NCBI GenBank assembly: GCA_021845925.1
Contig: JAJZUW010000005.1
Span: 128,232 to 192,231, forward strand
Direction of reading: 5' to 3'
Length of the DNA stretch: 64,000 bases
From: Pseudomonadota bacterium
Lineage (GTDB): Bacteria; Pseudomonadota; Gammaproteobacteria; Burkholderiales; Sulfuriferulaceae
Positions 1-64,000 of the stretch are shown here, piece after piece. Positions within the stretch are counted from its first letter, which is position 1, and each line of letters opens with the position of its first letter. The position numbers and the translations under genes are program-made. The notes under the pieces are model-generated. The model did no database searches. It worked only from the letters and a program-made list of their open reading frames with translations, and was not told the DNA's origin.

Positions 1-2471
1 CCGCGATCGCGTCGCAATTGCGGAGTCAGTGTCCTGCGGATATCAACAACCGGAGCAAATGCACTGATGATGAGCGACAGCGGGGAAGTGACGGATTTTT
101 CCTGGTTGTTTTCCTGCCAGCGCGTGCGCATAGACAGCGAATCCTTGCCGACCGGAATGCTAATTCCAAGCTGCGGACAGAGTTCCATGGCAACGGCCTG
201 AACCGTGTCGTACAGTGCGGCGTCTTCTTCGTTGCTGCCGCAGGCGGCCATCCAGTTGGCGGACAAACGGATTTCGCTGATATCACGAATAGCTGCGCTG
301 GCCAGGTTGGTAATGGCTTCGGTGACCGCCATGCGTCCGGAGGCCTGCGGGTCGATCAAGGCCAGCGGCGTACGCTCGCCGATGGCAAATGCCTCACCAC
401 GCAGATCGTCATGTCCCATGGCAGTCACTGCCACGTCAGCCACCGGCACCTGCCAGGGGCCGACCATCTGGTCGCGTGCAGTCAGACCGCCAACCGTGCG
501 GTCACCGATGTGGATGAGAAATGCTTTCGAAGCGACGGCCGGCATCTGCAACACCCGCACTGCGGCCGTCGCAAGGTCGGTATCATCCAGGTTGAGTGTC
601 TGCAGGCTGCTGGTCACATTTGTCGCGTTGCGCGACATGCGGGGTGGTTTGCCAAGAATCACCGACAGATCAACATCGACTGCCGGCGTGTCGAACAGAT
701 TGTCATCCACGCGCAGATGGTGGTCATCGCTGGCAGTGCCAACAACCGCAAACGGGCAGCGCTCACGTTCGCAGATGGCACGGAAGTCGTCGAGGCGATG
801 CGGTGCAATGGCCAGCACATAGCGTTCTTGTGCTTCATTGCACCAGATTTCACGGGGCGAAAGCCCGCTGGCCTCCAGTGGCAGGTCACGCAACTGCAGC
901 CGGGCGCCACGGCCGGCACCATCGATCAGTTCGGGAAATGCATTCGAGACGCCACCGGCACCCACATCGTGAATCGACAGGATCGGATTGTCATCTCCCA
1001 TCTGCCAGCAACGGTCAATGACTTCCTGTGCGCGACGCTGCATTTCGGGATTGCCGCGCTGGACCGAATCAAAGTCCAGCGCTTCATCGTTGGTGCCGGT
1101 ATGCATGCTCGAAGCAGCACCGCCCCCCAGACCGATCAGCATGCCGGGGCCGCCCAGCTGGATCAGCAGCGTGCCGGCAGGAAAGGCGGTTTTGTCGCAA
1201 TGTCGGGCATCGATGTTGCCAATGCCGCCGGCCAGCATGATTGGCTTGTGGTAGCCGCGCATGTGGCCGCCATGATCGAGTTCCAGGGTGCGGAAATAAC
1301 CGGCCAGGCACGGGCGGCCGAATTCGTTGTTGAACGCGGCCGATCCGATCGGCCCGTCGATCATGATCTGCAATGCGGAGGCAATGCGTGGGGGCCGTCC
1401 ATACACTTGGCCATCGCCATTGGTTTCCCAGGGTTGGACAAATCCCGGAATCTGCAGGTTGGAGACGCTGAAACCGCACAGGCCGGCCTTGGGTTTCGAC
1501 CCGGTGCCGGTGGCGCCTTCGTCACGGATTTCGCCGCCGGAGCCTGTCGCCGCACCGGCAAATGGCGAAATGGCGGTCGGATGATTGTGGGTTTCGACTT
1601 TCATCAGGATGTGCGTCAACGCCTGGTGCATGCGGTATTGGCCATCGCTGTCCGGGAAAAACCGGCTGGTTTCTGCGCCGGCAATCACGGACGAATTGTC
1701 CGAATAGGCGATGATGGTGTCCTGCGGACGCACCTGATGGGTATGACGGATCATGCCGAACAGGCTGTTGGCCTGTGGCTGGCCGTTGATGGTCCAGCTG
1801 GCATTGAAAATCTTGTGCCGACAGTGTTCCGAATTGGCCTGGGCAAACATCATCAGTTCCACATCGGTCGGGTTGCGGCCGATGTGGCCGAACTGTTCGG
1901 TCAGATAGTCGATTTCGTCATCCGACAATGCGAGTCCCATGCTGCGGTTGGCGTCAACCAGTGCCTGACGGCCATGATGTAACATGTCCGCCGTTTCCAG
2001 CGGCGGCGATGGCAGATGGCTGAACAGCTTGCGGGCTGCCTGCAGATCGTCCAGGATGGATTCTGTCATCCGGTCATGGATTTGCGGGGCGATACGGGCG
2101 CGATCGGCTGCGTCGAGCGGGCGTCCGTCCTTGCGGCTGAAATGCCAGACGGTGCCGCGCTCGATCCGGAGGACATCGGTCAGGCCGCAGGAATGGGCGA
2201 TGTCGGTGGCTTTGGATGACCAGGGAGAAATCGTGCCGATGCGCGGCGTAATGAGCAGGATCTCGCCGGATTCTGCCGGCTGCGCCGGTTCGCCGTAGAT
2301 CAGCAACTGGTCGAGAATGGCTTGAGCGGATGCATCCAGTGGCTGACGGCATTCGACAAAGTGCCAGAACCGCGCGCCGTGACACAGGTAATCAGGCAGG
2401 GCAGCGCGCAACTTGTCAAGACGGAATGCGGACAGCGCATTGCTTCCGGGCAGGGACAGGAAATCTGGCAT
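1..2471 (-). CDS. purL: Phosphoribosylformylglycinamidine synthase, N-terminal part (cut by window edge)
   Basis: This is the large proteobacterial PurL, which makes FGAM from FGAR, glutamine and ATP in purine synthesis. Translating the minus strand from the ATG at 2471 gives [16 protein letters not shown], and the frame then stays open for 823 codons to the left edge. Recognisable blocks are [20 protein letters not shown] near residue 80, [20 protein letters not shown] (active-site His and glycine-rich loop) near 290, and a later [18 protein letters not shown] block. The family is about 1300 residues, so the C-terminal glutaminase domain lies outside the window. It is divergent from the dsrE-like gene. 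Identity is secure; only the end is missing. Confidence 0.95.
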
Positions 2472-2575
2472 AATGCTGGCGGAGTGAAATAAAATACAAT
2501 TTTAACCGAAAAACGACAGCCTGCCGCGTCTTCATCCTGGCAAGACGGGACAGTTGTCCATGACAGGAGAATCAA

Positions 2576-2953
2576 ATGGCCGACAAACTGGTCATGATGC
2601 TGCTCACCATCAGCCCCGAAACCCCGCATCTGTGCGGAACACCGTTCTTTCAGGCCGCTTCGGCTGCTGCAATGGACGTTGAAGTCGAGATCTATTTTGC
2701 CAGCTCGGCTGTCCGGTTGTTGCGCAAGGGAGTCGCAGACAGCATTTATCCGTCGGACAATCGCATCAAGTCGGTTTATCAGTTCATGCAGGATGCGGCA
2801 GATCTGGGCGTGAAATTCTATGCCTGTGGCGGGGCCCTGGACGCAAATGGTGTCACGGATGCGGACCTCATCCCGGAATGTACCGGCGTGGCTGGAGGCG
2901 CATCGTATATTTCCCGCGTCATGGATGATGACTGGCGCGCCATCAGTTATTGA
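2576..2953 (+). CDS. DsrE-family small cytoplasmic protein
   Basis: A 125-residue soluble protein of the DsrE/DsrF-like fold (predicted peroxiredoxin-like family, COG2044 type). It begins MADKLVMMLLTISPE and has the typical alternating beta-strand and helix pattern, with a Cys in YACGGALDANG near residue 84. The start follows a good ribosome-binding site (AGGAGA at about 2564-2569). Family members are often sulfur-relay or sulfur-trafficking proteins in sulfur oxidisers, but none of the dsr genes lie here, so no substrate can be named. The stop overlaps the start of the downstream HIRAN gene by 29 bases, suggesting co-transcription. Confidence 0.7.
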   Translation: MADKLVMMLLTISPETPHLCGTPFFQAASAAAMDVEVEIYFASSAVRLLRKGVADSIYPSDNRIKSVYQFMQDAADLGVKFYACGGALDANGVTDADLIPECTGVAGGASYISRVMDDDWRAISY

Positions 2954-3407
2954 CCGGTTGTACCTGCACCTCGGGCTGTCTTTGCTGTTGATCGGTCCGG
3001 TGCTGGCGGGACCGGTCGGACTGCGGGCACAAACCGTTCTTCTGTTGCAGACCAGCCGGCTGGCCGGTCTTCGTTACTATGCGGGAAGTCTGGTCTGGCC
3101 GGACATGAAAGAAGGCGATGTGCTGGATCTCCGGCGCGAAGCGGACAACCCGTTTGATGCCCGCGCTGTCGAAGTGTACTGGCATGGTTACAAGCTGGGT
3201 TATGTGCCCAGGGCAAACAATGCTGACGTGGCGAGGCTGCTTGATCATGGCGCGCAGCTTGGTGGCCGGATTGTCAGTCTGTCGCACACCCGACGGCGAC
3301 AGGTTCTGTTCGAAATCGATGAAATGTTGTCACCAGGCTTGCCTGGGCAGGGCAGTGCCGGCAGGCAGGCCAGTCAGCAGGTGACAAGTGGCAAGGATGC
3401 AAAATGA
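2925..3407 (+). CDS. HIRAN-domain protein with N-terminal signal-like segment
   Basis: About 160 residues. From the ATG at 2925 (a second at 2928, a TTG at 2958) the first 35 residues form a hydrophobic, signal-peptide-like stretch (LYLHLGLSLLLIGPVLAG) ending near LRAQ. Residues about 45-135 fit a HIRAN domain: AGLRYYAG, then GDVLDLRREADNPFDARAV, then GYKLGYVPRANN. HIRAN is best known as a DNA-end-binding module in eukaryotic HLTF/Rad5, but stand-alone bacterial copies are common and uncharacterised. The start overlaps the dsrE-like gene and the stop overlaps tsaB by 4 bases (ATGA), so this looks like one operon. The start choice is the weak point; the domain call is firm. Confidence 0.7.
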   Translation: MMTGAPSVIDRLYLHLGLSLLLIGPVLAGPVGLRAQTVLLLQTSRLAGLRYYAGSLVWPDMKEGDVLDLRREADNPFDARAVEVYWHGYKLGYVPRANNADVARLLDHGAQLGGRIVSLSHTRRRQVLFEIDEMLSPGLPGQGSAGRQASQQVTSGKDAK

Positions 3408-4072
3408 AACTGCTGGCGCTGGAAACAGCGACTGAATACTGTTCTGCAGCATTATGGCTGGATGGTCAGGTGATCGAGCGCAGCGTACTGGCCGGGCAAC
3501 GTCATTCTTCGATGCTGCTGCCGCAATGCAGGGAATTGCTGGCGGAAGCCGGTCTGGCATTTTCCGCCATCGATGCCGTGGCGTTCGGTCAGGGCCCGGG
3601 ATCGTTCACGGGTGTTCGCATTGCCTGTTCGGTTGCGCAGGGGTTGGCATTTGGACATGGTTTGCCGGTGGTCGCGGTGTCTTCCCTGCGCGCGCTGGGG
3701 CAGAAAGATGAACGTCGTCTGCTGGCCTGCCAGGATGCCCGCATGGGTGAAGTCTACGTGGCCGCCTGGCAGCAGGAAGTCACAGGCTGGCAGATGCTTG
3801 TGTCGCCGACTGTGTGCGCTGCGACAGAAATACCGTTGCCCGAAGGGGATGGCTGGATTGGCTGTGGCAGTGGTTTTGCCGTGTATGGCGAAAATCTGCG
3901 GGCCAGACTGGGCAGCAAAACCGTGCAGGTGGATGGCGCCCGGTACCCACGGGCTTCCCGGCTGGCAGAACTGGCGGTGGATGAGTTCATGGCTGGCAGA
4001 CACATCGATCCCGCCGATGCGGTTCCATTGTATGTGCGTAATCGTGTGGCACTGAAAATCAGCGAACGGTGA
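3404..4072 (+). CDS. tsaB: tRNA threonylcarbamoyladenosine biosynthesis protein TsaB
   Basis: TsaB (222 residues) is the dimerising partner of TsaD in making t6A37 in tRNAs that read ANN codons. It has the ASKHA-type opening MKLLALETATEYCSAALW and the conserved GQGPGSFTGVRI at residues 62-73, followed by AQGLAFG. Length matches the family. The start codon overlaps the stop of the HIRAN gene (ATGA), and rimI follows after 7 bases, a pairing common in proteobacteria. Confidence 0.95.
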   Translation: MKLLALETATEYCSAALWLDGQVIERSVLAGQRHSSMLLPQCRELLAEAGLAFSAIDAVAFGQGPGSFTGVRIACSVAQGLAFGHGLPVVAVSSLRALGQKDERRLLACQDARMGEVYVAAWQQEVTGWQMLVSPTVCAATEIPLPEGDGWIGCGSGFAVYGENLRARLGSKTVQVDGARYPRASRLAELAVDEFMAGRHIDPADAVPLYVRNRVALKISER

Positions 4073-4079
4073 TGATGGC

Positions 4080-4526
4080 ATGTATCGGCCGATGCTGGAA
4101 AACGATGTGGATCATGTGGCGGAACTGGACCGGCAAAGTTACGCGTTCCCGTGGACTGCCGGAAATTTCCATGATTCGATGCGAGCGGGATATCGCTGCT
4201 GCCTGTATGAGGAATCGGGCAGCATCATGGCTTATGCGGTGATGATGGCCGTGGTGGATGAGGTGCATTTGCTCAATCTGACTGTTGTGCCTGCGTTGCA
4301 GGGGTTGGGTTATGGGGCTGCTTTTCTGCGCAGGCTGGTCGCGTGTTCACGTGAGTCTGGTTTCGCAGTCATGTGGCTGGAGGTCAGGCCTTCCAATCTT
4401 GCTGCGCGCGGCCTGTATGAAGGATTCGGATTTCGCCAGGTTGGCTTGCGCAAGGGGTATTACCCGGCCAGCCACGGACGCGAGGATGGGTTGGTCATGG
4501 TGCTGGAGTTGCGGAATGCCCAGTGA
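4080..4526 (+). CDS. rimI: Ribosomal-protein-alanine N-acetyltransferase RimI
   Basis: A 148-residue GNAT acetyltransferase, expected to acetylate the N-terminal alanine of ribosomal protein S18. The GNAT core is visible as LLNLTVVPALQGLGYGAAFLR (acetyl-CoA loop Q/GxGxG/A form, written here as PALQGLGYG) near residues 70-80, then WLEVRPSNLAARGLYEGFGF, typical of RimI. The start is the ATG at 4080; no in-frame start lies between the tsaB stop and this codon. The 3' end overlaps the downstream holD-like gene by 11 bases. Confidence 0.92.
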   Translation: MYRPMLENDVDHVAELDRQSYAFPWTAGNFHDSMRAGYRCCLYEESGSIMAYAVMMAVVDEVHLLNLTVVPALQGLGYGAAFLRRLVACSRESGFAVMWLEVRPSNLAARGLYEGFGFRQVGLRKGYYPASHGREDGLVMVLELRNAQ

Positions 4527-4941
4527 AGCCGTGCTTGAGGTGCTGGAATTGTTGCCGGTCTGGCGAGTGCGCACGCCTGTCGCACGGATGTGCTGGATGT
4601 GGCCGGTTGCTTCAGCCGATGGCTGTCAGGGCGTGCTGGTGTTGCCGGAAGCGCCTGTCGGCGCGGCAGAGCGCTTGTTTGGCAATCTGTTGATTGCGTT
4701 GGAATTGCAGGCGGAACAACCGATGGAATCCCCCCTGTCGTCGTTGCCGGATCAGCTGCGTCAGCAAGGAGCGATGTGGTTCTGGTGGCTGGCCGACAGC
4801 GATGCGCCTGATGGTGCTGGAATACCGCATATTGCGGGCCCATCACTGGCTGCCATGCTGGCAGACCCTGCTAAAAAAGCGCAGGCCTGGCAGTCCTGGT
4901 GCGCTGTGCGTTTGCAGATCACGGAAAACACCACCAACTGA
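4516..4941 (+). CDS. holD: Candidate DNA polymerase III psi subunit (HolD-like)
   Basis: A 141-residue protein overlapping rimI by 11 bases. It is not obvious by simple inspection, but it follows the layout of E. coli HolD as I remember it. An N-terminal LELLPVWRVRTPVA matches the psi segment with a W and RxP. A central hydrophobic region (GVLVLPEAPVGAAERLFGN) comes next. The end, GPSLAAMLADPAKKAQAWQS, aligns with the C-terminal SPALTDLRANP...ALWQQIC block of psi. E. coli holD also lies beside rimI. Psi bridges the clamp loader to chi and SSB. The resemblance is inferred by eye; the protein could still be an unrelated rimI neighbour. Confidence 0.6.
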   Translation: MPSEAVLEVLELLPVWRVRTPVARMCWMWPVASADGCQGVLVLPEAPVGAAERLFGNLLIALELQAEQPMESPLSSLPDQLRQQGAMWFWWLADSDAPDGAGIPHIAGPSLAAMLADPAKKAQAWQSWCAVRLQITENTTN

Positions 4942-5021
4942 CCAGTGCAGCAGGCAGGATGACAGGCTGCGAACAGACGGAGCCCGGTTACTGTCAGGCC
5001 CCGTTCATGCCGGGTGGACGA

Positions 5022-5345
5022 TCAGCCGTGCCAGGCGTGTTCCATCACGTCGAGGCGCAAGCTTTTGCTGAAGTTCTGGCCTGCGCCGGCGACGTTCAGC
5101 GTCACCAGACGAACGCCAGGTGTCGGGAAGGACAGTTCGTGGCTGTAGGTTCCAGGGGCCGAAACGGACTGTTTGTGCAGCACGGCGCCGCTGGCGTCGG
5201 TCAGGCTGCATTCCACTGCGCCAGAACCATCCAGCATCGCCTGGATACGGAACGATTCGTTTGCGCAGCGGCGGTAGACTGCGGGATCACGATTGGCGTT
5301 GTATTCCAGGTTGTTCAGTTTGATTTGCTTGACCAGCTTTTTCAT
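5022..5345 (-). CDS. Uncharacterised 107-residue protein
   Basis: I do not recognise this family. The protein starts MKKLVKQIKLNNLEYNANRD and contains a segment rich in short beta-strand-like runs (FRIQAMLDGSGAVECSLTD, then GVRLVTLNVAG), suggesting a small beta-sandwich. There is no signal peptide or membrane segment. It has two cysteines (YRRCANES and VECSL). It is divergent from the small gene that leads into cbbQ/cbbO, with a shared 101-base promoter region, so a role linked to that unit is possible but unproven. The amino-acid makeup and clean 107-codon frame support it being a real gene. Confidence 0.65.
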   Translation of the reverse strand: MKKLVKQIKLNNLEYNANRDPAVYRRCANESFRIQAMLDGSGAVECSLTDASGAVLHKQSVSAPGTYSHELSFPTPGVRLVTLNVAGAGQNFSKSLRLDVMEHAWHG

Positions 5346-5446
5346 ATTGTCATTCCATTTATGGTAGAAGTTGAGTAAAATAATCGGATATTTCGTACGC
5401 CAGTGTCTTTTGATTGTAGTATTAAACGTGAATCGGGTCTAGTCAG

Positions 5447-5860
5447 ATGAATCATCCAGAATTGCAACAGGCTTTCGAAACGGTCGACGAGCAGATTCGT
5501 CGTTACGAAATTGCCGTCAACGCGGGCGAGCAGCCCGAACTGGGCGCCATGGTCAGTCAGGCCATGCAGATGGTCAAGCAGCTCATGGTGGCTTATGTCC
5601 GCGATGTTGGCGAAGCCGAACCACCCGGACCGGAAGACGATCTCCTGGAATCCTTCAAAATCCTGGTCAAGGGCGATCCGTCCTGGAATACCATCCGCGA
5701 CAACTGTCGCGAACTGGTGTATTACCAGAACTGCCTGTCCATGGATCGTGCAGATGCCCTGCCGGTTCAGCCGCACAAAATGGCTGTCCGCACGTTGCGA
5801 CACATTTTCCTGTTCATGAAAACCCGCTGCATGCGTGAATCCCGCCTGGAGATGGTATGA
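5447..5860 (+). CDS. Small helical protein coupled to cbbQ
   Basis: A 137-residue, probably all-helical soluble protein starting [20 protein letters not shown]. No known motif is evident. The end, [20 protein letters not shown], overlaps the start of the CbbQ-like gene by 4 bases (ATGA), a strong sign of translational coupling. This makes it the first gene of a three-gene unit with the CbbQ-like ATPase and CbbO-like VWA protein. It may be an adaptor or a target-recognition factor for that ATPase; this is inference from position only. Confidence 0.7.
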
Positions 5861-6705
5861 AAGCCCTGTTCAACCGCCTGCGCGGCGTCGAGCGCGATAT
5901 CATCCAGGCTCCGGTGGAAGACGAAGCGGCAGCCCCGTTCTATGAGCCCCAAGGCAACGAAATTGCCATTTTTGAGGCAGCCTGGCGCAAGCGCTTGCCG
6001 GTGATGCTCAAGGGGCCAACCGGTTGTGGCAAAACCCGCTTTCTGGAATACATGGCCTGGCGACTCAAACGGCCCCTGGTCACGGTTTCCTGTCACGAGG
6101 ACCTGACCAGTTCCGATCTGGTTGGACGTTTCCTGCTGGAAGGCGACCAGACAGTCTGGCAGGATGGTCCGCTGACCAAGGCAGTCAAGGCTGGCGCGAT
6201 CTGCTATCTGGACGAAATTGTCGAAGCGCGTACCGACAGCACCGTGATCATCCATCCGTTGACCGATCACCGTCGCCAGCTTCCGCTGGAGAAAAAGGGC
6301 CAGGAAATCGAAGCGCATGAGGATTTCATGCTGGTGATTTCCTACAACCCTGGTTATCAGACCGTGCTGAAAGATCTCAAGCCTTCCACCAAGCAGCGGT
6401 TTGTCGGCATCCATTTCAACTATCCGAAACCGGAAGTGGAAGAACGCATCATTGCAGCCGAGGCCGGCGGTCTTACACCGGACCAGGTGGCCCGACTGGT
6501 GGCTGTTGGTCAGCGTGCCAGGGTGCTGAAGGACCATGGGCTGGAAGAAGCGACGTCAACCCGTGCGCTGGTGTATGCCGCCAATCTGATTGCGGCCGGT
6601 CTGCCACCGGTTGATGCGTGTCAGGCTGCCCTGGTGAGTCCGGTCACCGATGACCCGGAACTGGCGGAAGCACTGACTGAAATCGTACGGGCGCATTTTG
6701 GCTGA
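5857..6705 (+). CDS. cbbQ: CbbQ-type MoxR AAA+ ATPase
   Basis: A 282-residue MoxR-class AAA+ ATPase of the CbbQ/NirQ/NorQ group. Walker A is GPTGCGKT at residues 53-60, followed by the family-typical [20 protein letters not shown]. Walker B is [12 protein letters not shown] near residues 110-120. The blocks [17 protein letters not shown] and [20 protein letters not shown] are diagnostic. With CbbO such proteins remodel RuBisCO or other metalloenzymes, removing inhibitors or helping insert metal. It overlaps its upstream partner by 4 bases and the CbbO-like gene by 8. The sequence looks nearer to CbbQ than to NorQ, but no RuBisCO is nearby, so its client is unknown. Confidence 0.88.
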
Positions 6706-9229
6706 TCTGCAGGTACTGGCCGATATCCAGCAGATTCTGGCTGATCTGGAGGCGATCAGTTTTGTGGCTCACCGTGATGCCAGTGCGGCATTGCCGGCCA
6801 TACAGCAGTCGGGTGATGTGGTGGCGCTCGAATGGTTGCGGGCCTGCAAGTCGCTGTTCGAGCACGACCGGGATGCCGGCAAGGCGTTCATACGCGGCAG
6901 CCAGGCCGCCGTGGCTGCCTGCGCGGATGCTACGGTCTGGACCCGTCAGGCGCTGCGGTTCAGCGCCTGGCGAGGCTCCTGGAAAGCGCTGAACGGGTTT
7001 ATGGACCAGCTGCCGATCGCTTTCGGATTGCTGGGTCAGACCGGTGAAGAGCGTTGGGCAGCGCTTGGTCTGGACTGGTGCGAACGGCATCTGGATTCCG
7101 GTATCGCCTGGTTCAACTGTCCGGTTGAAGGCTTTGCGGGCGGGCATGGCATTGCCGGTATCGAGGATGTGGCCCTGCCTAGCGTGGATCTGTTTGAAAA
7201 ACGGCGGCTGGCGCTGGGCACTTATTTGTGTGGTGCGATTCGTGTCCGTGATCTGCTGGGGGTTGCTGCCGTTTTGCCTTGGGCAAAACGGGGTGCGGAT
7301 ATTCTGCAGGCTGGCCGCCTGCGCGGTGAAGCCTATTTTCGGCTTGAATCGGAAGAAAGCATGGCGTTGTTGCTGGAAAACCTGCCTGGTTTCCGGCTTG
7401 CCGAACACCATCGCCTGTTCCAGCTGATTTTGCGTGCATGGTTTGGTATTGGCGTTGACCTGTACGATAGCGACTGGTCGCCTGACAAAGGGCGTCCCTT
7501 TGTTGAAACCGATGGTGGCGGACTTTACCTGCCGCTGGCCATGCCGGATCGTGAAACCGCCATGCTGTCCGTCCTGCATGCCTGTGGTCATCTGGCATTC
7601 CACTCCTGGGAACGACGTTATATCGAAGAACTGTTCCGGGTTGCCGGCATGAAACATCCGCCACTGGACGCAGAGCAGCGCATCACCTGGCGGCCGCTTT
7701 TTGCTGCCTATGGCGATGACATGATCCGTTTTCAGCTGATTTTCGATCTGTGCGAAGATTTGCGTGTGGATGCTGCCATCGCACGCAAGGTTCCGGGTTA
7801 TCTGGACCGCTTGCTGGCTGCCGCTGATGCGGTTCCGCTGCCGGAAGGTCCGGCGGCAGATTACTTCATTCTGGCCCGGGATCTGTTGCGCTGGCAACGG
7901 GATGGCGCCCCTGTTCCGGCTGACCAGGTGCAGTGGTTGCCGTTGCTGACGGATGAGGCGACACTGGTGACCGCTTTTGAAACGGCACGAGTGCTCTACG
8001 CAAACACACGTTTGCCTGCAATCAGGCTGGCGGACCGGCCACACGCATATCTGCCGGGGCGCGCTCCGAACGCAGCACGTCCGGTTTATCCCAGACGGGA
8101 TCTGGATGTGCCGGAATCCGGAGAGCATGATGCCGAAGTGACCGACAAGCCAGGTGAAGAGCAGGCGCCCAAAGAGCAGCAGGATGTTTCGCATATTCCC
8201 AAAAATGCTGCTGGTGAAGACCCTGACATGGAAATTCCGCCGGAAAACACAGCGGGTTCCGGTGGCCGGGTCGGGGTTGGCATTCCACAGCCAGCCAATG
8301 TGCAAGGACGTGGACAGGGGCCTGAATACAGCGAAAAAGGCAAGCCATATCAGGAATGGGATTATCGCGACAACCGGTACAAGCGTCAGTGGGCGTGGGT
8401 GCAGGAAAAGGAACTGCACGAAAATGATGCGGCAGCCGCCGAACGTTTGCTGGAGCAGAATGCAACCGCGCTCAAACGGCTGAAACTGGCAATCCAGGCA
8501 CAAAAACCGCAACGCATGGCACCCATGCGGCGGCAGTATGAAGGCGAAGAGCTGGACTGGGATGCCGCAATCGGATTTGTCGTCGAAAAGCGGCGCGGCA
8601 CGTCGCCGGCTGCAGCCATTTACCGGCAACGGCGAGTGCAGACGCGCGATACAGCTGTGACCCTGCTGGCGGATCTGTCCACTTCCATCATGCAGCCTTG
8701 TCAGGAAGGCGGCAGGGTGGTCGACCGGATCCGGGCTGCCATGCTGCTGTTTGCCGAAAGCCTGGAGGCGGTGGGCGATCCGTACAGTCTGGCCGGTTTT
8801 GCATCGAAGTATCGCGACAATGTCAGCTATTACACCATCAAGGGATTTGATGAGCGTTTTGATGCCCGGGCGCGCGCTCAGGTCGGCGGTCTGTCCGGCC
8901 GGCTGGCGACCCGGATGGGTGCAGCCATCCGTCATGCGGTGCACCGGTTCGGGGATGCGCCATCCGTACGTCGTCTGCTGCTGATTCTGTCAGATGGACG
9001 GCCTGCGGATTATGATGATGGCGGTGACCAGCGTTATCTGCAGGAAGATACCCGCATGGCAGTCAAGGAAGCCATCGACGCAGGTATCCATCCCTTCTGC
9101 ATCACGCTGGATGCCAGTGGCAGCCAGTATTTGCCGATGATTTTTGGCAATGGGCATTATCTGGTGCTCGATCACATCAACGATCTGCCGCGAAAATTGC
9201 CAGAAGTCTATTTGCGCCTGCGCAAATAG
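6698..9229 (+). CDS. cbbO: CbbO/NorD-type VWA-domain protein
   Basis: An 843-residue partner of the CbbQ-like ATPase, starting at a TTG inside the end of cbbQ (8-base overlap). The C-terminal VWA domain (about residues 650-843) has a MIDAS motif DLSTS near 657, then [18 protein letters not shown] and [15 protein letters not shown]. The long N-terminal region is mostly helical; a low-complexity, Pro/Glu/Lys-rich linker runs at about residues 460-560. CbbO proteins are usually around 770-800 residues, so this fits. In the known complex the VWA domain is thought to bind the client through its metal site. A second such pair (norQ/norD) sits at the right end of the window. Confidence 0.87.
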
Positions 9230-9248
9230 GTGGATTGCCGGAACCCGG

Positions 9249-9668
9249 TTACCACTGACCGCTATTGGGCATCGAAAGCCAAGGTTCCTGTGGCGGCAGG
9301 GGATCGCCCCGTTGCAGCAGCTCCACCGAAATCTGGTCCGGCGAGCGCACAAAGGCCATGCGGCCATCGCGGGGCGGCCGGTTGATCGTGACGCCATGCC
9401 GTAGCAGCTTTTCGCAGGCTGCATAAATATCGTCCACTTCGTAAGCCAGGTGGCCAAAGTTTCTGCCAGAAGTGTATACCTCGGGATCCCAATTCCAGGT
9501 CAGCTCAACTTGTGCTTCGGGATCGCCGGGGGCATTGAGGAACACCAGCGTGTAACGTCCCTGTGGCGATTCATGACGGCGGGTTTCTTCCAGTCCGAGC
9601 GCATCGCAATAGAACGCCAGCGACGTCGGCAGATCGGTGACGCGAACCATGGTGTGCAGATATTTCAT
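9249..9668 (-). CDS. gloA: Lactoylglutathione lyase (glyoxalase I)
   Basis: A 139-residue glyoxalase I, converting the hemithioacetal of methylglyoxal and glutathione to S-lactoylglutathione. It opens [20 protein letters not shown] as in the family. The four expected metal ligands are all present: His5, Glu55 (in QVELTWNW), His73 (FGHLAYEV) and Glu116 (SVELLQ). The length is normal with a short C-terminal tail. It converges with the cbbO-like gene, leaving a 19-base gap. The genes for glutathione synthesis (gshA, gshB) lie later in the same window. Confidence 0.92.
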
Positions 9669-9955
9669 CTGATATTCTCCTGATATGAAACAAATTCACG
9701 ATCAACACCCACGCGATCCGCAGAGGGCCTGATCAGCGATTCCAAAGGTATCCGCTAGCATAACGTGTCAACGGCCGACTGCAAAGAAACCGCTGCGGGG
9801 TGCCGAAAAATCCGGCACGCGCCGTTCACCATGTCTGATTTGCATCAGCCTGGGCAGAAGCGGGAGAGATGCCCTGGTGTCAGTGCGGTTTTTTTGGCAA
9901 TCGTGCATGCTGACGGGTAAGATGAACAGATTGGCAAGCAGTCGGGAGAACTGGC

Positions 9956-11338
9956 ATGAAACTGTCTTTTCATGGCGCCGATCAGCAGGTGACGGGTTCC
10001 TGTCATTTGCTGGAGGCAGGTGGTATGCGGATTCTGGTGGACTGCGGCATGTTTCAGGGGGGGCGTGAACTGGATGAGGACAATGCAGCCGACTTCGGTT
10101 TTGATCCGGCTTCCATAGACCTGCTGTTGCTCACCCATGCCCATCTGGACCATTGCGGGCGGATTCCGTTGCTGGTTAAGCGGGGATTCCGAGGCGAAAT
10201 CATTGCCACTGCCGCCACATTCGAACTGGCAAGGGTTGTGTTGCTGGATGCTGCGCATCTGCAGGAGGAGGAAACGCAACGCCATGGCAGGGCCGCACAC
10301 CGGCATGGACACCAGGCACCGGAACCTCTGTACAGTCATCTGGATGCACTCAACGCCATGGGGCAGTTCGGACGCAAGGCTGTCTATGGTGAGCTGATCC
10401 AGCTGGCAACCGGACTGACCGCCACTTTTCATGATGCCGGCCATATACTTGGTTCAGCTTCGATTCGTGTCGAAGAAACCCGCAACGGTCAAACCCGGTC
10501 CGTGATTTTTTCCGGCGATATCGGCAATCGTGGCCGGAAACTGCTGAATCCGCCTCAGTTACCACCGCCCGCCGACGTGGTGGTCATGGAAACCACCTAT
10601 GGAGACCGCCTGCACAAGCCGGTTGGACCATCGGTAGATGAGCTGGTGAATGCCATTGTCAGCACCATTGATCAGGGCGGCAATGTCATCATTCCGAGCT
10701 TTGCACTGGAGCGCGCACAGGAAATCCTCTATTTTTTACGTGAAAACCAGCGGAATGGGCGTTTGCCGCGCAGATTGCCGGTGTATCTGGATTCACCAAT
10801 GGCAATCTCCGCTACTGAAATATTCAGACACTATCCGGATATTTTCGGCCCTGCCGTACGCGAAGCGTTTGATCGGGGAGAAGACCCGTTTGATCTGCCA
10901 GGGCTCCGGTTGACCAGACAGACTACCGATTCGATGCTGATCAATCATGTCAGCGGTGGTGCCGTGATCATGGCAGGTTCCGGCATGTGCACCGGCGGCC
11001 GTGTGCGGCACCATCTGCGCTACAACTTGTGGCGCGAGGATTCCAGCATTGTTTTTGTTGGTTTTGCCGCACCCGGGACGCTGGCGAGATTGCTGATCGA
11101 CGGGGCAAAGAAGGTGATCTTGTTTGGCGAAGAAATACCTGTTCGCGCCCGGTTGTATACGATCAACAGCTTTTCCGCCCACGCAGACCGGGACGAGCTG
11201 TTGGCATGGCATCGCGCTCTGGCGCCGGCCAGGACGGTTCTGGTGCATGGCGATGAAAGCGTGATGCATCATTTTGCCGGTTTGCTGGGCGATACGGAAA
11301 CCATTGTGCCGCGTCAGGGAGATGTACTGGAATGCTGA
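9956..11338 (+). CDS. Beta-CASP metallo-beta-lactamase-fold hydrolase (RNase-like)
   Basis: A 460-residue metallo-beta-lactamase-fold enzyme with a beta-CASP insertion, the architecture of CPSF73-like RNA nucleases. The zinc motif is HAHLDH at residues 61-66, within LLTHAHLDHCGRIPLLVKRG. A later SGDIGNRGRKLLNPP provides the metal-bridging Asp. The beta-CASP section includes VIIPSFALERAQEIL and GSGMCTGGRVRHHLR, and the C-terminal INSFSAHADRDELLAWH supplies the last His motif. Such bacterial proteins are annotated as RNA-processing exonucleases, but many are untested. The thioredoxin-like gene follows after 3 bases. Confidence 0.88.
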   Translation: MKLSFHGADQQVTGSCHLLEAGGMRILVDCGMFQGGRELDEDNAADFGFDPASIDLLLLTHAHLDHCGRIPLLVKRGFRGEIIATAATFELARVVLLDAAHLQEEETQRHGRAAHRHGHQAPEPLYSHLDALNAMGQFGRKAVYGELIQLATGLTATFHDAGHILGSASIRVEETRNGQTRSVIFSGDIGNRGRKLLNPPQLPPPADVVVMETTYGDRLHKPVGPSVDELVNAIVSTIDQGGNVIIPSFALERAQEILYFLRENQRNGRLPRRLPVYLDSPMAISATEIFRHYPDIFGPAVREAFDRGEDPFDLPGLRLTRQTTDSMLINHVSGGAVIMAGSGMCTGGRVRHHLRYNLWREDSSIVFVGFAAPGTLARLLIDGAKKVILFGEEIPVRARLYTINSFSAHADRDELLAWHRALAPARTVLVHGDESVMHHFAGLLGDTETIVPRQGDVLEC

Positions 11339-11341
11339 CCC

Positions 11342-11644
11342 ATGAACACTGAACTGACCCGTCCCGAAATCGAGGCGTTGCCAGGCCGGACATTGCTTGA
11401 ATTCGGCGCTGGCTGGTGCGCACACTGCCAGGCGGCACGACCGGACATTGACCAGTGGCTGGCAGAGCAGGGCGATTCTTTGCGCCACGTGCGTATTGAA
11501 GATGGCAAGGGCAAGCGGCTTGGTCGCCTGTATGGCGTCAAGCTGTGGCCGACGCTGATCCTGTTGCAGGATGGTGTCGAACAGGCCCGTGTTGTGCGGC
11601 CGGCGGGATGTCCTGACATCAGATCCGCATTTACTGGCCGATGA
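11342..11644 (+). CDS. Thioredoxin-like protein with WCAHC active site
   Basis: A 100-residue, single-domain thioredoxin-fold protein with the active site GWCAHCQAARP near residues 24-33 and the cis-proline segment KLWPTLILLQDGV. The active site WCAHC differs from the usual WCGPC, which would shift its redox potential. There is no signal peptide, so it should act in the cytoplasm. It starts 3 bases after the beta-CASP gene and is probably co-transcribed with it. A general disulfide reductase role is likely; the partner is unknown. Confidence 0.8.
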   Translation: MNTELTRPEIEALPGRTLLEFGAGWCAHCQAARPDIDQWLAEQGDSLRHVRIEDGKGKRLGRLYGVKLWPTLILLQDGVEQARVVRPAGCPDIRSAFTGR

Positions 11645-11760
11645 GCAAAGCTGCCTGACTAAAATAACGGTCTGTGGCGGAATTCGACACAGGTTGTTAC
11701 ATCCAGGTTACAGTCTGATACCCCGTTGTTCTGACGTGCGCCTATCATTTGTTTAACAGG

Positions 11761-11778
11761 TTGATCAATGAAGATCAA
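11761..11778. promoter_or_regulatory. Perfect inverted repeat upstream of EWREH gene
   Basis: TTGATC-N6-GATCAA, 6-base arms with a six-base spacer, about 30 bases before the start codon at 11810. It could be an operator or part of a translation-control hairpin. It is not an Fnr site because the spacing between TTGAT and ATCAA is eight rather than four. No known regulator fits clearly. Confidence 0.4.
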
Positions 11779-11809
11779 ACTGATTGATAGCTGGACAAAG
11801 GAGAATATC

Positions 11810-12145
11810 ATGAAGACAACTACAGACAAGAAGGGATGGGCCGGCATTGCGCTGGCAACCTTGCTGGCTGCTGCCATGCCAGCAGCCCATGCGGATGGAA
11901 TGTGGGGCTATTATCCTGCGCCTGCCGTGCAGGTGGTTGCGCCGGCTGCGTACTACCAGGCTTATGGATATGGCCCTGGCTGGCGCGAACATGAATGGCG
12001 TGAGCATGAATGGCGTGAGCACGAATGGCGTGAGCACGAATGGCGTGAGCACGAATGGCGTGAGCATGCCTGGGGTGATGGCGGCTGGCGGCGTGGTGGA
12101 GACTGGCATGGTGGCTGGGGGCATGAAGGCGGCTGGCGGCGCTGA
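11810..12145 (+). CDS. Secreted small protein with EWREH repeats
   Basis: A 111-residue protein. The start at 11810 (MKTTTDKKGWAGIALATLLA) is preferred over the upstream ATG at 11768 because an AAAGGAG ribosome-binding site lies at 11797-11803. A signal peptide runs to about AAHA, then a YYP/AYYQAYGYG segment, then about six tandem copies of a five-residue unit (R-E-H-E-W), then a Gly/Trp/His/Arg-rich tail. The mature protein is rich in His, Trp and charged residues, a composition seen in metal-binding or surface-sticky envelope proteins. No known domain is visible. The repeats come from a 15-bp DNA tandem repeat (separate entry). Confidence 0.7.
   Translation: MKTTTDKKGWAGIALATLLAAAMPAAHADGMWGYYPAPAVQVVAPAAYYQAYGYGPGWREHEWREHEWREHEWREHEWREHEWREHAWGDGGWRRGGDWHGGWGHEGGWRR
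11981..12073 (+). repeat. 15-bp tandem repeat encoding EWREH units
   Basis: About six near-identical copies of a 15-base unit (GTGAGCACGAATGGC, with small variants such as GTGAGCATGAATGGC) lie head to tail inside the secreted protein gene. The unit length is a multiple of three, so the copy number can change without breaking the frame, giving five-residue steps in protein length. Copies 3-5 are identical, the typical picture of recent slippage or duplication. Confidence 0.9.
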
Positions 12146-12197
12146 CCCGGCCGCACCCGGGTCGGATGCATGAGCCGGGTGTCTGGCTGCTGCCGGA

Positions 12198-14627
12198 TCA
12201 GATGACACAGACTGGCTGGATGTCCGGAATTTCCAGTGGCTTGCCAAGGTGGAATCCCTGGGCAAAGTCGACACCGAGCGCGCTTAGCATGTCGAGCGTG
12301 GCCTGATCTTCTACCCATTCGGCGACTGTCTTGATCTGCATGACGTGACCGATCTGGGTGATTGCTTCGACCATTGCCCGGTCAATCGGATCAGATGCCA
12401 TGTCCTTGACAAAACTGCCATCAATCTTGATGTAGTCGACAGGCAGGTTTTTCAGATAACCAAACGAACTGAGGCCACTGCCGAAATCGTCCAGTGAAAA
12501 CTGGCAGCCCAGTCGTTTGAGTTCGCGAATGAAGGTGGTTGCCTTGCTCAGGTTGCTGATGGCGACCGTTTCGGTGATTTCAAAGCAGATCTGCGTGAAA
12601 TCAATATTGAAATGCTGGCCGGTTTCCTGAATGAAGGTCAGCACGCTATCGTCGCTTAACGTGGAGCCAGACAGATTGATGGCCACCAGGTGACGTGTGC
12701 CGCGACTGGATTCAAATGCGCCAGCGGCCAGCGCGGCAAACACGTTGTAGATTACCCAGCGGTCGATCCGTTGCATTTTGTTGTAGCGTTCTGCGGCGGC
12801 AATAAAGAAATTGGGCGGAATGATCGCGCCATCGCTGTCTTTCATGCGCAGCAGGATTTCCCAGTGATGCGCATTGCCTTGACAGGTTTCCGGCAGCGGA
12901 CAGATCGGTTGCCGGTACAACACGAAGCGGCCTTCTTCAAGCGCTTGCGCAATCAGACTGATCCAGTGCATTTCACCGTGACGCTGCAGCAGCACATCAT
13001 CGGTTTTCTGGTAGATGTGTACCCGGTTGCGGCCACTGTCCTTGGCGGCATAACAGGCCAGATCGGCCGAGCTCATGATGGTGGACGCATTCAGATTGTC
13101 TGCATTGATTTCCACCACGCCGATGCTGGCGCCGATTTCAAAGACGCTGTTGATCCAGGCAAAACGAAAGTCCTTGACTGCCTGGCGGATCTTGTCCGCA
13201 GTTGCCGAAGCGTGAGCCAGATCGCAATTGATCAGCAGAATGCCGAACTCATCGCCACCCAGCCGGGCCAGCACATCGGTTCGCCGGATGCAGTCCATCA
13301 ATACCTGGGCCAGCTGGCGCAATAGTTCGTCACCGGCGGTATGACCACAGGTGTCATTGACAATCTTGAACTGGTCAAGGTCGATGTAGAGCAGGGCGTG
13401 GGTTTCGTCTGGCTTGATGTCTTCCAGCAACTGGTCCAGCCGTTGCTCGAATGCGCTGCGGTTGGTGAGGTTGGTGAGCGTGTCGTGGCTGACCTGGTGG
13501 GCAAGCTGCAATGCCAGCCGCCGTGTGTGGCTGACGTCCGAACAGACCATCACTGCTCCGACGACCAGTCCTGAACTGTCCCGCATCGGTGCTGCGGCAG
13601 CGTCGATGGAGATCAGATGGTCATCGCGCAGCACCATGGCGGCGTGTTCGGACAGGTGGATCGTGCTGTTGAGCTTCAGACATTCGCCCACCGGATTGGG
13701 GATGGGCAGCAGTTCCAGCTCGTCGATCAGCGAAATGACGGTGGATATCGGTTGCCCCCTGGCTTCTAGTAACGGCCATCCGGTCATGCGTTCTGCCATG
13801 GGGTTCAGATAATCGACGATGCCGTGCGCATCGGTCGAAATCACGGCTTCCGACAGCGAGCTCAGGGTAACGGCGATTCTTTCCTTTTCGGCAAACAAGG
13901 CGGATTCGGAAGCCGTGGCACGTGCCAGAGCTTCCACGAGCTGGCCGTACTGACGGGCGCTGCTGTCCAGCGCGCGGTTGATGAACTTGGACAGGAAACC
14001 GAATTCGTCGTCGCTGGCTTCGTCAAAACGGACGCTTGTTTCACCATCGGCAAATCGCTGGGCGGTTAAAACCATGCGGGAAAATGGCTGGCTGAGCAGA
14101 CGCTGCAGGATAAATTGCAGAATCAGGCCAAACAGCATCATCAGCGAGGCCATCGACAGCAGAATCCATTTGCGGTAGGAGGTAATGGTGTCGCTCAGGC
14201 TGGGGAAATAAATCAGTGTATCGACGTCATAGGGAGTCAGTTGCGGGTAAACCGGACGAATGTGCAGCCGGGTCGCTATGGCTTCCTCGTGATCGGATTT
14301 CTGCCCGAAGATGTAGGCGTGACCACCAAGCCTGATTTCGATCGCGTCATAATGAATGATGCTATGGAAGGGCTGCAGATTGCGTTGCATTTCCAGCCGT
14401 GTTTCCATATTGAACGTGTTGCTGTCGGAGTATTCCAGGGATTTCTGGATCACCGTCTGCAGAATCGCGGCATTGTTGCGGTACTCGCGTGTGAGAACAG
14501 CTTCTTTGTTCCTGAGAATCACAAAGGCTATCAGCAAGCCAATGAGTACGGTTCCCCAGAAGACAATGCCGGAAATCTTGGTGGGCAGATTGCTTGCCGG
14601 ACCCAGTGTGGTTGATTCGGCAGGCAT
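12198..14627 (-). CDS. Membrane GGDEF-EAL protein (c-di-GMP turnover)
   Basis: An 809-residue signalling protein. One membrane helix lies near residues 18-39 and a second near 152-175, bracketing a periplasmic sensor region; a HAMP-like linker and a PAS domain (about 245-365) follow. The GGDEF domain carries an intact LGGDEFGILL near residue 457. The EAL domain (about 565-805) reads EIL at its signature but keeps the Glu, plus DDFGSGLSSFGYLKNLP and IKIDGSFVKDM. AEWVED replaces the usual AEGVE near the end. Both activities could be present; the dominant one cannot be told. The membrane gene upstream lies 3 bases away, so the two are likely co-transcribed. Confidence 0.88.
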   Translation of the reverse strand: MPAESTTLGPASNLPTKISGIVFWGTVLIGLLIAFVILRNKEAVLTREYRNNAAILQTVIQKSLEYSDSNTFNMETRLEMQRNLQPFHSIIHYDAIEIRLGGHAYIFGQKSDHEEAIATRLHIRPVYPQLTPYDVDTLIYFPSLSDTITSYRKWILLSMASLMMLFGLILQFILQRLLSQPFSRMVLTAQRFADGETSVRFDEASDDEFGFLSKFINRALDSSARQYGQLVEALARATASESALFAEKERIAVTLSSLSEAVISTDAHGIVDYLNPMAERMTGWPLLEARGQPISTVISLIDELELLPIPNPVGECLKLNSTIHLSEHAAMVLRDDHLISIDAAAAPMRDSSGLVVGAVMVCSDVSHTRRLALQLAHQVSHDTLTNLTNRSAFEQRLDQLLEDIKPDETHALLYIDLDQFKIVNDTCGHTAGDELLRQLAQVLMDCIRRTDVLARLGGDEFGILLINCDLAHASATADKIRQAVKDFRFAWINSVFEIGASIGVVEINADNLNASTIMSSADLACYAAKDSGRNRVHIYQKTDDVLLQRHGEMHWISLIAQALEEGRFVLYRQPICPLPETCQGNAHHWEILLRMKDSDGAIIPPNFFIAAAERYNKMQRIDRWVIYNVFAALAAGAFESSRGTRHLVAINLSGSTLSDDSVLTFIQETGQHFNIDFTQICFEITETVAISNLSKATTFIRELKRLGCQFSLDDFGSGLSSFGYLKNLPVDYIKIDGSFVKDMASDPIDRAMVEAITQIGHVMQIKTVAEWVEDQATLDMLSALGVDFAQGFHLGKPLEIPDIQPVCVI

Positions 14628-14630
14628 GTT

Positions 14631-15017
14631 CTACTTGAAGCCGATGCGCTTGAGGCTGAATGCTCCCGGACAGATGCCGCTGACCCCGGCTCCCAGAATG
14701 GCAAAGGCAAGAAACCATGGCACAAACCAGAGCAGGTGATAGAAGAACACGTAGGTCGGCAGAAGAATGGCAGCGACCATGATGCGCCAGGCGCGTTCGG
14801 CTTCGAATTCGATGCGCACCTGATGGCTGTCGGCGACACAGCGTTTAAGCTCAAAAACGCCCGGAAACAGCTTGTGCGCAATGATGGGAATACGCCAGTT
14901 GGTAATGCCCTCGAACAGTAGCGTCACGATAATGAGATACATCAGCCACTGCCAATCGAAGATCAGGCCACCCAACAATAATGCGCCCAGAAATGCCCGG
15001 TACATGCGATCACTCAC
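14631..15017 (-). CDS. Small inner-membrane protein, DUF2892-like
   Basis: A 128-residue membrane protein, with start assigned to the GTG at 15017 because a GGAG ribosome-binding site lies 9 bases upstream. An in-frame ATG at 15005 (MYRAFLGALLLGG) is an alternative, and the frame stays open upstream to 15125 without a good start. There are about four hydrophobic stretches. The C-terminal GVSGICPGAFSLKRIGFK resembles the CP-containing tail of DUF2892 proteins (the YgaP membrane domain type). It lies 3 bases upstream of the GGDEF-EAL gene. Function unknown. Confidence 0.6.
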   Translation of the reverse strand: MSDRMYRAFLGALLLGGLIFDWQWLMYLIIVTLLFEGITNWRIPIIAHKLFPGVFELKRCVADSHQVRIEFEAERAWRIMVAAILLPTYVFFYHLLWFVPWFLAFAILGAGVSGICPGAFSLKRIGFK

Positions 15018-15242
15018 TTTTATCAACTCCGCCCTCTTCTGAGGTTGTTTTTGTGCAACGATCCGGTTGTTGCTGGCAATGCCGGATTGTTTTTTCAATA
15101 CTCTGTCCACTCCAGTACTCAACAAGTAAACCCAAACTGCAACCTCGCGTCAAGCGCTTTAGCAAAAAAAATGAAATATGGATGACCGCGCGATTCCGCG
15201 CCCGCGTTTTGTTGACACCGTGCCGCAGATCATGGTCGGCAA

Positions 15243-15271
15243 TTGCCCGCTGTCCGGACACGTAATACAAT
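15243..15271 (+). promoter_or_regulatory. Candidate sigma-70 promoter of queH
   Basis: TTGCCC (15243-15248), 17 bases, then TACAAT (15266-15271), about 65 bases before the queH start. Close to consensus at the -10; the -35 is weaker. Confidence 0.5.
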
Positions 15272-15337
15272 GGACAACCGTGCTGCCGACAGGATTGTGC
15301 CTGGCCGGCAAGGCTTCCTGAAGGACAACCCCCGCCC

Positions 15338-16003
15338 ATGACCGCAACCGAGCGCCAACCCATTGCCCTGCCACAAGGCCACAACAAGGTATTGCTGCAT
15401 TCCTGCTGCGCACCATGCTCGGGAGAAGTGATGGAGGCAATGCAGGCGTCCGGGATCGATTTCACCATCTATTTCTACAATCCCAATATTCATCCCCTGC
15501 GCGAATATGAACTGCGCAAAAACGAGAATATCCGGTTTGCCGAAAAATTCGGCATCACCTTTGTCGATGCCGATTATGACCGGGACAACTGGTTCGCCCG
15601 GGCCAAGGGGATGGAAAATGAACCTGAACGTGGTGTGCGCTGCACCATGTGTTTCGATATGCGTTTTGAGCGGGCTGCCCTATACGCGCACGAACATGGC
15701 TTTCCGGTCATGACCAGTTCACTGGGCATTTCGCGCTGGAAAAACATGCAGCAGATCAATGATTGCGGCCATCGTGCAGCGGGTCGATATGCCGGTCTGA
15801 CTTACTGGGATTATAACTGGCGCAAGGCCGGTGGTTCTGCCCGCATGATCGAGATCAGCAAACGCGAGCAGTTTTACCAGCAAGAGTATTGTGGCTGTGC
15901 CTATTCCCTGCGCGATACCAACCAGCACCGTCGCAATACTGGCCGTCCTGTCATCCGGATCGGTCAGCTTTATTACGGTCAGGATACCAGCAAGGAATCA
16001 TGA
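15338..16003 (+). CDS. queH: Epoxyqueuosine reductase QueH
   Basis: A 221-residue QueH (formerly DUF208), which carries out the last step of queuosine formation in tRNA and replaces QueG where that enzyme is absent. The family cysteine motifs are all there: SCCAPCSG near residue 23, [14 protein letters not shown] near 100, and [11 protein letters not shown] near 185. These bind a 4Fe-4S cluster and another metal. The block [17 protein letters not shown] is typical. It is divergent from the membrane/GGDEF pair and convergent with the arn-type operon. Confidence 0.93.
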
Positions 16004-16080
16004 CCGGCTGTGCCGGAACATGCACCGCATTGCATGCATGCCGGTCCGGCGGTAGCAGGCTGACTGTGATTTGCAGGCAA

Positions 16081-17721
16081 TCACTGATAGGAAGCCGGCT
16101 TTCCCCTGCTATACAACCAGAACTGTTCCTTGGTGTCCTGTGGTCGGCCGGCATGCCAGCGCAACTGCCAGCTGTCTGGCACCACTGGGGGCTGCATGCC
16201 CCACTGGTCGATTAGTACGGCTGCGCATTGTGCATCGTCGCCGATGTGGTAGGGCACATGCATCCATTCCAGATAGTAGACAAACATTGGTCGCGTGGAT
16301 TCACCAAGGCCAATGCCACTGACACAGGTGTAGCCGGGGGAGAGCTGGCTCACCGCCTGCACAAACACATCGCGATAACGCTTGGCATTGTCGACCCATG
16401 GTAGCCACAAGGCATTCAGCACCAGCCACAGGATCGTCACATGTGTTGCGCTGGCGGTCACGCCACGAGCCGTCAGTCGGCGGCATCCCAGCCAGCATGC
16501 CGGTAACATGGCGGATGCCAGTATGGCGGCTGTCAGTGCCGCTGTCTGGGCCGGCGGATGGAACTCGGGTGACAGCCCGCGGGTCAGCCAGTGCCAGGCC
16601 GGCGATTGGCCGGTACGATAAAGCACAATCCAGACATACCATGCGACCAGGATCGCCGGCGTGAAGATCAGGCGGGACAGGTAATCCAGCCACAGTTGCA
16701 GACGTGGTGTGGTCAGGTTGGCTGGTGTGGCCAGCAGAACCAGTCCGGACAGCATGGGCAGACCGTAGGCTGTGCGTGCGGAAGCCGACAGTTGCATGAC
16801 GGAAAAATAAACCAGAAAAGCCAGCAGGCCGAGTTGGAGCGGTGCTGAATGCAGCAATTGCCGTCGTTGCTGCCACAAGTTGATGGCGGCAAGCAACCAG
16901 GCTGGCCAGGCAAACCAGGGCAAGGTTTTCGGCCAGAATGATGATGAACTTTGTGCGCCAAGCGTATCGACCGAAAATCCGAAAAAACGGCCAATATTGT
17001 TCAGCCAGAACCACTGGTAAAACAGCTCGTGTGATCGCAGCCAGAGCAGGACAGGCCAGATCAGAAACCAGGGCATCGCACTGACCAGAGCAACAGTCAG
17101 GGCCGTTGCCAGATGCCGGTTGCGCCAGTTGTGAAACAACGTGGGCAGCAGCAACAACGTGACGCCCAATGTACCGGGAATCAGCAGTCCTTTGGCCAGA
17201 AAGCCGATACCGGCGCCTGTCCCGATCCAGAAGCCGCCCGGGACTGGATCGCGACGGGCCAGCAATGCGCCATACAGTGCAATGGCATAGCCGGTCAGCA
17301 TGGGCACATCGGTGATCATGATGTGGCTTTCGTACAGCAGGCCAAAGCAGGCAATCAAGGTGATCACTGCCAGCCTGCCATGCCCGGCACCCCAGGCCAG
17401 TCTGCCGGTAAGGCCGGTAAACAGCAGGGTCAACATGGTAAACAAACCGCTTGCCAGGCGCGCACCGTCGTGCCAGGCCAGCCAATGTCGGGTCAGGAAT
17501 ACCGAAATCGCCGCCACCCAGTAGTACAGGGGCGGTTTTTCCATGAAGGGTTGTCCAGCGTTGCTGGGAACGATCCAGTCGCCGGTCTGTAGCATGTGCT
17601 GCACGATGCCGAAAATGTAGGTTTCATCCTGCTTCCAGGGGTCGTGCCCGGTCAGTCCGGGCAGCACCCAGGCCAGCACCAGTAGAACCAGCAGACTGCC
17701 GGGCAGTTGACGTTGCGCCAT
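16081..17721 (-). CDS. ArnT-family membrane glycosyltransferase, second copy
   Basis: A 546-residue polytopic membrane protein of the PMT/ArnT superfamily that moves a sugar from an undecaprenyl carrier to an acceptor. The first periplasmic loop carries DPWKQDETYIFG (the acidic pair expected in the catalytic loop), followed by EKPPLYYWVAAISVF, which is characteristic. About a dozen hydrophobic segments follow, and the soluble C-terminal part ends the protein. It is the last gene of the operon, overlapping arnD by one base. The operon's first gene is a more canonical ArnT, so this copy may use a different acceptor or donor. Confidence 0.82.
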   Translation of the reverse strand: MAQRQLPGSLLVLLVLAWVLPGLTGHDPWKQDETYIFGIVQHMLQTGDWIVPSNAGQPFMEKPPLYYWVAAISVFLTRHWLAWHDGARLASGLFTMLTLLFTGLTGRLAWGAGHGRLAVITLIACFGLLYESHIMITDVPMLTGYAIALYGALLARRDPVPGGFWIGTGAGIGFLAKGLLIPGTLGVTLLLLPTLFHNWRNRHLATALTVALVSAMPWFLIWPVLLWLRSHELFYQWFWLNNIGRFFGFSVDTLGAQSSSSFWPKTLPWFAWPAWLLAAINLWQQRRQLLHSAPLQLGLLAFLVYFSVMQLSASARTAYGLPMLSGLVLLATPANLTTPRLQLWLDYLSRLIFTPAILVAWYVWIVLYRTGQSPAWHWLTRGLSPEFHPPAQTAALTAAILASAMLPACWLGCRRLTARGVTASATHVTILWLVLNALWLPWVDNAKRYRDVFVQAVSQLSPGYTCVSGIGLGESTRPMFVYYLEWMHVPYHIGDDAQCAAVLIDQWGMQPPVVPDSWQLRWHAGRPQDTKEQFWLYSRGKPASYQ

Positions 17722-18635
17722 CAGCTGTCCTGGTTGACTGGCAGCTGGACGGCCAGCGTGCCGGAACGGCCCGATACGCTGCCCTGACCCACACGGCCCT
17801 TGGGGAGGGTTGCGGTATCAAACCCGGCGAAATATCCTGCCAGACTGGTCAACCGGTAACCTTGCTGTCGCCAGCCGGTCAGCAGCGTATCAAACACTGG
17901 TAGCAGTTTCATGCCTTCCAGTTCGGCATGCAAGGTGAACACATGGCCGGTCGGATTGTCCGTCTGGGTGATTTGCAGCAGATGTTCGGCCACATTGTCG
18001 CTGGTGATGTGGCCGATGCCAATCAGTTCGTCGAGTGTTGGCAGCGTTCCGGGCAGTTGCGGGCAGCCGGTTTCGCCATTGGCGAACACCGGAACGAACG
18101 GGTGGCTGCCGCGGGTATCTGCGGCATAACGCATACCCCATGCCGCTTCCTGGCGCAGGGCGGCTTCATTGATCTGCCAACCGGCTGCGCCGTGCGTCGG
18201 GGCATCATGACCAAAAATTTCCCGGTAAGCATCGTGAGCCTTGTTCATTTCGGCATGTGTCCATCTGGCGGGCCGCTTGACGACGTGGTCCTGCCACTTG
18301 ACGTGATCCCAGGTGTGGATGCCAGTTTCAAATCCCGCGTTTTCAATGTCGCGCAGGATAGACGCACAGGTGCGTGCGATGTGGGGTCCGGGCAGCAGGG
18401 TGCCGAACAGCAGGGTTCTGAGTCCGTAGTGTTCCAGCACCGAGGTGCGGGATACCTTTTTCATGAAGCCGGGGCGAAATGCGCGCTTGATGGCACGGCC
18501 GGTGTGGTCGGGGCCAAGGCTGAACAGGAAGGTGGCATCCGCACCATGGCGTTGCAGGAGTTCCGCCAGACGAGGCACGCCTTCCCGGGTGCCGCGCCAG
18601 GTATCCACGTCGATTTTCAGCGCCAGAACTTTCAT
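17721..18635 (-). CDS. arnD: 4-deoxy-4-formamido-L-arabinose-phosphoundecaprenol deformylase
   Basis: A 304-residue polysaccharide-deacetylase-fold enzyme that removes the formyl group from Ara4FN on undecaprenyl phosphate, making the transfer to lipid A possible. The opening LALKIDVDTWRGTREGVPRL contains the metal/catalytic Asp. TGIHTWDHVKWQDHVV carries the conserved His pair near residue 132. The C-terminal FTLHAELEGMKLLPVF block is typical of ArnD. Length matches. It lies between the decarboxylase half of ArnA and the second ArnT-like gene. Confidence 0.93.
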   Translation of the reverse strand: MKVLALKIDVDTWRGTREGVPRLAELLQRHGADATFLFSLGPDHTGRAIKRAFRPGFMKKVSRTSVLEHYGLRTLLFGTLLPGPHIARTCASILRDIENAGFETGIHTWDHVKWQDHVVKRPARWTHAEMNKAHDAYREIFGHDAPTHGAAGWQINEAALRQEAAWGMRYAADTRGSHPFVPVFANGETGCPQLPGTLPTLDELIGIGHITSDNVAEHLLQITQTDNPTGHVFTLHAELEGMKLLPVFDTLLTGWRQQGYRLTSLAGYFAGFDTATLPKGRVGQGSVSGRSGTLAVQLPVNQDS

Positions 18636-18665
18636 CCGGATTTTCTCAGCGTGTGGCGCAGATGT

Positions 18666-19709
18666 TCAATCCATCAATGCGCGTGCGGTGGCTACTTGTC
18701 CGCGATAGGCTTCGAACACAGCCTCCAGGGCCTGCTGCATGGTGTATTCCGGTTTCCAGTCCAGATCCTGCATGGTGTTGGTGATGCGCGGCACCCGGTT
18801 CTGGACATCCTGGTACCCTTTGCCATAGTAGGCGTCAGCAGTGGTTTCGACAATGTTCACCCGGGCAGCGCTTTCCCGGTATTCCGGGTATTTTTGCGCC
18901 ATGTCCAGCATCATGTGTGCCAGATCACGGATCGAATGGTTGTTGCCGGGGTTGCCGATGTTGTAGATTTTTCCGGAAGCAACGCCACCCGGATTTTCAA
19001 TGATTTTCATCATGGCGGAAATGCCATCGGCGATGTAGGTGAACGCGCGTTTCTGCAGGCCGCCATCAACCAGTTTGATATCTTCGCCACGCACGATGTG
19101 GCCGAGAAACTGAGTGATTACCCGGGAGCTGCCTTCCTTGGGCGTGTGAATGCTGTCCAGGCCGGCGCCGATCCAGTTGAACGGACGGAACAGGGTGAAA
19201 TCGAGTTCACCCTTCATGCCGTAAGCCCATATCACCCGGTCCATCAGTTGCTTGCTGCAGGAATAGATCCAGCGCGGCTTGTTGATCGGGCCTAGAATCA
19301 GTTCCGAGTTTTCCGGATCGAACTGTTCGTCATGGCACATGCCATAGACTTCGGAAGTGGATGGGAACAGGATACGTTTGCGGTATTTGACGCACTGACG
19401 GACGATCGGCAGATTGGCTTCGAAGTCCAGTTCAAACACACGCAGCGGGTCATTCACATAGGTGGCGGGTGTGGCGATGGCAACCAGTGGCAGGATCACA
19501 TCACATTTCTTGACGTGGTATTCGATCCATTCCTTGTTGATGGTGATGTCGCCTTCGAAGAAATGAAAACGCGGATGATCAGCGAATTCGGCGATCTTGT
19601 CGCGCATCATGTCCATGCCGTAGATTTCCCAGTCAGTGGTTTCCAGGATGCGTTTGGACAGGTGGTGACCAATGAAACCATTGACCCCGAGAATCAGGAT
19701 TTTTTTCAT
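18666..19709 (-). CDS. UDP-glucuronate decarboxylase (stand-alone ArnA C-terminal domain)
   Basis: A 347-residue SDR enzyme matching the dehydrogenase/decarboxylase half of E. coli ArnA, oxidising and decarboxylating UDP-glucuronate to UDP-4-keto-pentose. Visible motifs are LGVNGFIGHHL (NAD-binding), PSTSEVYGMCHD, IYSCSKQLMDRVIWAYG (the Y-x-x-x-K pair) and LFRPFNWIG. In enterobacteria this domain is fused to the formyltransferase; here the two are adjacent genes, 10 bases apart, in reverse fusion order on the transcript (formyltransferase first). Activity is well supported by motifs. Confidence 0.93.
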   Translation of the reverse strand: MKKILILGVNGFIGHHLSKRILETTDWEIYGMDMMRDKIAEFADHPRFHFFEGDITINKEWIEYHVKKCDVILPLVAIATPATYVNDPLRVFELDFEANLPIVRQCVKYRKRILFPSTSEVYGMCHDEQFDPENSELILGPINKPRWIYSCSKQLMDRVIWAYGMKGELDFTLFRPFNWIGAGLDSIHTPKEGSSRVITQFLGHIVRGEDIKLVDGGLQKRAFTYIADGISAMMKIIENPGGVASGKIYNIGNPGNNHSIRDLAHMMLDMAQKYPEYRESAARVNIVETTADAYYGKGYQDVQNRVPRITNTMQDLDWKPEYTMQQALEAVFEAYRGQVATARALMD

Positions 19710-19719
19710 GAGCGTCTCG

Positions 19720-20655
19720 TCAGGAAGAAAGAGGTTGCAGAAGCGGAACCGGCTGACCGTTGGTGACTGTTGACCATTCCGCCGCAGAAAGACAGCGGTT
19801 GTCCCATTCCAGTTCCAGCAGTTGCAGGATCACGCCATCGCCACATTGGGCATAGCAGGCGCGATTATCGCAAAAAAACGTCGGTTTGGCATGAACTCCG
19901 GGCATATCGGAGCGAATTTTGCTGCGCAGGACTCGCAGAGACTTGCCGGCCAGCTGGGTGAATGCGCCCGGATAAGGGGGAGCGACGGCGCGTATCAGGT
20001 TGTGAATGGCCTGTGCCGGCTGGCTCCAGTCGATTTCACCATGTTCCGGACGACGGCCGGAAAAATAGCTGCCCTGGGCCAGGTCCTGCGGTCGGCTTTG
20101 AACCGTGCCGGCCAGAATGGCTGGCATGGCCCGATGCAGGGCGATTTCCGCTGCGCAGACTACCTTGTGGAACACTTCGATTGCCGTATCGTCACTCAGG
20201 ATTGGCACGGCGACCTGTTCGATGATGGCGCCGGCATCGGGTTTTTCGGTCATGTAGTGCAAGGTGGCGCCGGTTTCGTGCTCACCATGGATGATGGCCC
20301 AGTTGACCGGCACCCGCCCGCGGTATTTTGGCAGCAGTGAACCATGCATGTTCAGCGCACCCTGCGGCGCCAGCGCCAGAATTGGTGCTTTCAGCATCTG
20401 CCTGTAATAAAACGAAAACAGAATATCCGGCTGGCAACCGTTGATATGCTGCATCACCGTTTCCGTATTCGGGTCGTCCGGCGTTATCCACGGCAATCCA
20501 TGCCGTTCGCACAGGGCAATCACGCTGTCGAACCAGATGTTTTCACCCGGAGCGTCCTGATGAGTCAGGACGAGGCCGATGTCCACGCCGGCATCCAGCA
20601 ATACCGACAGGCAACGGACACCGACGGTATGATAGGCAAACACCACCGCACGCAT
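19720..20655 (-). CDS. UDP-4-amino-4-deoxy-L-arabinose formyltransferase (stand-alone ArnA N-terminal domain)
   Basis: A 311-residue formyltransferase using 10-formyl-THF to formylate UDP-L-Ara4N. The catalytic triad is intact: Asn and His in LNMHGSLLPKYRGRVPVNW and Asp in EKPDAGAIIEQ. The opening MRAVVFAYHTVGVRCLSVLL matches the N-terminal half of ArnA, but the protein ends where the decarboxylase would begin. It is translated between arnC (3 bases upstream) and the decarboxylase gene. Confidence 0.93.
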   Translation of the reverse strand: MRAVVFAYHTVGVRCLSVLLDAGVDIGLVLTHQDAPGENIWFDSVIALCERHGLPWITPDDPNTETVMQHINGCQPDILFSFYYRQMLKAPILALAPQGALNMHGSLLPKYRGRVPVNWAIIHGEHETGATLHYMTEKPDAGAIIEQVAVPILSDDTAIEVFHKVVCAAEIALHRAMPAILAGTVQSRPQDLAQGSYFSGRRPEHGEIDWSQPAQAIHNLIRAVAPPYPGAFTQLAGKSLRVLRSKIRSDMPGVHAKPTFFCDNRACYAQCGDGVILQLLELEWDNRCLSAAEWSTVTNGQPVPLLQPLSS

Positions 20656-20658
20656 GGG

Positions 20659-21597
20659 TCATTCCTCCCTTTGCAGGATGGTGTCGATCAGATAGCGTGG
20701 ACGCTGGCGTACCTGCTCATAGATCCGGCCAATGTATTCGCCAAGCAGGCCGATGCCGAACAGGATTACGCCGATCAGGAAAAACAGGATGCCAAACAGG
20801 GTAAACACGCCATCGACTTCGGGACCGATAAAAATCCGTCGCAGGGCCAGATACAGCACAAACAACGCGGAAAGCGCAGACAGGCTGACGCCGACCAGCG
20901 AAAAAATCTGCAGCGGCACGACGGAAAATCCGGTCACCAGATCAAAATTGAGCCGGATCAGCTTGTACAGCGAGTATTTGGATTCACCTGCGGCCCGTTC
21001 TTCGTGGGCAACTTCAACTTCGCCAGGATTGCGGGAATAGGTATAGGCCAGGGCTGGAATAAAGGTGTTGGCTTCCCGGCTGTGATTGATGGCGTTGATG
21101 ATGTCACGGCTATAGGCGCGCAGCATGCAACCCTGGTCACTCATCACCACATGGGTGATTTTCTCGCGCAGTCGGTTCATGGCCCATGAGGCATGGCGTC
21201 GCCAGGAAACATCCTGGCGTTGCTGACGCACCCCACCGACATAGTCATAACCCTCGTCCATGCGCGCCAGCAGTTTGCCGATTTCTTCCGGTGGATTCTG
21301 CAGGTCGGCATCCAGCGTGACTACCCGGTCGCCACGGCAGTTGGCAAATCCGGACAGAATGGCCATGTGCTGGCCGAAATTGCCGGCCAGCAAGATCACG
21401 CGCGTCACGTCTGGGCGTTGCTGGAACTGCTCGCGCAACAGGGCTGCGGAGCGATCCCGGCTGCCGTCGTTGACGAACAGGACTTCATAACTGAGGTTCA
21501 GGGCATCCAGAGCCGGGTACAGACGGGCAAACAGGGCGGCGAGGCCTTGCTCTTCGTTATATACCGGGATGACAACCGAAAGCTGAACGGCGCTCAT
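20659..21597 (-). CDS. arnC: Undecaprenyl-phosphate 4-deoxy-4-formamido-L-arabinose transferase
   Basis: A 312-residue GT2 membrane glycosyltransferase that transfers Ara4FN from UDP to undecaprenyl phosphate. It has SVVIPVYNEEQGLAALF at the start, the DLD/DxD region VVTLDADLQNPPEEI, and GNFGQHMAILSGFANCRGD. Two C-terminal membrane helices are visible (FSVVPLQIFSLVGVSLSALS and FFLIGVILFGIGLLGEYIGR). The ATG at 21597 overlaps the arnB stop (ATGA) and is chosen over an upstream in-frame start at 21636. Confidence 0.94.
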   Translation of the reverse strand: MSAVQLSVVIPVYNEEQGLAALFARLYPALDALNLSYEVLFVNDGSRDRSAALLREQFQQRPDVTRVILLAGNFGQHMAILSGFANCRGDRVVTLDADLQNPPEEIGKLLARMDEGYDYVGGVRQQRQDVSWRRHASWAMNRLREKITHVVMSDQGCMLRAYSRDIINAINHSREANTFIPALAYTYSRNPGEVEVAHEERAAGESKYSLYKLIRLNFDLVTGFSVVPLQIFSLVGVSLSALSALFVLYLALRRIFIGPEVDGVFTLFGILFFLIGVILFGIGLLGEYIGRIYEQVRQRPRYLIDTILQREE

Positions 21598-22727
21598 GTG
21601 AGGGATTCCTTCAGGGTGAGTCGCAGGGCTTCGCACACGCGATCGACATCGGAGTCGGTCATGGCCGGAAACAATGGCAGGGTGATGGTAGCAGAGCCAA
21701 TGGCTTCGGCATGCGGAAATTCGCCTTCATGGTGGCCCATGCCACGGTAGAGCCGGAACAGGTGGATGGCAGGGTAATGCACGCCCAGCGCGATGCCGCG
21801 TTCGCGCATGCGTGCGATGAATTCGCCACGACTGGCATGCATGTTGGCTAGCGGAAGCGTCAGCTGGAACATGTGCCAGTTGCTGTCGGTGAAATTGGCC
21901 GGCGGCAGGCCGAATCCGCTGTTCTGGCCAAGCAGGTCAAAATAGCGGCGCGCCAGATGGCGACGACGTTCGGTAAATGCGGCCAGATGTGGCAATTGCC
22001 CCAGTCCGATGGCTGCGGCAATGTCGGTCAGATTGAATTTGCCGCCGGCCACATCGACTTCCATGCCGCCATCTGCATGACGCACGACCCCTTGCAGGCG
22101 CAAACGTTCACACAGACTGGTCTGGCTGTCATCTGGCAGTACCAGACAGCCACCTTCCCCGGTGGTGATGTTCTTGTTGGCGTGAAAACTGAATGCAACC
22201 AGATCACCGAAACTGCCGATGGGCTTGCCGCGCCAGCTCGAACCAAACGACTGGCAGGCATCCTCGATGACGCGCAGCTGATGCTTGTGCGCAATCGCAT
22301 ACAGGCGGTCGCGATCAACCGGCAGGCCGGCAAGGTCTACCGGAATGATGGCACGCGTACGTTTGGTGATGGCAGCCTCGATTTTATCGAGATCGATGTT
22401 GCGCGTTACCGGATCGGCATCCACAAACACCGGCGTGGCACCGGCCAGCACAATAACATTGGCGGTGGCAACCCAGGACAGTGGGGTGGTGATGACTTCA
22501 TCGCCTGGACCGATACCGGCCAGGTCGAGCGCGATTTCAAGTGCGGCAGTGCCCGAATTCAGGCAACGTACCGGACGGCCTGCCAGCAAGGCAGACAGTT
22601 CGCGTTCGAGAGCCTGTACTTTCGGGCCACTGGTGAGCCAGCCGGAGCGCAGTACGCCAGTCACGGCCTCAATGGTCTGATCGTCAATGCTGGGGCGGGT
22701 AAAAGGCAGAATGTCCATTATGTCCAT
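21594..22727 (-). CDS. arnB: UDP-4-amino-4-deoxy-L-arabinose aminotransferase
   Basis: A PLP-dependent aminotransferase of the DegT/DnrJ/EryC1/StrS family that converts UDP-4-keto-pentose to UDP-L-Ara4N. Of two close in-frame starts I take the ATG at 22727 (MDIMDILPFTRPSI; the next is 22718), since the family begins MDFLPFSRPS-like; 377 residues result. The PLP-lysine motif is FHANKNITTGEGGCLVLPDD near residue 183, and NSGTAALEIALDLAGIGPGD is the cofactor-phosphate region. The substrate-interaction block NWHMFQLTL follows. It overlaps arnC by 4 bases. Confidence 0.93.
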   Translation of the reverse strand: MDIMDILPFTRPSIDDQTIEAVTGVLRSGWLTSGPKVQALERELSALLAGRPVRCLNSGTAALEIALDLAGIGPGDEVITTPLSWVATANVIVLAGATPVFVDADPVTRNIDLDKIEAAITKRTRAIIPVDLAGLPVDRDRLYAIAHKHQLRVIEDACQSFGSSWRGKPIGSFGDLVAFSFHANKNITTGEGGCLVLPDDSQTSLCERLRLQGVVRHADGGMEVDVAGGKFNLTDIAAAIGLGQLPHLAAFTERRRHLARRYFDLLGQNSGFGLPPANFTDSNWHMFQLTLPLANMHASRGEFIARMRERGIALGVHYPAIHLFRLYRGMGHHEGEFPHAEAIGSATITLPLFPAMTDSDVDRVCEALRLTLKESLT

Positions 22728-22782
22728 GCGTATTGAAAGGGCAAATGATTGCAGAATGGGGCGCGTTGTCAATGGTTCTGCA

Positions 22783-23154
22783 TCAGTTGCGGGTGATCAG
22801 GAACACGCCAAACATGATGACCAGGATGCCGGCGATCCGGGTGACAGTCAGGGCTTCGCCGAACAACAGCCACGAAGCCACTGCGGTGACAATGTAACCG
22901 AAAGAGACCATCGGATAGGCCAGACTGACTTCGACGCGCGACAGCACCATGATCCAGGCCACCACGCTGACCACATAGCAGGTCAGGCCTCCCAGAATAT
23001 GGGGTTCTGTCGCCAGTTTCCAGCCGACCGGCCACAGGTTGTCAAGCGTAAAGGCGAATTCGCCAATTGTCCTGGTGCCAGCTTTCAGCAACAATTGGGC
23101 GGCTGCGTTGAGAAACACTCCGCTCAGCAGCAACAACCAGCTTACCCAGCTCAT
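22783..23154 (-). CDS. ArnE/ArnF-like flippase subunit (single copy)
   Basis: A 123-residue, four-helix membrane protein of the SMR/EamA-like group. It begins MSWVSWLLLLSGVFLNAAAQ, typical of ArnE/ArnF, with ILGGLTCYVVSVVAWIMVLS and SLAYPMVSFGYIVTAVASW helices. In enterobacteria ArnE and ArnF work as a pair to flip Ara4N-phosphoundecaprenol to the periplasm; here only one such gene is seen, so the flippase may be a homodimer. The start overlaps the arnT stop by 4 bases (ATGA). Confidence 0.85.
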   Translation of the reverse strand: MSWVSWLLLLSGVFLNAAAQLLLKAGTRTIGEFAFTLDNLWPVGWKLATEPHILGGLTCYVVSVVAWIMVLSRVEVSLAYPMVSFGYIVTAVASWLLFGEALTVTRIAGILVIMFGVFLITRN

Positions 23155-24821
23155 GGTTGCCCCTTCTGTGGTGTGACCACCACCACGCGGCGGGTATCAC
23201 GCGCGATGATTTGCATGTGGAGGCCATCCTGTTGGAGTTTCTGGTATTCCTCAGGCGACATGACAGCCAGTGCATAAGGCTGGTGTGGCCACAGGGCTTC
23301 AAACTGTTTCACGGTCGGAATCCACTTGTCGGGTTCCTGCTGGATGCCGAATTCCATTTCGTCGGGATGGGCCACCAGCGTGAGCGTGCGGTGCAGATAG
23401 GGCGGCAGAGTCTGTTCGTACATGGCCACGCTATAGAACGGTACGCCGGGCCGAAGCCAGGGGCGGATGGCCGGTACGAGATGGCGCGCGGAACTGGCCG
23501 GCGAGAGTTTGTCGTATCCGATGTAGACCATCTGACCCATCAGCAGGCTGCCAATGGTCAGCAAGGTGACGGCATGCAGGATCCTGTCGCGACGGGCCAG
23601 TTGCATGGCGCGCAGGATGGCCATCAGCCAGATGAAGGCAGCCAGTTCCAGATACACGGCGAAACCTTGATACAGCGCCACTGGCACCTGTTCGCTGGCA
23701 CTGCGGGTGGCAAACGGAGATGCAGCCAGCATGATTGCGGCCAGGATAGCGGCTGGCCACCACTGGCGGGCCAGCTGCCGACCGTTCATGCGGCTCATCT
23801 GTTCACCGGTCAGCAAGGCAAGTGCGGGAAAAATGGGCAGGATGTAAGGCACCAGCTTGGAATGGGAGACACTGAAAAACACAAAAATGAACACTGACCA
23901 GACCATCAGCATGGTTCCGGGTGAAAAACCGGATTGTCTGGGCTGGCGGAACAGCAGGTGCTGTTTCAGGGCAAACAGCATGTTGCCGGTCCACGGCAAC
24001 ATGCCAATCAGCACCACGAAAATGAAGGTGTACCAGGGGTGTTCGCGGCCGGCAATAGGGGTGAGAAAGCGCAGCCAGTGTTCATGGATGAAAAAAAACC
24101 AGAGGAATTCGGGATTGGCTCGCGATACCAGAATAAACCAGGGCAGGACGATCAGCAGAAAAAGTACCAGCCCGGGCAGCAGGTGCAACCGGGTCCAGAT
24201 CTGCCATTCGCGTCGGAGCAGAGTGTAGACGATCAGCACGGCACCTGGCAGGACAATGCCGATCAGCCCCTTGCTCAGCATGGAAAATCCCATGGCCGCC
24301 CAGCACAGCATCATCCAGCCGAAGCGGTGTCTGGTCGAATTGCTGGCCTGTCCGAGCAGCAGAGCCATGAGACTCAGGCTCATGAAAAAAGTGACCCCCA
24401 TGTCGAGGATATTGATATGACCAATGGCAAAGTAGAGAAAACTGCCGGCCAGGACACAGGCCGCCAGAAATCCCGCCCGTCGGTTCCACAGCAGGCTGCC
24501 AGTCATGAACGTCGCCAGAATGCCGGCAAATCCAGTCAGGGCGGACCACAGACGTGCTGTCCATTCGTGTTCGCCAAAAGCCTGGTACGCCAGGGCAGTG
24601 GTCCAGTATTGCAATGCCGGCTTTTCGAAATATTTGAGTCCGTTCAGTCTGGGGGTGATCCAGTTGCCGCTGGACAGCATTTCGCGCGGGATTTCGGCGT
24701 AACGGCCTTCATCGGGACGAACCAGTGCATTGTGCCCTATCGTGGCAAACCAGATGACGGCGAGCAGTACAAGACAAAACAGCAGAAAGGGGCCGGTGGG
24801 AGCCGGATGCTGGGATTTCAA
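23151..24821 (-). CDS. arnT: Undecaprenyl phosphate-alpha-4-amino-4-deoxy-L-arabinose arabinosyl transferase
   Basis: A 556-residue polytopic membrane enzyme that puts Ara4N onto lipid A phosphate and so lowers binding of cationic peptides. The key periplasmic loop has ALVRPDEGRYAEIPREMLSS, then YFEKPALQYWTTALAYQ, both classic ArnT motifs. About twelve membrane helices are followed by a soluble C-terminal part. It is the first gene of the leftward operon; the ArnF-like gene overlaps its end. This order (T, F, B, C, formyltransferase, decarboxylase, D, second T) differs from the enterobacterial BCADTEF order. Confidence 0.93.
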   Translation of the reverse strand: MKSQHPAPTGPFLLFCLVLLAVIWFATIGHNALVRPDEGRYAEIPREMLSSGNWITPRLNGLKYFEKPALQYWTTALAYQAFGEHEWTARLWSALTGFAGILATFMTGSLLWNRRAGFLAACVLAGSFLYFAIGHINILDMGVTFFMSLSLMALLLGQASNSTRHRFGWMMLCWAAMGFSMLSKGLIGIVLPGAVLIVYTLLRREWQIWTRLHLLPGLVLFLLIVLPWFILVSRANPEFLWFFFIHEHWLRFLTPIAGREHPWYTFIFVVLIGMLPWTGNMLFALKQHLLFRQPRQSGFSPGTMLMVWSVFIFVFFSVSHSKLVPYILPIFPALALLTGEQMSRMNGRQLARQWWPAAILAAIMLAASPFATRSASEQVPVALYQGFAVYLELAAFIWLMAILRAMQLARRDRILHAVTLLTIGSLLMGQMVYIGYDKLSPASSARHLVPAIRPWLRPGVPFYSVAMYEQTLPPYLHRTLTLVAHPDEMEFGIQQEPDKWIPTVKQFEALWPHQPYALAVMSPEEYQKLQQDGLHMQIIARDTRRVVVVTPQKGQP

Positions 24822-24906
24822 GACGAAAGGGCCTGTGGATCAGAAGTGGGTGGATTATAGCAAAATGCCTGCGCACAGGCAGGAATCATCACTGTTCGCA
24901 CCCATG

Positions 24907-25950
24907 TCAGATCAGATGGCGAGCCGAAAGCTCGTCCTTGATATAGGCATAATAGATCGGGGCAGCGACGAGTCCGGCCAGGCCAAAGGCTGATTCCATC
25001 AGCACCATGGCGATGAGCAGTTCCCAAGCCCGTGCGTGGATGCTGGAACCGACAATGCGCGCGTTGAGGAAATATTCCAGTTTGTGAATCAGGAGCAGGA
25101 AACCAAGGGATCCTGTTGCCGTCACCAGAGAATGGCTCAGGCTGACAACAATGATGACGGTATTGGACATCAGGTTGCCGATCACCGGAATCAGGCCGGT
25201 GAGGAAAGTGATGAAAATCATGGTCTTGACAAGTGGCAGACTGATGCCAAGCATGGGCAGGAGAATCGCCAGGTAGGCTGCCGTGATCAGAGTGTTGATG
25301 CTGGCAATACGTACCTGGGCCAGGACAATCCGGCTGAAGGACTGGCGCAGGCGAACGGCCCGTTCGGCCAGTGCCCGTGCGAGCGGAGCCTTCAGCACCG
25401 GGCCGTTCAGATCGTGCAGGGAAAGCATCGCGCCGATGATCATGCCCAGCAGCATGTGCACCAGCAGCCGACCCATTTCCGCACCAGCCAGTTGCAGATT
25501 GGCGGCGTGGGTTTTCAGCCAGAGACTGATGGCTTCACGAATGGCGTCGGCATCGGTCGGTATGTAAGTTGCGGCCCAGGCGGGAATGGCATTGCGGGTG
25601 CTGTCCAGAATTTGCGCCATCCGGTCGAACAGGACGGATAAATTGTTGTTGTTCGAGTGCAGGAAGGCCAGCAGTGCCAGAATTGCCAGGGCAATCACGA
25701 AGGTTGCGGCAGCGGCCAGCACGCCAACGGCCAGTGGTTGTGAACGTTGTCCCGGCAGTCTGCGTTCGATGGCGGGCGAAATCATGTGCACCAGTTCGAA
25801 TACCAGCAGGCCGGCCAGCAAGGCTGGCAACAGGTGCAACAGCAAAACCAGCAGGAGCAGACCGGCCGTGATCAGCCAGGCAGCCACTTCACATCGCGAA
25901 GGCGGGGATGGTTGGGCGGACGTTGTTGCAATGACTGGATGGTTTTTCAT
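24907..25950 (-). CDS. AI-2E family transporter (PerM/YdiK-type membrane protein)
   Basis: A 347-residue polytopic membrane protein of the AI-2E exporter family. The ATG at 25950 (MKNHPVIATTSAQP) is preferred to an upstream in-frame ATG at 26046 that would add a non-hydrophobic tail. About eight membrane helices are visible, including LITAGLLLLVLLLHLLPALL near the start. The family signature region GLIPVIGNLMSNTVIIVVSL and the C-terminal helix pair are present. Members export small molecules or act in ion homeostasis; the substrate here is unknown. It lies 85 bases upstream of the arn operon on the same strand, so it may or may not be co-transcribed. Confidence 0.85.
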   Translation of the reverse strand: MKNHPVIATTSAQPSPPSRCEVAAWLITAGLLLLVLLLHLLPALLAGLLVFELVHMISPAIERRLPGQRSQPLAVGVLAAAATFVIALAILALLAFLHSNNNNLSVLFDRMAQILDSTRNAIPAWAATYIPTDADAIREAISLWLKTHAANLQLAGAEMGRLLVHMLLGMIIGAMLSLHDLNGPVLKAPLARALAERAVRLRQSFSRIVLAQVRIASINTLITAAYLAILLPMLGISLPLVKTMIFITFLTGLIPVIGNLMSNTVIIVVSLSHSLVTATGSLGFLLLIHKLEYFLNARIVGSSIHARAWELLIAMVLMESAFGLAGLVAAPIYYAYIKDELSARHLI

Positions 25951-26129
25951 GGTGGATTGACAATGTAAAGGATGAACGGTTAGATTCCGGATGCTCCATT
26001 CCAGAAGGTTGCTTCGCCGATAGCCGGCAACCGGAAGGAAATCCACCAGCTGGTCTCAGGTGCTTTCTGTCAGCACATCGTCTGCCGGCGCACTTTATGT
26101 TGTGTCATTTTATACTGAGGAGTTTTCAA

Positions 26130-26729
26130 ATGGCTGTTCTTGTCTGCAAGCCCGCCCCCGATTTTACAGCGACCGCTGTACTTGGCAACAATGAGATCAA
26201 GGATATTACCTTTTCCGAATTCACCCGTGGCAAATACGTGGTCATGTTCTTTTATCCGCTTGATTTCACGTTTGTCTGTCCGTCAGAGCTGATTGCGTTC
26301 GATCACCGTCTGAATGAGTTCACCAGTCGTGGCGTCGAGGTGATCGGTGTGTCGATCGATTCCCAGTTTACCCATCTGGCCTGGAAAAACACGCCAGTGA
26401 ACAAAGGCGGTATTGGCCAGGTCCGTTATACCTTGCTGGCCGACGTCAAGCACGAGATTGCCAGAGCTTATGATGTGGAGCTGGATGGTGGCGTCGCTCT
26501 GCGCGGTTCTTTCCTGATCGACAAGGCCGGCGTTGTCCGGCACCAGGTGGTCAACGATTTGCCGCTTGGCCGCAATGTGGATGAAATGCTGCGCATGGTT
26601 GATGCTCTCCAGTTTACCGAAGAGCATGGTGAAGTGTGTCCGGCTGGCTGGCACAAGGGTGATGCCGGCATGAATGCCTCGCCGGCTGGCGTGGCCGAGT
26701 ATCTGGCGGAGCATGCCGACCAGCTGTAA
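26130..26729 (+). CDS. 2-Cys peroxiredoxin (AhpC/Prx1 type)
   Basis: A 199-residue typical 2-Cys peroxiredoxin. The peroxidatic Cys is in FYPLDFTFVCPSELIAFD near residue 49, and the resolving Cys in EHGEVCPAGWHKGDAG near residue 170. It reduces hydrogen peroxide and organic peroxides with a thioredoxin or AhpF-like partner. The ATG at 26130 is preferred (GAGGAG-like ribosome-binding site at 26117-26122) over an upstream in-frame ATG at 26097. A terminator-like hairpin follows (separate entry) and a TlpA-like thioredoxin converges on it. Confidence 0.93.
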   Translation: MAVLVCKPAPDFTATAVLGNNEIKDITFSEFTRGKYVVMFFYPLDFTFVCPSELIAFDHRLNEFTSRGVEVIGVSIDSQFTHLAWKNTPVNKGGIGQVRYTLLADVKHEIARAYDVELDGGVALRGSFLIDKAGVVRHQVVNDLPLGRNVDEMLRMVDALQFTEEHGEVCPAGWHKGDAGMNASPAGVAEYLAEHADQL

Positions 26730-26734
26730 CCAGC

Positions 26735-27262
26735 TCAGTGTCTGTTTCCGGCGGCGGGCTGCGGCCCGCCGTTTTGTACCGTCGTGCTGGCTTTGCCAGC
26801 CGACGGCTTGTCCGGATGCTGGTTGATGTAACGCGACACGGCAGCCTGGGTCAGCGGTCCGACCTGGTAGGCCACAATCTTGCCTTGCGGATTGAACAGG
26901 TAAGAAGTCGGTAATCCCTGCACTTCGCCCACTTGCGCGGCGATGGCGTCATTGCCCATCACAATGGGATAGTTGATGTGCATCTGGCGGACAAAGTCGC
27001 TGACCTGTGCAGGAGAATCGTAATCCATGGCAATGCCGATAATGGTCAGTTTGCCATTCTGGTATTGTTTCTGCAGTGCGATCAGGTCCGGAATTTCAGC
27101 CCGGCAAGGTGGGCACCAGGTGGCCCAGAAATTGACCAGAACCCATTTGCCATGATAGCTGGCCAGGTTTTGCGGATGGCCCTGGCTGTCGATAAAATTG
27201 AAGGCCATGCTTGCAGTGGAGGCCAGAACGAGAGACAGCGCGAGCAGGATGCGTGTGAGCAT
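26735..27262 (-). CDS. TlpA-like periplasmic thioredoxin
   Basis: A 175-residue exported thioredoxin-fold protein. A signal peptide (LTRILLALSLVLASTASMAF) precedes the domain. The active site is NFWATWCPPCRAEIPDL, and the cis-Pro region is QGLPTSYLFNPQGK. TlpA/ResA-type proteins reduce disulfides in cytochrome c or copper-site proteins in the periplasm. The ATG at 27262 is used rather than upstream codons, because it gives the clean signal peptide. The extreme C-terminus (GGPQPAAGNRH) is encoded by the DNA of the hairpin that also terminates the convergent peroxiredoxin gene. Confidence 0.88.
   Translation of the reverse strand: MLTRILLALSLVLASTASMAFNFIDSQGHPQNLASYHGKWVLVNFWATWCPPCRAEIPDLIALQKQYQNGKLTIIGIAMDYDSPAQVSDFVRQMHINYPIVMGNDAIAAQVGEVQGLPTSYLFNPQGKIVAYQVGPLTQAAVSRYINQHPDKPSAGKASTTVQNGGPQPAAGNRH
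26753..26776. terminator. Hairpin terminator shared by peroxiredoxin and tlpA ends
   Basis: GGCGGGC-TGCG-GCCCGCC followed by GTTTTG on the plus strand, 24 bases after the peroxiredoxin stop. The same bases encode the last residues of the convergent TlpA-like gene, so the terminator is inside that coding sequence. Confidence 0.75.
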
Positions 27263-27294
27263 GTAACTTCCTGATTGAATGATGACCAGAGTAA

Positions 27295-28698
27295 ATGATG
27301 ACCCAATATCGTATCGAGAAAGACTCGCTTGGCGAGTACAAGGTTCCCGCAGATGCCTGGTACGGCATCCAGACTGCCAGGGCAATCGACAATTTTCCGG
27401 TCTCCGGCCGTTTGCCGGATGCGGATTTTGTGCGCGCTCACGTGACCATCAAGTTGGCTGCGGCACGTGCCAATCTTCAGCCCGGATGGCTGGACCAGTT
27501 GCGCTGCGACGCCATTGTAGCGGCTTGTGAGCGGATTTTGAATGGTGAATTCGTTGATCAGTTCGTGGTCGACCGTTTTCAGGCGGGTGCCGGCACCAGC
27601 CACAACATGAACAGCAACGAGGTGATAGCCAATCTGGCCAATGTGGCTCTTGGAGGTCAGCGGGGCGAATATGCGCCGGTTCATCCCAATGATCATGTCA
27701 ACATGGGGCAGTCAACCAACGACACGATACCGACTGCCATTCGTCTGGCATTGCTGGCCAAGCTGCCGCGCCTGCTGGCAGAGGTTGACAGCATGGCTGC
27801 CGAATTCGAAGCCATTGCCAGCCGCGAGGCAAACACTGTCAAAAGTGGACGCACCCATTTGCAGGATGCAGTACCGACCACCCTGGGGCGCGAGTTTGCG
27901 GCCTACGCCTGGATTTTGCGGCGCGCCGGAAGCCAGCTGGCGGCGGCCAGACCACTGTTGTGTGATATCGGTCTGGGTGGGTCGGCCGCAGGTACCGGGC
28001 TCAACACCGCCCCCGGTTATGCCAGCCGGGTGGCGGCAGAACTGGCTCGGTTGACCGGAGAGCCGATCGTTGCCGCGAACCTGGCCGGGCAGATGCAGTC
28101 GATGCACGACATGCAGGTGCTGTCGTCTGCCATCCGGGCACTGGTGCTGGAACTGACGCGCATTTCCAACGATCTGCGGCTGCTGGCATCCGGCCCGCGT
28201 ACTGGTCTGGGTGAAATCACCCTGCCTGCCGTGCAGCCAGGATCTTCCATCATGCCGGGCAAGATCAATCCGGTCATGTTTGAAATGCTCAACCAGGTCT
28301 GCTACCAGGTGCTGGGGCAGGATCATGCCGTGGCCTTGATGACGCAGGCCGGACAGCTGGAACTGAATGTCATGATGCCGGCTCTGGGCTCGGCCCTGTT
28401 TGATGCCATGGACTGGCTGACCCATGCCATGCGGGCGGCCACTCTGAAAAATCTGCGCGGGTTGGTGGTCAATCGGGAGCGGTGCGCGACATTCGTGCAT
28501 GCCAGCGTGGGTTTGGCCACATTGCTGAATACGCAGATCGGTTATTCAAAAGCCGCCGAAATTGCCAAGCTGTCCGAAGCATCCGGGCGTCCGGTACGTG
28601 ACATTGTGGCAGAACAGGGGTTGATGACCGCAGAAGCTTTTGACGAACTGGTGCTGCAGGCCGCCAACGGTGTCGGTCAGGCTGCGATGTCGGGCTGA
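27295..28698 (+). CDS. aspA: Aspartate ammonia-lyase (fumarase/aspartase family)
   Basis: A 467-residue member of the fumarase/aspartase family. The signature GSSIMPGKINPVMFEMLNQV is present near residue 320, and AGTSHNMNSNEVIANLA and TVKSGRTHLQDAVPTTLG are the other two active-site blocks. HVNMGQSTNDTIPTAI is also typical. Aspartase splits aspartate to fumarate and ammonia; a fumarase C assignment is the main alternative, but the opening YRIEKDSLGEYKVPADAWYG is more aspartase-like. Two adjacent ATGs (27295, 27298) are possible starts. The 3' end overlaps the convergent YihY gene by about 22 bases. Confidence 0.87.
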   Translation: MMTQYRIEKDSLGEYKVPADAWYGIQTARAIDNFPVSGRLPDADFVRAHVTIKLAAARANLQPGWLDQLRCDAIVAACERILNGEFVDQFVVDRFQAGAGTSHNMNSNEVIANLANVALGGQRGEYAPVHPNDHVNMGQSTNDTIPTAIRLALLAKLPRLLAEVDSMAAEFEAIASREANTVKSGRTHLQDAVPTTLGREFAAYAWILRRAGSQLAAARPLLCDIGLGGSAAGTGLNTAPGYASRVAAELARLTGEPIVAANLAGQMQSMHDMQVLSSAIRALVLELTRISNDLRLLASGPRTGLGEITLPAVQPGSSIMPGKINPVMFEMLNQVCYQVLGQDHAVALMTQAGQLELNVMMPALGSALFDAMDWLTHAMRAATLKNLRGLVVNRERCATFVHASVGLATLLNTQIGYSKAAEIAKLSEASGRPVRDIVAEQGLMTAEAFDELVLQAANGVGQAAMSG

Positions 28699-29861
28699 CG
28701 TGCGGCCAGCCAGTCGGCCAGCGTGGTCTGCGGTTGCCCGATGATCTGCTCCAGGGTCGGTTCCTGCCCGCTGGCGTGCCAGGCCAGCTGATCGAACAAT
28801 GGCCGGATGACAATGTGTTCCGGCGTGGTGGCCAGGGCCCACGCCCTGCTGCTGCGCAGCACAAGTTTTCTGTGCGTCAGGATATCGAGCAGTTCTTCCA
28901 GTTCGTCCCAGCTGGCATGGGTTGCGCCTGCCAGCTGGCTCAGCGTGAGCGTCGCGCTATGTTGCTGAGCGCTGGCCAGTTGCGTCAGCACTTGCAATGC
29001 CAGTGAAAACCGGTGGCCCGGGTGGCGTCCGTCAGTTTGTTGCGCATGCCGGTAAAATGGCAGGGCTGCTGCGATGGTCGCGCCGATCAGCACGGTGATC
29101 CAGGACAGGTAAACCCACAACAGGAATAGCGGCAGGGCGGCAAATGCGCCATATACCATGGTGTACGAGGGGAAATGGCTGATGTAGTCCGAATATAGCT
29201 GTTTCATCGCTTCGAAGGACAGGCCGCCCACCAGGCCGCCAATCCAGGCGTGGCTGCTTCTGACGTAGTGGTTGGGCACACTCTGGTACAGCAATGACAG
29301 GGCTGCCACCGTGAACAGGATGGGCACAAAGCGCAGGCCAAAAATGCTCAGGCGGCTGATCTGGTGACTGTAGCCAAGCGCCTGGCTCGCCAGGGACGAG
29401 GCGGCATACAGGCTGCCGCCGATCAGCAGCGGACCCAGGGTCAGTATGGCCCAGTAAACGATGAACCGCTGTATCCAGGGGCGTTTGTGACGCACATGCC
29501 AGATGCCGTTGAGCGCGTGCTCGATGGTCTGCATCATCAGCAGGGCCGTGACTGACAGCGTGATGGTGCCGATGGCTGTCAATTTGCCGGCATTTTGCGA
29601 AAATGGCAGCAGATAGGTGCGAATGACGTGGCTGGCGGTATCCGGCATCATGTTTTGCAGCACGAATGCACGAAAACTGGCCGACAGACCGGCAAACGCA
29701 GGAAATGCCGACACGATGCCGAGTCCCATGGTGATCAGCGGCACGATGGCCAGCAGGGATGTGTAAGTCAGGCTGGCTGCCGTCTGGCTGGAACCATCAT
29801 TCACGAACCGGCGGACAACCAGACGGACAAACTGGTAAAGTTGATGCAGGGAATCAGGCAT
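28677..29861 (-). CDS. YihY family inner membrane protein
   Basis: A 394-residue YihY/BrkB-type membrane protein (formerly, and wrongly, called ribonuclease BN). The ATG at 29861 gives MPDSLHQLYQFVRLVVRRFV, matching family starts; longer upstream open frame looks non-coding. About six hydrophobic helices are present, with the family block SLTYTSLLAIVPLITMGLGI and later YGAFAALPLFLLWVYLSWIT. The C-terminal third is soluble and resembles a winged-helix segment. It is divergent from wrbA, an arrangement typical of betaproteobacteria. The molecular function is unknown. Confidence 0.88.
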   Translation of the reverse strand: MPDSLHQLYQFVRLVVRRFVNDGSSQTAASLTYTSLLAIVPLITMGLGIVSAFPAFAGLSASFRAFVLQNMMPDTASHVIRTYLLPFSQNAGKLTAIGTITLSVTALLMMQTIEHALNGIWHVRHKRPWIQRFIVYWAILTLGPLLIGGSLYAASSLASQALGYSHQISRLSIFGLRFVPILFTVAALSLLYQSVPNHYVRSSHAWIGGLVGGLSFEAMKQLYSDYISHFPSYTMVYGAFAALPLFLLWVYLSWITVLIGATIAAALPFYRHAQQTDGRHPGHRFSLALQVLTQLASAQQHSATLTLSQLAGATHASWDELEELLDILTHRKLVLRSSRAWALATTPEHIVIRPLFDQLAWHASGQEPTLEQIIGQPQTTLADWLAARQPDIAA

Positions 29862-29887
29862 GATTCTGGCGCAGGATGAACCGACCT

Positions 29888-29893
29888 GTATAA
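29888..29893 (+). promoter_or_regulatory. Candidate -10 element for wrbA
   Basis: A perfect TATAAT lies 33 bases before the wrbA start in the short divergent gap to the YihY gene. No good -35 at the normal distance is seen, so confidence is moderate. Confidence 0.45.
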
Positions 29894-32169
<2,276 letters not shown>

Positions 32170-32192
32170 CCCTGTTGCAAAAAAGCGCTGCG

Positions 32193-32206
32193 CGCAAGCT
32201 TGCGCA
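32193..32206. repeat. 14-bp perfect palindrome in the serS-rpsT gap
   Basis: GCGCAAGCTTGCGC reads the same on both strands and lies about 25 bases after the serS stop. It overlaps the candidate -35 for rpsT. It may be part of a weak serS terminator or an operator. Confidence 0.5.
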
Positions 32207-32228
32207 AGCGGCTGGTTAATGACATAAT
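32200..32228 (+). promoter_or_regulatory. Candidate sigma-70 promoter of rpsT
   Basis: TTGCGC (32200-32205), a 17-base spacer, and CATAAT (32223-32228). It would give a leader of about 135 bases before rpsT, long enough for S20 autoregulation of translation. Confidence 0.5.
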
Positions 32229-32371
32229 CCACGGTTTCGCCCGATCGGTTTCTGGTCGCGTCAAATCGGCAATATGCAGACCGGGCTTTGCGGGATCCTG
32301 CCTTGCCGGTTTCATGACGGCACGAGCCGGTAACCGGATTTCAACATCAACGTATTCAACAGGAGTAATCA

Positions 32372-32638
32372 ATGGCCAACAGCGCACAAGCTGCCAAGCG
32401 CGCCAGACAGAATGACAAGCTGCGAGCTCGCAACGCCGCCATGCGTTCCGTGCTGCGTACCGCCATCAAGGCAGTCCGCAAGGCTATCCTGGCCGGTGAC
32501 AAAACCCAGGCCAAGACCACGTTCTCGGCTTCGATGGGTATCATCGACCGTATCGCCGACAAGAACATCATTCACAAGAACAAGGCAGCCCGCCACAAGA
32601 GCCGTCTGTCTGCTGCCATCAAGGCAATGCCGCAGTAA
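32372..32638 (+). CDS. rpsT: 30S ribosomal protein S20
   Basis: An 88-residue, highly basic ribosomal protein S20: [20 protein letters not shown] at the start and [20 protein letters not shown] later. S20 binds 16S rRNA early in 30S assembly. A long leader of about 200 bases separates it from serS and holds a candidate promoter and a palindrome. A strong hairpin follows (separate entry). Confidence 0.97.
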
Positions 32639-32644
32639 TCCGGC

Positions 32645-32675
32645 GGCTGGTTGCCTGGGTGCCTGGCGACCAGCC
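32645..32675 (+). terminator. Hairpin after rpsT
   Basis: An 11-bp stem (GGCTGGTTGCC / GGCGACCAGCC, one G-U pair) with a 9-base loop begins 7 bases after the rpsT stop. The T tract after it is weak (CGCTTGTTTGC), so it may terminate partially or just protect the mRNA end. Confidence 0.55.
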
Positions 32676-32728
32676 CGCTTGTTTGCTAACATCATCGAAT
32701 GAGGGCTGCTGAATTGTTCGGGGGCTGA

Positions 32729-33079
32729 ATGAATTTCGATGAATCGGTTGCCAGGCATGTCGAATGGAAAGATCGTTTTCGTTCGGCGATTGCCAGTCGT
32801 GAACCACTCGACGAAAGCGACATCGCTTGCGACAACTGCTGCTCGTTGGGTGTCTGGCTGTATGGCGAGGGCAAGCAGCTTTACGGCAACTCGTCACAAT
32901 ATGCCTCTCTGCTGGCTTATCACCGCCAGTTTCACGCCGAAGCAGGCAAGGTTGCCCATCTGATTAACCAGCAGCACTATCTGGAAGCCCAGCGGGCGCT
33001 CGAACCGGGTGCGTCTTATGGCAACGCGGTGCAGGCCATGCGCGCTGCCGTACTTGCTCTCCGGAAACTGTCGGAATAG
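32729..33079 (+). CDS. Stand-alone CZB (chemoreceptor zinc-binding) domain protein
   Basis: A 116-residue protein that consists almost only of a CZB domain. It carries the expected zinc ligands: His in ESVARHVEWKDRF near residue 10, Cys in NCCSLGVWLYGEGKQLYG near residue 38, and two His in YHRQFHAEAGKVAHLI. CZB normally sits at the end of chemoreceptors or diguanylate cyclases (DgcZ), where it senses zinc and hypochlorous acid. A free copy may act as a partner to such a protein in trans. It follows rpsT but after a terminator-like hairpin. Confidence 0.85.
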   Translation: MNFDESVARHVEWKDRFRSAIASREPLDESDIACDNCCSLGVWLYGEGKQLYGNSSQYASLLAYHRQFHAEAGKVAHLINQQHYLEAQRALEPGASYGNAVQAMRAAVLALRKLSE

Positions 33080-33113
33080 TGTGGTCGCGGCAGGCGTTGC
33101 CTGACGGCTGGTT

Positions 33114-33416
33114 TCAGGGTTTGTCTTCGGAAACGGCAGGTGGCGCTGCCATGTCGATGACCTGCAGGTCGTTGTCGCGTGCAAAACCCATCAGGAATGC
33201 GTATGTGACAGGCTGATCTTTTTGCAGAGCTTTTTCCACGATCACGCATTTTACGCCGTCAATGGTCATCGGGCGGACATAGGGTGAGTAGTTCATGCGG
33301 TGATCTTCACCGAAAGTGGACAGTGAGCCCGACAAACGCTCCGCCCAGTCGCTGGGCCGGAAGGTACGGCCGGAAGTCGTCATGCCCTTGATGACAATTT
33401 CATTACTGGTCAGCAT
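33114..33416 (-). CDS. DUF3579 family protein
   Basis: A 100-residue protein of the betaproteobacterial DUF3579 family. From the ATG at 33416 it reads MLTSNEIVIKGMTTSGRTFR, then PSDWAERLSG and YVRPMTIDGVKCVIVEKALQ, and ends near QVIDMAAPPAVSEDKP. The frame continues upstream to 33590, but the family starts at this Met. Function unknown. Its position near rpsT and the arg genes is conserved in betaproteobacteria. Confidence 0.85.
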   Translation of the reverse strand: MLTSNEIVIKGMTTSGRTFRPSDWAERLSGSLSTFGEDHRMNYSPYVRPMTIDGVKCVIVEKALQKDQPVTYAFLMGFARDNDLQVIDMAAPPAVSEDKP

Positions 33417-33619
33417 GGCGGGTTCGTCTGCCTGAGTGGATTTCCTGTTGATCCCGATATGCCGTTCCCGGTAGGGAATCGGCTTCTGGTTCTCATTATA
33501 ACACTGTTCATTGTGTCTGCGCGATACGGAAGAAAAGAGCGTGCTGCGGTCCCTGGTCCGGATTGCCCTGCGTGTCCTGAGCGCCTGCATGCCGATGTTG
33601 TGTCATCATCCGTCAGACT

Positions 33620-33649
33620 TTGCTTGCGTTCGCGAATACCTGATAAAAT
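33620..33649 (+). promoter_or_regulatory. Candidate sigma-70 promoter of sodB
   Basis: TTGCTT (33620-33625), an 18-base spacer, and TAAAAT (33644-33649), about 35 bases before the sodB start. Both hexamers are near consensus. Confidence 0.6.
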
Positions 33650-33684
33650 ACTTCGGTCTTTTGTCCACCTGATATGGAGCTCAC

Positions 33685-34266
33685 ATGACTCACGAACTGC
33701 CAGCATTGCCCTACGCCAAGGATGCCCTGCAACCGCATATTTCCGCTGAAACGCTGGAATATCACCATGGCAAGCACCATCAGGCTTATGTCACCAATCT
33801 GAACAACCTGATTGCCAATACCGAATTCGCCGACATGTCGCTGGAAGACATCATCAAGAAATCTTCCGGCGGCATTTTCAACAATGCAGCTCAGGTGTGG
33901 AATCATACCTTCTACTGGAATTGCCTGAGCCCGAACGGTGGCGGTGCGCCAACCGGCGCCCTGGCTGATGCGATCCAGGCCAAATGGGGTTCGTTTGATG
34001 CGTTCAAGGAAGCGTTCAGCAAAGCTGCAGTCGGAACTTTCGGTTCCGGCTGGGCCTGGCTGGTGAAAACCCCCGCTGGTGAACTGGAAATCGTGTCCAC
34101 CAGCAATGCCGCTACTCCGATGACCAGTGGCCAGAAAGCACTGATGACCTGTGATGTGTGGGAACATGCCTATTACGTTGACTACCGCAACGCACGGCCC
34201 AAGTATGTCGAGGCGTTCTGGAATCTGGTAAACTGGCAGTTTGTTTCCGCCAATTTTGCCGCCTGA
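33685..34266 (+). CDS. sodB: Superoxide dismutase (Fe/Mn type)
   Basis: A 193-residue iron-type superoxide dismutase. The four metal ligands are in [11 protein letters not shown] (His), [12 protein letters not shown] (His) and [13 protein letters not shown] (Asp, His). The glutamine in the loop near [11 protein letters not shown] and the sequence [11 protein letters not shown] favour iron. A promoter-like pair (TTGCTT / TAAAAT, 18-base spacer) and a good terminator hairpin bracket the gene (separate entries). Confidence 0.95.
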
Positions 34267-34286
34267 CCACAGGGGGCAGCAAGCAG

Positions 34287-34308
34287 GGGCGGCGTAAGCC
34301 GCCCTTTT
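34287..34308 (+). terminator. Intrinsic terminator after sodB
   Basis: GGGCGGC-GTAA-GCCGCCC followed by TTTT, a classical rho-independent terminator 20 bases after the sodB stop and 20 bases before argD. Confidence 0.85.
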
Positions 34309-34327
34309 GCATTTTCAGGGTGCCAAG

Positions 34328-35509
34328 ATGTCCAATCTGATGAATACCTATGGTCGCCAGCCGGTTGCATTTGTCCGGGGAGAAGGGGTCTGGTTGTGGG
34401 ATGAAAACGGTCGCCGTTATCTGGACGGCCTGGCCGGTGTGGCTGTCAATGGTCTGGGTCACGCCCACAAAAAGCTGGTCAGTGCAGTGTGCGAGCAGGC
34501 TGGCCAGCTGATACACACGTCCAATATTTACCAGATCCGCCGTCAGGAACAACTGGCCGAACGGCTCTGCGCCATTTCCGGCATGGAACGGGTGTTCTTC
34601 TGCAATTCCGGCTGCGAGGCCAATGAGGCAGCCATCAAGCTGGCGCGCTTGTATGGCCATGGCAAGGGCATTGCCGTGCCAACCATCATCGTGATGGAAA
34701 AGTCTTTCCATGGCCGAACCATGGCAACACTCACGGCAACCGGCAACCGCAAGGTTCAGGCTGGATTTGAACCCCTGCTGACCGGCTTCGTCCGTGTTCC
34801 TTACAATGATCTCGAAGCGGTGCGCCAGGTGGCGGGGCATAACCACGATGTCGTGGCAGTGCTGGTCGAACCGGTGGAAGGCGAAGGCGGTATCCGTATT
34901 CCAGACCCGGGATATCTGCAGGGCCTGCGCGACATCTGCGATCAACAGGGCTGGTTGCTGATGCTGGATGAAGTGCAGACCGGAATCGGCCGCACCGGCA
35001 GCTGGTTCGCCTATCAGCATGCCGGTATTGCGCCGGATGTGATGAGCCTGGCCAAGGGACTTGGCTCAGGTGTGCCCATTGGCGCCTGTCTGGCGCGCGG
35101 TGCGGCAGCGGACGTGTTCAAGCCTGGCAATCATGGTTCCACGTTTGGCGGCAACCCGCTGGCGTGTGCTGCCGGCCTGGCAACCCTGCAGGCGATGGAC
35201 GAAGAAAAACTGCTCGCCAATGCGGCAACGGTGGGAGAACTGATTGTCCGGCGATTGCGGGACAAACTCTCCGGCGTGGCTGGCGTGATGGAAATCCGCG
35301 GCGCTGGCATGCTGATTGGTATCGAGCTGGACCGGCCGTGTAGCGTGCTGGTCGCGCGCGCCCTGGAGGCTGGCTTGCTGATTAATGTCACCGCTGACAG
35401 CGTGGTTCGTTTGCTGCCGCCGCTGATCATGAACCAGGATGAAGCCATCCAGCTGGTGGATGGTCTGGTGCCGTTGATCCTGGCCTTGTTGCAGGAGGCC
35501 CGGCCATGA
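34328..35509 (+). CDS. argD: Acetylornithine aminotransferase
   Basis: A 393-residue class III PLP aminotransferase of arginine synthesis, converting N-acetylglutamate semialdehyde to N-acetylornithine; it may also act in lysine synthesis. The PLP lysine lies in MSLAKGLGSGVPIGACLARG, preceded by LMLDEVQTGIGRTGSWFAYQ. The ATG at 34328 (MSNLMNTYGRQPVAFVRGEG) matches family starts. It overlaps argF by 4 bases and starts 20 bases after the sodB terminator. Confidence 0.94.
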   Translation: MSNLMNTYGRQPVAFVRGEGVWLWDENGRRYLDGLAGVAVNGLGHAHKKLVSAVCEQAGQLIHTSNIYQIRRQEQLAERLCAISGMERVFFCNSGCEANEAAIKLARLYGHGKGIAVPTIIVMEKSFHGRTMATLTATGNRKVQAGFEPLLTGFVRVPYNDLEAVRQVAGHNHDVVAVLVEPVEGEGGIRIPDPGYLQGLRDICDQQGWLLMLDEVQTGIGRTGSWFAYQHAGIAPDVMSLAKGLGSGVPIGACLARGAAADVFKPGNHGSTFGGNPLACAAGLATLQAMDEEKLLANAATVGELIVRRLRDKLSGVAGVMEIRGAGMLIGIELDRPCSVLVARALEAGLLINVTADSVVRLLPPLIMNQDEAIQLVDGLVPLILALLQEARP

Positions 35510-36423
35510 GTACCGTCAAGCATTTTTTGCAGTTCAAGGATCTGACGGTCGACGAGTTCGGTTACCTGTTCGAGCGCGCCGCGGAAATCAAGCGTTATTT
35601 CAAGAATTACCAGTTGTATCATCCGCTGGTGGACCGTACGCTGGCCATGATATTTGAAAAGCAGTCCACCCGTACCCGTCTGTCGTTTGAAGCCGGGATG
35701 CATCAGCTGGGTGGTTCGGCGATTTATCTTAATACAAGGGATACCCAGCTCGGCCGGGGTGAACCAGTCGAAGATGCGGCTAAAGTGATCTCGCGCATGG
35801 TGGATATCGTGATGATTCGCACCTTTGACCAGGAAATCATCGAGCGATTTGCCGCCCATTCGCGCGTGCCGGTCATTAACGGACTGACCAACGAATACCA
35901 TCCGTGCCAGATTCTGGCCGATATTTTTACGTTTATCGAACACCGTGGCAGCATCAAGGGCAAGACCGTGGCTTGGATCGGTGATTCCAACAATGTCTGC
36001 AATACCTGGCTTCAGGCGGCAGAAGTGCTCGATTTCAATGTGCATGTCTCCACGCCGCCTGGCTACGAAGTGGAAGCGGAACGGGCGGGGCTGTACGACG
36101 ATACCCATTACGAACACTTTGCCGACCCGATGGACGCCTGTCGTGGTGCCGATCTGGTGACGACCGATGTGTGGACCAGCATGGGATTCGAGGCAGAAAA
36201 CGAAGAGCGTCTGCGCGACTTCCAGGACTGGCAGGTCGATGCCGACATGATGTCGGTTGCCGCGCCGGATGCCGTGTTCATGCATTGTCTGCCTGCGCAT
36301 CGTGGGGAGGAGGTGACTGCAGAAGTCATTGATGGCCGGCAGAGTGTGGTCTGGGACGAGGCAGAAAACCGGCTGCATGTGCAAAAGGCGCTGATGGAAT
36401 ACCTGTTGCTGGGACGCAGCTGA
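35506..36423 (+). CDS. argF: Ornithine carbamoyltransferase
   Basis: A 305-residue carbamoyltransferase, joining ornithine and carbamoyl phosphate to citrulline. The carbamoyl-phosphate site is [20 protein letters not shown], and the ornithine site is in [19 protein letters not shown]. It overlaps argD by 4 bases and leads to argG after 62 bases, forming the argD-argF-argG run. Confidence 0.96.
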
Positions 36424-36485
36424 ATCTGGTGTACGAACGTGAATCCGGACATCTGTGCGGATTCGGAATCATGGAAAGAATGTTG

Positions 36486-37712
36486 ATGAGTGATGTGAAA
36501 AAAGTGGTGCTGGCCTATTCCGGCGGTCTGGATACCTCGGTGATTCTGAAATGGTTGCAGGATACCTATCAGTGTGAGGTGGTCACTTTCACAGCGGATA
36601 TCGGTCAGGGAGAAGAACTGGAGCCGGCGCGCGAAAAGGCGCGCAAGTTTGGCGTATCAGAGATTTTCATCGATGATCTGCGCGAAGAATTCGTGCGCGA
36701 TTTCGTGTTTCCCATGTTTCGCGCCAATACCGTTTATGAAGGGGAATACCTGCTGGGCACTTCCATTGCCAGGCCGCTGATTGCCAAGCGTCTGATTGAA
36801 ATCGTCAATCTTACCGGCGCTGATGCCATTTCGCATGGAGCAACCGGCAAGGGCAATGATCAGGTCCGGTTTGAGTTGGGCGCGTATGCGCTCAAACCGG
36901 ATGTTCGCATCATTGCACCCTGGCGGGAATGGGATCTGACTTCGCGGGAAAAGCTGCTTGCCTACGCAGAAAAGCATGGCATTCCGGTCGAGATGAAGCA
37001 CCGCAGTGGCGGCAGTCCGTACAGCATGGATGCCAATCTGTTGCATATCTCCTATGAAGGTCGTGCCCTGGAAGACCCGGCAGTGGAGCCGGAAGCCGAC
37101 ATGTGGCGCTGGACTGTGGCGCCGGAGCAGGCACCGGATGCAGCGGAGTATCTGGAGCTGGAATTCCGCCATGGCGATATCTGCGCCATCAATGGCAAGA
37201 CCATGTCGCCAGCCACTGTGCTGACCGAGCTCAACCGACTGGGTGGCAAGCACGGCATCGGCCGGCTGGATCTGGTGGAAAACCGTTATGTCGGCATGAA
37301 ATCCCGCGGTTGCTATGAAACGCCGGGCGGCACCATCATGCTCAAGGCCCACCGTGCAATCGAATCGATCACCCTTGACCGGGAAGTGGCGCATCTCAAG
37401 GACGAACTGATGCCACGCTACGCCAGCCTGATTTACAACGGTTACTGGTGGAGTCCGGAACGCCGCATGCTGCAGACCATGATTGACGCTTCCCAGGCCA
37501 CGGTCAATGGCATGGTGCGTCTCAAGCTGTACAAGGGCAATGTGATGGTGGTCGGTCGCGAGTCTGCCACTGATTCCTTGTTTGATCCGGCCATTTCAAC
37601 CTTTGAGGATGATGCCGGTGCCTACCATCAGGCGGATGCGGCCGGATTCATCAAATTGCATGCCTTGCGCATGCGGATTGCCGCAAGGCTTGCAGCAAAG
37701 AAAGGAAAATGA
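36486..37712 (+). CDS. argG: Argininosuccinate synthase
   Basis: A 408-residue ATP-dependent ligase making argininosuccinate from citrulline and aspartate. The ATP P-loop-like motif [20 protein letters not shown] opens the protein. [20 protein letters not shown] is the citrulline/aspartate region. The ATG at 36486 fits the family start; in-frame ATGs at 36471 and 36429 would add residues. It is 3 bases from ppnP. Confidence 0.95.
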
Positions 37713-37715
37713 GGC

Positions 37716-38033
37716 ATGAGCCAGTTTGACCAGGTCAGCGTGATCAAGCGCGCCAACATTTATTTCGACGGCAAATGCGTGTCGCACACGGTTCTGTTGC
37801 CCGACGGCAGCCGGAAATCGGTCGGGGTGATTTTTCCGAGCCAGCTGACATTCAACACGGGCGCACCGGAAATCATGGAAATCAATGCCGGAAGCTGTCG
37901 TGTCCGCCTGCCGGGAAGCGAAGGCTGGCAGACTTTTTCGGCCGGACAGCAGTTCAGCGTGCCTGGCAACAGCAGTTTTGATATTGAAACGCTGGAAACC
38001 CTGGATTATGTCTGTCATTTTGTCGCGGCCTGA
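37716..38033 (+). CDS. ppnP: Pyrimidine/purine nucleoside phosphorylase
   Basis: A 105-residue cupin-type enzyme (formerly DUF1255/YaiE) that phosphorolyses several nucleosides. The start [20 protein letters not shown] and the blocks [20 protein letters not shown] and [18 protein letters not shown] are typical. It follows argG by 3 bases and precedes yajQ by 17, suggesting co-transcription with the arg run. Confidence 0.9.
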
Positions 38034-38050
38034 TAACCGGGAGGAAGCCC

Positions 38051-38536
38051 ATGCCCAGTTTTGACATCGTATCCGAGGTGGACAAGCAGGAAGTGCGCAA
38101 TGCGGTAGAGCAAACCAACAAGGAAGTCTCTACACGGTTTGATTTCAAGGGGTCGGATGCCAGGGTGGAGCAGGCGGATTACGTGCTCACGGTGTTCGCT
38201 GACGACGAGTTCAAGCTCGATCAGGTTCAGGACGTGCTGACCGGGAAGCTGATCAAGCGCGGTATCGATACCAGATGCCTGGAAACCGGCGACGCCGAAA
38301 AGGTGTCCGGCAACAAGATGAAACGCAATGTCACCGTGCGTACGGGTGTGGAGTCCGAGCTGGCCAAAAAGCTTGTCCGCATCATCAAGGACAGCAAACT
38401 CAAAGTGCAGGCCAGTATCCAGGGGGAAACCGTCCGGGTGAGTGGCGCAAAACGCGATACCTTGCAGGAAGCTATTGCGCTGCTGCGTAAACAGGTTGAT
38501 GATTTCCCGCTGCAGTTTCAGAATTTTCGCGATTGA
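38051..38536 (+). CDS. yajQ: YajQ family nucleotide-binding protein
   Basis: A 161-residue YajQ protein with two ferredoxin-like domains. [20 protein letters not shown] opens it, [15 protein letters not shown] follows, and [20 protein letters not shown] closes the second domain. Family members bind nucleotides, and in Xanthomonas one binds c-di-GMP and acts with a transcription factor. Given the c-di-GMP enzymes elsewhere in this window, such a role is possible but not shown. Confidence 0.93.
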
Positions 38537-38676
38537 CCACGTGGGATTTGTCGGCGTTTGTCTGGCAGGGCGGCGGAATAGTTGTCTGACGGTCTGTTAA
38601 GCCGGCAGAGGTTCTGGTATGCTTTCGATAACTGGCGTAGCCGCGGTTATTTGTATTGGACTTCAAGGGTGATCCC

Positions 38677-39123
38677 ATGATCATACGCGATATTTTGACC
38701 TTCAAGGAAGGTATCCTGTATTCCGTGACGCCGGAACAAAGCGTGGCCGAGGTGTTGGCACAGATGGTTCAGGCCGGCATCGGATCACTGGTCGTGCACC
38801 GCGATGGCTTCATGGTTGGTCTGATTACCGAACGTGACCTTCTGCGCGGTCTCAACATCCAGGGAGCAGCGGTTCTGCAGGAAACGGTCAGCCAGCTGAT
38901 GGTGACAGACCCGATCATCGGCAGCCCGGACGATACCATCGATTATGTCAGGGGTGTGATGACCGAAAACCGCATCACCCATCTGCCGGTCATGGAAGGA
39001 GACAATGTCATTGGCATCATCTCGTTCCATGATGTGGCCAAGGCGTGTCTCAATGCGGTGGATTTCGAAAACCGTCTGCTGAAGCGTTATATCAAGCACT
39101 GGCCTGACGAACAGGACATCTGA
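38677..39123 (+). CDS. Two-CBS-domain protein
   Basis: A 148-residue protein made of two CBS domains, at about residues 8-62 and 75-130 (LITERDLLRGL in the first, HLPVMEGDNVIGIISFHDVA in the second). CBS pairs bind adenine nucleotides and often regulate partner proteins. The ATG at 38677 is preferred over a TTG at 38656. It is convergent with rsgA with 8 bases between stops. Target unknown. Confidence 0.88.
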   Translation: MIIRDILTFKEGILYSVTPEQSVAEVLAQMVQAGIGSLVVHRDGFMVGLITERDLLRGLNIQGAAVLQETVSQLMVTDPIIGSPDDTIDYVRGVMTENRITHLPVMEGDNVIGIISFHDVAKACLNAVDFENRLLKRYIKHWPDEQDI

Positions 39124-39131
39124 CCCGTCCG

Positions 39132-40013
39132 TCAGCTGCTGAAGCGTTCCAGTTCCTGCAGGATGTCCAGATAGGCTTCCATGCGTTGCGCCATGATATG
39201 ACCACTGGCGAAGGCGGTCTGGATGGCGCATCCGGGCTCATGCCGGTGACGGCAATTGCTGAACCGGCATTCGCCTATCAGAGGCCGGAATTCCGGAAAC
39301 AGGTTGTCCAGCTGGTCGGCAGCCACATGATTCAGCCCGAAAACCTGCATGCCCGGCGAATCGATAATCCGGGTGTCGGCATTGATCTGATACATCCGCG
39401 CACCAGTCGTGGTGTGTTTCCCAGAATCCAGAGCCTGTGAAATCTCTCCTGTTGCACTGGCTGCCTCAGGCACCAGTGCATTGACCAGACTGGATTTCCC
39501 CATGCCGGACTGTCCCACCAGAACATTGGTTTTCCCGGCAAGCCACGGCTGCAGGCTGCTCACGTCATGATGGGCGGAGATCTTGACCAGCCGGTAACCG
39601 AGGCTGGCATAGCCGGCGAGTCTGTCCATCCATGCCTGCGCACCAAGACCGAGATCAGCCTTGTTGACGCAGATAATGGCGGGAATGCCGGCACTTTCTG
39701 CAGCCACCAGGCAACGGTTGAGCAGCAGTTCGTAGGGGGTTGGTTCCGGTGCGGTGACGATGATCATCTGATCAACATTCGCCGCAATCAGTTTGCTGCG
39801 GTGGGCTACTGAGCGATACAGCAGATTGCGCCGGTCGAGCATCCGTTCGATGACCGCCTGACTGGCGGATGATGGCTGGATGATGACTTCATCGCCACAG
39901 GCATAGCCTTTCTGTTTGCCGCGGCTGACGCATTGCCAGGTTTTATCACCGGAGCGTACCAGGTACTGAAAACCATGACTGGCGGTGATGGTTCCGTGCA
40001 AGCGTTCGCTCAC
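39132..40013 (-). CDS. rsgA: Small ribosomal subunit biogenesis GTPase RsgA
   Basis: A 293-residue circularly permuted GTPase that matures the 30S subunit. It has an N-terminal OB domain, NKADLG (G4) before the P-loop [19 protein letters not shown] (G1), and the C-terminal zinc motif [15 protein letters not shown] place the start at the GTG at 40013, which overlaps the mutS stop (GTGA) and has AAAGGA eight bases upstream; a GTG at 40019 is too close to that site. It is coupled to mutS. Confidence 0.92.
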
Positions 40014-42565
40014 TGGCACATTCCTTTCAGCTGGTACACCAGATCAAGTGCCGCGCGTGGAGTCAGTTGTTCCGGATCGCAGTCGCGAATCAGCTGCACG
40101 GCAGGATGCGTACTGACAGGTGTTGGAGGAGATGCTGGTGGCGATGCAAACAGATCGGGCTGAACGGGTGGCGCCATGCGTTCCAGTTCGGCCAGCCTGT
40201 TTCGCGCAGCCCGGATCACGGTGACCGGCACGCCTGCCAGAGCGGCTACCTGCAGTCCGTAACTCTGATTGGCCGGGCCCGGCTTGATACGGTGCAGAAA
40301 CACGATATGGTCGCGGTATTCCACCGCTTCCACGTGGACGTTGCGGATCGACGGAACCTGTTCGGGCAGTTGCGTCAGTTCGATATAATGGGTGGCGAAC
40401 AGGGTCAGCGCCCGGATGTTGCAGGCCAGTTCTGCCGCCACGGCATGGGCCAGCGACAATCCGTCGAATGTGGATGTGCCACGTCCGATTTCATCGAGCA
40501 GTACCAGGCTGCTGGCAGTGGCATTGTTCAGGATCCAGGCGGTTTCGCTCATTTCCACCATGAACGTGGAACGGCCGCCGGCCAGATCGTCCGAACTGCC
40601 GATGCGGGTGAAAATCTGGTCGATTTCGCCAATGCTGGCATGGCTGGCCGGAACGTGGCTGCCGCAGCATGCCAGCAACACGATCAGTGCAGTTTGCCGC
40701 ATGTAGGTTGATTTTCCGCCCATGTTCGGGCCGGTAATCAGCATCATGCTGTTTGCCTCGTCCAGTACCGTGTCATTGGGTATGAAGGATTGCACACGTG
40801 CTTCGACCACCGGATGACGCCCCGCCTCAATGGCAATGCGACTGCCCTCTACATAGTTGACCGGACAAAAGTTCAGGGTATCTGCTCGCTCGGCCAGGCA
40901 GGCGAGGACATCCAGTTCGGCCAGACTGTCGGCCAGCACCTGCAGGGCTGGAATGTCTGGTTGCATGTTGTCCAGCAGTTGTTCATACAGTATCCGTTCG
41001 CGTGCCAGAGCGCGTTCCGCCGCCGACAGGGCACGGTCTTCAAAGGCTTTCAGTTCTGGCGTGATGTATCGCTCGCAGTTTTTCAGGGTTTGACGCCGGA
41101 TATAGTCAGCCGGTGCTTGTCCGGCCTGGGCGCGCGTCAGTTCGATATAGTATCCGTGTACCCGGTTGTATTCGACGCGCAAGCCGGGCAGTCCGGTTCG
41201 CTCCCGTTCACGCGCTTCCAGCGCCAGCAGGAATTCGCCGCTGTTGTGCTGCATGGCACGCAGTTCATCCAGCTCGGCGTCGAAACCACTGGCGATCACG
41301 CCGCCATCGCGCAATGCGCTGGCCGGCTCTGGCTGAATCGCGCGTTCAAGCAGATCGATGACGGAAGATGGCGCGCGCGCCTGTTTGGCCAGGCGGTCAA
41401 TCAGCGGATTGCTGAATCCGGACAGATGTTCTGGCAATGGCGCCAGGGCAAGCAGGCTGTCGCGCAAGCCTGACAGGTCGCGCGGGCGTGCGCTGGCCAG
41501 CGCAATCCGGCTGGCGATGCGCTGGATATCAACGATTCCGCGCAACAGGGCATGCAGACGATGGTATGAGTCCTGACGGGAGCGCAATTCGGTGATGGCA
41601 TCCTGGCGCTGGCGCAACAGGTTACGGTCACGCAACGGATGGTGCAGCCAGTGGCGCAATCTGCGCGAACCCATGGCGCAGGCACACGTGTCAAGCAAGG
41701 ACAGCAGGGTAGGCGAGGATTCGCCCTGCAAGGTCTGACTGATTTCGAGATTGCGCCTGGTTGCCGGATCCATCAGGATAAATTCCTGCGGTTGTTCATA
41801 GCGCAACTGATGAATGTGCGGCAGACGGGTTTGCTGGGTTTCGCGCACATACTCCAGCAGAACTGCGGCTGCCATGACTGCGGACGGTGGCAGCACAGAC
41901 AGATCGGTTTGCTGGCACTGACTGTGCAACTGGTCAATGCCGTTTCCCGGTGCAAAGTGGCCGGTTGGTAAAACATGAATGGCGCTGGATGCACCCGGCG
42001 GGATCAATTGCGCCTGGTGTTCGGCCAGCAGGATTTCTGCCGGCGACAGGCGTTCCAGCAGGCCGGGCAGCAGTTCGTTGGCGATTTCGGTGACCTGGAA
42101 TTCGCCACTGGCCAGATTGAGCCAGGTGGCCCCGGTACGCCCTGGCTGATCGGCATTCAGGCACATGAGCAGGTTGTCGCGCTTTTCGTCCAGCAAGGCG
42201 GCATCGGTCAGCGTGCCAGGAGTGACGATGCGGGTCACTGCGCGTTCCACCGGTCCCTTACTGGTGGCCGGGTCGCCGAGCTGTTCGCAAATCGCGACTG
42301 ACAGCCCATGTTTGACCAGCCTGGCCAGATATCCTTCTGCGGCATGATGTGGTACCCCGGCCATGGGGATGGGCTGGCCGGCGGACTGACCCCGGCTGGT
42401 CAGGGTAATGCCAAGCAGTTGTGCTGCGCGAACCGCATCGTCGAAAAACAGTTCGTAAAAATCACCCATGCGGTAAAACAGCAGTTTGTCTGCATGTTCG
42501 GCTTTGATGCGCAGGAACTGCTGCATCATGGGGGTGTGCTGGGAAACCGGTTTTGCTTCGCTCAC
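40010..42565 (-). CDS. mutS: DNA mismatch repair protein MutS
   Basis: An 851-residue MutS, which finds mismatches and recruits MutL. The mismatch-reading Phe-x-Glu is in [14 protein letters not shown] near residue 36. The ATPase Walker A is [17 protein letters not shown] near residue 608, with [20 protein letters not shown] as Walker B and signature. Length and domain order match the family. The downstream rsgA is coupled to it by overlap. Confidence 0.97.
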
Positions 42566-42683
42566 GGGTTGTCTGGCCGCAGTGGAATAAAACCGGCATT
42601 GTACCGTGTCAGTGTGATAACCGGCGGTTTTGTCGCGCAGAACCGCATTTCCATGGCTGGCGTTCTGGTTGATGGAACGCTTG

Positions 42684-43112
42684 TCAGGCTTTCAGCTGCA
42701 GAATGACCTGGGTGGTGTTGCCGGCAATGGCATCGGCCAGCGTGTATCGGTTGAGTTCGGCATAAAAGGTACTGGAAGCCCTGTTCAGCAGGGCTTTGAG
42801 CGTACAGCTCCCTTGCAGGACGCAGGGCGGTACGCCGCATTCAATGAGGTTATCCGTCCGTTCCAGCGTGCGCACGACATCGCCCAGCCGGTAGGTTTCG
42901 GGAAGGCGGGCAAGCCGGATACCCCCACCTTTGCCGCGAATGGTTTCCAGCCAGCCCTGCTGACCCATGAACTGGACGACTTTGGTCATGTGATTCAGCG
43001 CGACATCAAATTTGGCGGTGATTTCGCCGATGGTTTTTGTTTCGTCCGGCTGCGTGGCACTGAGAAACATCAGCACACGCAGGCCGAGATCGGTAAAACG
43101 GGTCAGTTGCAT
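42684..43112 (-). CDS. nsrR: NsrR-type Rrf2 family nitric-oxide-sensing repressor
   Basis: A 142-residue Rrf2 regulator. The three cluster cysteines lie at residues 92, 97 and 103 ([13 protein letters not shown]), and Asp8 (FTDLG) is also present; both match iron-sulfur-binding NsrR. The N-terminal winged helix is normal ([18 protein letters not shown]). NsrR loses DNA binding when nitric oxide attacks its cluster. It sits 59 bases downstream of hmp on the same strand, and an NsrR-like operator lies before hmp. Confidence 0.92.
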
Positions 43113-43171
43113 CGTTCCCCCACGAATCGTTGTGGTTCAGGCGTCAAGGCAACCGACTCGCGCTTGCGCGG

Positions 43172-44386
43172 TCAGGCCGTCACGCCTCCCGAACCGAATG
43201 CCTCTGCGTGAATCCGGCTGTCTGCAATGCCGTGTTTGCGCAGGGCGTTGATTTGTGCCGTCATGAATGCTGACGGGCCACAAACGTAATAATCAGCATT
43301 CTTCGGCAAGAAGTGGCTTCCGGTCAAGCCTGACAGTTCAAGACGGCCGACTGCATGCGGGCGTGATGGAATGCGGTCATGTACCGCCTCATGAACAATC
43401 CATGCCTGTCCATCGGCGATCTGATCCATCAGATGGTCCACCCGGTCGCCAAATGCCTGCACCCCGGCATCGCGGCTGGCGTGCAGAAAACGCACCGGTC
43501 GGTCGGGATTCGTGCTGGCCAGATGTTCCAGCATGGACATCATGGGCGTGATGCCGACGCCACCGCTGATCAGCACCACCGGTTCCTGGCTGTTTTCGTT
43601 GAGATAGAAATCACCCGCAGGTGGGGCGATTTCGAGCAGGTCGCCTTCGTTGACACGGTCATGCAGATGATTGGATACCATGCCCGCCGGTTGTTCGGTA
43701 CGGGCAGATTCCCGTTTGACCGATATGCGGAAATGACCTTTGCCGGGTGCATCCGACAGGCTGTATTGACGCGGTTGCCGATAACCCAGTTCAGGGACGA
43801 TCACACGTACCGAAATGTACTGCCCTGGTTTGTACAATGGCACTGGACCGCCATCGGCGGGAACCATCTGAAACGAGGTGATTTCTTCGCTTTCGCGTAT
43901 TTTGCGCTCGACGCGAAACGTGCGCCATCCTGTCCATCCGCCTGTGCTGTCGATGGCCAGGTCATACATTTTTTGTTCCATGTCTGCCAGCAATGCTGCC
44001 AGATCACCGTAGGCGACTGCCCACGCGTCAACCAGTTCATCGCTGGCGGCGCTGCCCAGAACTTCGCGGATGGATGCCAGCAAGTGTTTGCCGACAATGG
44101 CATAGTGTTCCTTGCGGATGCCCAGACTGACGTGCTTGGCGGCAATGCGTTCCAGTACCGGCATCAGGACTGATGGGTCGTCGATATGATCGGCATAGGC
44201 GGTTACCGCCATGGCAAGGGCCTGCTGTTGTCCGCCATTGCGCTGGTGAGCCTGGTTGAAGTATTCGCGCAGTTCCGGGTTGTGCGTAAACATGCGGGCA
44301 TAGAAATGGCTGGTCAGTGTGACGCCATGTTCTTTCAGGACGGGAGCAGTGGCTTTGACAAGTTGGCGCTGGTTTTCAGAGAGCAT
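43172..44386 (-). CDS. hmp: Flavohemoglobin (nitric oxide dioxygenase)
   Basis: A 404-residue fusion of a globin (about 1-140) to a ferredoxin-NADP reductase-like module. The heme proximal ligand is His85 in AAKHVSLGIRKEHYAIVGKH; Tyr29 and Gln53 complete the distal pocket. The FAD motif is RQYSLSDAP and the NAD site GGVGITPMMSMLEHLA. It oxidises nitric oxide to nitrate using NAD(P)H and O2. An operator for NsrR overlaps its probable -10 element, and nsrR follows it. Confidence 0.96.
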   Translation of the reverse strand: MLSENQRQLVKATAPVLKEHGVTLTSHFYARMFTHNPELREYFNQAHQRNGGQQQALAMAVTAYADHIDDPSVLMPVLERIAAKHVSLGIRKEHYAIVGKHLLASIREVLGSAASDELVDAWAVAYGDLAALLADMEQKMYDLAIDSTGGWTGWRTFRVERKIRESEEITSFQMVPADGGPVPLYKPGQYISVRVIVPELGYRQPRQYSLSDAPGKGHFRISVKRESARTEQPAGMVSNHLHDRVNEGDLLEIAPPAGDFYLNENSQEPVVLISGGVGITPMMSMLEHLASTNPDRPVRFLHASRDAGVQAFGDRVDHLMDQIADGQAWIVHEAVHDRIPSRPHAVGRLELSGLTGSHFLPKNADYYVCGPSAFMTAQINALRKHGIADSRIHAEAFGSGGVTA

Positions 44387-44404
44387 GATGTGACTCCGTG
44401 GTTA

Positions 44405-44427
44405 AAGATGCATTTTGCATGCATATT
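44405..44427. promoter_or_regulatory. NsrR operator overlapping the hmp promoter
   Basis: The 23-base site AAGATGCATTTTGCATGCATATT is an inverted repeat (AAGATGCAT / ATGCATATT, one mismatch) and matches the published NsrR consensus of two AAGATGCAT-like half sites. A TATAAT on the minus strand (44430-44425) overlaps it, about 40 bases before the hmp start, so a bound NsrR would block the polymerase. NsrR itself is encoded just downstream of hmp. Confidence 0.8.
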
Positions 44428-44527
44428 ATAAACCGGAAAAATCCCGATGCGCTAGACCCCGTTTGCCAGCTGCATGCTCGTGGTGAGATGATGGTGGCAA
44501 AGGGTGATGACCGGAAGGAGAAAAGGC

Positions 44528-45178
44528 ATGGAAGCTGCCATCTACGATGCGTGGTATGACTCGTCGCGTGGTCGCTGGACAGGTGAAGTCGAGTATGCCC
44601 TTTTGCGGCAGTTGCTGTTGCCGGAAGCGGGAGAACGACTGCTGGATGTGGGCTGTGGCACTGGCTGGTTCACGCGACGGTTGGCTGGCGATGGCTGCCT
44701 TGTTACTGGCCTGGATCGGAATGCGGAATGGCTGGGCTACGCCCGCAAGCGGAGCACAGGCGTGGATTATGTCCAGGGCGACGCGCTGGCACTGCCATTT
44801 GCCGATGCTGGTTTTGATCATGTGGTTTCTGTCGCGGCCCTTTGTTTTGTCGCGGACTGGACAGGTGCCATGCGAGAAATTGTTCGCGTATCGCGCAAAC
44901 GGTTTGCCATTGGCTTGCTTCATCGCCATAGCTTGCTGTACTGGCACAAAGGCAGACATGGCGGAGGAGGTGCTTATCGTGGAGCGCACTGGCACACACG
45001 TCAGGAAGTGCAGGCAGCCATGGCCTATCTGCCGGTGAGCGATCTTCGTTTCAGTTACGCAGTGATGCTGCCGTCAGGATCGAGAATGGCCCGGTTGGTG
45101 GAACAATGCCTGCCTGACAACTGGCCTTTGGGCAGTTTCATGGTGGTATCCGGAACAAGTCAGGCCAGAGCTGGTTAA
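44528..45178 (+). CDS. Class I SAM-dependent methyltransferase
   Basis: A 216-residue methyltransferase with motif I LLDVGCGTGWFTRRLAGDG and the acidic motif VTGLDRNAEWLGYARK. The SAM-binding domain resembles the UbiE/COQ5-type small molecule enzymes. The start is the ATG at 44528 with GGAAGGAG about 7 bases upstream. The substrate is unknown. It is divergent from hmp, so both share the region with the NsrR site. Confidence 0.8.
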   Translation: MEAAIYDAWYDSSRGRWTGEVEYALLRQLLLPEAGERLLDVGCGTGWFTRRLAGDGCLVTGLDRNAEWLGYARKRSTGVDYVQGDALALPFADAGFDHVVSVAALCFVADWTGAMREIVRVSRKRFAIGLLHRHSLLYWHKGRHGGGGAYRGAHWHTRQEVQAAMAYLPVSDLRFSYAVMLPSGSRMARLVEQCLPDNWPLGSFMVVSGTSQARAG

Positions 45179-45276
45179 GGCATCTCTGATCAGGCTGGAC
45201 GCATATGACCATGACATCGGCAAAGTGATTGGAAAAAACCGGACAGAGATTCGCGCAAGTTGAGGTGGGCAGGAAA

Positions 45277-46116
45277 TCAGGCCATCACAGTCTGATTCTG
45301 TTCGCCAAGCCCTTCGATCCAGAGGCGCATGTGATCGCCGGGCCGCAGCCAGATTGGACGCGGTCGCTGTGACATGCCCACGCCTGCGGGCGTGCCAGTA
45401 GTGATGATGTCACCGGGGCAGAGTGTCATGACCCGGCTGCATTCCGCAACAATCCGGTTGATGCTGAAAATCATGGCGCGGGTGTTGCCGGTTTGCCGGC
45501 GGACGCCATTGACTTCCAGCCACATGTCCAGTGACTGCGGGTTGGCGATGTCATCCGGCGTGACCAGCCAGGGGCCGATGGGACCAAACGTGTCGCATCC
45601 CTTTCCCTGGTCCCATTGCGATGTGCGGAACTGGTATCTGCGCTCCGAAACATCGTTGACGATACAGTATCCGGCGATATGGGCCGGTGCATCCGGTTCG
45701 TTGATGTAACGCGCGGTACGGCCGATCACAACGCCAAGCTCCAGTTCCCAGTCGGTCTGGGTGGCGTCGGGTGGCAGACGGACCGGGTCATCGGGCCCCG
45801 AAATGCAGCTGGTGGCCTTCATGAAAATGACTGGATGTTCGGGGAGTGCCAGACCGGCTTCTTCGGCGTGGTCGCGATAATTGAGACCGATGCCGATAAA
45901 CTTGCCAACGCTGGTCAGCGGCGGCCCCATGCGCGGGCTGCCCGTGACCAATGGCAGCTGGGCCGGGTCTACGCCGGCGAGTGTTAGCAATCGTTCTGGC
46001 GACAGATTGTCCGGAGTCCAGTCAGCAATGAGCTGGCTCATGTCGCGCAATTGGCCGCTGGTGTCGATGATTCCTGGTTTTTCCTGACCTGCGGGCCCGT
46101 AGCGGCACAGTTTCAT
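45277..46116 (-). CDS. Fumarylacetoacetate hydrolase family protein
   Basis: A 279-residue FAH-fold hydrolase. The catalytic/metal motif is GIGLNYRDHAEEAGLALPEH, and WELELGVVIGRTARYI holds the paired metal-binding Glu residues. IITTGTPAGVGMSQ is the C-terminal signature. Members split 1,3-diketo acids or act as ureidoglycolate-lyase-like or 2-hydroxyhepta-diene-dioate enzymes; the true substrate cannot be told. It is just upstream of ampD on the same strand. Confidence 0.88.
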   Translation of the reverse strand: MKLCRYGPAGQEKPGIIDTSGQLRDMSQLIADWTPDNLSPERLLTLAGVDPAQLPLVTGSPRMGPPLTSVGKFIGIGLNYRDHAEEAGLALPEHPVIFMKATSCISGPDDPVRLPPDATQTDWELELGVVIGRTARYINEPDAPAHIAGYCIVNDVSERRYQFRTSQWDQGKGCDTFGPIGPWLVTPDDIANPQSLDMWLEVNGVRRQTGNTRAMIFSINRIVAECSRVMTLCPGDIITTGTPAGVGMSQRPRPIWLRPGDHMRLWIEGLGEQNQTVMA

Positions 46117-46131
46117 GGGGTGGCTTCCTGG

Positions 46132-46698
46132 TCAATCACTTGGCATGACGGATTGGCGAAATCGGCTTCCGGCCTGACTAACGCGTGTCCAGTCGAAGCA
46201 TGGGCCCGGATCGGTCTTGCGGCCGGGCGCCACATCACTGTGGCCGGCCAGCGCAACATCCGGCCAAAGCTGGCGAATGGCATCCAGCAGCGCATTGAGC
46301 TGCTGGTATTGCGCGTCTTCAAAAGCCAGTTGGTCAGTGCCTTCCAGTTCAATGCCAATGGAAAAATCATTGCATTTCTGCCAGCCTTGCCAGCTGGATA
46401 CGCCGCTGTGCCAGGCGCGATCATGACACGAGGCAAACTGGATCAGTTCTCCGCTGCGCCGGATCAGAAAATGCGCAGAAACCCGCAGGCCGCACAGGGC
46501 GGCGTAATCCGGATGCGCGTTGCAATCCAGTTGGCCCTGAAACAGGCGGATGATGTCAGTACCGCCGAAATGACCGGCCGGCAGCGAAATGTTGTGAATC
46601 ACCACCAGGCGGACCCCGGCGCCGGATGGACGCCGGTCAACGTGAGGTGAAGCGATCACTCGGGCCGGACTGGCAAATCCATGTCCGTCTATGTGCAT
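46132..46698 (-). CDS. ampD: 1,6-anhydro-N-acetylmuramyl-L-alanine amidase AmpD
   Basis: A 188-residue zinc amidase that releases the peptide from anhydro-muropeptides in cell wall recycling. Zinc ligands are in RLVVIHNISLPAGHFGG, HFLIRRSGELIQFA context, and AGHSDVAPGRKTDPGPCFDW near the end. It is cytoplasmic, with no signal peptide, as for true AmpD. The WaaA-like gene is 2 bases upstream. Confidence 0.93.
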   Translation of the reverse strand: MHIDGHGFASPARVIASPHVDRRPSGAGVRLVVIHNISLPAGHFGGTDIIRLFQGQLDCNAHPDYAALCGLRVSAHFLIRRSGELIQFASCHDRAWHSGVSSWQGWQKCNDFSIGIELEGTDQLAFEDAQYQQLNALLDAIRQLWPDVALAGHSDVAPGRKTDPGPCFDWTRVSQAGSRFRQSVMPSD

Positions 46699-46700
46699 GA

Positions 46701-47777
46701 TCAGATGTTGCTGATCAGCTGGATGACCCGCTGTGCGGCGCCTGGCTGGCTGGTGAGCCAGTTGCGTGCCTGTTCAGCCATTTTCTGGCCGTATTCCGGC
46801 TGGTCGATCAGGGTTCGCATATGGTCATAGAGCTGGTTTTCATCGTCGGCGGCCAGCACAACGCCGGCATCGACAGCACTGGCAACCAGCGGCTGGTCAC
46901 GGTGGGCAGGGCCAACGATGACGGTCTTGCCATGCAGCATGGGTGTGACCAGATCTGGTTGTGCGGTCGAATCGGCATGCATAGTGCCGCCGGCAATCAC
47001 GAAATCGGCGCAGGCATGCAGATCTGCCAGCGGTTGTGGGTCTTCCACATAGTACACACGTGTTTTGATCGGCACGAAGGAGGTCGATAATCTGCGGTGG
47101 CGTATGGTTTGCAGTCGGAACTTGATGGATTCGCGGTATACCGGTTCGCAACGCGCCTGATCGCGCGGCGCCAGGATCATCAGGCCCATTTTGTGACGAA
47201 TGGCCCGGTTGAACAGCAGATATGCCATGTTTTCTTCTGATTCGCCGGTGCCGGCAAAATAGGCCAGCCAGCGGCTGCCTTCCCTTTGCTCCTTGAACCG
47301 GTGACAGATATCGGTGTTGACGCCATGGGCCGGAAGCTGTCCCAGGCCGCTGAGTGGATCTCCGGTCACTTCGGCATTTGGCAGTTGCGGATCCGCATGG
47401 CTGACGGTTATCCGTTTGCAACCAGCGGATGCGATGGCGGATTCCCTGGCATTGATCCAGACGGAGGGCGCTTTCTGGTCTTTCAGCAACGGGGCATGGC
47501 GGGCGGAGAGACCCAGCATGACAATACGGGCGGGAGCAATTTTTTCCAGGCGCTGGCGCAAAACCTGCAGATCATCGGCGACCACCAGATGCGGAATGTC
47601 GCAGTCGATGTCGCGTTCGCTGCCAATCAGCAGCAGGGCGGTATTGCCAATCTGCTGACGCAAGGTATCCAGAAATGGCCGGGCGCGCGAGAGCTGGCCT
47701 GCATCCATGATGATCAGCGAGCTGCCCTGCAAGCCGGCGGGCAGGCGGTTGAATCCGAGAATATCCAGCAAACCCAT
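46701..47777 (-). CDS. WaaA (Kdo transferase)-related glycosyltransferase
   Basis: A 358-residue protein resembling the GT30 Kdo transferase WaaA, mainly in its C-terminal half: AYFAGTGESEENMAYLLFNR corresponds to the ATSTHEGEE block and LVTPMLHGKTVIVGPAHRDQ to the nucleotide-sugar block. The N-terminal membrane anchor and the catalytic Glu region of WaaA are not obvious. It may be a specialised paralogue or an inactive relative. It starts just upstream of ampD. The call rests on inspection only. Confidence 0.55.
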   Translation of the reverse strand: MGLLDILGFNRLPAGLQGSSLIIMDAGQLSRARPFLDTLRQQIGNTALLLIGSERDIDCDIPHLVVADDLQVLRQRLEKIAPARIVMLGLSARHAPLLKDQKAPSVWINARESAIASAGCKRITVSHADPQLPNAEVTGDPLSGLGQLPAHGVNTDICHRFKEQREGSRWLAYFAGTGESEENMAYLLFNRAIRHKMGLMILAPRDQARCEPVYRESIKFRLQTIRHRRLSTSFVPIKTRVYYVEDPQPLADLHACADFVIAGGTMHADSTAQPDLVTPMLHGKTVIVGPAHRDQPLVASAVDAGVVLAADDENQLYDHMRTLIDQPEYGQKMAEQARNWLTSQPGAAQRVIQLISNI

Positions 47778-47845
47778 GTGGTACCCATTATCACGTTATC
47801 ACTTGACCGGGAAGGATACCGCAAAACAGGATGCCCGGACAGCAC

Positions 47846-47870
47846 CCCAACCGTCACATGGACGGTTGGG
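47846..47870. terminator. Perfect 10-bp hairpin downstream of the AhpD-like gene
   Basis: CCCAACCGTC-ACATG-GACGGTTGGG, 10 base pairs without mismatch, lies 11 bases after the AhpD-like stop (minus strand). No T tract follows on the minus strand, so rho-independent termination is uncertain. Confidence 0.5.
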
Positions 47871-47880
47871 AAGTGGTCTG

Positions 47881-48414
47881 TCAGAAATCGTTTTCGACTT
47901 TCAGGGCATTCAGCAGCACATCGGCTGCAACCATGTGGGCGGCGTGGCCGAGACCGTCCAGAATGTCGCGATCCGTCCATCCCATGGCGTGCAGATGGTC
48001 GATGTCCGTCTTGCTGACAGCGTTGGAATCGTGAGTGGCTTTCAAGGTAAACAACAGCATGGCCTTGTCCTTCTCACCCAGTGGCGCATCAGCCGGATTC
48101 CGGCGAGCGGCAGCCACCTGTTCGGCAGGCAGTCCCGCGACATTGATCAGCAGACTTTCGTTGAAACCGACACAGTAATCACATTTGCCGGCTTCCGAAA
48201 TCAGCATGCGCATCATGGCAAGCAGAACAAAATTCAGTGTCGGATGCTGGGAATAGTAGCTGATGCCCTGCCAGCTGCTGGCCAGCAGTTCAGGACTGGC
48301 GCTGTAAATTTGCATGGCATTGGGAACACGGCCAAACGCAGCAGCGACTTGGTCGTAAACTTCCTTGACCTGGCCCTGAGCGTTTTCGGGGGTGGTGACG
48401 TGAATCAGTGGCAT
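47881..48414 (-). CDS. Carboxymuconolactone decarboxylase (AhpD-like) family protein
   Basis: A 177-residue AhpD-type alpha-helical protein. The redox pair lies in ISEAGKCDYCVGFNESLLIN (C-x-x-C), with the nearby His/Glu network of alkylhydroperoxidase D. Such proteins reduce peroxides or act as small antioxidant helpers. An inverted-repeat operator lies 20 bases upstream of its start, and a TetR regulator gene is 82 bases further away on the same strand. Together they form a small TetR-controlled unit. Confidence 0.87.
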   Translation of the reverse strand: MPLIHVTTPENAQGQVKEVYDQVAAAFGRVPNAMQIYSASPELLASSWQGISYYSQHPTLNFVLLAMMRMLISEAGKCDYCVGFNESLLINVAGLPAEQVAAARRNPADAPLGEKDKAMLLFTLKATHDSNAVSKTDIDHLHAMGWTDRDILDGLGHAAHMVAADVLLNALKVENDF

Positions 48415-48433
48415 GACATTCTCCTCGTCTAAT

Positions 48434-48453
48434 CATACCGACCATTCGGTATG
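48434..48453. promoter_or_regulatory. TetR-type operator before the AhpD-like gene
   Basis: A perfect 8-4-8 inverted repeat (CATACCGA-CCAT-TCGGTATG) lies 20 bases upstream of the AhpD-like start codon. A related inverted repeat occurs before the adjacent tetR gene. The shared CATACCGAC half site points to the TetR protein as the binder. Confidence 0.7.
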
Positions 48454-48496
48454 AAAAGTGACACAGCACGACAGCCGGTGCTGTAACGGCATTCAT

Positions 48497-49111
48497 TCAG
48501 ACATGGCAAACCATCAGACTGCGGATGTAACCACACAGTTGCCGGACACAGGATTCGAATGCCGGCATGGACTGCATGGTTTTAGTGACACTTATGCAGC
48601 CTTCCCAGGCCGACTGTACGAACAGGGCTGCTGCCTGGCAGTCCACGTCCGTGCGTATTTCGCCTTGTAGCTGGCCCGTCTCGAATGCTAGCTGCAGAAC
48701 ATGACGCCAGTTTTGCAGAATCTGTTCGAGACGATGGCGGAATTCTTCATCGAGCGGACTCATTTCCTGCATCAGGTTGTTGAGCGGACATCCCAGCAAC
48801 AAATTTTCCTCGCCGATCCGTGCGGGCAGCTTTTGCAACGTTTCCAGCAAGGCCGCCACCGGACTGGCGCTCTCGCGCACCGGTTGCAGGATCAGCCGGT
48901 CGATGGCAGGTGCGATCACTTCGTCAATCACCGCCAGACCAAGCAGTCGCTTGGTCGGGAAATGGTGGTACAAGGCGCCTTTGGTGAGTTGTGTCGATTC
49001 CAGGATGCTGGCAATGCTGGCGCCCTGGAAGCCTTGCCGGTGAATTTCGCAATAGGCTGCCTGCAACAATGTGCTGCGTGTCAGGTCGGTGTTTCGGATC
49101 GTATCATTCAT
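48497..49111 (-). CDS. TetR family transcriptional regulator
   Basis: A 204-residue TetR regulator with the N-terminal HTH at about residues 10-55 (IASILESTQLTKGALYHHFP is diagnostic). The start is set at the ATG at 49111; upstream in-frame codons to 49414 lie in non-coding-looking sequence. The C-terminal half carries a helical ligand domain with several Cys (LLGCPLNNLMQ, WEGCISVTKT). Two inverted repeats sharing CATACCGAC lie just upstream of this gene and of the AhpD-like gene, consistent with repression of both. Confidence 0.88.
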   Translation of the reverse strand: MNDTIRNTDLTRSTLLQAAYCEIHRQGFQGASIASILESTQLTKGALYHHFPTKRLLGLAVIDEVIAPAIDRLILQPVRESASPVAALLETLQKLPARIGEENLLLGCPLNNLMQEMSPLDEEFRHRLEQILQNWRHVLQLAFETGQLQGEIRTDVDCQAAALFVQSAWEGCISVTKTMQSMPAFESCVRQLCGYIRSLMVCHV

Positions 49112-49121
49112 GCTATTATTA

Positions 49122-49137
49122 CATACCGACTGGTATG
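49122..49137. promoter_or_regulatory. TetR-type operator before tetR
   Basis: CATACC-GACT-GGTATG, a 6-4-6 perfect inverted repeat 11 bases upstream of the tetR start. It shares CATACCGAC with the operator before the AhpD-like gene, suggesting autoregulation. It is also in the gap to trmL. Confidence 0.65.
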
Positions 49138-49143
49138 GATGTG

Positions 49144-49608
49144 TCAAGTGCCGCCCGCAAATCCGTTCTGGCGCCAGGCTTCGTAGGTGACCACCGCAAC
49201 GCTGTTGGACAGGTTGAGACTGCGGTTTCCCGGCTGCATGGGCAGACGTATACGGCGTTCTGGCGGGAAAGATTCCAGAATGCTGGCTGGCAGACCACGG
49301 GTTTCCGGGCCAAACACAAACACATCGCCAGGCTGGAAATGGCATTCGGCAAACGGGCCGCTGGCTTTGCTGCTGAGGGCAAACAGGCGATGGCCGGCAA
49401 AGTGGGCCAGACATGCCTGCCAGTCGGTGTGGGTTTGGAGCGTTGCGTATTCGTGGTAATCTAGCCCGGCACGTCTTAACTGGCGGTCATCCAGGTTGAA
49501 ACCGAGCGGTTCAACCAGGTGCAGGCTGGCGCCGGTATTGGCACACAAACGGATGATGTTGCCAGTGTTCGGCGGGATTTCGGGCTGGTAGAGAACGATA
49601 TGGAACAT
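49144..49608 (-). CDS. trmL: tRNA (cytidine(34)-2'-O)-methyltransferase
   Basis: A 154-residue SPOUT methyltransferase for the wobble base of leucine tRNAs. It starts at the ATG at 49608 (MFHIVLYQPEIPPNTGNIIR), and the knot motifs VFVFGPETRGLPASILESF and IRLPMQPGNRSLNLSNSVAV are intact. Upstream open frame to 50778 is antisense to gshA and not coding. It is divergent from gshA. Confidence 0.93.
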   Translation of the reverse strand: MFHIVLYQPEIPPNTGNIIRLCANTGASLHLVEPLGFNLDDRQLRRAGLDYHEYATLQTHTDWQACLAHFAGHRLFALSSKASGPFAECHFQPGDVFVFGPETRGLPASILESFPPERRIRLPMQPGNRSLNLSNSVAVVTYEAWRQNGFAGGT

Positions 49609-49701
49609 GTTTTCGGACCGGGTGACAACACAATAAGGAACTGGGGCGGGGCGCTGCAATGACAGTGTTCTGCCGGGTGTTCCGATAACTGGAAAACACG
49701 C

Positions 49702-50985
49702 ATGGTACCGCATTTGACAACTGCACTGACAGGCCCGTTGCTGGACATCGAACGACACGTACTTGGTGCAACGCCAGCAATCGAGCGCTGGTTTCGCGGC
49801 CAGTGGCAAGAACATGAGGCACCGTTTTACACTTCGGTGGATCTGCGCAACAGCGGATTCAAGCTGGCACCGGTCGATACGAACTTGTTTCCCGGAGGAT
49901 TCAACAACCTGAACCCGGATTTCATTCCGTTGGCTGTTCAGGCCGCGATGAGTGCTGTCGAAAAAATCTGTCCGGACGCGCAGCAATTGTTGCTGATTCC
50001 GGAAAACCATACCCGCAATACGTTTTATCTGAAAAATGTCGCCCGTCTTGCGGAAATTCTCCGTCTGACTGGACTGAATGTCAGGATAGGCAGCCTGTTG
50101 CCGGATTTGCAGGAACCGATGGACATCGACCTGGGCGATGGGGATTCCTTGCGGCTGGAACCCGTCATCCGTCAGGGCAACCGGCTCGGACTGCCAGATT
50201 ATGACCCGTGTGCCATCCTGCTCAACAATGATCTGTCCGGCGGTGTTCCGGCCATCCTGCGCGGCATCGAGCAGTTCATGCTGCCGCCTTTGCAGGCTGG
50301 CTGGCACACCCGGCGCAAATCGCAGCACTTTGCTGTCTACAACAATGTGGCAGCCGATTTTGCCCGCCTGGTGGATATTGATCCCTGGTTGATCAATCCC
50401 TATTTTTCGGTCTGCTCCGAGGTTGATTTTCAGGCCCGCCAGGGGGAAGCGTGTCTGGAGCAGCAAGTGGCCGAGTTGCTGGAACGGATACGGGTGAAAT
50501 ACCGTGAATACCAGATTGATGCCGAACCGTTTGTCATCGTCAAGGCCGATTCTGGCACATATGGCATGGGAGTGATGTCGGTGAAGGATCCGGCGGAAGT
50601 GCGCGATCTGAACCGCAAGCAGCGCAACAAGATGGCGGTTGGCAAGGAAGGCATGAGCGTGGATTCGGTGTTGCTGCAGGAAGGCGTGCACACGTTTGAA
50701 AGCATCAACGATGCGGTTGCCGAACCGGTGGTGTACATGATGGATCACTTTGTGGTCGGTGGATTTTACCGTGTGCATACCGGCCGCGGTGTGGACGAAA
50801 ATCTCAATTCACCTGGCATGCATTTTGTTCCGCTGGCATTTGAATCACCCTGCTGCATGCCAGACCGCCAGGCCAGCCCGGATTCGACACCCAACCGGTT
50901 CTACACCTACGGTGTGGTGGCCAGACTGGCCATGCTGGCGGCTTCGATTGAACTGGAAACCCAGGCCGAGGCGCTGGCAGCATGA
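49702..50985 (+). CDS. gshA: Glutamate-cysteine ligase (betaproteobacterial type)
   Basis: A 427-residue enzyme that makes gamma-glutamylcysteine. It belongs to the distinct family found in betaproteobacteria and acidithiobacilli (gshA_ferroox-like), recognisable by YTSVDLRNSGFKLAPVDTNL and FPGGFNNLNPDFIP near the start and VIVKADSGTYGMGVMSVKDP in the ATP-binding core. It overlaps gshB by 4 bases (ATGA), the first step in a gshAB operon. Confidence 0.92.
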   Translation: MVPHLTTALTGPLLDIERHVLGATPAIERWFRGQWQEHEAPFYTSVDLRNSGFKLAPVDTNLFPGGFNNLNPDFIPLAVQAAMSAVEKICPDAQQLLLIPENHTRNTFYLKNVARLAEILRLTGLNVRIGSLLPDLQEPMDIDLGDGDSLRLEPVIRQGNRLGLPDYDPCAILLNNDLSGGVPAILRGIEQFMLPPLQAGWHTRRKSQHFAVYNNVAADFARLVDIDPWLINPYFSVCSEVDFQARQGEACLEQQVAELLERIRVKYREYQIDAEPFVIVKADSGTYGMGVMSVKDPAEVRDLNRKQRNKMAVGKEGMSVDSVLLQEGVHTFESINDAVAEPVVYMMDHFVVGGFYRVHTGRGVDENLNSPGMHFVPLAFESPCCMPDRQASPDSTPNRFYTYGVVARLAMLAASIELETQAEALAA

Positions 50986-51935
50986 AATTCGCATTTGTGC
51001 TGGATCCGCTGGACTCACTGAAGCCGTACAAGGACAGCAGCGTGGCGATGATGCGTGAAGCTGCCAGGCGCGGGCATGATGTGTTCGCAATTGAACCGGA
51101 CGGGTTGTCGTGGCAGGCCGCCGGCGTTGAAGGTGTCGCGCACCAGTTGGTCCTGCATGAAGCAGATGATGTCTGGTATGGGATTCTGACGGTAGAGCGT
51201 GTGCAGCTGACCGGTTTTGATGCCATTGTCGTGCGCAAGGATCCGCCATTCGATGCGGAATACCTGTATGCCACCCAGTTGCTGAATCTGGTTGCCGATG
51301 CAGGCGTCCCGGTGTGGAATGCGCCACAGATGCTGCGTGACTGGAATGAAAAAATTGCCATCACCCGGTTTTCCCGCTGGTGCGTACCAACCCTGATCAG
51401 CCGTGACCCCGAACAGTTGCGTGCATTTGCCGCCGAACAGCAGGATGTCATCGTCAAGCCGCTGGATGGCATGGGTGGGGCCGGCATCTTCCGTGTTCGT
51501 GAAGACGGTCTCAATCTGAACAGCATTCTGGAAATCCTGGGTGCCCAGGGCATGCGTACGCTCATGATGCAGAAATACATTCCGGCGGTCACGCAAGGCG
51601 ACAAGCGGGTGTTGCTGATTGCGGGCCAGACTGTGCCCTGGGCCTTGGCCCGCATTCCGGCGGCCGGAGAAACGCGTGCCAATCTTGCCGCAGGCGGCAC
51701 TGGCGTTGCCATGCCGTTAACCGAACGGGAACAGCAGATTGCCAGCGACCTGGCACCGGTGCTTTGGTCGAAAGGCATTTTGCTGGCCGGGCTGGATATC
51801 ATTGGTGGTTATTTGACAGAAATCAACATCACCAGTCCGACCGGCATGGTGGAAATTGGCCGGCAGACCGGTTTCAGTCCGGCTGCCATGCTGGTGGATG
51901 CCCTGGAGCAGACATGCGTGTCTGGTGCTGGCTGA
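50982..51935 (+). CDS. gshB: Glutathione synthetase
   Basis: A 317-residue ATP-grasp ligase joining glycine to gamma-glutamylcysteine. MKFAFVLDPLDSLKPYKDSS is typical at the start, VIVKPLDGMGGAGIFRVR is the ATP-grasp loop, and DIIGGYLTEINITSPTGMVE the catalytic core. Coupled to gshA by overlap; the apbE start lies 22 bases inside its 3' end. Confidence 0.96.
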   Translation: MKFAFVLDPLDSLKPYKDSSVAMMREAARRGHDVFAIEPDGLSWQAAGVEGVAHQLVLHEADDVWYGILTVERVQLTGFDAIVVRKDPPFDAEYLYATQLLNLVADAGVPVWNAPQMLRDWNEKIAITRFSRWCVPTLISRDPEQLRAFAAEQQDVIVKPLDGMGGAGIFRVREDGLNLNSILEILGAQGMRTLMMQKYIPAVTQGDKRVLLIAGQTVPWALARIPAAGETRANLAAGGTGVAMPLTEREQQIASDLAPVLWSKGILLAGLDIIGGYLTEINITSPTGMVEIGRQTGFSPAAMLVDALEQTCVSGAG

Positions 51936-52924
51936 TCCTGCTGTTGTGGCTGGGCGGTTGCAGCCAACCGCAGGTATGGAGCCAGCAGAGTTTCGTGTTT
52001 GGCACCCGGGTCGACATCGCCATTTCCGGCGTTTCACAGGCGCGTGCGCAGGCGGTCACGGCGCGCATTCTGGCCCGGTTCGACCAGTTGCATCACCAGT
52101 TGCATGCCTGGCAGCCAGGTGGCGAACTGTATCGGTTGAACAGCGCTTTTGCTGCCGGCCAGCGGGTGCCGGTATCGCCCTGGCTGGCCGGCATCCTGCA
52201 GGATGCCACGCAATATTCGGCGCAATCCGGTGGCAGTTTCAATCCAGCCATCGGCCGGTTGATCCAGTTGTGGGGATTTGAGGCCGATGAATTTGTTGCA
52301 CGTTTGCCAGCCCAGGCCAGCATCGATCAACTGGTGGCTGCGCATCCGGTCATGCAGGATATTGTCATCCGCAACGGCATGGCCGAAAGCCGCAACCGGA
52401 TGGTCAAGGTGGATCTTGGTGGTTATGGCAAGGGCTATGCACTCGACGAGGCTGCGAAAATTCTGCGTGGTGCAGGAATTCATGATGCGCTGGTGAATAT
52501 CGGTGGTAACATCATGGCGTTTGGTCAGCACGACAACCGGCCATGGCGGGTGGGCATCCAGGATCCGCGCCGGCCAAAGGCGCTGGCCACGCTGGAATTG
52601 CATGATGGCGAAGCGATCGGAACATCCGGGGATTATCAGCGTTATTTTGATCTGGCCGGGCGCCGTTACTGTCATATCATCAATCCTGCGACCGGCTGGC
52701 CGGCGCAAGGCGTTGAAGCCGTGACTGTACTGATTCCGCCAGGACCCCATGCCGGAGTGTTGTCCGATGTGGCCAGCAAACCTCCCTTTATCGCCGGCGT
52801 GCAAGGCTGGCAGGAGGCGGTCCGCAAAATGGGTGTGACGACTGCCATGCTCATTGACGACCATGGAAAGGTTTACATGACGCCAGAGATGCGCAAGCGC
52901 TTGCGTTTCAATAACCAGGATTGA
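51914..52924 (+). CDS. apbE: FAD:protein FMN transferase (ApbE lipoprotein)
   Basis: A 336-residue ApbE that attaches FMN covalently to threonine of redox proteins such as NqrB/NqrC or RnfG. A lipoprotein signal with lipobox LGGC places Cys16 as the lipid-anchored residue. KVDLGGYGKGYALDEAAKIL and IGTSGDYQRYFDLAGRRYCH are the FAD/Mg-binding signatures. The start overlaps gshB by 22 bases. Targets are not in the window. Confidence 0.92.
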   Translation: MRVWCWLILLLWLGGCSQPQVWSQQSFVFGTRVDIAISGVSQARAQAVTARILARFDQLHHQLHAWQPGGELYRLNSAFAAGQRVPVSPWLAGILQDATQYSAQSGGSFNPAIGRLIQLWGFEADEFVARLPAQASIDQLVAAHPVMQDIVIRNGMAESRNRMVKVDLGGYGKGYALDEAAKILRGAGIHDALVNIGGNIMAFGQHDNRPWRVGIQDPRRPKALATLELHDGEAIGTSGDYQRYFDLAGRRYCHIINPATGWPAQGVEAVTVLIPPGPHAGVLSDVASKPPFIAGVQGWQEAVRKMGVTTAMLIDDHGKVYMTPEMRKRLRFNNQD

Positions 52925-52927
52925 TTG

Positions 52928-53338
52928 ATGATCGGGATACTGATAATCGCGCACGGTACGCTGGGGGAAAGCCTGATCCAGTGCGTGGCCCACGTTATGG
53001 GAGACGTGCCGCCGTTGTTGCAGGCGCTGGATGTAACGGCAGCCACACAATCCACGATTCAGGAACATGGCGGCGAACTGGTCCGCCAGCTCGATCAGGG
53101 GCAGGGCGTCCTGCTGCTGTCCGATGTGTACGGCGCGACACCGTGCAACAACATGTGCCGTTTGCTGGAGCCCGGCCGCGTGGAAGGGATTGCCGGCGTC
53201 AATCTGCCAATGCTGATCCGTGCCGTGAGTTATCGTCACCTGCCTTTGGCCGACGTGGTGATCAAGGCAGTCAACGGCGGCGTGGAAGGTGTTCTTTATA
53301 TCTCCTCGGAGTACTGTGATGCAACAGCGGGAAGTTGA
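52928..53338 (+). CDS. PTS EIIA component, mannose family (regulatory)
   Basis: A 136-residue EIIA-Man domain. The phosphorylated His9 is in ILIIAHGTLGESLIQCV. GVLLLSDVYGATPCNNMCRL is the other typical block. No sugar-specific EIIB/EIIC follows, so with HPr and EI it forms a regulatory PTS, as usual in betaproteobacteria. The ATG at 52928 is preferred to a TTG at 52925. It overlaps ptsH by 20 bases. Confidence 0.92.
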   Translation: MIGILIIAHGTLGESLIQCVAHVMGDVPPLLQALDVTAATQSTIQEHGGELVRQLDQGQGVLLLSDVYGATPCNNMCRLLEPGRVEGIAGVNLPMLIRAVSYRHLPLADVVIKAVNGGVEGVLYISSEYCDATAGS

Positions 53339-53588
53339 AATCATCAACAAGCTGGGTTTGCATGCCCGGGCTTCTGCCAAATTCACCCAGTTGGCCTCCC
53401 AGTTTGCCAGCGATATCTGGATGACGCGCAACCAGCGCCGGGTCAATGCCAAGAGCATCATGGGCGTGATGATGCTGGCGGCCGCCAAGGGAAGCGTGGT
53501 GACGCTGGAAACCTCCGGTGCGGATGAAGAAGCCGCCATGGCAGCGCTGGTCGGACTGATAGACGAACGCTTCGGAGAATCGGAGTGA
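53319..53588 (+). CDS. ptsH: Phosphocarrier protein HPr
   Basis: An 89-residue HPr. The phosphoryl-carrier His15 is in NKLGLHARASAKFTQLA, and the regulatory Ser46 in AKSIMGVMMLAAAKG, so an HPr kinase could act on it. It starts inside the EIIA gene and overlaps ptsI by 4 bases. Confidence 0.95.
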   Translation: MQQREVEIINKLGLHARASAKFTQLASQFASDIWMTRNQRRVNAKSIMGVMMLAAAKGSVVTLETSGADEEAAMAALVGLIDERFGESE

Positions 53589-55309
53589 GTTTCACTCTCC
53601 ACGGAATCGGTGTTTCTCCCGGCATTGCCATTGGCGTCTGCCGGGTTGCCTCGCATACGCGTATCGAGGTGGCTCACTACGTATTGTCCAGCCAGTTTGT
53701 CGACAAGGAAATTGCGCGCTTCGATGATGCCATCGGCAGTGTGCGCAACGAAATGGAAAGCCTGCGCAAACAGATTCCAGCCAATGCGCCGGCCGAACTG
53801 TCGGCATTTCTCGACATGCACCAGATGATCCTGAACGATTCCATGCTGTCGGAAGCGCCGCGCCAGCTGATTCGCAGCCAGCAATGCAATGCCGAATGGG
53901 CACTGGCCCAGCAGATGGAACACTTGCTGGAACAGTTTGATGCCATCGATGACGCCTATATCCGCGAACGCAAGGCAGATGTGGTTCAGGTGGTCGAGCG
54001 GGTGCTCAAGGTGTTGCTGGGACATCCGGACAACCTGCCGTCTACCGAGAGCAATCTGGCAGACTGCATTCTGGTTGCGCACGATCTCTCTCCGGCGGAC
54101 ATGATCGGCTTCAAGCACCAGCGGTATTCGGCCTTCATTACCGATGTTGGCGGTGCAACGTCACACACGGCCATTCTGGCGCGCAGCCTGAACATTCCAT
54201 CGGTGATGGCACTGCACCACGCGCATGAACTGATCCGCGACAACGAGATCATCATTGTTGACGGCGAACAAGGTGTGGTCATCGTCGACCCCGACGACAA
54301 CGAGCTGGAAGAATACCAGTTACGCCAGGAACAGTGGCAGCTCGAACACCAGAAATTGCGCCGGCTGACCTCCAGCCGTTCAGCGACCCTGGACGGGCTG
54401 GACATCGAGCTGCATGCCAATATTGAGCTGCCGGGCGATGTGGATGCCGCCCGGGAGGCCGGCGCGACAGGTATCGGACTGTTCCGTAGCGAGTTCCTGT
54501 TCATGAACCGTGCGGACCTGCCGGGCGAAGATGAGCAGTTCGAGGCCTATCGGGATGTGGCGATTTCGATGGTTGGCCAGCCCGTTGTGATCCGGACGCT
54601 CGACGTTGGTGCCGACAAACCGCTGGGTGGGTTAACCGAGCTGACCCTGAATCCGGCCCTGGGTCGACGCGCCATCCGGCTCTGCCTGAGTGAGCCTGCC
54701 ATGTTTCATACCCAGCTGCGTGCCATTTTGCGCGCCTCGCATTATGGCAATGTGCGCATCATGATTCCGATGCTGAGCAACCTGCAGGAATTGCGCCTGA
54801 CCCGGCTGGCGGTGGAACGTGCCCGAGCCAGCCTGCAAGCCGATGGCATTTCGTTCGATCCGGCCGTCAAGCTGGGCGGCATGATCGAGGTTCCGGCCGC
54901 CGCCCTGATGGCGCACGCCTTTGCCGAGCAGCTGGACTTCCTGTCCATCGGTACCAATGACCTGATTCAGTACACGTTAGCGATCGATCGTGCCGATGAT
55001 GGCGTGGCTTATCTTTACAATCCTTCGCATCCGGCGGTGGTCCAGCTGATTGCGCAGGTGATTCGTGCGGGTGACAAACTGGGCAAGCCAGTATCCGTGT
55101 GCGGCGAAATGGCTGGTGACCCGAGGTTGACCCGTCTGTTGCTTGGTCTTGGGTTGCGACGGTTTTCCATGCAGTCGGCCAGCCTGCTGAGCGTGAAGCA
55201 GCAAATCCTCAAATCCGATCTGGAAAAGATTGGTTTGCTGGTGCAAAAGATTCTGCGCACAACCGACGAAGAAAAGCTGGATAGCCTGTACACGCGCCTG
55301 AATCAGTAA
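53585..55309 (+). CDS. ptsI: Phosphoenolpyruvate-protein phosphotransferase (EI)
   Basis: A 574-residue Enzyme I, which passes phosphate from PEP to HPr. The catalytic His194 is in GGATSHTAILARSLNIPS. TGIGLFRSEFLFMNR and EQLDFLSIGTNDLIQYTLAI are the PEP-binding blocks. The start is a GTG overlapping the ptsH stop (GTGA). It is the last gene of the gsh-apbE-PTS run and converges with the REC-EAL gene. Confidence 0.96.
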   Translation: MSFTLHGIGVSPGIAIGVCRVASHTRIEVAHYVLSSQFVDKEIARFDDAIGSVRNEMESLRKQIPANAPAELSAFLDMHQMILNDSMLSEAPRQLIRSQQCNAEWALAQQMEHLLEQFDAIDDAYIRERKADVVQVVERVLKVLLGHPDNLPSTESNLADCILVAHDLSPADMIGFKHQRYSAFITDVGGATSHTAILARSLNIPSVMALHHAHELIRDNEIIIVDGEQGVVIVDPDDNELEEYQLRQEQWQLEHQKLRRLTSSRSATLDGLDIELHANIELPGDVDAAREAGATGIGLFRSEFLFMNRADLPGEDEQFEAYRDVAISMVGQPVVIRTLDVGADKPLGGLTELTLNPALGRRAIRLCLSEPAMFHTQLRAILRASHYGNVRIMIPMLSNLQELRLTRLAVERARASLQADGISFDPAVKLGGMIEVPAAALMAHAFAEQLDFLSIGTNDLIQYTLAIDRADDGVAYLYNPSHPAVVQLIAQVIRAGDKLGKPVSVCGEMAGDPRLTRLLLGLGLRRFSMQSASLLSVKQQILKSDLEKIGLLVQKILRTTDEEKLDSLYTRLNQ

Positions 55310-55341
55310 CCGGAAGCGGCCCCGGCTCCATTTTGCGCTGG

Positions 55342-56550
55342 TCAGCTTTTGGCCACCATCAGGCCCGGCTGGTAGCCTTTCACGAAGGCGGTGAATGTGT
55401 CCAGGTCCATCGGTCTGGCAATGAAATAACCCTGGGCAATATCGCAGCCAAGCCTGCGCAGCATGTCCCAGTCCTGCCGGGTTTCAACACCCTCGCCAAC
55501 GCTTTTGACATTGAGTTTGCGCGCCATGTCGATGCTGGATTCAACAATCACCCGCAACGAACTGTTTTCAGAAAAATCCTGCACAAACGACTGGTCGATT
55601 TTCAGTTCGCTGAATGCAATGCGGGCGAGTTGCTGAAGGTTGGAAGAACCAGTACCGTAATCGTCGATGGACAGCGGAAAACCATGCATGCAAAGCCGCG
55701 CCAGATTTTCCAGAGCAGGGGCAACGTCTGTCATGGCCGCCGATTCGGTGATCTCCAGAATGAGATAGCGAGGATCCAGTCCTGACCGACGCACGATTTG
55801 CATCACATGATCGGCCAGCGATGTGTCATCAAGAGACACCAGTGACAGGTTGACTGATACCGGCATGACATGTCCATGGTCATGACATCGCCGGCAGGCC
55901 ATTGCCGCCTTGTCCAGAATCTGGAACGTGAGTTTGTCGATGTTGCCGCTGCTTTCTAGCAGAGGGATGAAAGCTGCTGGTCCGGTCACTCCATGATGCG
56001 GATGTTTCCACCGGGCCAGGGCCTCGGCACCAACCAGACTGCCGGTGCGCAGATCAACTTTAGGCTGAAAATAGGGCTCGAACTGATCGGCATCGACAGC
56101 CGCAAGGATGTCTTCCAGGCTGAAGGTCGAGTCAGCCGCAGACTGTTGCCGGACGGGCGCAGGACCATGTTTCGACAGCAAGGATTTCAGATTGACCGGA
56201 TTGACCGGCTTTTCAATGGTGCCGAGCAGATGGATGCCATACAGACGGGTCATCCTGCTGATGGAGGAGAGCAGTTTGCTGTCCAGGGCACTGGTCAGAA
56301 TCACCGGAATGGTTAGTTTTTCTTCGCCAAGATGACGCAAAAATTCCATGCCATCCATTTCCGGCATGTCGAGATCGCACAGGGCGATATTCGGTCTTGG
56401 GGTGGCTCTGTGTATTTCATCGAGGGCCTGCTTGCCATTGCTTGCCTCGACAATACTGGCCACGCCAAGAGATGCCAGCATCCGGACCATGATTTTTCGC
56501 TGGAAGTCATCGTCCTCAATCACGAGAACGTGGAGATCAGCGATATTCAT
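55342..56550 (-). CDS. Response regulator with EAL (c-di-GMP phosphodiesterase) output
   Basis: A 402-residue protein with a receiver domain (about 1-125) whose phospho-acceptor is Asp59 in ALCDLDMPEMDGMEFLR, and an EAL domain (about 150-400). The EAL signature GAEALARWKHPHHG is near residue 176, and ILEITESAAMTDV, IDDYGTGSSNLQQLARIAF and SVGEGVETRQDWDM are intact, so it should hydrolyse c-di-GMP. It overlaps the hybrid kinase gene by 4 bases (ATGA), indicating a dedicated phosphorelay. Confidence 0.92.
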   Translation of the reverse strand: MNIADLHVLVIEDDDFQRKIMVRMLASLGVASIVEASNGKQALDEIHRATPRPNIALCDLDMPEMDGMEFLRHLGEEKLTIPVILTSALDSKLLSSISRMTRLYGIHLLGTIEKPVNPVNLKSLLSKHGPAPVRQQSAADSTFSLEDILAAVDADQFEPYFQPKVDLRTGSLVGAEALARWKHPHHGVTGPAAFIPLLESSGNIDKLTFQILDKAAMACRRCHDHGHVMPVSVNLSLVSLDDTSLADHVMQIVRRSGLDPRYLILEITESAAMTDVAPALENLARLCMHGFPLSIDDYGTGSSNLQQLARIAFSELKIDQSFVQDFSENSSLRVIVESSIDMARKLNVKSVGEGVETRQDWDMLRRLGCDIAQGYFIARPMDLDTFTAFVKGYQPGLMVAKS

Positions 56551-59500
56551 TCGATATTCCTCTCAATAAAGGTGTCAAGTGATGCCAAGGCGGTGTCAAG
56601 TTCGATTCTGGCTGCGCGGGCGCCGTCAGGCTGGTTTGCCCGGCCGGCTTTTTCAATCTGTTCACATGTCTCGGCCAGTCTTCCGGCACCTACCATGCGG
56701 GCCGAACCCTTCATGCGGTGCGCTGTGCTGGCGATGCTGGCCAGGTTGCCGGTTTCGAGTGACTGATCCAGTTCGATCAGGTCGGCACGGATGTGCTGCA
56801 TGAACTCGCGCAACAGTCTGGTCTGGCCTGCCTGGTCTTCAATGATGCTGGACAATACCTGCATGTCGACCGGGACATCCTTTCCGGACGGCACATTCAG
56901 CCATCTGGACACTGCTTTTTTCAGTTGTGTCATGTCACAGGGTTTGACCAGGAGATCATTCATGCCAGCATTGTGGCAACGATTGGCCTCTTCGGCCAGC
57001 GCATTGGCCGTCCAGGCAATAATGGGGATCGGCGTGGCATGGCCTGTTTCGGATTCACGTATTTTGCGCGCCAGTTCGTAACCATCCATTTCAGGCATGT
57101 GGCAATCCGTGATGACCAGGTCGTAGTGTCCGGTTTGCCATTTGTTCAGGGCCGTGAGTCCATTATCGGCAGTCTCTGCCTGCAGTCCGAGCAGTTTGAG
57201 CTGGCGGGCGAGCAGTTCGCGGTTGATCGGATGGTCATCGACAGCCAGAACCATCGGCGCCCGGGATGGATCCTGAAACAGAGGTTCCACCTGCCGTTGC
57301 CGCGAATCAGTCTGCATGACCATGGGCTCTTCGCCGGGCAGACCGGAAATCGGCAATGTCAGGACGACGCTGAATGTCGAGCCATGGCCTGGGTCGCTGT
57401 GCAGTTCAATCTGGCCATCCATCATTTCGGAAAGCCGCTTGCAGATGGCAAGTCCAAGTCCCGTGCCACCATACATCCGTTCTGTATCCAGACTTTCCTG
57501 CCGATAGCGCTGGAACAGTTGATCCTGCACTTCCGCCGGAATGCCCATCCCGGTGTCCCTGACCGAAAACCGGATGCGGTCGCCACTGTCGAGTTCGTCG
57601 AGCAGTTCTGCGCGCACTTCGATTTCGCCGGCCGACGTGAATTTGATGGCATTGCTGACAAAATTGTTCAGAATCTGTGACAAGCGCAGTGAATCCACCA
57701 GATAGGCAGAATGCAGTCGCGGGTCGGTGTGTTGCCAGAGCATCAGCGATCGGGTGCTGGCCAGACGCGAGTAGGTGTTGACTACTTCTTTTAGCAGCGA
57801 TTCGATCGTGGTTGGCCGCGGATCGAGCTTTAGTTTGCCTTCCTCGATTTTTGACCAGTCCAGAATGTCACTGACGATTCGCAGCAGGCGGCGGCCGGAC
57901 TCCCAGGCGGTATCCAGCGTTTCGTGCTGATCCCGATCCAGGACTGTCAGGGATAGCAGTTCCAGCATGCCCAGCATGCCAGTCAGAGGCGTGCGGATTT
58001 CATGGCTCATGGTGGCCAGGAACGAGCTTTTGGCGCGATTGGCAAGATCGGCCTGCTCTTTGGCAGTCATCAGCTTGCGTGTCAGTTCGCGATATTCAGT
58101 CATGTCGCGCGCGGTGGCATACATGAACCCCTTTTCGTCCGGGATGGATTTCCAGGACAGAATACGCCAGCGACCATTTTTGTGCCTGAACCGGTTTTCA
58201 AATTCTGAAAAATACTGGTTGCCGGCCAGCATTTTTTCGATACCCAAGCGTGTGTGCTCCTGATCGTCTGGATGTATGAAATCGATAAACCGGCGACCTG
58301 TCAGTTCTTCCGGAGTCCAGCCCAGGGAACTCGTAAATGCAGGGTTGACCCGTTTGAAGCAGCCATTACTGTCGGTAATGCACAGCATGTCCAACGGCAG
58401 TGAAAAAAACCGGTTGAACAGATTGTCTGCCTCCTTGCGGGCCGTGATGTCGCGGATCAGTCCGACAAAATGCAGCGAATCGCCCAGCGACATCTCGGTA
58501 ATGGACAATTCAATGGGAAAGCGGGACTGATCCTTGCGCAGGCCCTCGAGTTCGATTGTCTGTCCAATCAGGTGTGGTTCCAGTGTGCTGGTGTAGTGGG
58601 CGAGATACTCATCATGGTGACTGCGATGCGGCTCTGGCATCAGCATGCTGACGTTTTGTCCGGTCATGACGCTGGCAGCATGACCAAAAATCCGTTCTGC
58701 GGCGGGATTGACCATTTCGATGGCGCCATGGTCATTGATGGTAACGATGCCGTCCATGACGGCATCCAGAACCGTGCGCAGACGTGTTGCACTGTCCTGT
58801 AATGCCTGCCGTGCGGCCTGTTCCTGGCTGATATCCCTGAAAATCAGCACGGTACCCGTGATATTGCCATTGCGATCGCGAATGGGGGCGTAGTTGTCGG
58901 CAACGGGTGTTCTGGTACCGTCACGGGCTACCAGCAGGCTGTCATTGGCCAGGCCGTCGGCAATGTTGTCCGACATCACCGAGGATATCGGCAAAGCGCG
59001 CGGTTCGCCAGTCTGCTGGCTAACAATGCGGAACACCTGACTGATCGGTTGGCCAATCGCATCGGCGTTCTGCCATCCGGTCAGTTTTTCGGCAACCCTG
59101 TTCAGTCTGGTGATGCGCCCTTCGGCATCGGTTGCCATGACGCCATCGGCAATCGAGTCCAGCGTGATGGCCAGGTTTTCTTCGCTGTCACGCCAATGTT
59201 CGCTGGTTTCGGCAGCCATACGCGATGCTCGCTGCAAACGCCAGTTGACCAGGCTGAACAGGCCACCCATGCAACAGAATATCAGGATGGATACCACCGA
59301 AAATGGCGATTTGCCGGTTAACGTCATTTCTGGCGGGATAAAGAACCAGGCCACCAGTCCTGCTGAAACCAGTGTGGCAATCAGCCCGGCAACCAGTCCA
59401 CCAAGCCAGGCGCTTAAAAAAACCGTTGGCAGAAACAGCAACCATGCATAGGGCTCGATGCTGGACCAGAAGGTCCATTGAACAGCAAAGATGATCCATG

Positions 59501-59552
59501 GCAACAGCAGGGCCAGAATGATACGTAGCGGTGATGGGGTGCTCGCTTTCAT
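56547..59552 (-). CDS. Hybrid sensor histidine kinase with PAS domains, receiver and HPt
   Basis: A 1001-residue membrane sensor kinase. An N-terminal four-helix block resembling the KdpD-type DUF4118 module (about 10-110) is followed by three PAS domains (about 125-500). The kinase H-box is [20 protein letters not shown] near His515. A receiver (about 760-880) has [20 protein letters not shown], and a C-terminal HPt domain carries [16 protein letters not shown] near residue 944. Signal thus passes His to Asp to His to the partner REC-EAL protein. What it senses is unknown. Two palindromes lie upstream. Confidence 0.92.
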
Positions 59553-59620
59553 GGGTTCTGGCGAGATATTTGTGTTGGGTCATACCCATTCTAGCAGACA
59601 CGGCATCGGCCACCACGTCA

Positions 59621-59640
59621 CACTGTCAATGTTGACAGTG
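59621..59640. promoter_or_regulatory. 20-bp perfect palindrome upstream of the hybrid kinase
   Basis: CACTGTCAA-TG-TTGACAGTG, nine-base arms with a two-base spacer, about 70 bases before the kinase start at 59552. It is probably an operator; the orientation GTCAA..TTGAC is the reverse of an Fnr/Dnr site (TTGAC..GTCAA), so it is not assigned to that family. Confidence 0.5.
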
Positions 59641-59706
59641 GGGATTGTATGGAGCCGCGCAGCGCAAATATGCGATCTCTTGCGGGGAATTAGCCGGTAA
59701 GGTTGA

Positions 59707-59755
59707 TTGCCAAGGCCAAAACATGCATAATTTATGCATGTTTTGGCCTTGGCAA
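59707..59755. repeat. 49-bp perfect palindrome
   Basis: Two 24-base arms (left 59707-59730, right 59732-59755) around a single T make an exact inverted repeat with no mismatch. The centre is ATGCAT-AATTT-ATGCAT. It lies 58 bases after the stop of the DWSF gene and about 155 bases before the kinase start, both on the minus strand. It could act as a hairpin terminator for the first, an operator, or a cruciform. No T tract follows on either strand. Confidence 0.8.
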
Positions 59756-59813
59756 GGGAAGTGGATAACTGGTTGGACCTTCGGGCGCGAATCACGCAAT
59801 CAGGTGGGTGGTG

Positions 59814-60158
59814 TTAGCGCTTGATGTAGGCAGGGCAGGTTGGATCGTCAAAACTCCAGTCGGCACAGGCGGGGCCGGACTGGCTGGTGCGAGTAATCCG
59901 GTTGGCAGAGGCCAACCGGCTGGACGGAGAAATGTAAGCCGCACAGTGCGGATCATTGAAGCTCCAGTCGGAGCACTGAGCCGCTTGCGGAGCGCCGGGC
60001 GCAGCGCCGGATGCGGCCTGGTGTGGAGCGATATAGGCAGGGCAGTGCGGACTGTTGAAACTCCAGTCCGAACAGGACAAGTCTTTGCCAAAGCTGGTTT
60101 GGGAGGCAAGCAGGCCAAAGCCGATGAGTGCCATGATTTTTGCGAGATGAGGTTTCAT
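59814..60158 (-). CDS. Small secreted protein with three DWSF repeats
   Basis: A 114-residue protein that I do not recognise. The ATG at 60158 has an AAAGGA ribosome-binding site nearby and gives a signal peptide (KIMALIGFGLLASQTSFG) up to about residue 24. The mature part holds three copies of a motif C-x-DWSF-x2-P-x-C-x-AYI, at residues 29-43, 62-76 and 98-112, joined by Ala/Gln/Ser/Pro linkers. The paired Cys could form a disulfide or bind metal. A sigma-54-type promoter lies before it, and the divergent gene is a sigma-54-dependent activator. A role tied to the norQD genes is possible. Confidence 0.75.
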   Translation of the reverse strand: MKPHLAKIMALIGFGLLASQTSFGKDLSCSDWSFNSPHCPAYIAPHQAASGAAPGAPQAAQCSDWSFNDPHCAAYISPSSRLASANRITRTSQSGPACADWSFDDPTCPAYIKR

Positions 60159-60223
60159 TTTTTTTCCTTTCCGGGAGGGCTGAACGTTGCTATCACTGAT
60201 CGATGGCAACCTGCTTCTTCTTT

Positions 60224-60239
60224 AGCCAGGATCGTGCCA
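60224..60239 (-). promoter_or_regulatory. Candidate sigma-54 promoter of the DWSF gene
   Basis: Read on the minus strand the site is TGGCACG-ATCC-TGGCT, against the consensus TGGCACG-N4-TTGCW: a perfect -24 part, and a -12 part with the essential GC kept and one mismatch. It gives a start near 60213 and a 5' leader of about 55 bases before 60158. A sigma-54-dependent activator is encoded divergently next to it. Confidence 0.75.
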
Positions 60240-60293
60240 GACAGTAATACAATGAAAAAAAAAGAGAATTTTTTCTAAATGGCGTTCGGCTGG

Positions 60294-60341
60294 CGTTCAA
60301 TGTGTTCACAATGAACGTTTGTTGACGATGTGCAATGAACG
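60294..60341. promoter_or_regulatory. Candidate activator binding sites (upstream dyads)
   Basis: An imperfect 24-bp dyad (60294-60317, CGTTCAATGTG / CACAATGAACG, one arm mismatch) plus a second copy of CAATGAACG at 60333-60341. The dyad centre is about 92 bases upstream of the predicted sigma-54 start, the normal place for enhancer sites of NtrC-type activators. The second copy lies just before the ribosome-binding site of the activator gene, so autoregulation is likely. Confidence 0.6.
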
Positions 60342-60351
60342 GAGGCGCTGC

Positions 60352-61755
60352 ATGATGATCAGCGATGTGATGCTGGACCGGTTTGTCGATAGTCTCGAAG
60401 AAGGCGTTCTTTTTCTGGACCGTAAACGATTCGTAGTGATGGCAAACCAGGCGGCAGCGCAGATGGTCGGCTGGGACAGGGCGGCCATGATCGGCCAGCT
60501 TTGTCAGCATCTGTTTCGCGAAACGGCCTGCGGACGGGCTTGCGAACGCCGCGGTCACTGCGTTCTGGCGCCGTTTCCCGGTGACGATAGCCACGTGAGG
60601 GACCTGTTGCTGGTGCGTCCGGACGGCAGTTCGGTCAATCTGCGCATGTGGGCCATGCTGCTACCTTCCGCTGGAGGGAATCATTTCCACAGCGCTATCA
60701 TTCTGCGTGATCGATCGCATGAAGTCGAACTGGAAGAATATGCCGCCGAGCGTCTGCAGTTTGGTGGAATCGTCGGTCACAGTCCGGTCATGCAGAAACT
60801 GTATAACCAGATCGTACGGGCGGCCAAAAGCGATGCAAGTGTTCTAATCACCGGTGAAAGCGGAACAGGCAAGGAAATGGTGGCCAGAGCGTTGCACGAG
60901 CACTCGAACCGTAGCAAGGGGCCCTATGTTCCGGTGCATTGCGCCGCTCTGCCGGAACATTTGCTCGAATCTGAGTTGTTCGGTTATGCTAAGGGTGCCT
61001 TTTCCGGCGCCCTGTCCGCGCGCATCGGCCGGTTTGAAGCCGCTGACGGCGGCACCATGCTGCTCGACGAAATCGGCGAGATTCCACTGGCCACTCAGGT
61101 CAAGCTCCTACGTGTACTGCAGGAAAGGGAAATTGTCCGGTTGGGTGAAAACCATCCTCGCCCAGTCGATGTGCGGGTGATCGCCGCCACGCACCGCAAT
61201 CTGGTCGAAATGGTGCGGCGTGGCGAATTCCGCGAAGACCTGTATTACCGGTTGTGCGTGTTGCCGATGCAGGTTCCGGCTCTGCGCGAACGGAAAGAGG
61301 ACATTTCGTTGATCGCCACCCGTTTACTGAACAATCTAGCCGACAAGTACGGTCGCAGCCAGATGGAGATCGCACGTGAAACGCTGGCGATACTTGAGCG
61401 GCACAACTGGCCAGGTAATGTCAGGCAACTGTTCAATGCACTGGAATATGCTCTGGTGAATTCGGATGGTCGGGAAATTCTGCTCGGGCACCTGCCGCCG
61501 GACATCCAACAGGCTGCCCAGTCAATCGGAGCTGGTGCAGGCGTCTTGTCTTCGCCGATGCGGTCGTATTACCGGCCGGCCGGCCCGGCGCAGCACGAAA
61601 TGGCGCGAATTGAACAGGTGCTGGCTGAGACGGCTGGCAACAAGGCCGAAGCGGCGCGCAGACTGGGCATGTCGCGCACCAGTCTGTGGAAGCGGCTGAA
61701 AGGCTGGCGTGCCGCCGAGTGCCGCGACGTGGACGGCACGCGATCAGTACTGTGA
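60352..61755 (+). CDS. Sigma-54-dependent PAS-AAA+-Fis regulator
   Basis: A 467-residue NtrC-type activator. The ATG at 60352 follows GGAGG at 60341-60345. A PAS domain (about 1-115) contains four Cys (C51, C60, C64, C70, in ETACGRACERRGHC). The AAA+ core has GESGTGKEM (Walker A) near residue 168 and a GAFSGA loop near 215 (the family norm is GAFTGA). The C-terminal Fis HTH ends RRLGMSRTSLWKRLKG. No receiver or GAF domain, so it is not NorR. Its target is probably the divergent DWSF gene and perhaps nor genes. It overlaps the norD stop by 12 bases in convergent orientation. Confidence 0.87.
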   Translation: MMISDVMLDRFVDSLEEGVLFLDRKRFVVMANQAAAQMVGWDRAAMIGQLCQHLFRETACGRACERRGHCVLAPFPGDDSHVRDLLLVRPDGSSVNLRMWAMLLPSAGGNHFHSAIILRDRSHEVELEEYAAERLQFGGIVGHSPVMQKLYNQIVRAAKSDASVLITGESGTGKEMVARALHEHSNRSKGPYVPVHCAALPEHLLESELFGYAKGAFSGALSARIGRFEAADGGTMLLDEIGEIPLATQVKLLRVLQEREIVRLGENHPRPVDVRVIAATHRNLVEMVRRGEFREDLYYRLCVLPMQVPALRERKEDISLIATRLLNNLADKYGRSQMEIARETLAILERHNWPGNVRQLFNALEYALVNSDGREILLGHLPPDIQQAAQSIGAGAGVLSSPMRSYYRPAGPAQHEMARIEQVLAETAGNKAEAARRLGMSRTSLWKRLKGWRAAECRDVDGTRSVL

Positions 61756-63561
61756 GCGGGTCAGCTGCCCATACAGGCGGGTCAGTCTTTGCGGTAGCTC
61801 GTGCGGGTGTTTCACGATGACAAAACCATGCTGTCCAAAGATGTGAGGTAGCCAGGATGCGCCTTCCTGGTCGATAGTGACGCAGAAAGGCAATAATCCC
61901 TGGCGCCGGCACTCGGTCAGCGCCATGCGCGTGTCTTCGATGCCATAACGGCCTTCGTAACGGTCATTGTCGTTCGGTTTGCCGTCGGTCAACAGAATCA
62001 GCAGTCGCTTACGAGCACGTTCATGGGCCAGAAGCTGGCTGGCGTAGCGAACGGCAGCCCCCATGCGTGTGTAATAGGCGGGCTGCATGCCGAGGATCCG
62101 CTGGCGGGTTGCGCTGCCGTAGCTTTCGTCGAAACGCTTGATTTCGCTGATGCGCACGCTTTGTCGCCCGCGCGAATTGAAGCCAATGATGGCCAGTCGG
62201 TCGCGCGTTGTCGCCAGTGATTCGGCAAACAGCAGCAGACTGTCGCGCAACACGTCCACGATGCGAGTGTGCAAGTCGAGCGAGGCTTCTGTCGAAAGGG
62301 AGAAGTCTGCTAGCAACAGGCACGACAGGTCGCGTTCCTTGCGACGCAGGTTCTGATACAGATTTTCATTTTGGCGCTGGTCGCCGGATCGGGCACGGAT
62401 GCAGGCATCCAGATCGATGCAGTTACCATCGGCCTGTCCGCGCTGGGTCTGGTGTTCCGGCAGCAAAGCGGCGAGGCGTGACCGCAGTGCCCGGTGTCCG
62501 GCGCGCAGTCGCTCTGGCAGCTCGCAGCCCTGGGTTGCCGGAGGGTGTGGTAGCTGTTGCACGGCACAGTGGTCTGGCAGCAGAATGTGGTTGCGGAAAT
62601 CCCATTCTGGCAGACGCAGCGCACCAGCGGGTAGTCCGGCGGTCTCTTCAGACGGATCGGTTTCCAGATCCATGCGCAGTTTGCGGCTGATGCGCAGGGA
62701 CGTGCGGTTGAGATGCAACATCTCCAGATCGTCGGCTGCGCGACTCAGGTCCTCATCTTGGTTTTCCTGCACTGGATGTTCGACATTGACATATTCAGTC
62801 CAGCTGAAAATCGACTCTGGCCGGGGCAGAAACAGGCCGCCGCTACGCGTGGTCTGCTCCGAGCGACGGGCCCGGCGACGCTTGTCGTCCTGTTGTTCGG
62901 CCGGTTGGCTGGACTCGTCCTGGGTTTCATCGCTGCGTTGAGAACTAGTGTTGGCGGGTAGGTCGACCTGCCGTGGCCAAAGTAGTATCGGTGGCGGCAG
63001 ACGGCCGGGCGGCAGGCAGCGGATGCTGCCTGGGTGTAATAAAGCCTGCCGCAACGCGCGTTCGATGAGCTGACTGCCGCGCGGAAGACGTTCCAGTGGG
63101 CCGCGACGTTCGAACTCTGCCTCGACCAGGTGTTGATAGATCGTGCCGATGGCCGGATAACGATCAAGCAGTGTACGTGTGCCATGCTGGCAGACGAGCA
63201 GTCCATCGGCCGGCAAGTTGTTCAGCTGGCTGGCCAGCATGGCCCACCAGCGATAGAGGTCCCGGTGCAGGGCCTTGCTGGCATAGACGTCGACATACTC
63301 CGGCAGGCAGAGCGCCCGTTCGTTCAGGGTGGCTAGCGGGATACGTTCGCCGAGACCGGCCAGTTTGCCGATGAAGCGGGATGGTCTGGTGCGTGCGAGC
63401 GAAACAGGACTGATCTTCAGGCCGTGAGGCCCGCCGAAAGCGCGGAACAAGAGGCCCGCTTCCCGCTGCATCTCGGACAGGGCGACCCGCGTCGGGCTGG
63501 GACCTTCTTCTGCCAGCCGGGTGACCAACCGGTGCCACCAGATGCCAACCTGTTCTTCCAC
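61744..63561 (-). CDS. norD: Nitric oxide reductase activation protein NorD
   Basis: A 605-residue VWA-domain protein that, with NorQ, is needed to mature nitric oxide reductase NorBC. The VWA domain (about 412-605) has the MIDAS core LLADFSLSTEASLDLH and LLILLTDGKPNDNDR. The middle part is charged with a low-complexity linker (QQDDKRRRARRSEQ). The GTG start at 63561 is 3 bases after the norQ stop. NorB and NorC would be expected beyond the right edge. Its stop overlaps the end of the sigma-54 regulator. Confidence 0.9.
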   Translation of the reverse strand: MEEQVGIWWHRLVTRLAEEGPSPTRVALSEMQREAGLLFRAFGGPHGLKISPVSLARTRPSRFIGKLAGLGERIPLATLNERALCLPEYVDVYASKALHRDLYRWWAMLASQLNNLPADGLLVCQHGTRTLLDRYPAIGTIYQHLVEAEFERRGPLERLPRGSQLIERALRQALLHPGSIRCLPPGRLPPPILLWPRQVDLPANTSSQRSDETQDESSQPAEQQDDKRRRARRSEQTTRSGGLFLPRPESIFSWTEYVNVEHPVQENQDEDLSRAADDLEMLHLNRTSLRISRKLRMDLETDPSEETAGLPAGALRLPEWDFRNHILLPDHCAVQQLPHPPATQGCELPERLRAGHRALRSRLAALLPEHQTQRGQADGNCIDLDACIRARSGDQRQNENLYQNLRRKERDLSCLLLADFSLSTEASLDLHTRIVDVLRDSLLLFAESLATTRDRLAIIGFNSRGRQSVRISEIKRFDESYGSATRQRILGMQPAYYTRMGAAVRYASQLLAHERARKRLLILLTDGKPNDNDRYEGRYGIEDTRMALTECRRQGLLPFCVTIDQEGASWLPHIFGQHGFVIVKHPHELPQRLTRLYGQLTRSQY

Positions 63562-63564
63562 CGG

Positions 63565-64000
63565 TCATTCTCCCATAATGGCACGGACGAGCTGCATCAG
63601 GGCCTGCACTGTTTCCGTGTCGTCGGTCAGACATTCCACGATGGCAACTCGGCAGGCATGGCGGGTCGGGCAGCCTTGTTGCATCAGGCGAGCGGCGTTG
63701 ACAAGCAAGCGGGTGCCCGGTGCTTCTTCCAGATCGTGCGCGGCCGTCTGGCGCAGAGCCTGGGCCAGACGGACCAGGTCGCGCGCGCGGTCGGCATTCA
63801 GCGCGGATTCGCTGACGACGATCTGCTCTTCGCGCGCCGGTTCCGGAAAGTTGAAGCTCAGTGAGATGAAACGTTGGCGCGTACTGGGCTTGAGCCCCTT
63901 TAGCAAGTGCTGGTATCCCGGGTTATACGAAATGACCAGCATGAATCCGGCGGGCGCTTGTAGCTGTTCGCCGGTGCGTTCGATGGTCAGTAGACGTCGG
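63565..64000 (-). CDS. norQ: NorQ-type MoxR AAA+ ATPase, C-terminal part (cut by window edge)
   Basis: The last 144 residues of a CbbQ/NirQ/NorQ ATPase, running off the right edge. Visible are [40 protein letters not shown] and a C-terminal helical part ending LMQLVRAIMGE. The Walker motifs lie outside the window. It is directly before norD, the usual partner order. The sequence differs clearly from the cbbQ copy near 6 kb, so this is a second, separate pair. Confidence 0.9.
   Translation of the reverse strand, partial: RRLLTIERTGEQLQAPAGFMLVISYNPGYQHLLKGLKPSTRQRFISLSFNFPEPAREEQIVVSESALNADRARDLVRLAQALRQTAAHDLEEAPGTRLLVNAARLMQQGCPTRHACRVAIVECLTDDTETVQALMQLVRAIMGE

Follow-up and report, generated by a model that had tools for sequence, protein, structure and literature searches.

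The palindrome and its neighbours

The window analysed here is a 64,000-nt stretch of a 2.34-Mb genome. Within it, we found a perfect palindrome between the gene for a small DWSF-repeat protein and a predicted two-gene operon encoding a hybrid histidine kinase and a REC-EAL response regulator (Table 1). The DWSF protein looks exported and contains three CxDWSFxxPxCxAYI-type repeats, with no match in Pfam or NCBIfam. Beyond it, an open reading frame on the plus strand (60352-61755) overlaps the 3' end of norD, which lies on the other strand, and encodes a sigma-54 activator of PAS-AAA-HTH type with a stretch rich in cysteine, ETACGRACERRGHC. In the stretch from the palindrome to the kinase start there is a shorter inverted repeat, CTGTCAA-N2-TTGACAG (59623-59638), a possible site for another regulator.

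Table 1. Features of the palindrome locus, the hmp locus and the norC promoter region (window positions, except for the sister palindrome on C12)
Feature	Position	Strand	Remarks
49-bp perfect palindrome	59707..59755	.	24-nt arms, 1-nt centre
Left outer arm TTGCCAAGGCC	59707..59717	.	locus-specific; pairs perfectly with 59745-59755; unrelated to norC outer arm ACCGTTT
Right outer arm GGCCTTGGCAA	59745..59755	.	locus-specific
27-bp core	59718..59744	.	identical to core of norC palindrome
23-bp NsrR-type core AACATGCAT-N5-ATGCATGTT, predicted operator	59720..59742	.	perfect ATGCAT-N5-ATGCAT
Hybrid histidine kinase (DUF4118, three PAS, HisKA, HATPase, REC, Hpt)	56547..59552	-	predicted target; start codon 154 bp from palindrome
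REC-EAL response regulator, c-di-GMP phosphodiesterase type	55342..56550	-	overlaps kinase gene; same operon predicted
Small DWSF-repeat protein	59814..60158	-	upstream neighbour; ends 58 bp before palindrome
norD-like gene	61744..63561	-	distal end of norCBEFQD; sister palindrome in operon's promoter region
hmp, NO-inducible flavohaemoprotein	43172..44386	-	NF009805 above cut-off
nsrR-like Rrf2 regulator	42684..43112	-	directly downstream of hmp, same strand; best equivalog NF008240
NsrR-type site before hmp, AAGATGCATTTTGCATGCATATT	44405..44427	.	perfect core 44408-44424; without palindromic extension
Sister palindrome, 41 bp perfect, ACCGTTTAAAACATGCATAATTTATGCATGTTTTAAACGGT	C12:195636-195676		7.7 kb away, just outside window

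An inverted-repeat search of the window showed that the arms, 59707-59730 and 59732-59755, are 100% complementary, with no mismatch and 1 nt between them, bearing out the 24-base-arm palindrome described in the first-pass annotation, which had also correctly placed it beside a nor-linked region: norD is close by, and its operon runs on to norC. No other feature of this kind occurs in the window, and in a random genome of the same size (2.34 Mb) and composition about 1e-7 palindromes with 24-nt arms and a loop of 0-8 nt are expected. As an empirical background, we used 477 kb, about 20% of the genome (15 contigs), made up of the window, neighbouring DNA and stretches from three other contigs. 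In this background, the next-best perfect palindromes after this one and a sister element before norC (below) have 14-nt arms.

The position of the palindrome just after the DWSF stop codon raises the question of a 3'-end element, a hairpin that would terminate or protect the upstream transcript and whose resemblance to an NsrR site would be secondary; in E. coli, inverted repeats are indeed over-represented downstream of stop codons (PMC6060812). Neither side of the palindrome, however, carries a T-run, no terminator was called, and such a role leaves unexplained both the identical core at norC and the association of that core with nor, nsrR and hmp genes elsewhere. We therefore consider a 3'-end element improbable. 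A canonical Rho-independent terminator was rejected for want of a U-tract on either side, and a known RNA family was rejected after hairpin models gave sub-threshold chance matches only.

An NsrR-type core shared with hmp and norC

The centre of the palindrome conforms to the inverted repeat ATGyAT-N5-ATrCAT of the published NsrR consensus, gATGyAT-N5-ATrCATc (PMC1274295). Searching the whole 2.34 Mb for perfect ATGCAT-N5-ATGCAT, we found exactly three copies: before hmp, in this palindrome and before norC. Unlike these perfect matches, core sites with two mismatches are uninformative (7 in the window against 7.0 expected); the one-mismatch sites in the whole genome all lie inside long open reading frames (5/5).

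The third perfect copy (C12:195648-195664) lies 172 bp ahead of norC, with which the norCBEFQD operon opens, and forms the centre of the sister palindrome, which fell outside the DNA available to the first-pass annotation and which we regard as the key evidence. The 27-bp core common to both palindromes is identical and in the same orientation, and beyond it the 330-bp regions upstream of the kinase and norC have nothing else of significance alike. The distance from core to start codon is 165 bp for the kinase and 172 bp for norC.

A candidate regulator is encoded in the same genome. Three Rrf2-family genes are present, and the one adjoining hmp is closest to NsrR, matching NF008240 with E 1.2e-35 and a score of 122.6 bits that falls short of the curated cut-off (182), and showing a cysteine pattern that spans 13 residues. 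For the other two, IscR is the best match among named families, in one case weakly. Two of the three perfect sites clearly precede NO-related genes, hmp and norC, and the kinase/REC-EAL operon would be the target of the remaining one. The locus thus resembles described NsrR operators in its ATGCAT-N5-ATGCAT sequence, its 11-1-11 geometry, a regulon that includes hmp and nor, and the placement of nsrR beside hmp; norB has likewise been predicted to be under NsrR control in several beta-proteobacteria (PMC1274295). It differs in three respects: the perfect palindrome extends over 49 bp (41 bp at norC), compared with the usual ~23 bp; the predicted target is a kinase/REC-EAL pair; and the outermost core base is C, not G as in the consensus, so that the flanking g/c reads c/g.

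This last difference counts against an operator, and the same variant occurs at nsrR, nor and hmp loci of other species. In a pattern scan of 84,980 species genomes, AACATGCAT-N5-ATGCATGTT was found at 32 loci, at least 21 of them with genes homologous to nsrR, norC/norB or hmp of the present genome; eight Halomonas/Billgrantia records among the 32 carry the pattern upstream of norC. The canonical AAGATGCAT pattern, searched in the class, gave few sites. The core variant with C at the third position thus marks nsrR, nor and hmp loci, indicating a real NsrR-type operator signature, and the centre of the palindrome is, with high confidence from its sequence, predicted to be an NsrR operator. An NsrR-like core with the geometry of the hmp site had been proposed in the first-pass annotation together with a hairpin or cruciform; the geometry was confirmed, and the proposal gained support as far as the core is concerned, given its two perfect counterparts before the classical targets hmp and norC and its recurrence at nsrR, nor and hmp loci elsewhere. 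A hairpin or cruciform is plausible on thermodynamic grounds.

Could the core instead serve the sigma-54 activator encoded at 60352-61755 as an upstream activating site? That gene lies between the two palindromes, and 165-172 bp from a start codon is a usual distance for such a site, but the 330 bp before norC contain no GG-N10-GC and the region before the kinase only a weak one, and the core is that of NsrR and appears elsewhere at nsrR loci. With no -24/-12 element at norC, we rejected this assignment as very unlikely.

We also considered a mobile hairpin repeat or an assembly artefact. Long perfect hairpins are often mobile, and one genus mate has a family of dispersed hairpins. Here, however, the arms are single-copy within 3 mismatches and the only sister element has different arms, while both palindromes are centred exactly on an NsrR-type site and flanked by normal genes, leaving a repeat or artefact with hardly any credibility. 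A REP- or MITE-type dispersed palindromic repeat, the finding that the first-pass annotation had said would speak against an NsrR site, was likewise rejected, since several copies do not exist.

Palindromic arms beyond the core

To place the extension in context, we compared it with 68 NsrR-like sites, including hmp of this genome. At those sites the palindrome runs 0-5 pairs beyond the 23-bp core, and a mean of 3.75 of the next 12 pairs are complementary, against ~3 by chance; at the two palindromes it runs a further 13 pairs (59707-59755) and 9 pairs (norC). Because none of the 68 sites, hmp among them, shows such an extension, it is not required for NsrR recognition. The outer arms of the two loci are unrelated, yet each pairs perfectly with its own partner, and in six of the seven outer pairs common to both palindromes the bases differ on both sides and still pair. 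Between the two loci, the sequence of the extension is not conserved; its symmetry alone is. The outer arms (11 and 7 pairs), free of mismatches and G-U pairs, lie outside the predicted recognition sequence.

We think it probable that the arms arose by template switching during replication (quasipalindrome correction), which an already palindromic operator would have seeded and in which one flank would have been copied as the reverse complement of the other. Template switching has been studied at quasipalindromes in E. coli (PMC7202029) and is reported to create perfect stems in a single event (PMC8794818), and the two loci resemble the mutations described there in the perfect reverse-complement extension of an existing inverted repeat and in having locus-specific arms. 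They differ in that the event would be reconstructed here from two end states, with the ancestral sequence not seen. Counting against it, close relatives offer no unextended ancestor, and for two operators in the same genome each to have undergone its own switch would be a coincidence, one better accounted for by selection.

Such selection could have acted if the extended palindromy were itself functional jointly with NsrR, either through a cruciform driven by supercoiling or through a hairpin formed by the RNA of a leader or 3' region, for example by making NsrR access dependent on supercoiling or by stabilising or attenuating the mRNA. Both loci keep perfect palindromy despite different outer sequences, their core-to-start distances are alike, and the predicted hairpins are strong (RNA, -38.7 kcal/mol for 59707-59755 and -24.9 kcal/mol for norC; DNA, -27.7 and -19.5 kcal/mol). 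On the other hand, the extension is absent from hmp and all other NsrR-like sites examined, close relatives show no conservation of it, and the hairpin would fall outside the mRNA if transcription starts in the core. We regard a functional structure of this kind as unlikely on balance, and its more specific form, in which palindromy was selected at the nor and kinase/phosphodiesterase promoters and couples NsrR control to a cruciform or RNA hairpin, as a rather doubtful proposition; if true, it would constitute a sequence-plus-structure NO switch co-regulating NO removal and c-di-GMP breakdown. Under template switching, whatever function a hairpin or cruciform had would be secondary. The two loci form a natural pair: within a single genome, the same repressor core is flanked by two palindromic extensions, both perfect yet different, and this allows a test of whether long operator palindromes are by-products of mutation or serve as functional structures.

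No palindrome of this kind on an NsrR core is present at norC of the genus mates. The nearest genomes with norC have NorC proteins of ~71-76% identity, and their norC promoters could not be aligned with the one here. Several genus mates (L025-L030) carry FNR/DNR-like boxes before norC (TTGAT-N4-ATCAA-like, e.g. CTTGATATAAATCAAAG), and two of these also have degenerate NsrR-like sites in the norC promoter. No FNR/DNR box was found in the norC upstream region here, which suggests, from promoter sequences, that nor regulation may have switched within the genus. In one genus mate, G010, a 45-bp perfect hairpin (L026:260-304) lies ~105 bp before norC. The arm, AGCGCTGMTTWACTCCTC, recurs dozens of times across the genomes of G010 and G011, and we rejected the hairpin as a parallel case since it belongs to a dispersed repeat family there.

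Predicted NsrR control of the kinase/REC-EAL operon

Taken together, the explanation we judge best, and probably correct, is that the two palindromes contain NsrR operators for norCBEFQD and for the kinase/REC-EAL operon, with arms added by template switching. Without NO, the 23-bp core would be occupied by holo-NsrR, a dimer of the Rrf2 family carrying an Fe-S cluster, and the kinase/REC-EAL operon would be repressed; the protein would likewise bind the identical copy ahead of norCBEFQD. Destruction of the cluster by NO would then free both operators. A weak promoter-like sequence, TTGCCA-17-AATTAT, lies on the minus strand within the palindrome, so NsrR could block RNA polymerase directly. 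The 165 bp between core and kinase start codon count against steric repression, as does the weakness of this match, and no convincing promoter was found in the norC upstream region; steric repression is therefore a tentative proposal.

Relatives of the kinase/REC-EAL pair occur across the order, and orthologous operons in other genomes showed no NsrR-like sites, which counts against NsrR control. In a Rugamonas record (L040, 2171-6628), by contrast, a homologous pair is divergent from nsrR, with nirK next door and two NsrR-like boxes between nsrR and the pair. NsrR control of the pair in this genome is thus a prediction with one independent parallel.

NO is known to act on c-di-GMP through H-NOX or NosP proteins working with histidine kinases and EAL regulators. 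The locus resembles these circuits in having a hybrid kinase and a REC-EAL phosphodiesterase linked to NO genes, and differs in that the link predicted here acts on transcription by way of NsrR; the neighbouring genes examined revealed no H-NOX or NosP partner. We thus predict that NsrR directly controls a c-di-GMP phosphodiesterase operon alongside nor and hmp, which would connect NO to biofilm dispersal at the level of transcription. In a literature search on NsrR and c-di-GMP phosphodiesterases, we found no title or abstract describing such control. The Rugamonas record also contains a perfect AACATGCAT-N5-ATGCATGTT at 6606-6628, between the ends of two convergent genes and not obviously in a promoter.

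Follow-up and report, generated by a model that had tools for sequence, protein, structure and literature searches.

Introduction

In the NorR module, as set out in PMC1274295, norR lies next to the divergent norVW or norA/norB genes and palindromic sites are located upstream of the sigma-54 promoter; the same account gives GT-N7-AC as the core of the NorR operator, present in three tandem copies. Bufferins (Buf1/DUF2282 and Buf2), in the description offered by PMC12452194, are small Sec-exported Cys proteins, some of which carry duplicated Cys domains.

The locus presented here lies in a stretch of 64,000 nucleotides (the window) and has features in common with both systems. As in the NorR module, a sigma-54 activator sits beside NO-reductase genes and palindromic sites are found upstream of a sigma-54 promoter; however, the regulator has a four-Cys PAS sensor and fails the NorR cut-off, the dyad GTTCATTGTGAAC has the form GTTYA-N3-TGAAC, that is GT-N9-AC, in one or two copies, and the target is a putatively exported repeat protein. 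Like the bufferins, this protein is small, putatively Sec-exported, Cys-containing and built of repeated units, but it shows no DUF2282 similarity, its Cys pattern is different and its context is NO rather than copper. In addition, the neighbours scanned in the window and at loci L008 and L015 matched other families, with no MNIO (DUF692-type), DUF2063 or DoxX gene among them.

Results

A small protein with three copies of a Cys-flanked motif

The features of the gene and of its product are the following.

59814 to 60158, minus strand: gene of a 114-aa, putatively exported triple-repeat protein (P0001), from the reading frame and homologues
60087 to 60158, minus strand: putative Sec signal peptide, residues 1-24, from sequence and hydropathy, cleavage site placed by eye
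60030 to 60074, minus strand: repeat 1, CSDWSFNSPHCPAYI, from protein sequence, DNA repeat and copy comparison
59931 to 59975, minus strand: repeat 2, CSDWSFNDPHCAAYI, on the same grounds
59823 to 59867, minus strand: repeat 3, CADWSFDDPTCPAYI, on the same grounds

The open reading frame, 114 aa and a stop codon read from 60158 to 59814, coincides exactly with the one singled out by the original prediction. The protein starts with MKPHLAKIMALIGFGLLASQTSFGK-DLSC..., and the putative N-terminal signal peptide is followed by three copies of C-x-D-W-S-F-x2-P-x-C-x-A-Y-I at residues C29-I43, C62-I76 and C98-I112, all with the Cys spacing C-x9-C. At the DNA level, three 47-nt repeats are seen, with 66-79% identity to the reference copy. 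The back-translated motif, in which N or D was allowed as the fifth residue, matched the window exactly three times, always inside this gene, while the mean in 100 dinucleotide shuffles of the window was 0.00. Reading frame, DNA repeats and shuffles together bear out the triple repeat originally proposed. Synonymous and amino-acid-changing codon differences between the copies numbered 6/2, 3/3 and 6/3 for the three pairs, and the synonymous excess in two of them is as expected for a real coding repeat.

The N-terminus is hydrophobic (best 12-mer hydropathy 2.26, judged by hydropathy and eye only), which, together with the putative signal peptide, supports the claim of a small exported protein; we regard export as a well-supported prediction. 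Inspection of the whole sequence revealed no CxxCH heme motif.

The claim that the protein falls into no recognised family stood, since no match exceeded a curated cut-off in Pfam, NCBIfam, PHROGs or PDB sequences: no Pfam or NCBIfam family reached its cut-off, and the best matches in PHROGs and among PDB sequences had E-values of 0.013 and 0.047. The top Pfam match, PAN_4 (PF14295), weakly resembles a 13-residue segment of one repeat (E 0.0022), but it remains below the Pfam cut-off (18.4 bits versus 27) and covers only profile positions 30-42 of 51. This weak likeness recurs in four of seven family members at E<=0.1, and none of the seven matches DUF2282 (Buf1) in Pfam. Searches of plasmids and viral contigs, as well as a first genome-collection scan with the protein as query, gave nothing useful, and in the literature searched we found no description of the protein.

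The original prediction had proposed a structure prediction and a profile search with the motif, and both were run. The structure model obtained for the window protein is of poor quality (mean pLDDT 51.6), with values of 74 for the last two blocks and below 50 for the linkers; it would be compatible with short loops joined by disordered linkers, but is no proof of them.

Relatives were found in a few Betaproteobacteria only

The motif and profile searches, carried out over several genome sets, placed the real relatives in a few Betaproteobacteria only. In the genus of the window, 6 of 18 genomes gave matches, and the motif was present in the window's own genome and in G011 only (2/18); weak profile matches in G001, G002, G008 and G013, and a second match in the window's own genome, were rejected because the motif is absent. 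At the level of the order, profile A2 matched 6 of 399 genomes; the motif identifies G000, G078 (two genes), G619 and G051 as real, and it is absent from the rejected matches in G042 and G060. Three of the 22 genomes in the family of G078 gave a match. The window's own genome was alone in being real both among 369 sampled genomes of the class (profile A1) and among 398 of the phylum (profile A2; 1/398), and matches in G120, G525 and G575 were discarded for absence of the motif. The motif scan of genome_contigs, with one genome per species for 84,980 species, returned 13 loci. The repeat protein is encoded at five of these, in four genomes (Sulfuricella sp. STA_41, Sulfuricella sp. nzgw577 with two loci, Proteobacteria bacterium DBS1-3.bin12 and Betaproteobacteria bacterium REEB203); the other eight lack it and were rejected as chance. 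The coordinates of the STA_41 locus are identical to those of the match in G773.

All six full-length relatives (window, G011, G078A, REEB203, G078B and STA_41) have three copies. The loops of the A-type genes (window, G011, G078A, G619 and REEB203) are C-x9-C, and their residues are kept at 40-46% protein identity while the linkers vary in sequence; in the B-type (G078B and STA_41) the core is D-W-[GA]-F and the first half is longer. The DWSF core, described as invariant in the original prediction, is not so across the family, in which DLSF, DWNF, DWGF, DWAF and DWSY also occur.

Two shortened versions were found. The G051 copy is degenerate and has two repeats. G619, of the same genus as the nzgw577 genome, encodes a 46-aa one-copy version consisting of signal peptide and one full repeat, with the C-terminal ending of its relatives and with gene order and promoter likewise kept. 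It looks like an in-frame contraction and may be a decaying copy; its existence suggests that a single loop of about 15 residues is probably the working unit.

A putative sigma-54 promoter and a dyad precede the A-type genes

Upstream of the gene we located the following elements.

60224 to 60239, minus strand: putative sigma-54 -24/-12 promoter TGGCACGATCCTGGCT, first base 81 bp before the ATG, with equivalents in four relatives
60304 to 60316, minus strand: putative UAS dyad GTTCATTGTGAAC for the activator, starting 77 bp upstream of where the sigma-54 site starts
60352 to 61755, plus strand: divergent regulator with PAS, AAA+ sigma-54 activator and Fis-HTH domains, from domain matches and a Cys motif

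A sigma-54 site is present in all five A-type genes, with its first base 81-88 bp ahead of the start codon (80-88 bp with the start positions of a separate scan). When each 220-nt upstream region underwent 2000 mononucleotide shuffles, an equally good site appeared in 4-13 of them. The dyad GTTYAYTGTGAAC lies 76-78 bp upstream of this site in the window, G011, G619 and REEB203, with two mismatches in REEB203; the dyad is clean in the other four A-type genes, including G078A (GTTTACTGTGAAC). A second, inverted dyad is found further upstream in G011, G078A and G619, and the window has a half-site (by eye). Of 379 genomes searched in the order, 3 have the compound UAS-sigma-54 pattern, always ahead of a repeat-protein gene, while the reversed-pattern control gave 0 matches. 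Besides the exact sites, the window's own genome contains three UAS-like sites with one mismatch; a second exact one falls, by eye, inside a GMP-synthase-like coding sequence and was not counted. Near the start of the B-type genes (G078B and STA_41), a sigma-54/UAS site was looked for and is absent.

The PAS region of the divergent regulator carries C-x8-C-x3-C-x5-C, with all four Cys kept in three orthologues, and might hold an Fe-S cluster. Of 10 genomes probed, three (G000, G078 and G619) gave a match to this region, each time divergent from the repeat-protein gene, and these are exactly the three genomes with the compound pattern. G011 (77% complete) and REEB203 keep the promoter, but gave no match to the PAS region. 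By its curated cut-off the regulator is not NorR: it scored 338.3 bits versus a cut-off of 476, and the G078 orthologue, truncated where its locus ends, scored 317.5 bits. All together, regulation of the gene is well supported, the adjacent regulator being its presumed activator.

The gene lies in an NO/nitrite neighbourhood

On the other side of the regulator, the window ends within a nor cluster.

61744 to 63561, minus strand: NorD-like VWA protein, at the end of a norC-norB-norE-norF-norQ-norD cluster that continues outside the window (L028)
63565 to 64000, minus strand: C-terminal part of a NorQ-like AAA protein (CbbQ/NirQ/NorQ type by eye), whole gene at L028 6797-7600

Beyond the window, L028 contains norC, norB, norE-like, norF-like, norQ and norD in this order, where norE and norF are the names that we presume for COX3- and COX4_pro-type genes. 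norB, identified as cNOR subunit B (E 1.3e-182), is 5.2 kb from the window gene, and in G078 and G619 it lies within about 6 kb of the repeat-protein gene on the same contig. The REEB203 gene is divergent from NirS (E 4.3e-241). SufT-like, DUF2249, NorD-like and NsrR-like genes are neighbours in G078, and an Rrf2/NsrR-like gene and an unmatched membrane protein in G011.

No NorB match was found in G011 (77% complete) or REEB203. Conversely, norB occurs without the repeat-protein gene in G013 and G031, and G051 has norB and only the degenerate copy; thus, NO reductase does not need the protein. Taken with the missing regulator and NorB matches, this indicates that the gene is an optional accessory, and that the NO link is based on few related genomes. 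The B-type genes adjoin an HExxH protein and not nor genes; lacking also the sigma-54/UAS site, they indicate that the family is not solely NO-linked. We consider the link to NO fairly supported, with NO as the presumed signal.

The loci considered offer two further observations. The NO-related loci of G011 and G078 share a polytopic membrane protein with 73% identity (L015 5666-6805; L016 2101-3429); an NnrS label for it was dropped after no match was obtained in Pfam (to E = 1), in NCBIfam (partial protein) or in the PDB (L015 copy). The neighbour of the B-type genes is a putative HExxH peptidase with HELSH or HELAH (L025 6056-6889; L009 1634-2080); the L025 protein has no Pfam match and an NCBIfam score of 28.9 versus a cut-off of 205.

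Discussion

The amounts of NO and N2O that escape from denitrifiers are decided by how NO is handled in their periplasm, where, to our knowledge, nearly all known players are large metalloenzymes. The putatively exported repeat protein described here is unrecognised, and has a conserved sigma-54 switch in an NO-metabolism locus. Its modularity, homology, promoter architecture and neighbourhood are established at the level of sequence. The original prediction, in which the paired Cys could be a disulfide clamp or a metal- or heme-ligand site, is partly supported; it did not include the sigma-54 promoter and dyad, the divergent regulator and the NO-reductase neighbourhood.

We propose, with about as much confidence as doubt, that the protein is an exported accessory of NO/nitrite metabolism under a sigma-54 switch, and that its Cys-closed Trp loops would bind or buffer something in the periplasm. 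Specifically, it would be a small Sec-exported modular protein with a loop of about 15 residues, C-x-D-W-S-F-N-x-P-x-C-x-A-Y-I, as its unit, three such loops being joined by linkers that vary and are probably disordered. Within a nitric-oxide/nitrite response of denitrification-type metabolism, the gene would be switched on by the adjacent PAS sigma-54 activator, acting through the dyad that lies about 77 bp upstream of the sigma-54 promoter. Each Cys pair would, in the oxidising periplasm, most likely close its loop as a disulfide, presenting D-W-F-N-P as a binding surface; alternatively, the Cys pair might hold a metal or react with reactive nitrogen species. The protein may thus act as a periplasmic buffer or accessory near NO-producing and NO-consuming enzymes. 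Periplasmic binding or buffering by Cys-closed Trp loops is the most likely function that can be read from the sequence; for the loop chemistry, disulfide state and binding role included, we only infer.

An unlikely alternative is a peptide precursor, in which cuts in the linkers set free three almost identical peptides, each ringed by a disulfide and about 15-20 residues long, acting as an exported signal or chelator; the one-copy gene of G619 would then make the peptide directly, with a mature length of about 20 aa. This is in line with conserved repeats and variable linkers, with the one-copy version under the same promoter and with the predicted HExxH protein adjoining the B-type genes. 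However, that protein is without a Pfam match and scores below the cut-off in NCBIfam, the A-type loci show no such protease, the neighbours scanned (Pfam/NCBIfam) include no dedicated peptide exporter or modifying enzyme, and no conserved cleavage motif was noticed.

It is likewise unlikely that the protein is a bufferin-like metal buffer, with exported Cys pairs binding Cu(I) or Fe freed in nitrosative stress. Small size, a Sec-type signal peptide, repeated Cys and the periplasmic NO context would suit such a role, as would the SufT-like Fe-S protein gene adjacent in two genomes, and the bufferins, as portrayed in PMC12452194, are a precedent for small exported Cys proteins; the lack of a DUF2282 match and of the MNIO, DUF2063 and DoxX genes among the neighbours scanned argues against it.

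A quite unlikely extension of the peptide idea would see a multi-copy cyclic peptide system of denitrifying bacteria, in which three (or one) disulfide-ringed units, under a dedicated sigma-54 NO sensor (the four-Cys PAS, perhaps with Fe-S), might serve as an extracytoplasmic NO- or metal-binding peptide or as a cell-to-cell denitrification signal.

Proximity to nor genes in three genomes and to nirS in one could point to a role in assembling or maturing one of the denitrification enzymes of the periplasm (NorC, NorB or NirS), but this is very unlikely, as the norB homologues of G013 and G031 occur without the repeat protein, which is hence dispensable for NOR assembly, and the gene has its own, separate sigma-54 transcription. 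Finally, the repeat protein could be selfish or decaying, and currently without a function. This would account for the patchy distribution (2/18 genus genomes, 1/398 sampled phylum genomes) and the contracted G619 copy, but it is no less improbable than the assembly role, given that the promoter, the spacing of the dyad and the residues of the loop have been maintained across 40-46% protein identity, and synteny with the regulator in three genomes.

Returning to the proposed exported accessory, a small, separately regulated exported protein at this locus, with a regulator that resembles NorR but falls short of its cut-off, is a concrete and cheap target, and thanks to the natural one-copy variant the minimal unit can be tested directly in the form of a synthetic peptide.

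Other NO-related features of the window

59723 to 59739, no strand assigned: NsrR-type operator ATGCATAATTTATGCAT, in the interval that separates the repeat-protein gene from the hybrid histidine kinase downstream

With the NsrR operator consensus as it appears in PMC1274295, two NsrR-type operators were found in the window versus 0.06 expected. An identical sequence to ATGCATAATTTATGCAT stands ahead of norC (L028 10649-10665). The operators at hmp, at norC and between the repeat-protein gene and the kinase recall the NsrR regulon (hmp, nor), but the last is downstream of the repeat-protein gene, whose own promoter is of the sigma-54 type. A terminator reading of the inverted repeat 3' of the gene was dropped, because it contains this operator. 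The operator is surrounded by a long, near-perfect palindrome between the repeat-protein gene and genes for the hybrid histidine kinase and an EAL-domain response regulator, and NO control of c-di-GMP signalling is possible.

The second operator (44408-44424) is directly ahead of the flavohemoglobin (Hmp) gene (43172-44386; 519.3 versus a curated cut-off of 432), which is followed by an NsrR-like Rrf2 gene (42705-43112), and operator, hmp and the NsrR-like gene form a self-contained NO-detoxification unit. In addition, the window contains two separate CbbQ/NorQ and VWA (CbbO/NorD) pairs, at 5857-9229 and 61744-64000, one presumably for Rubisco activation and the other in the nor cluster.
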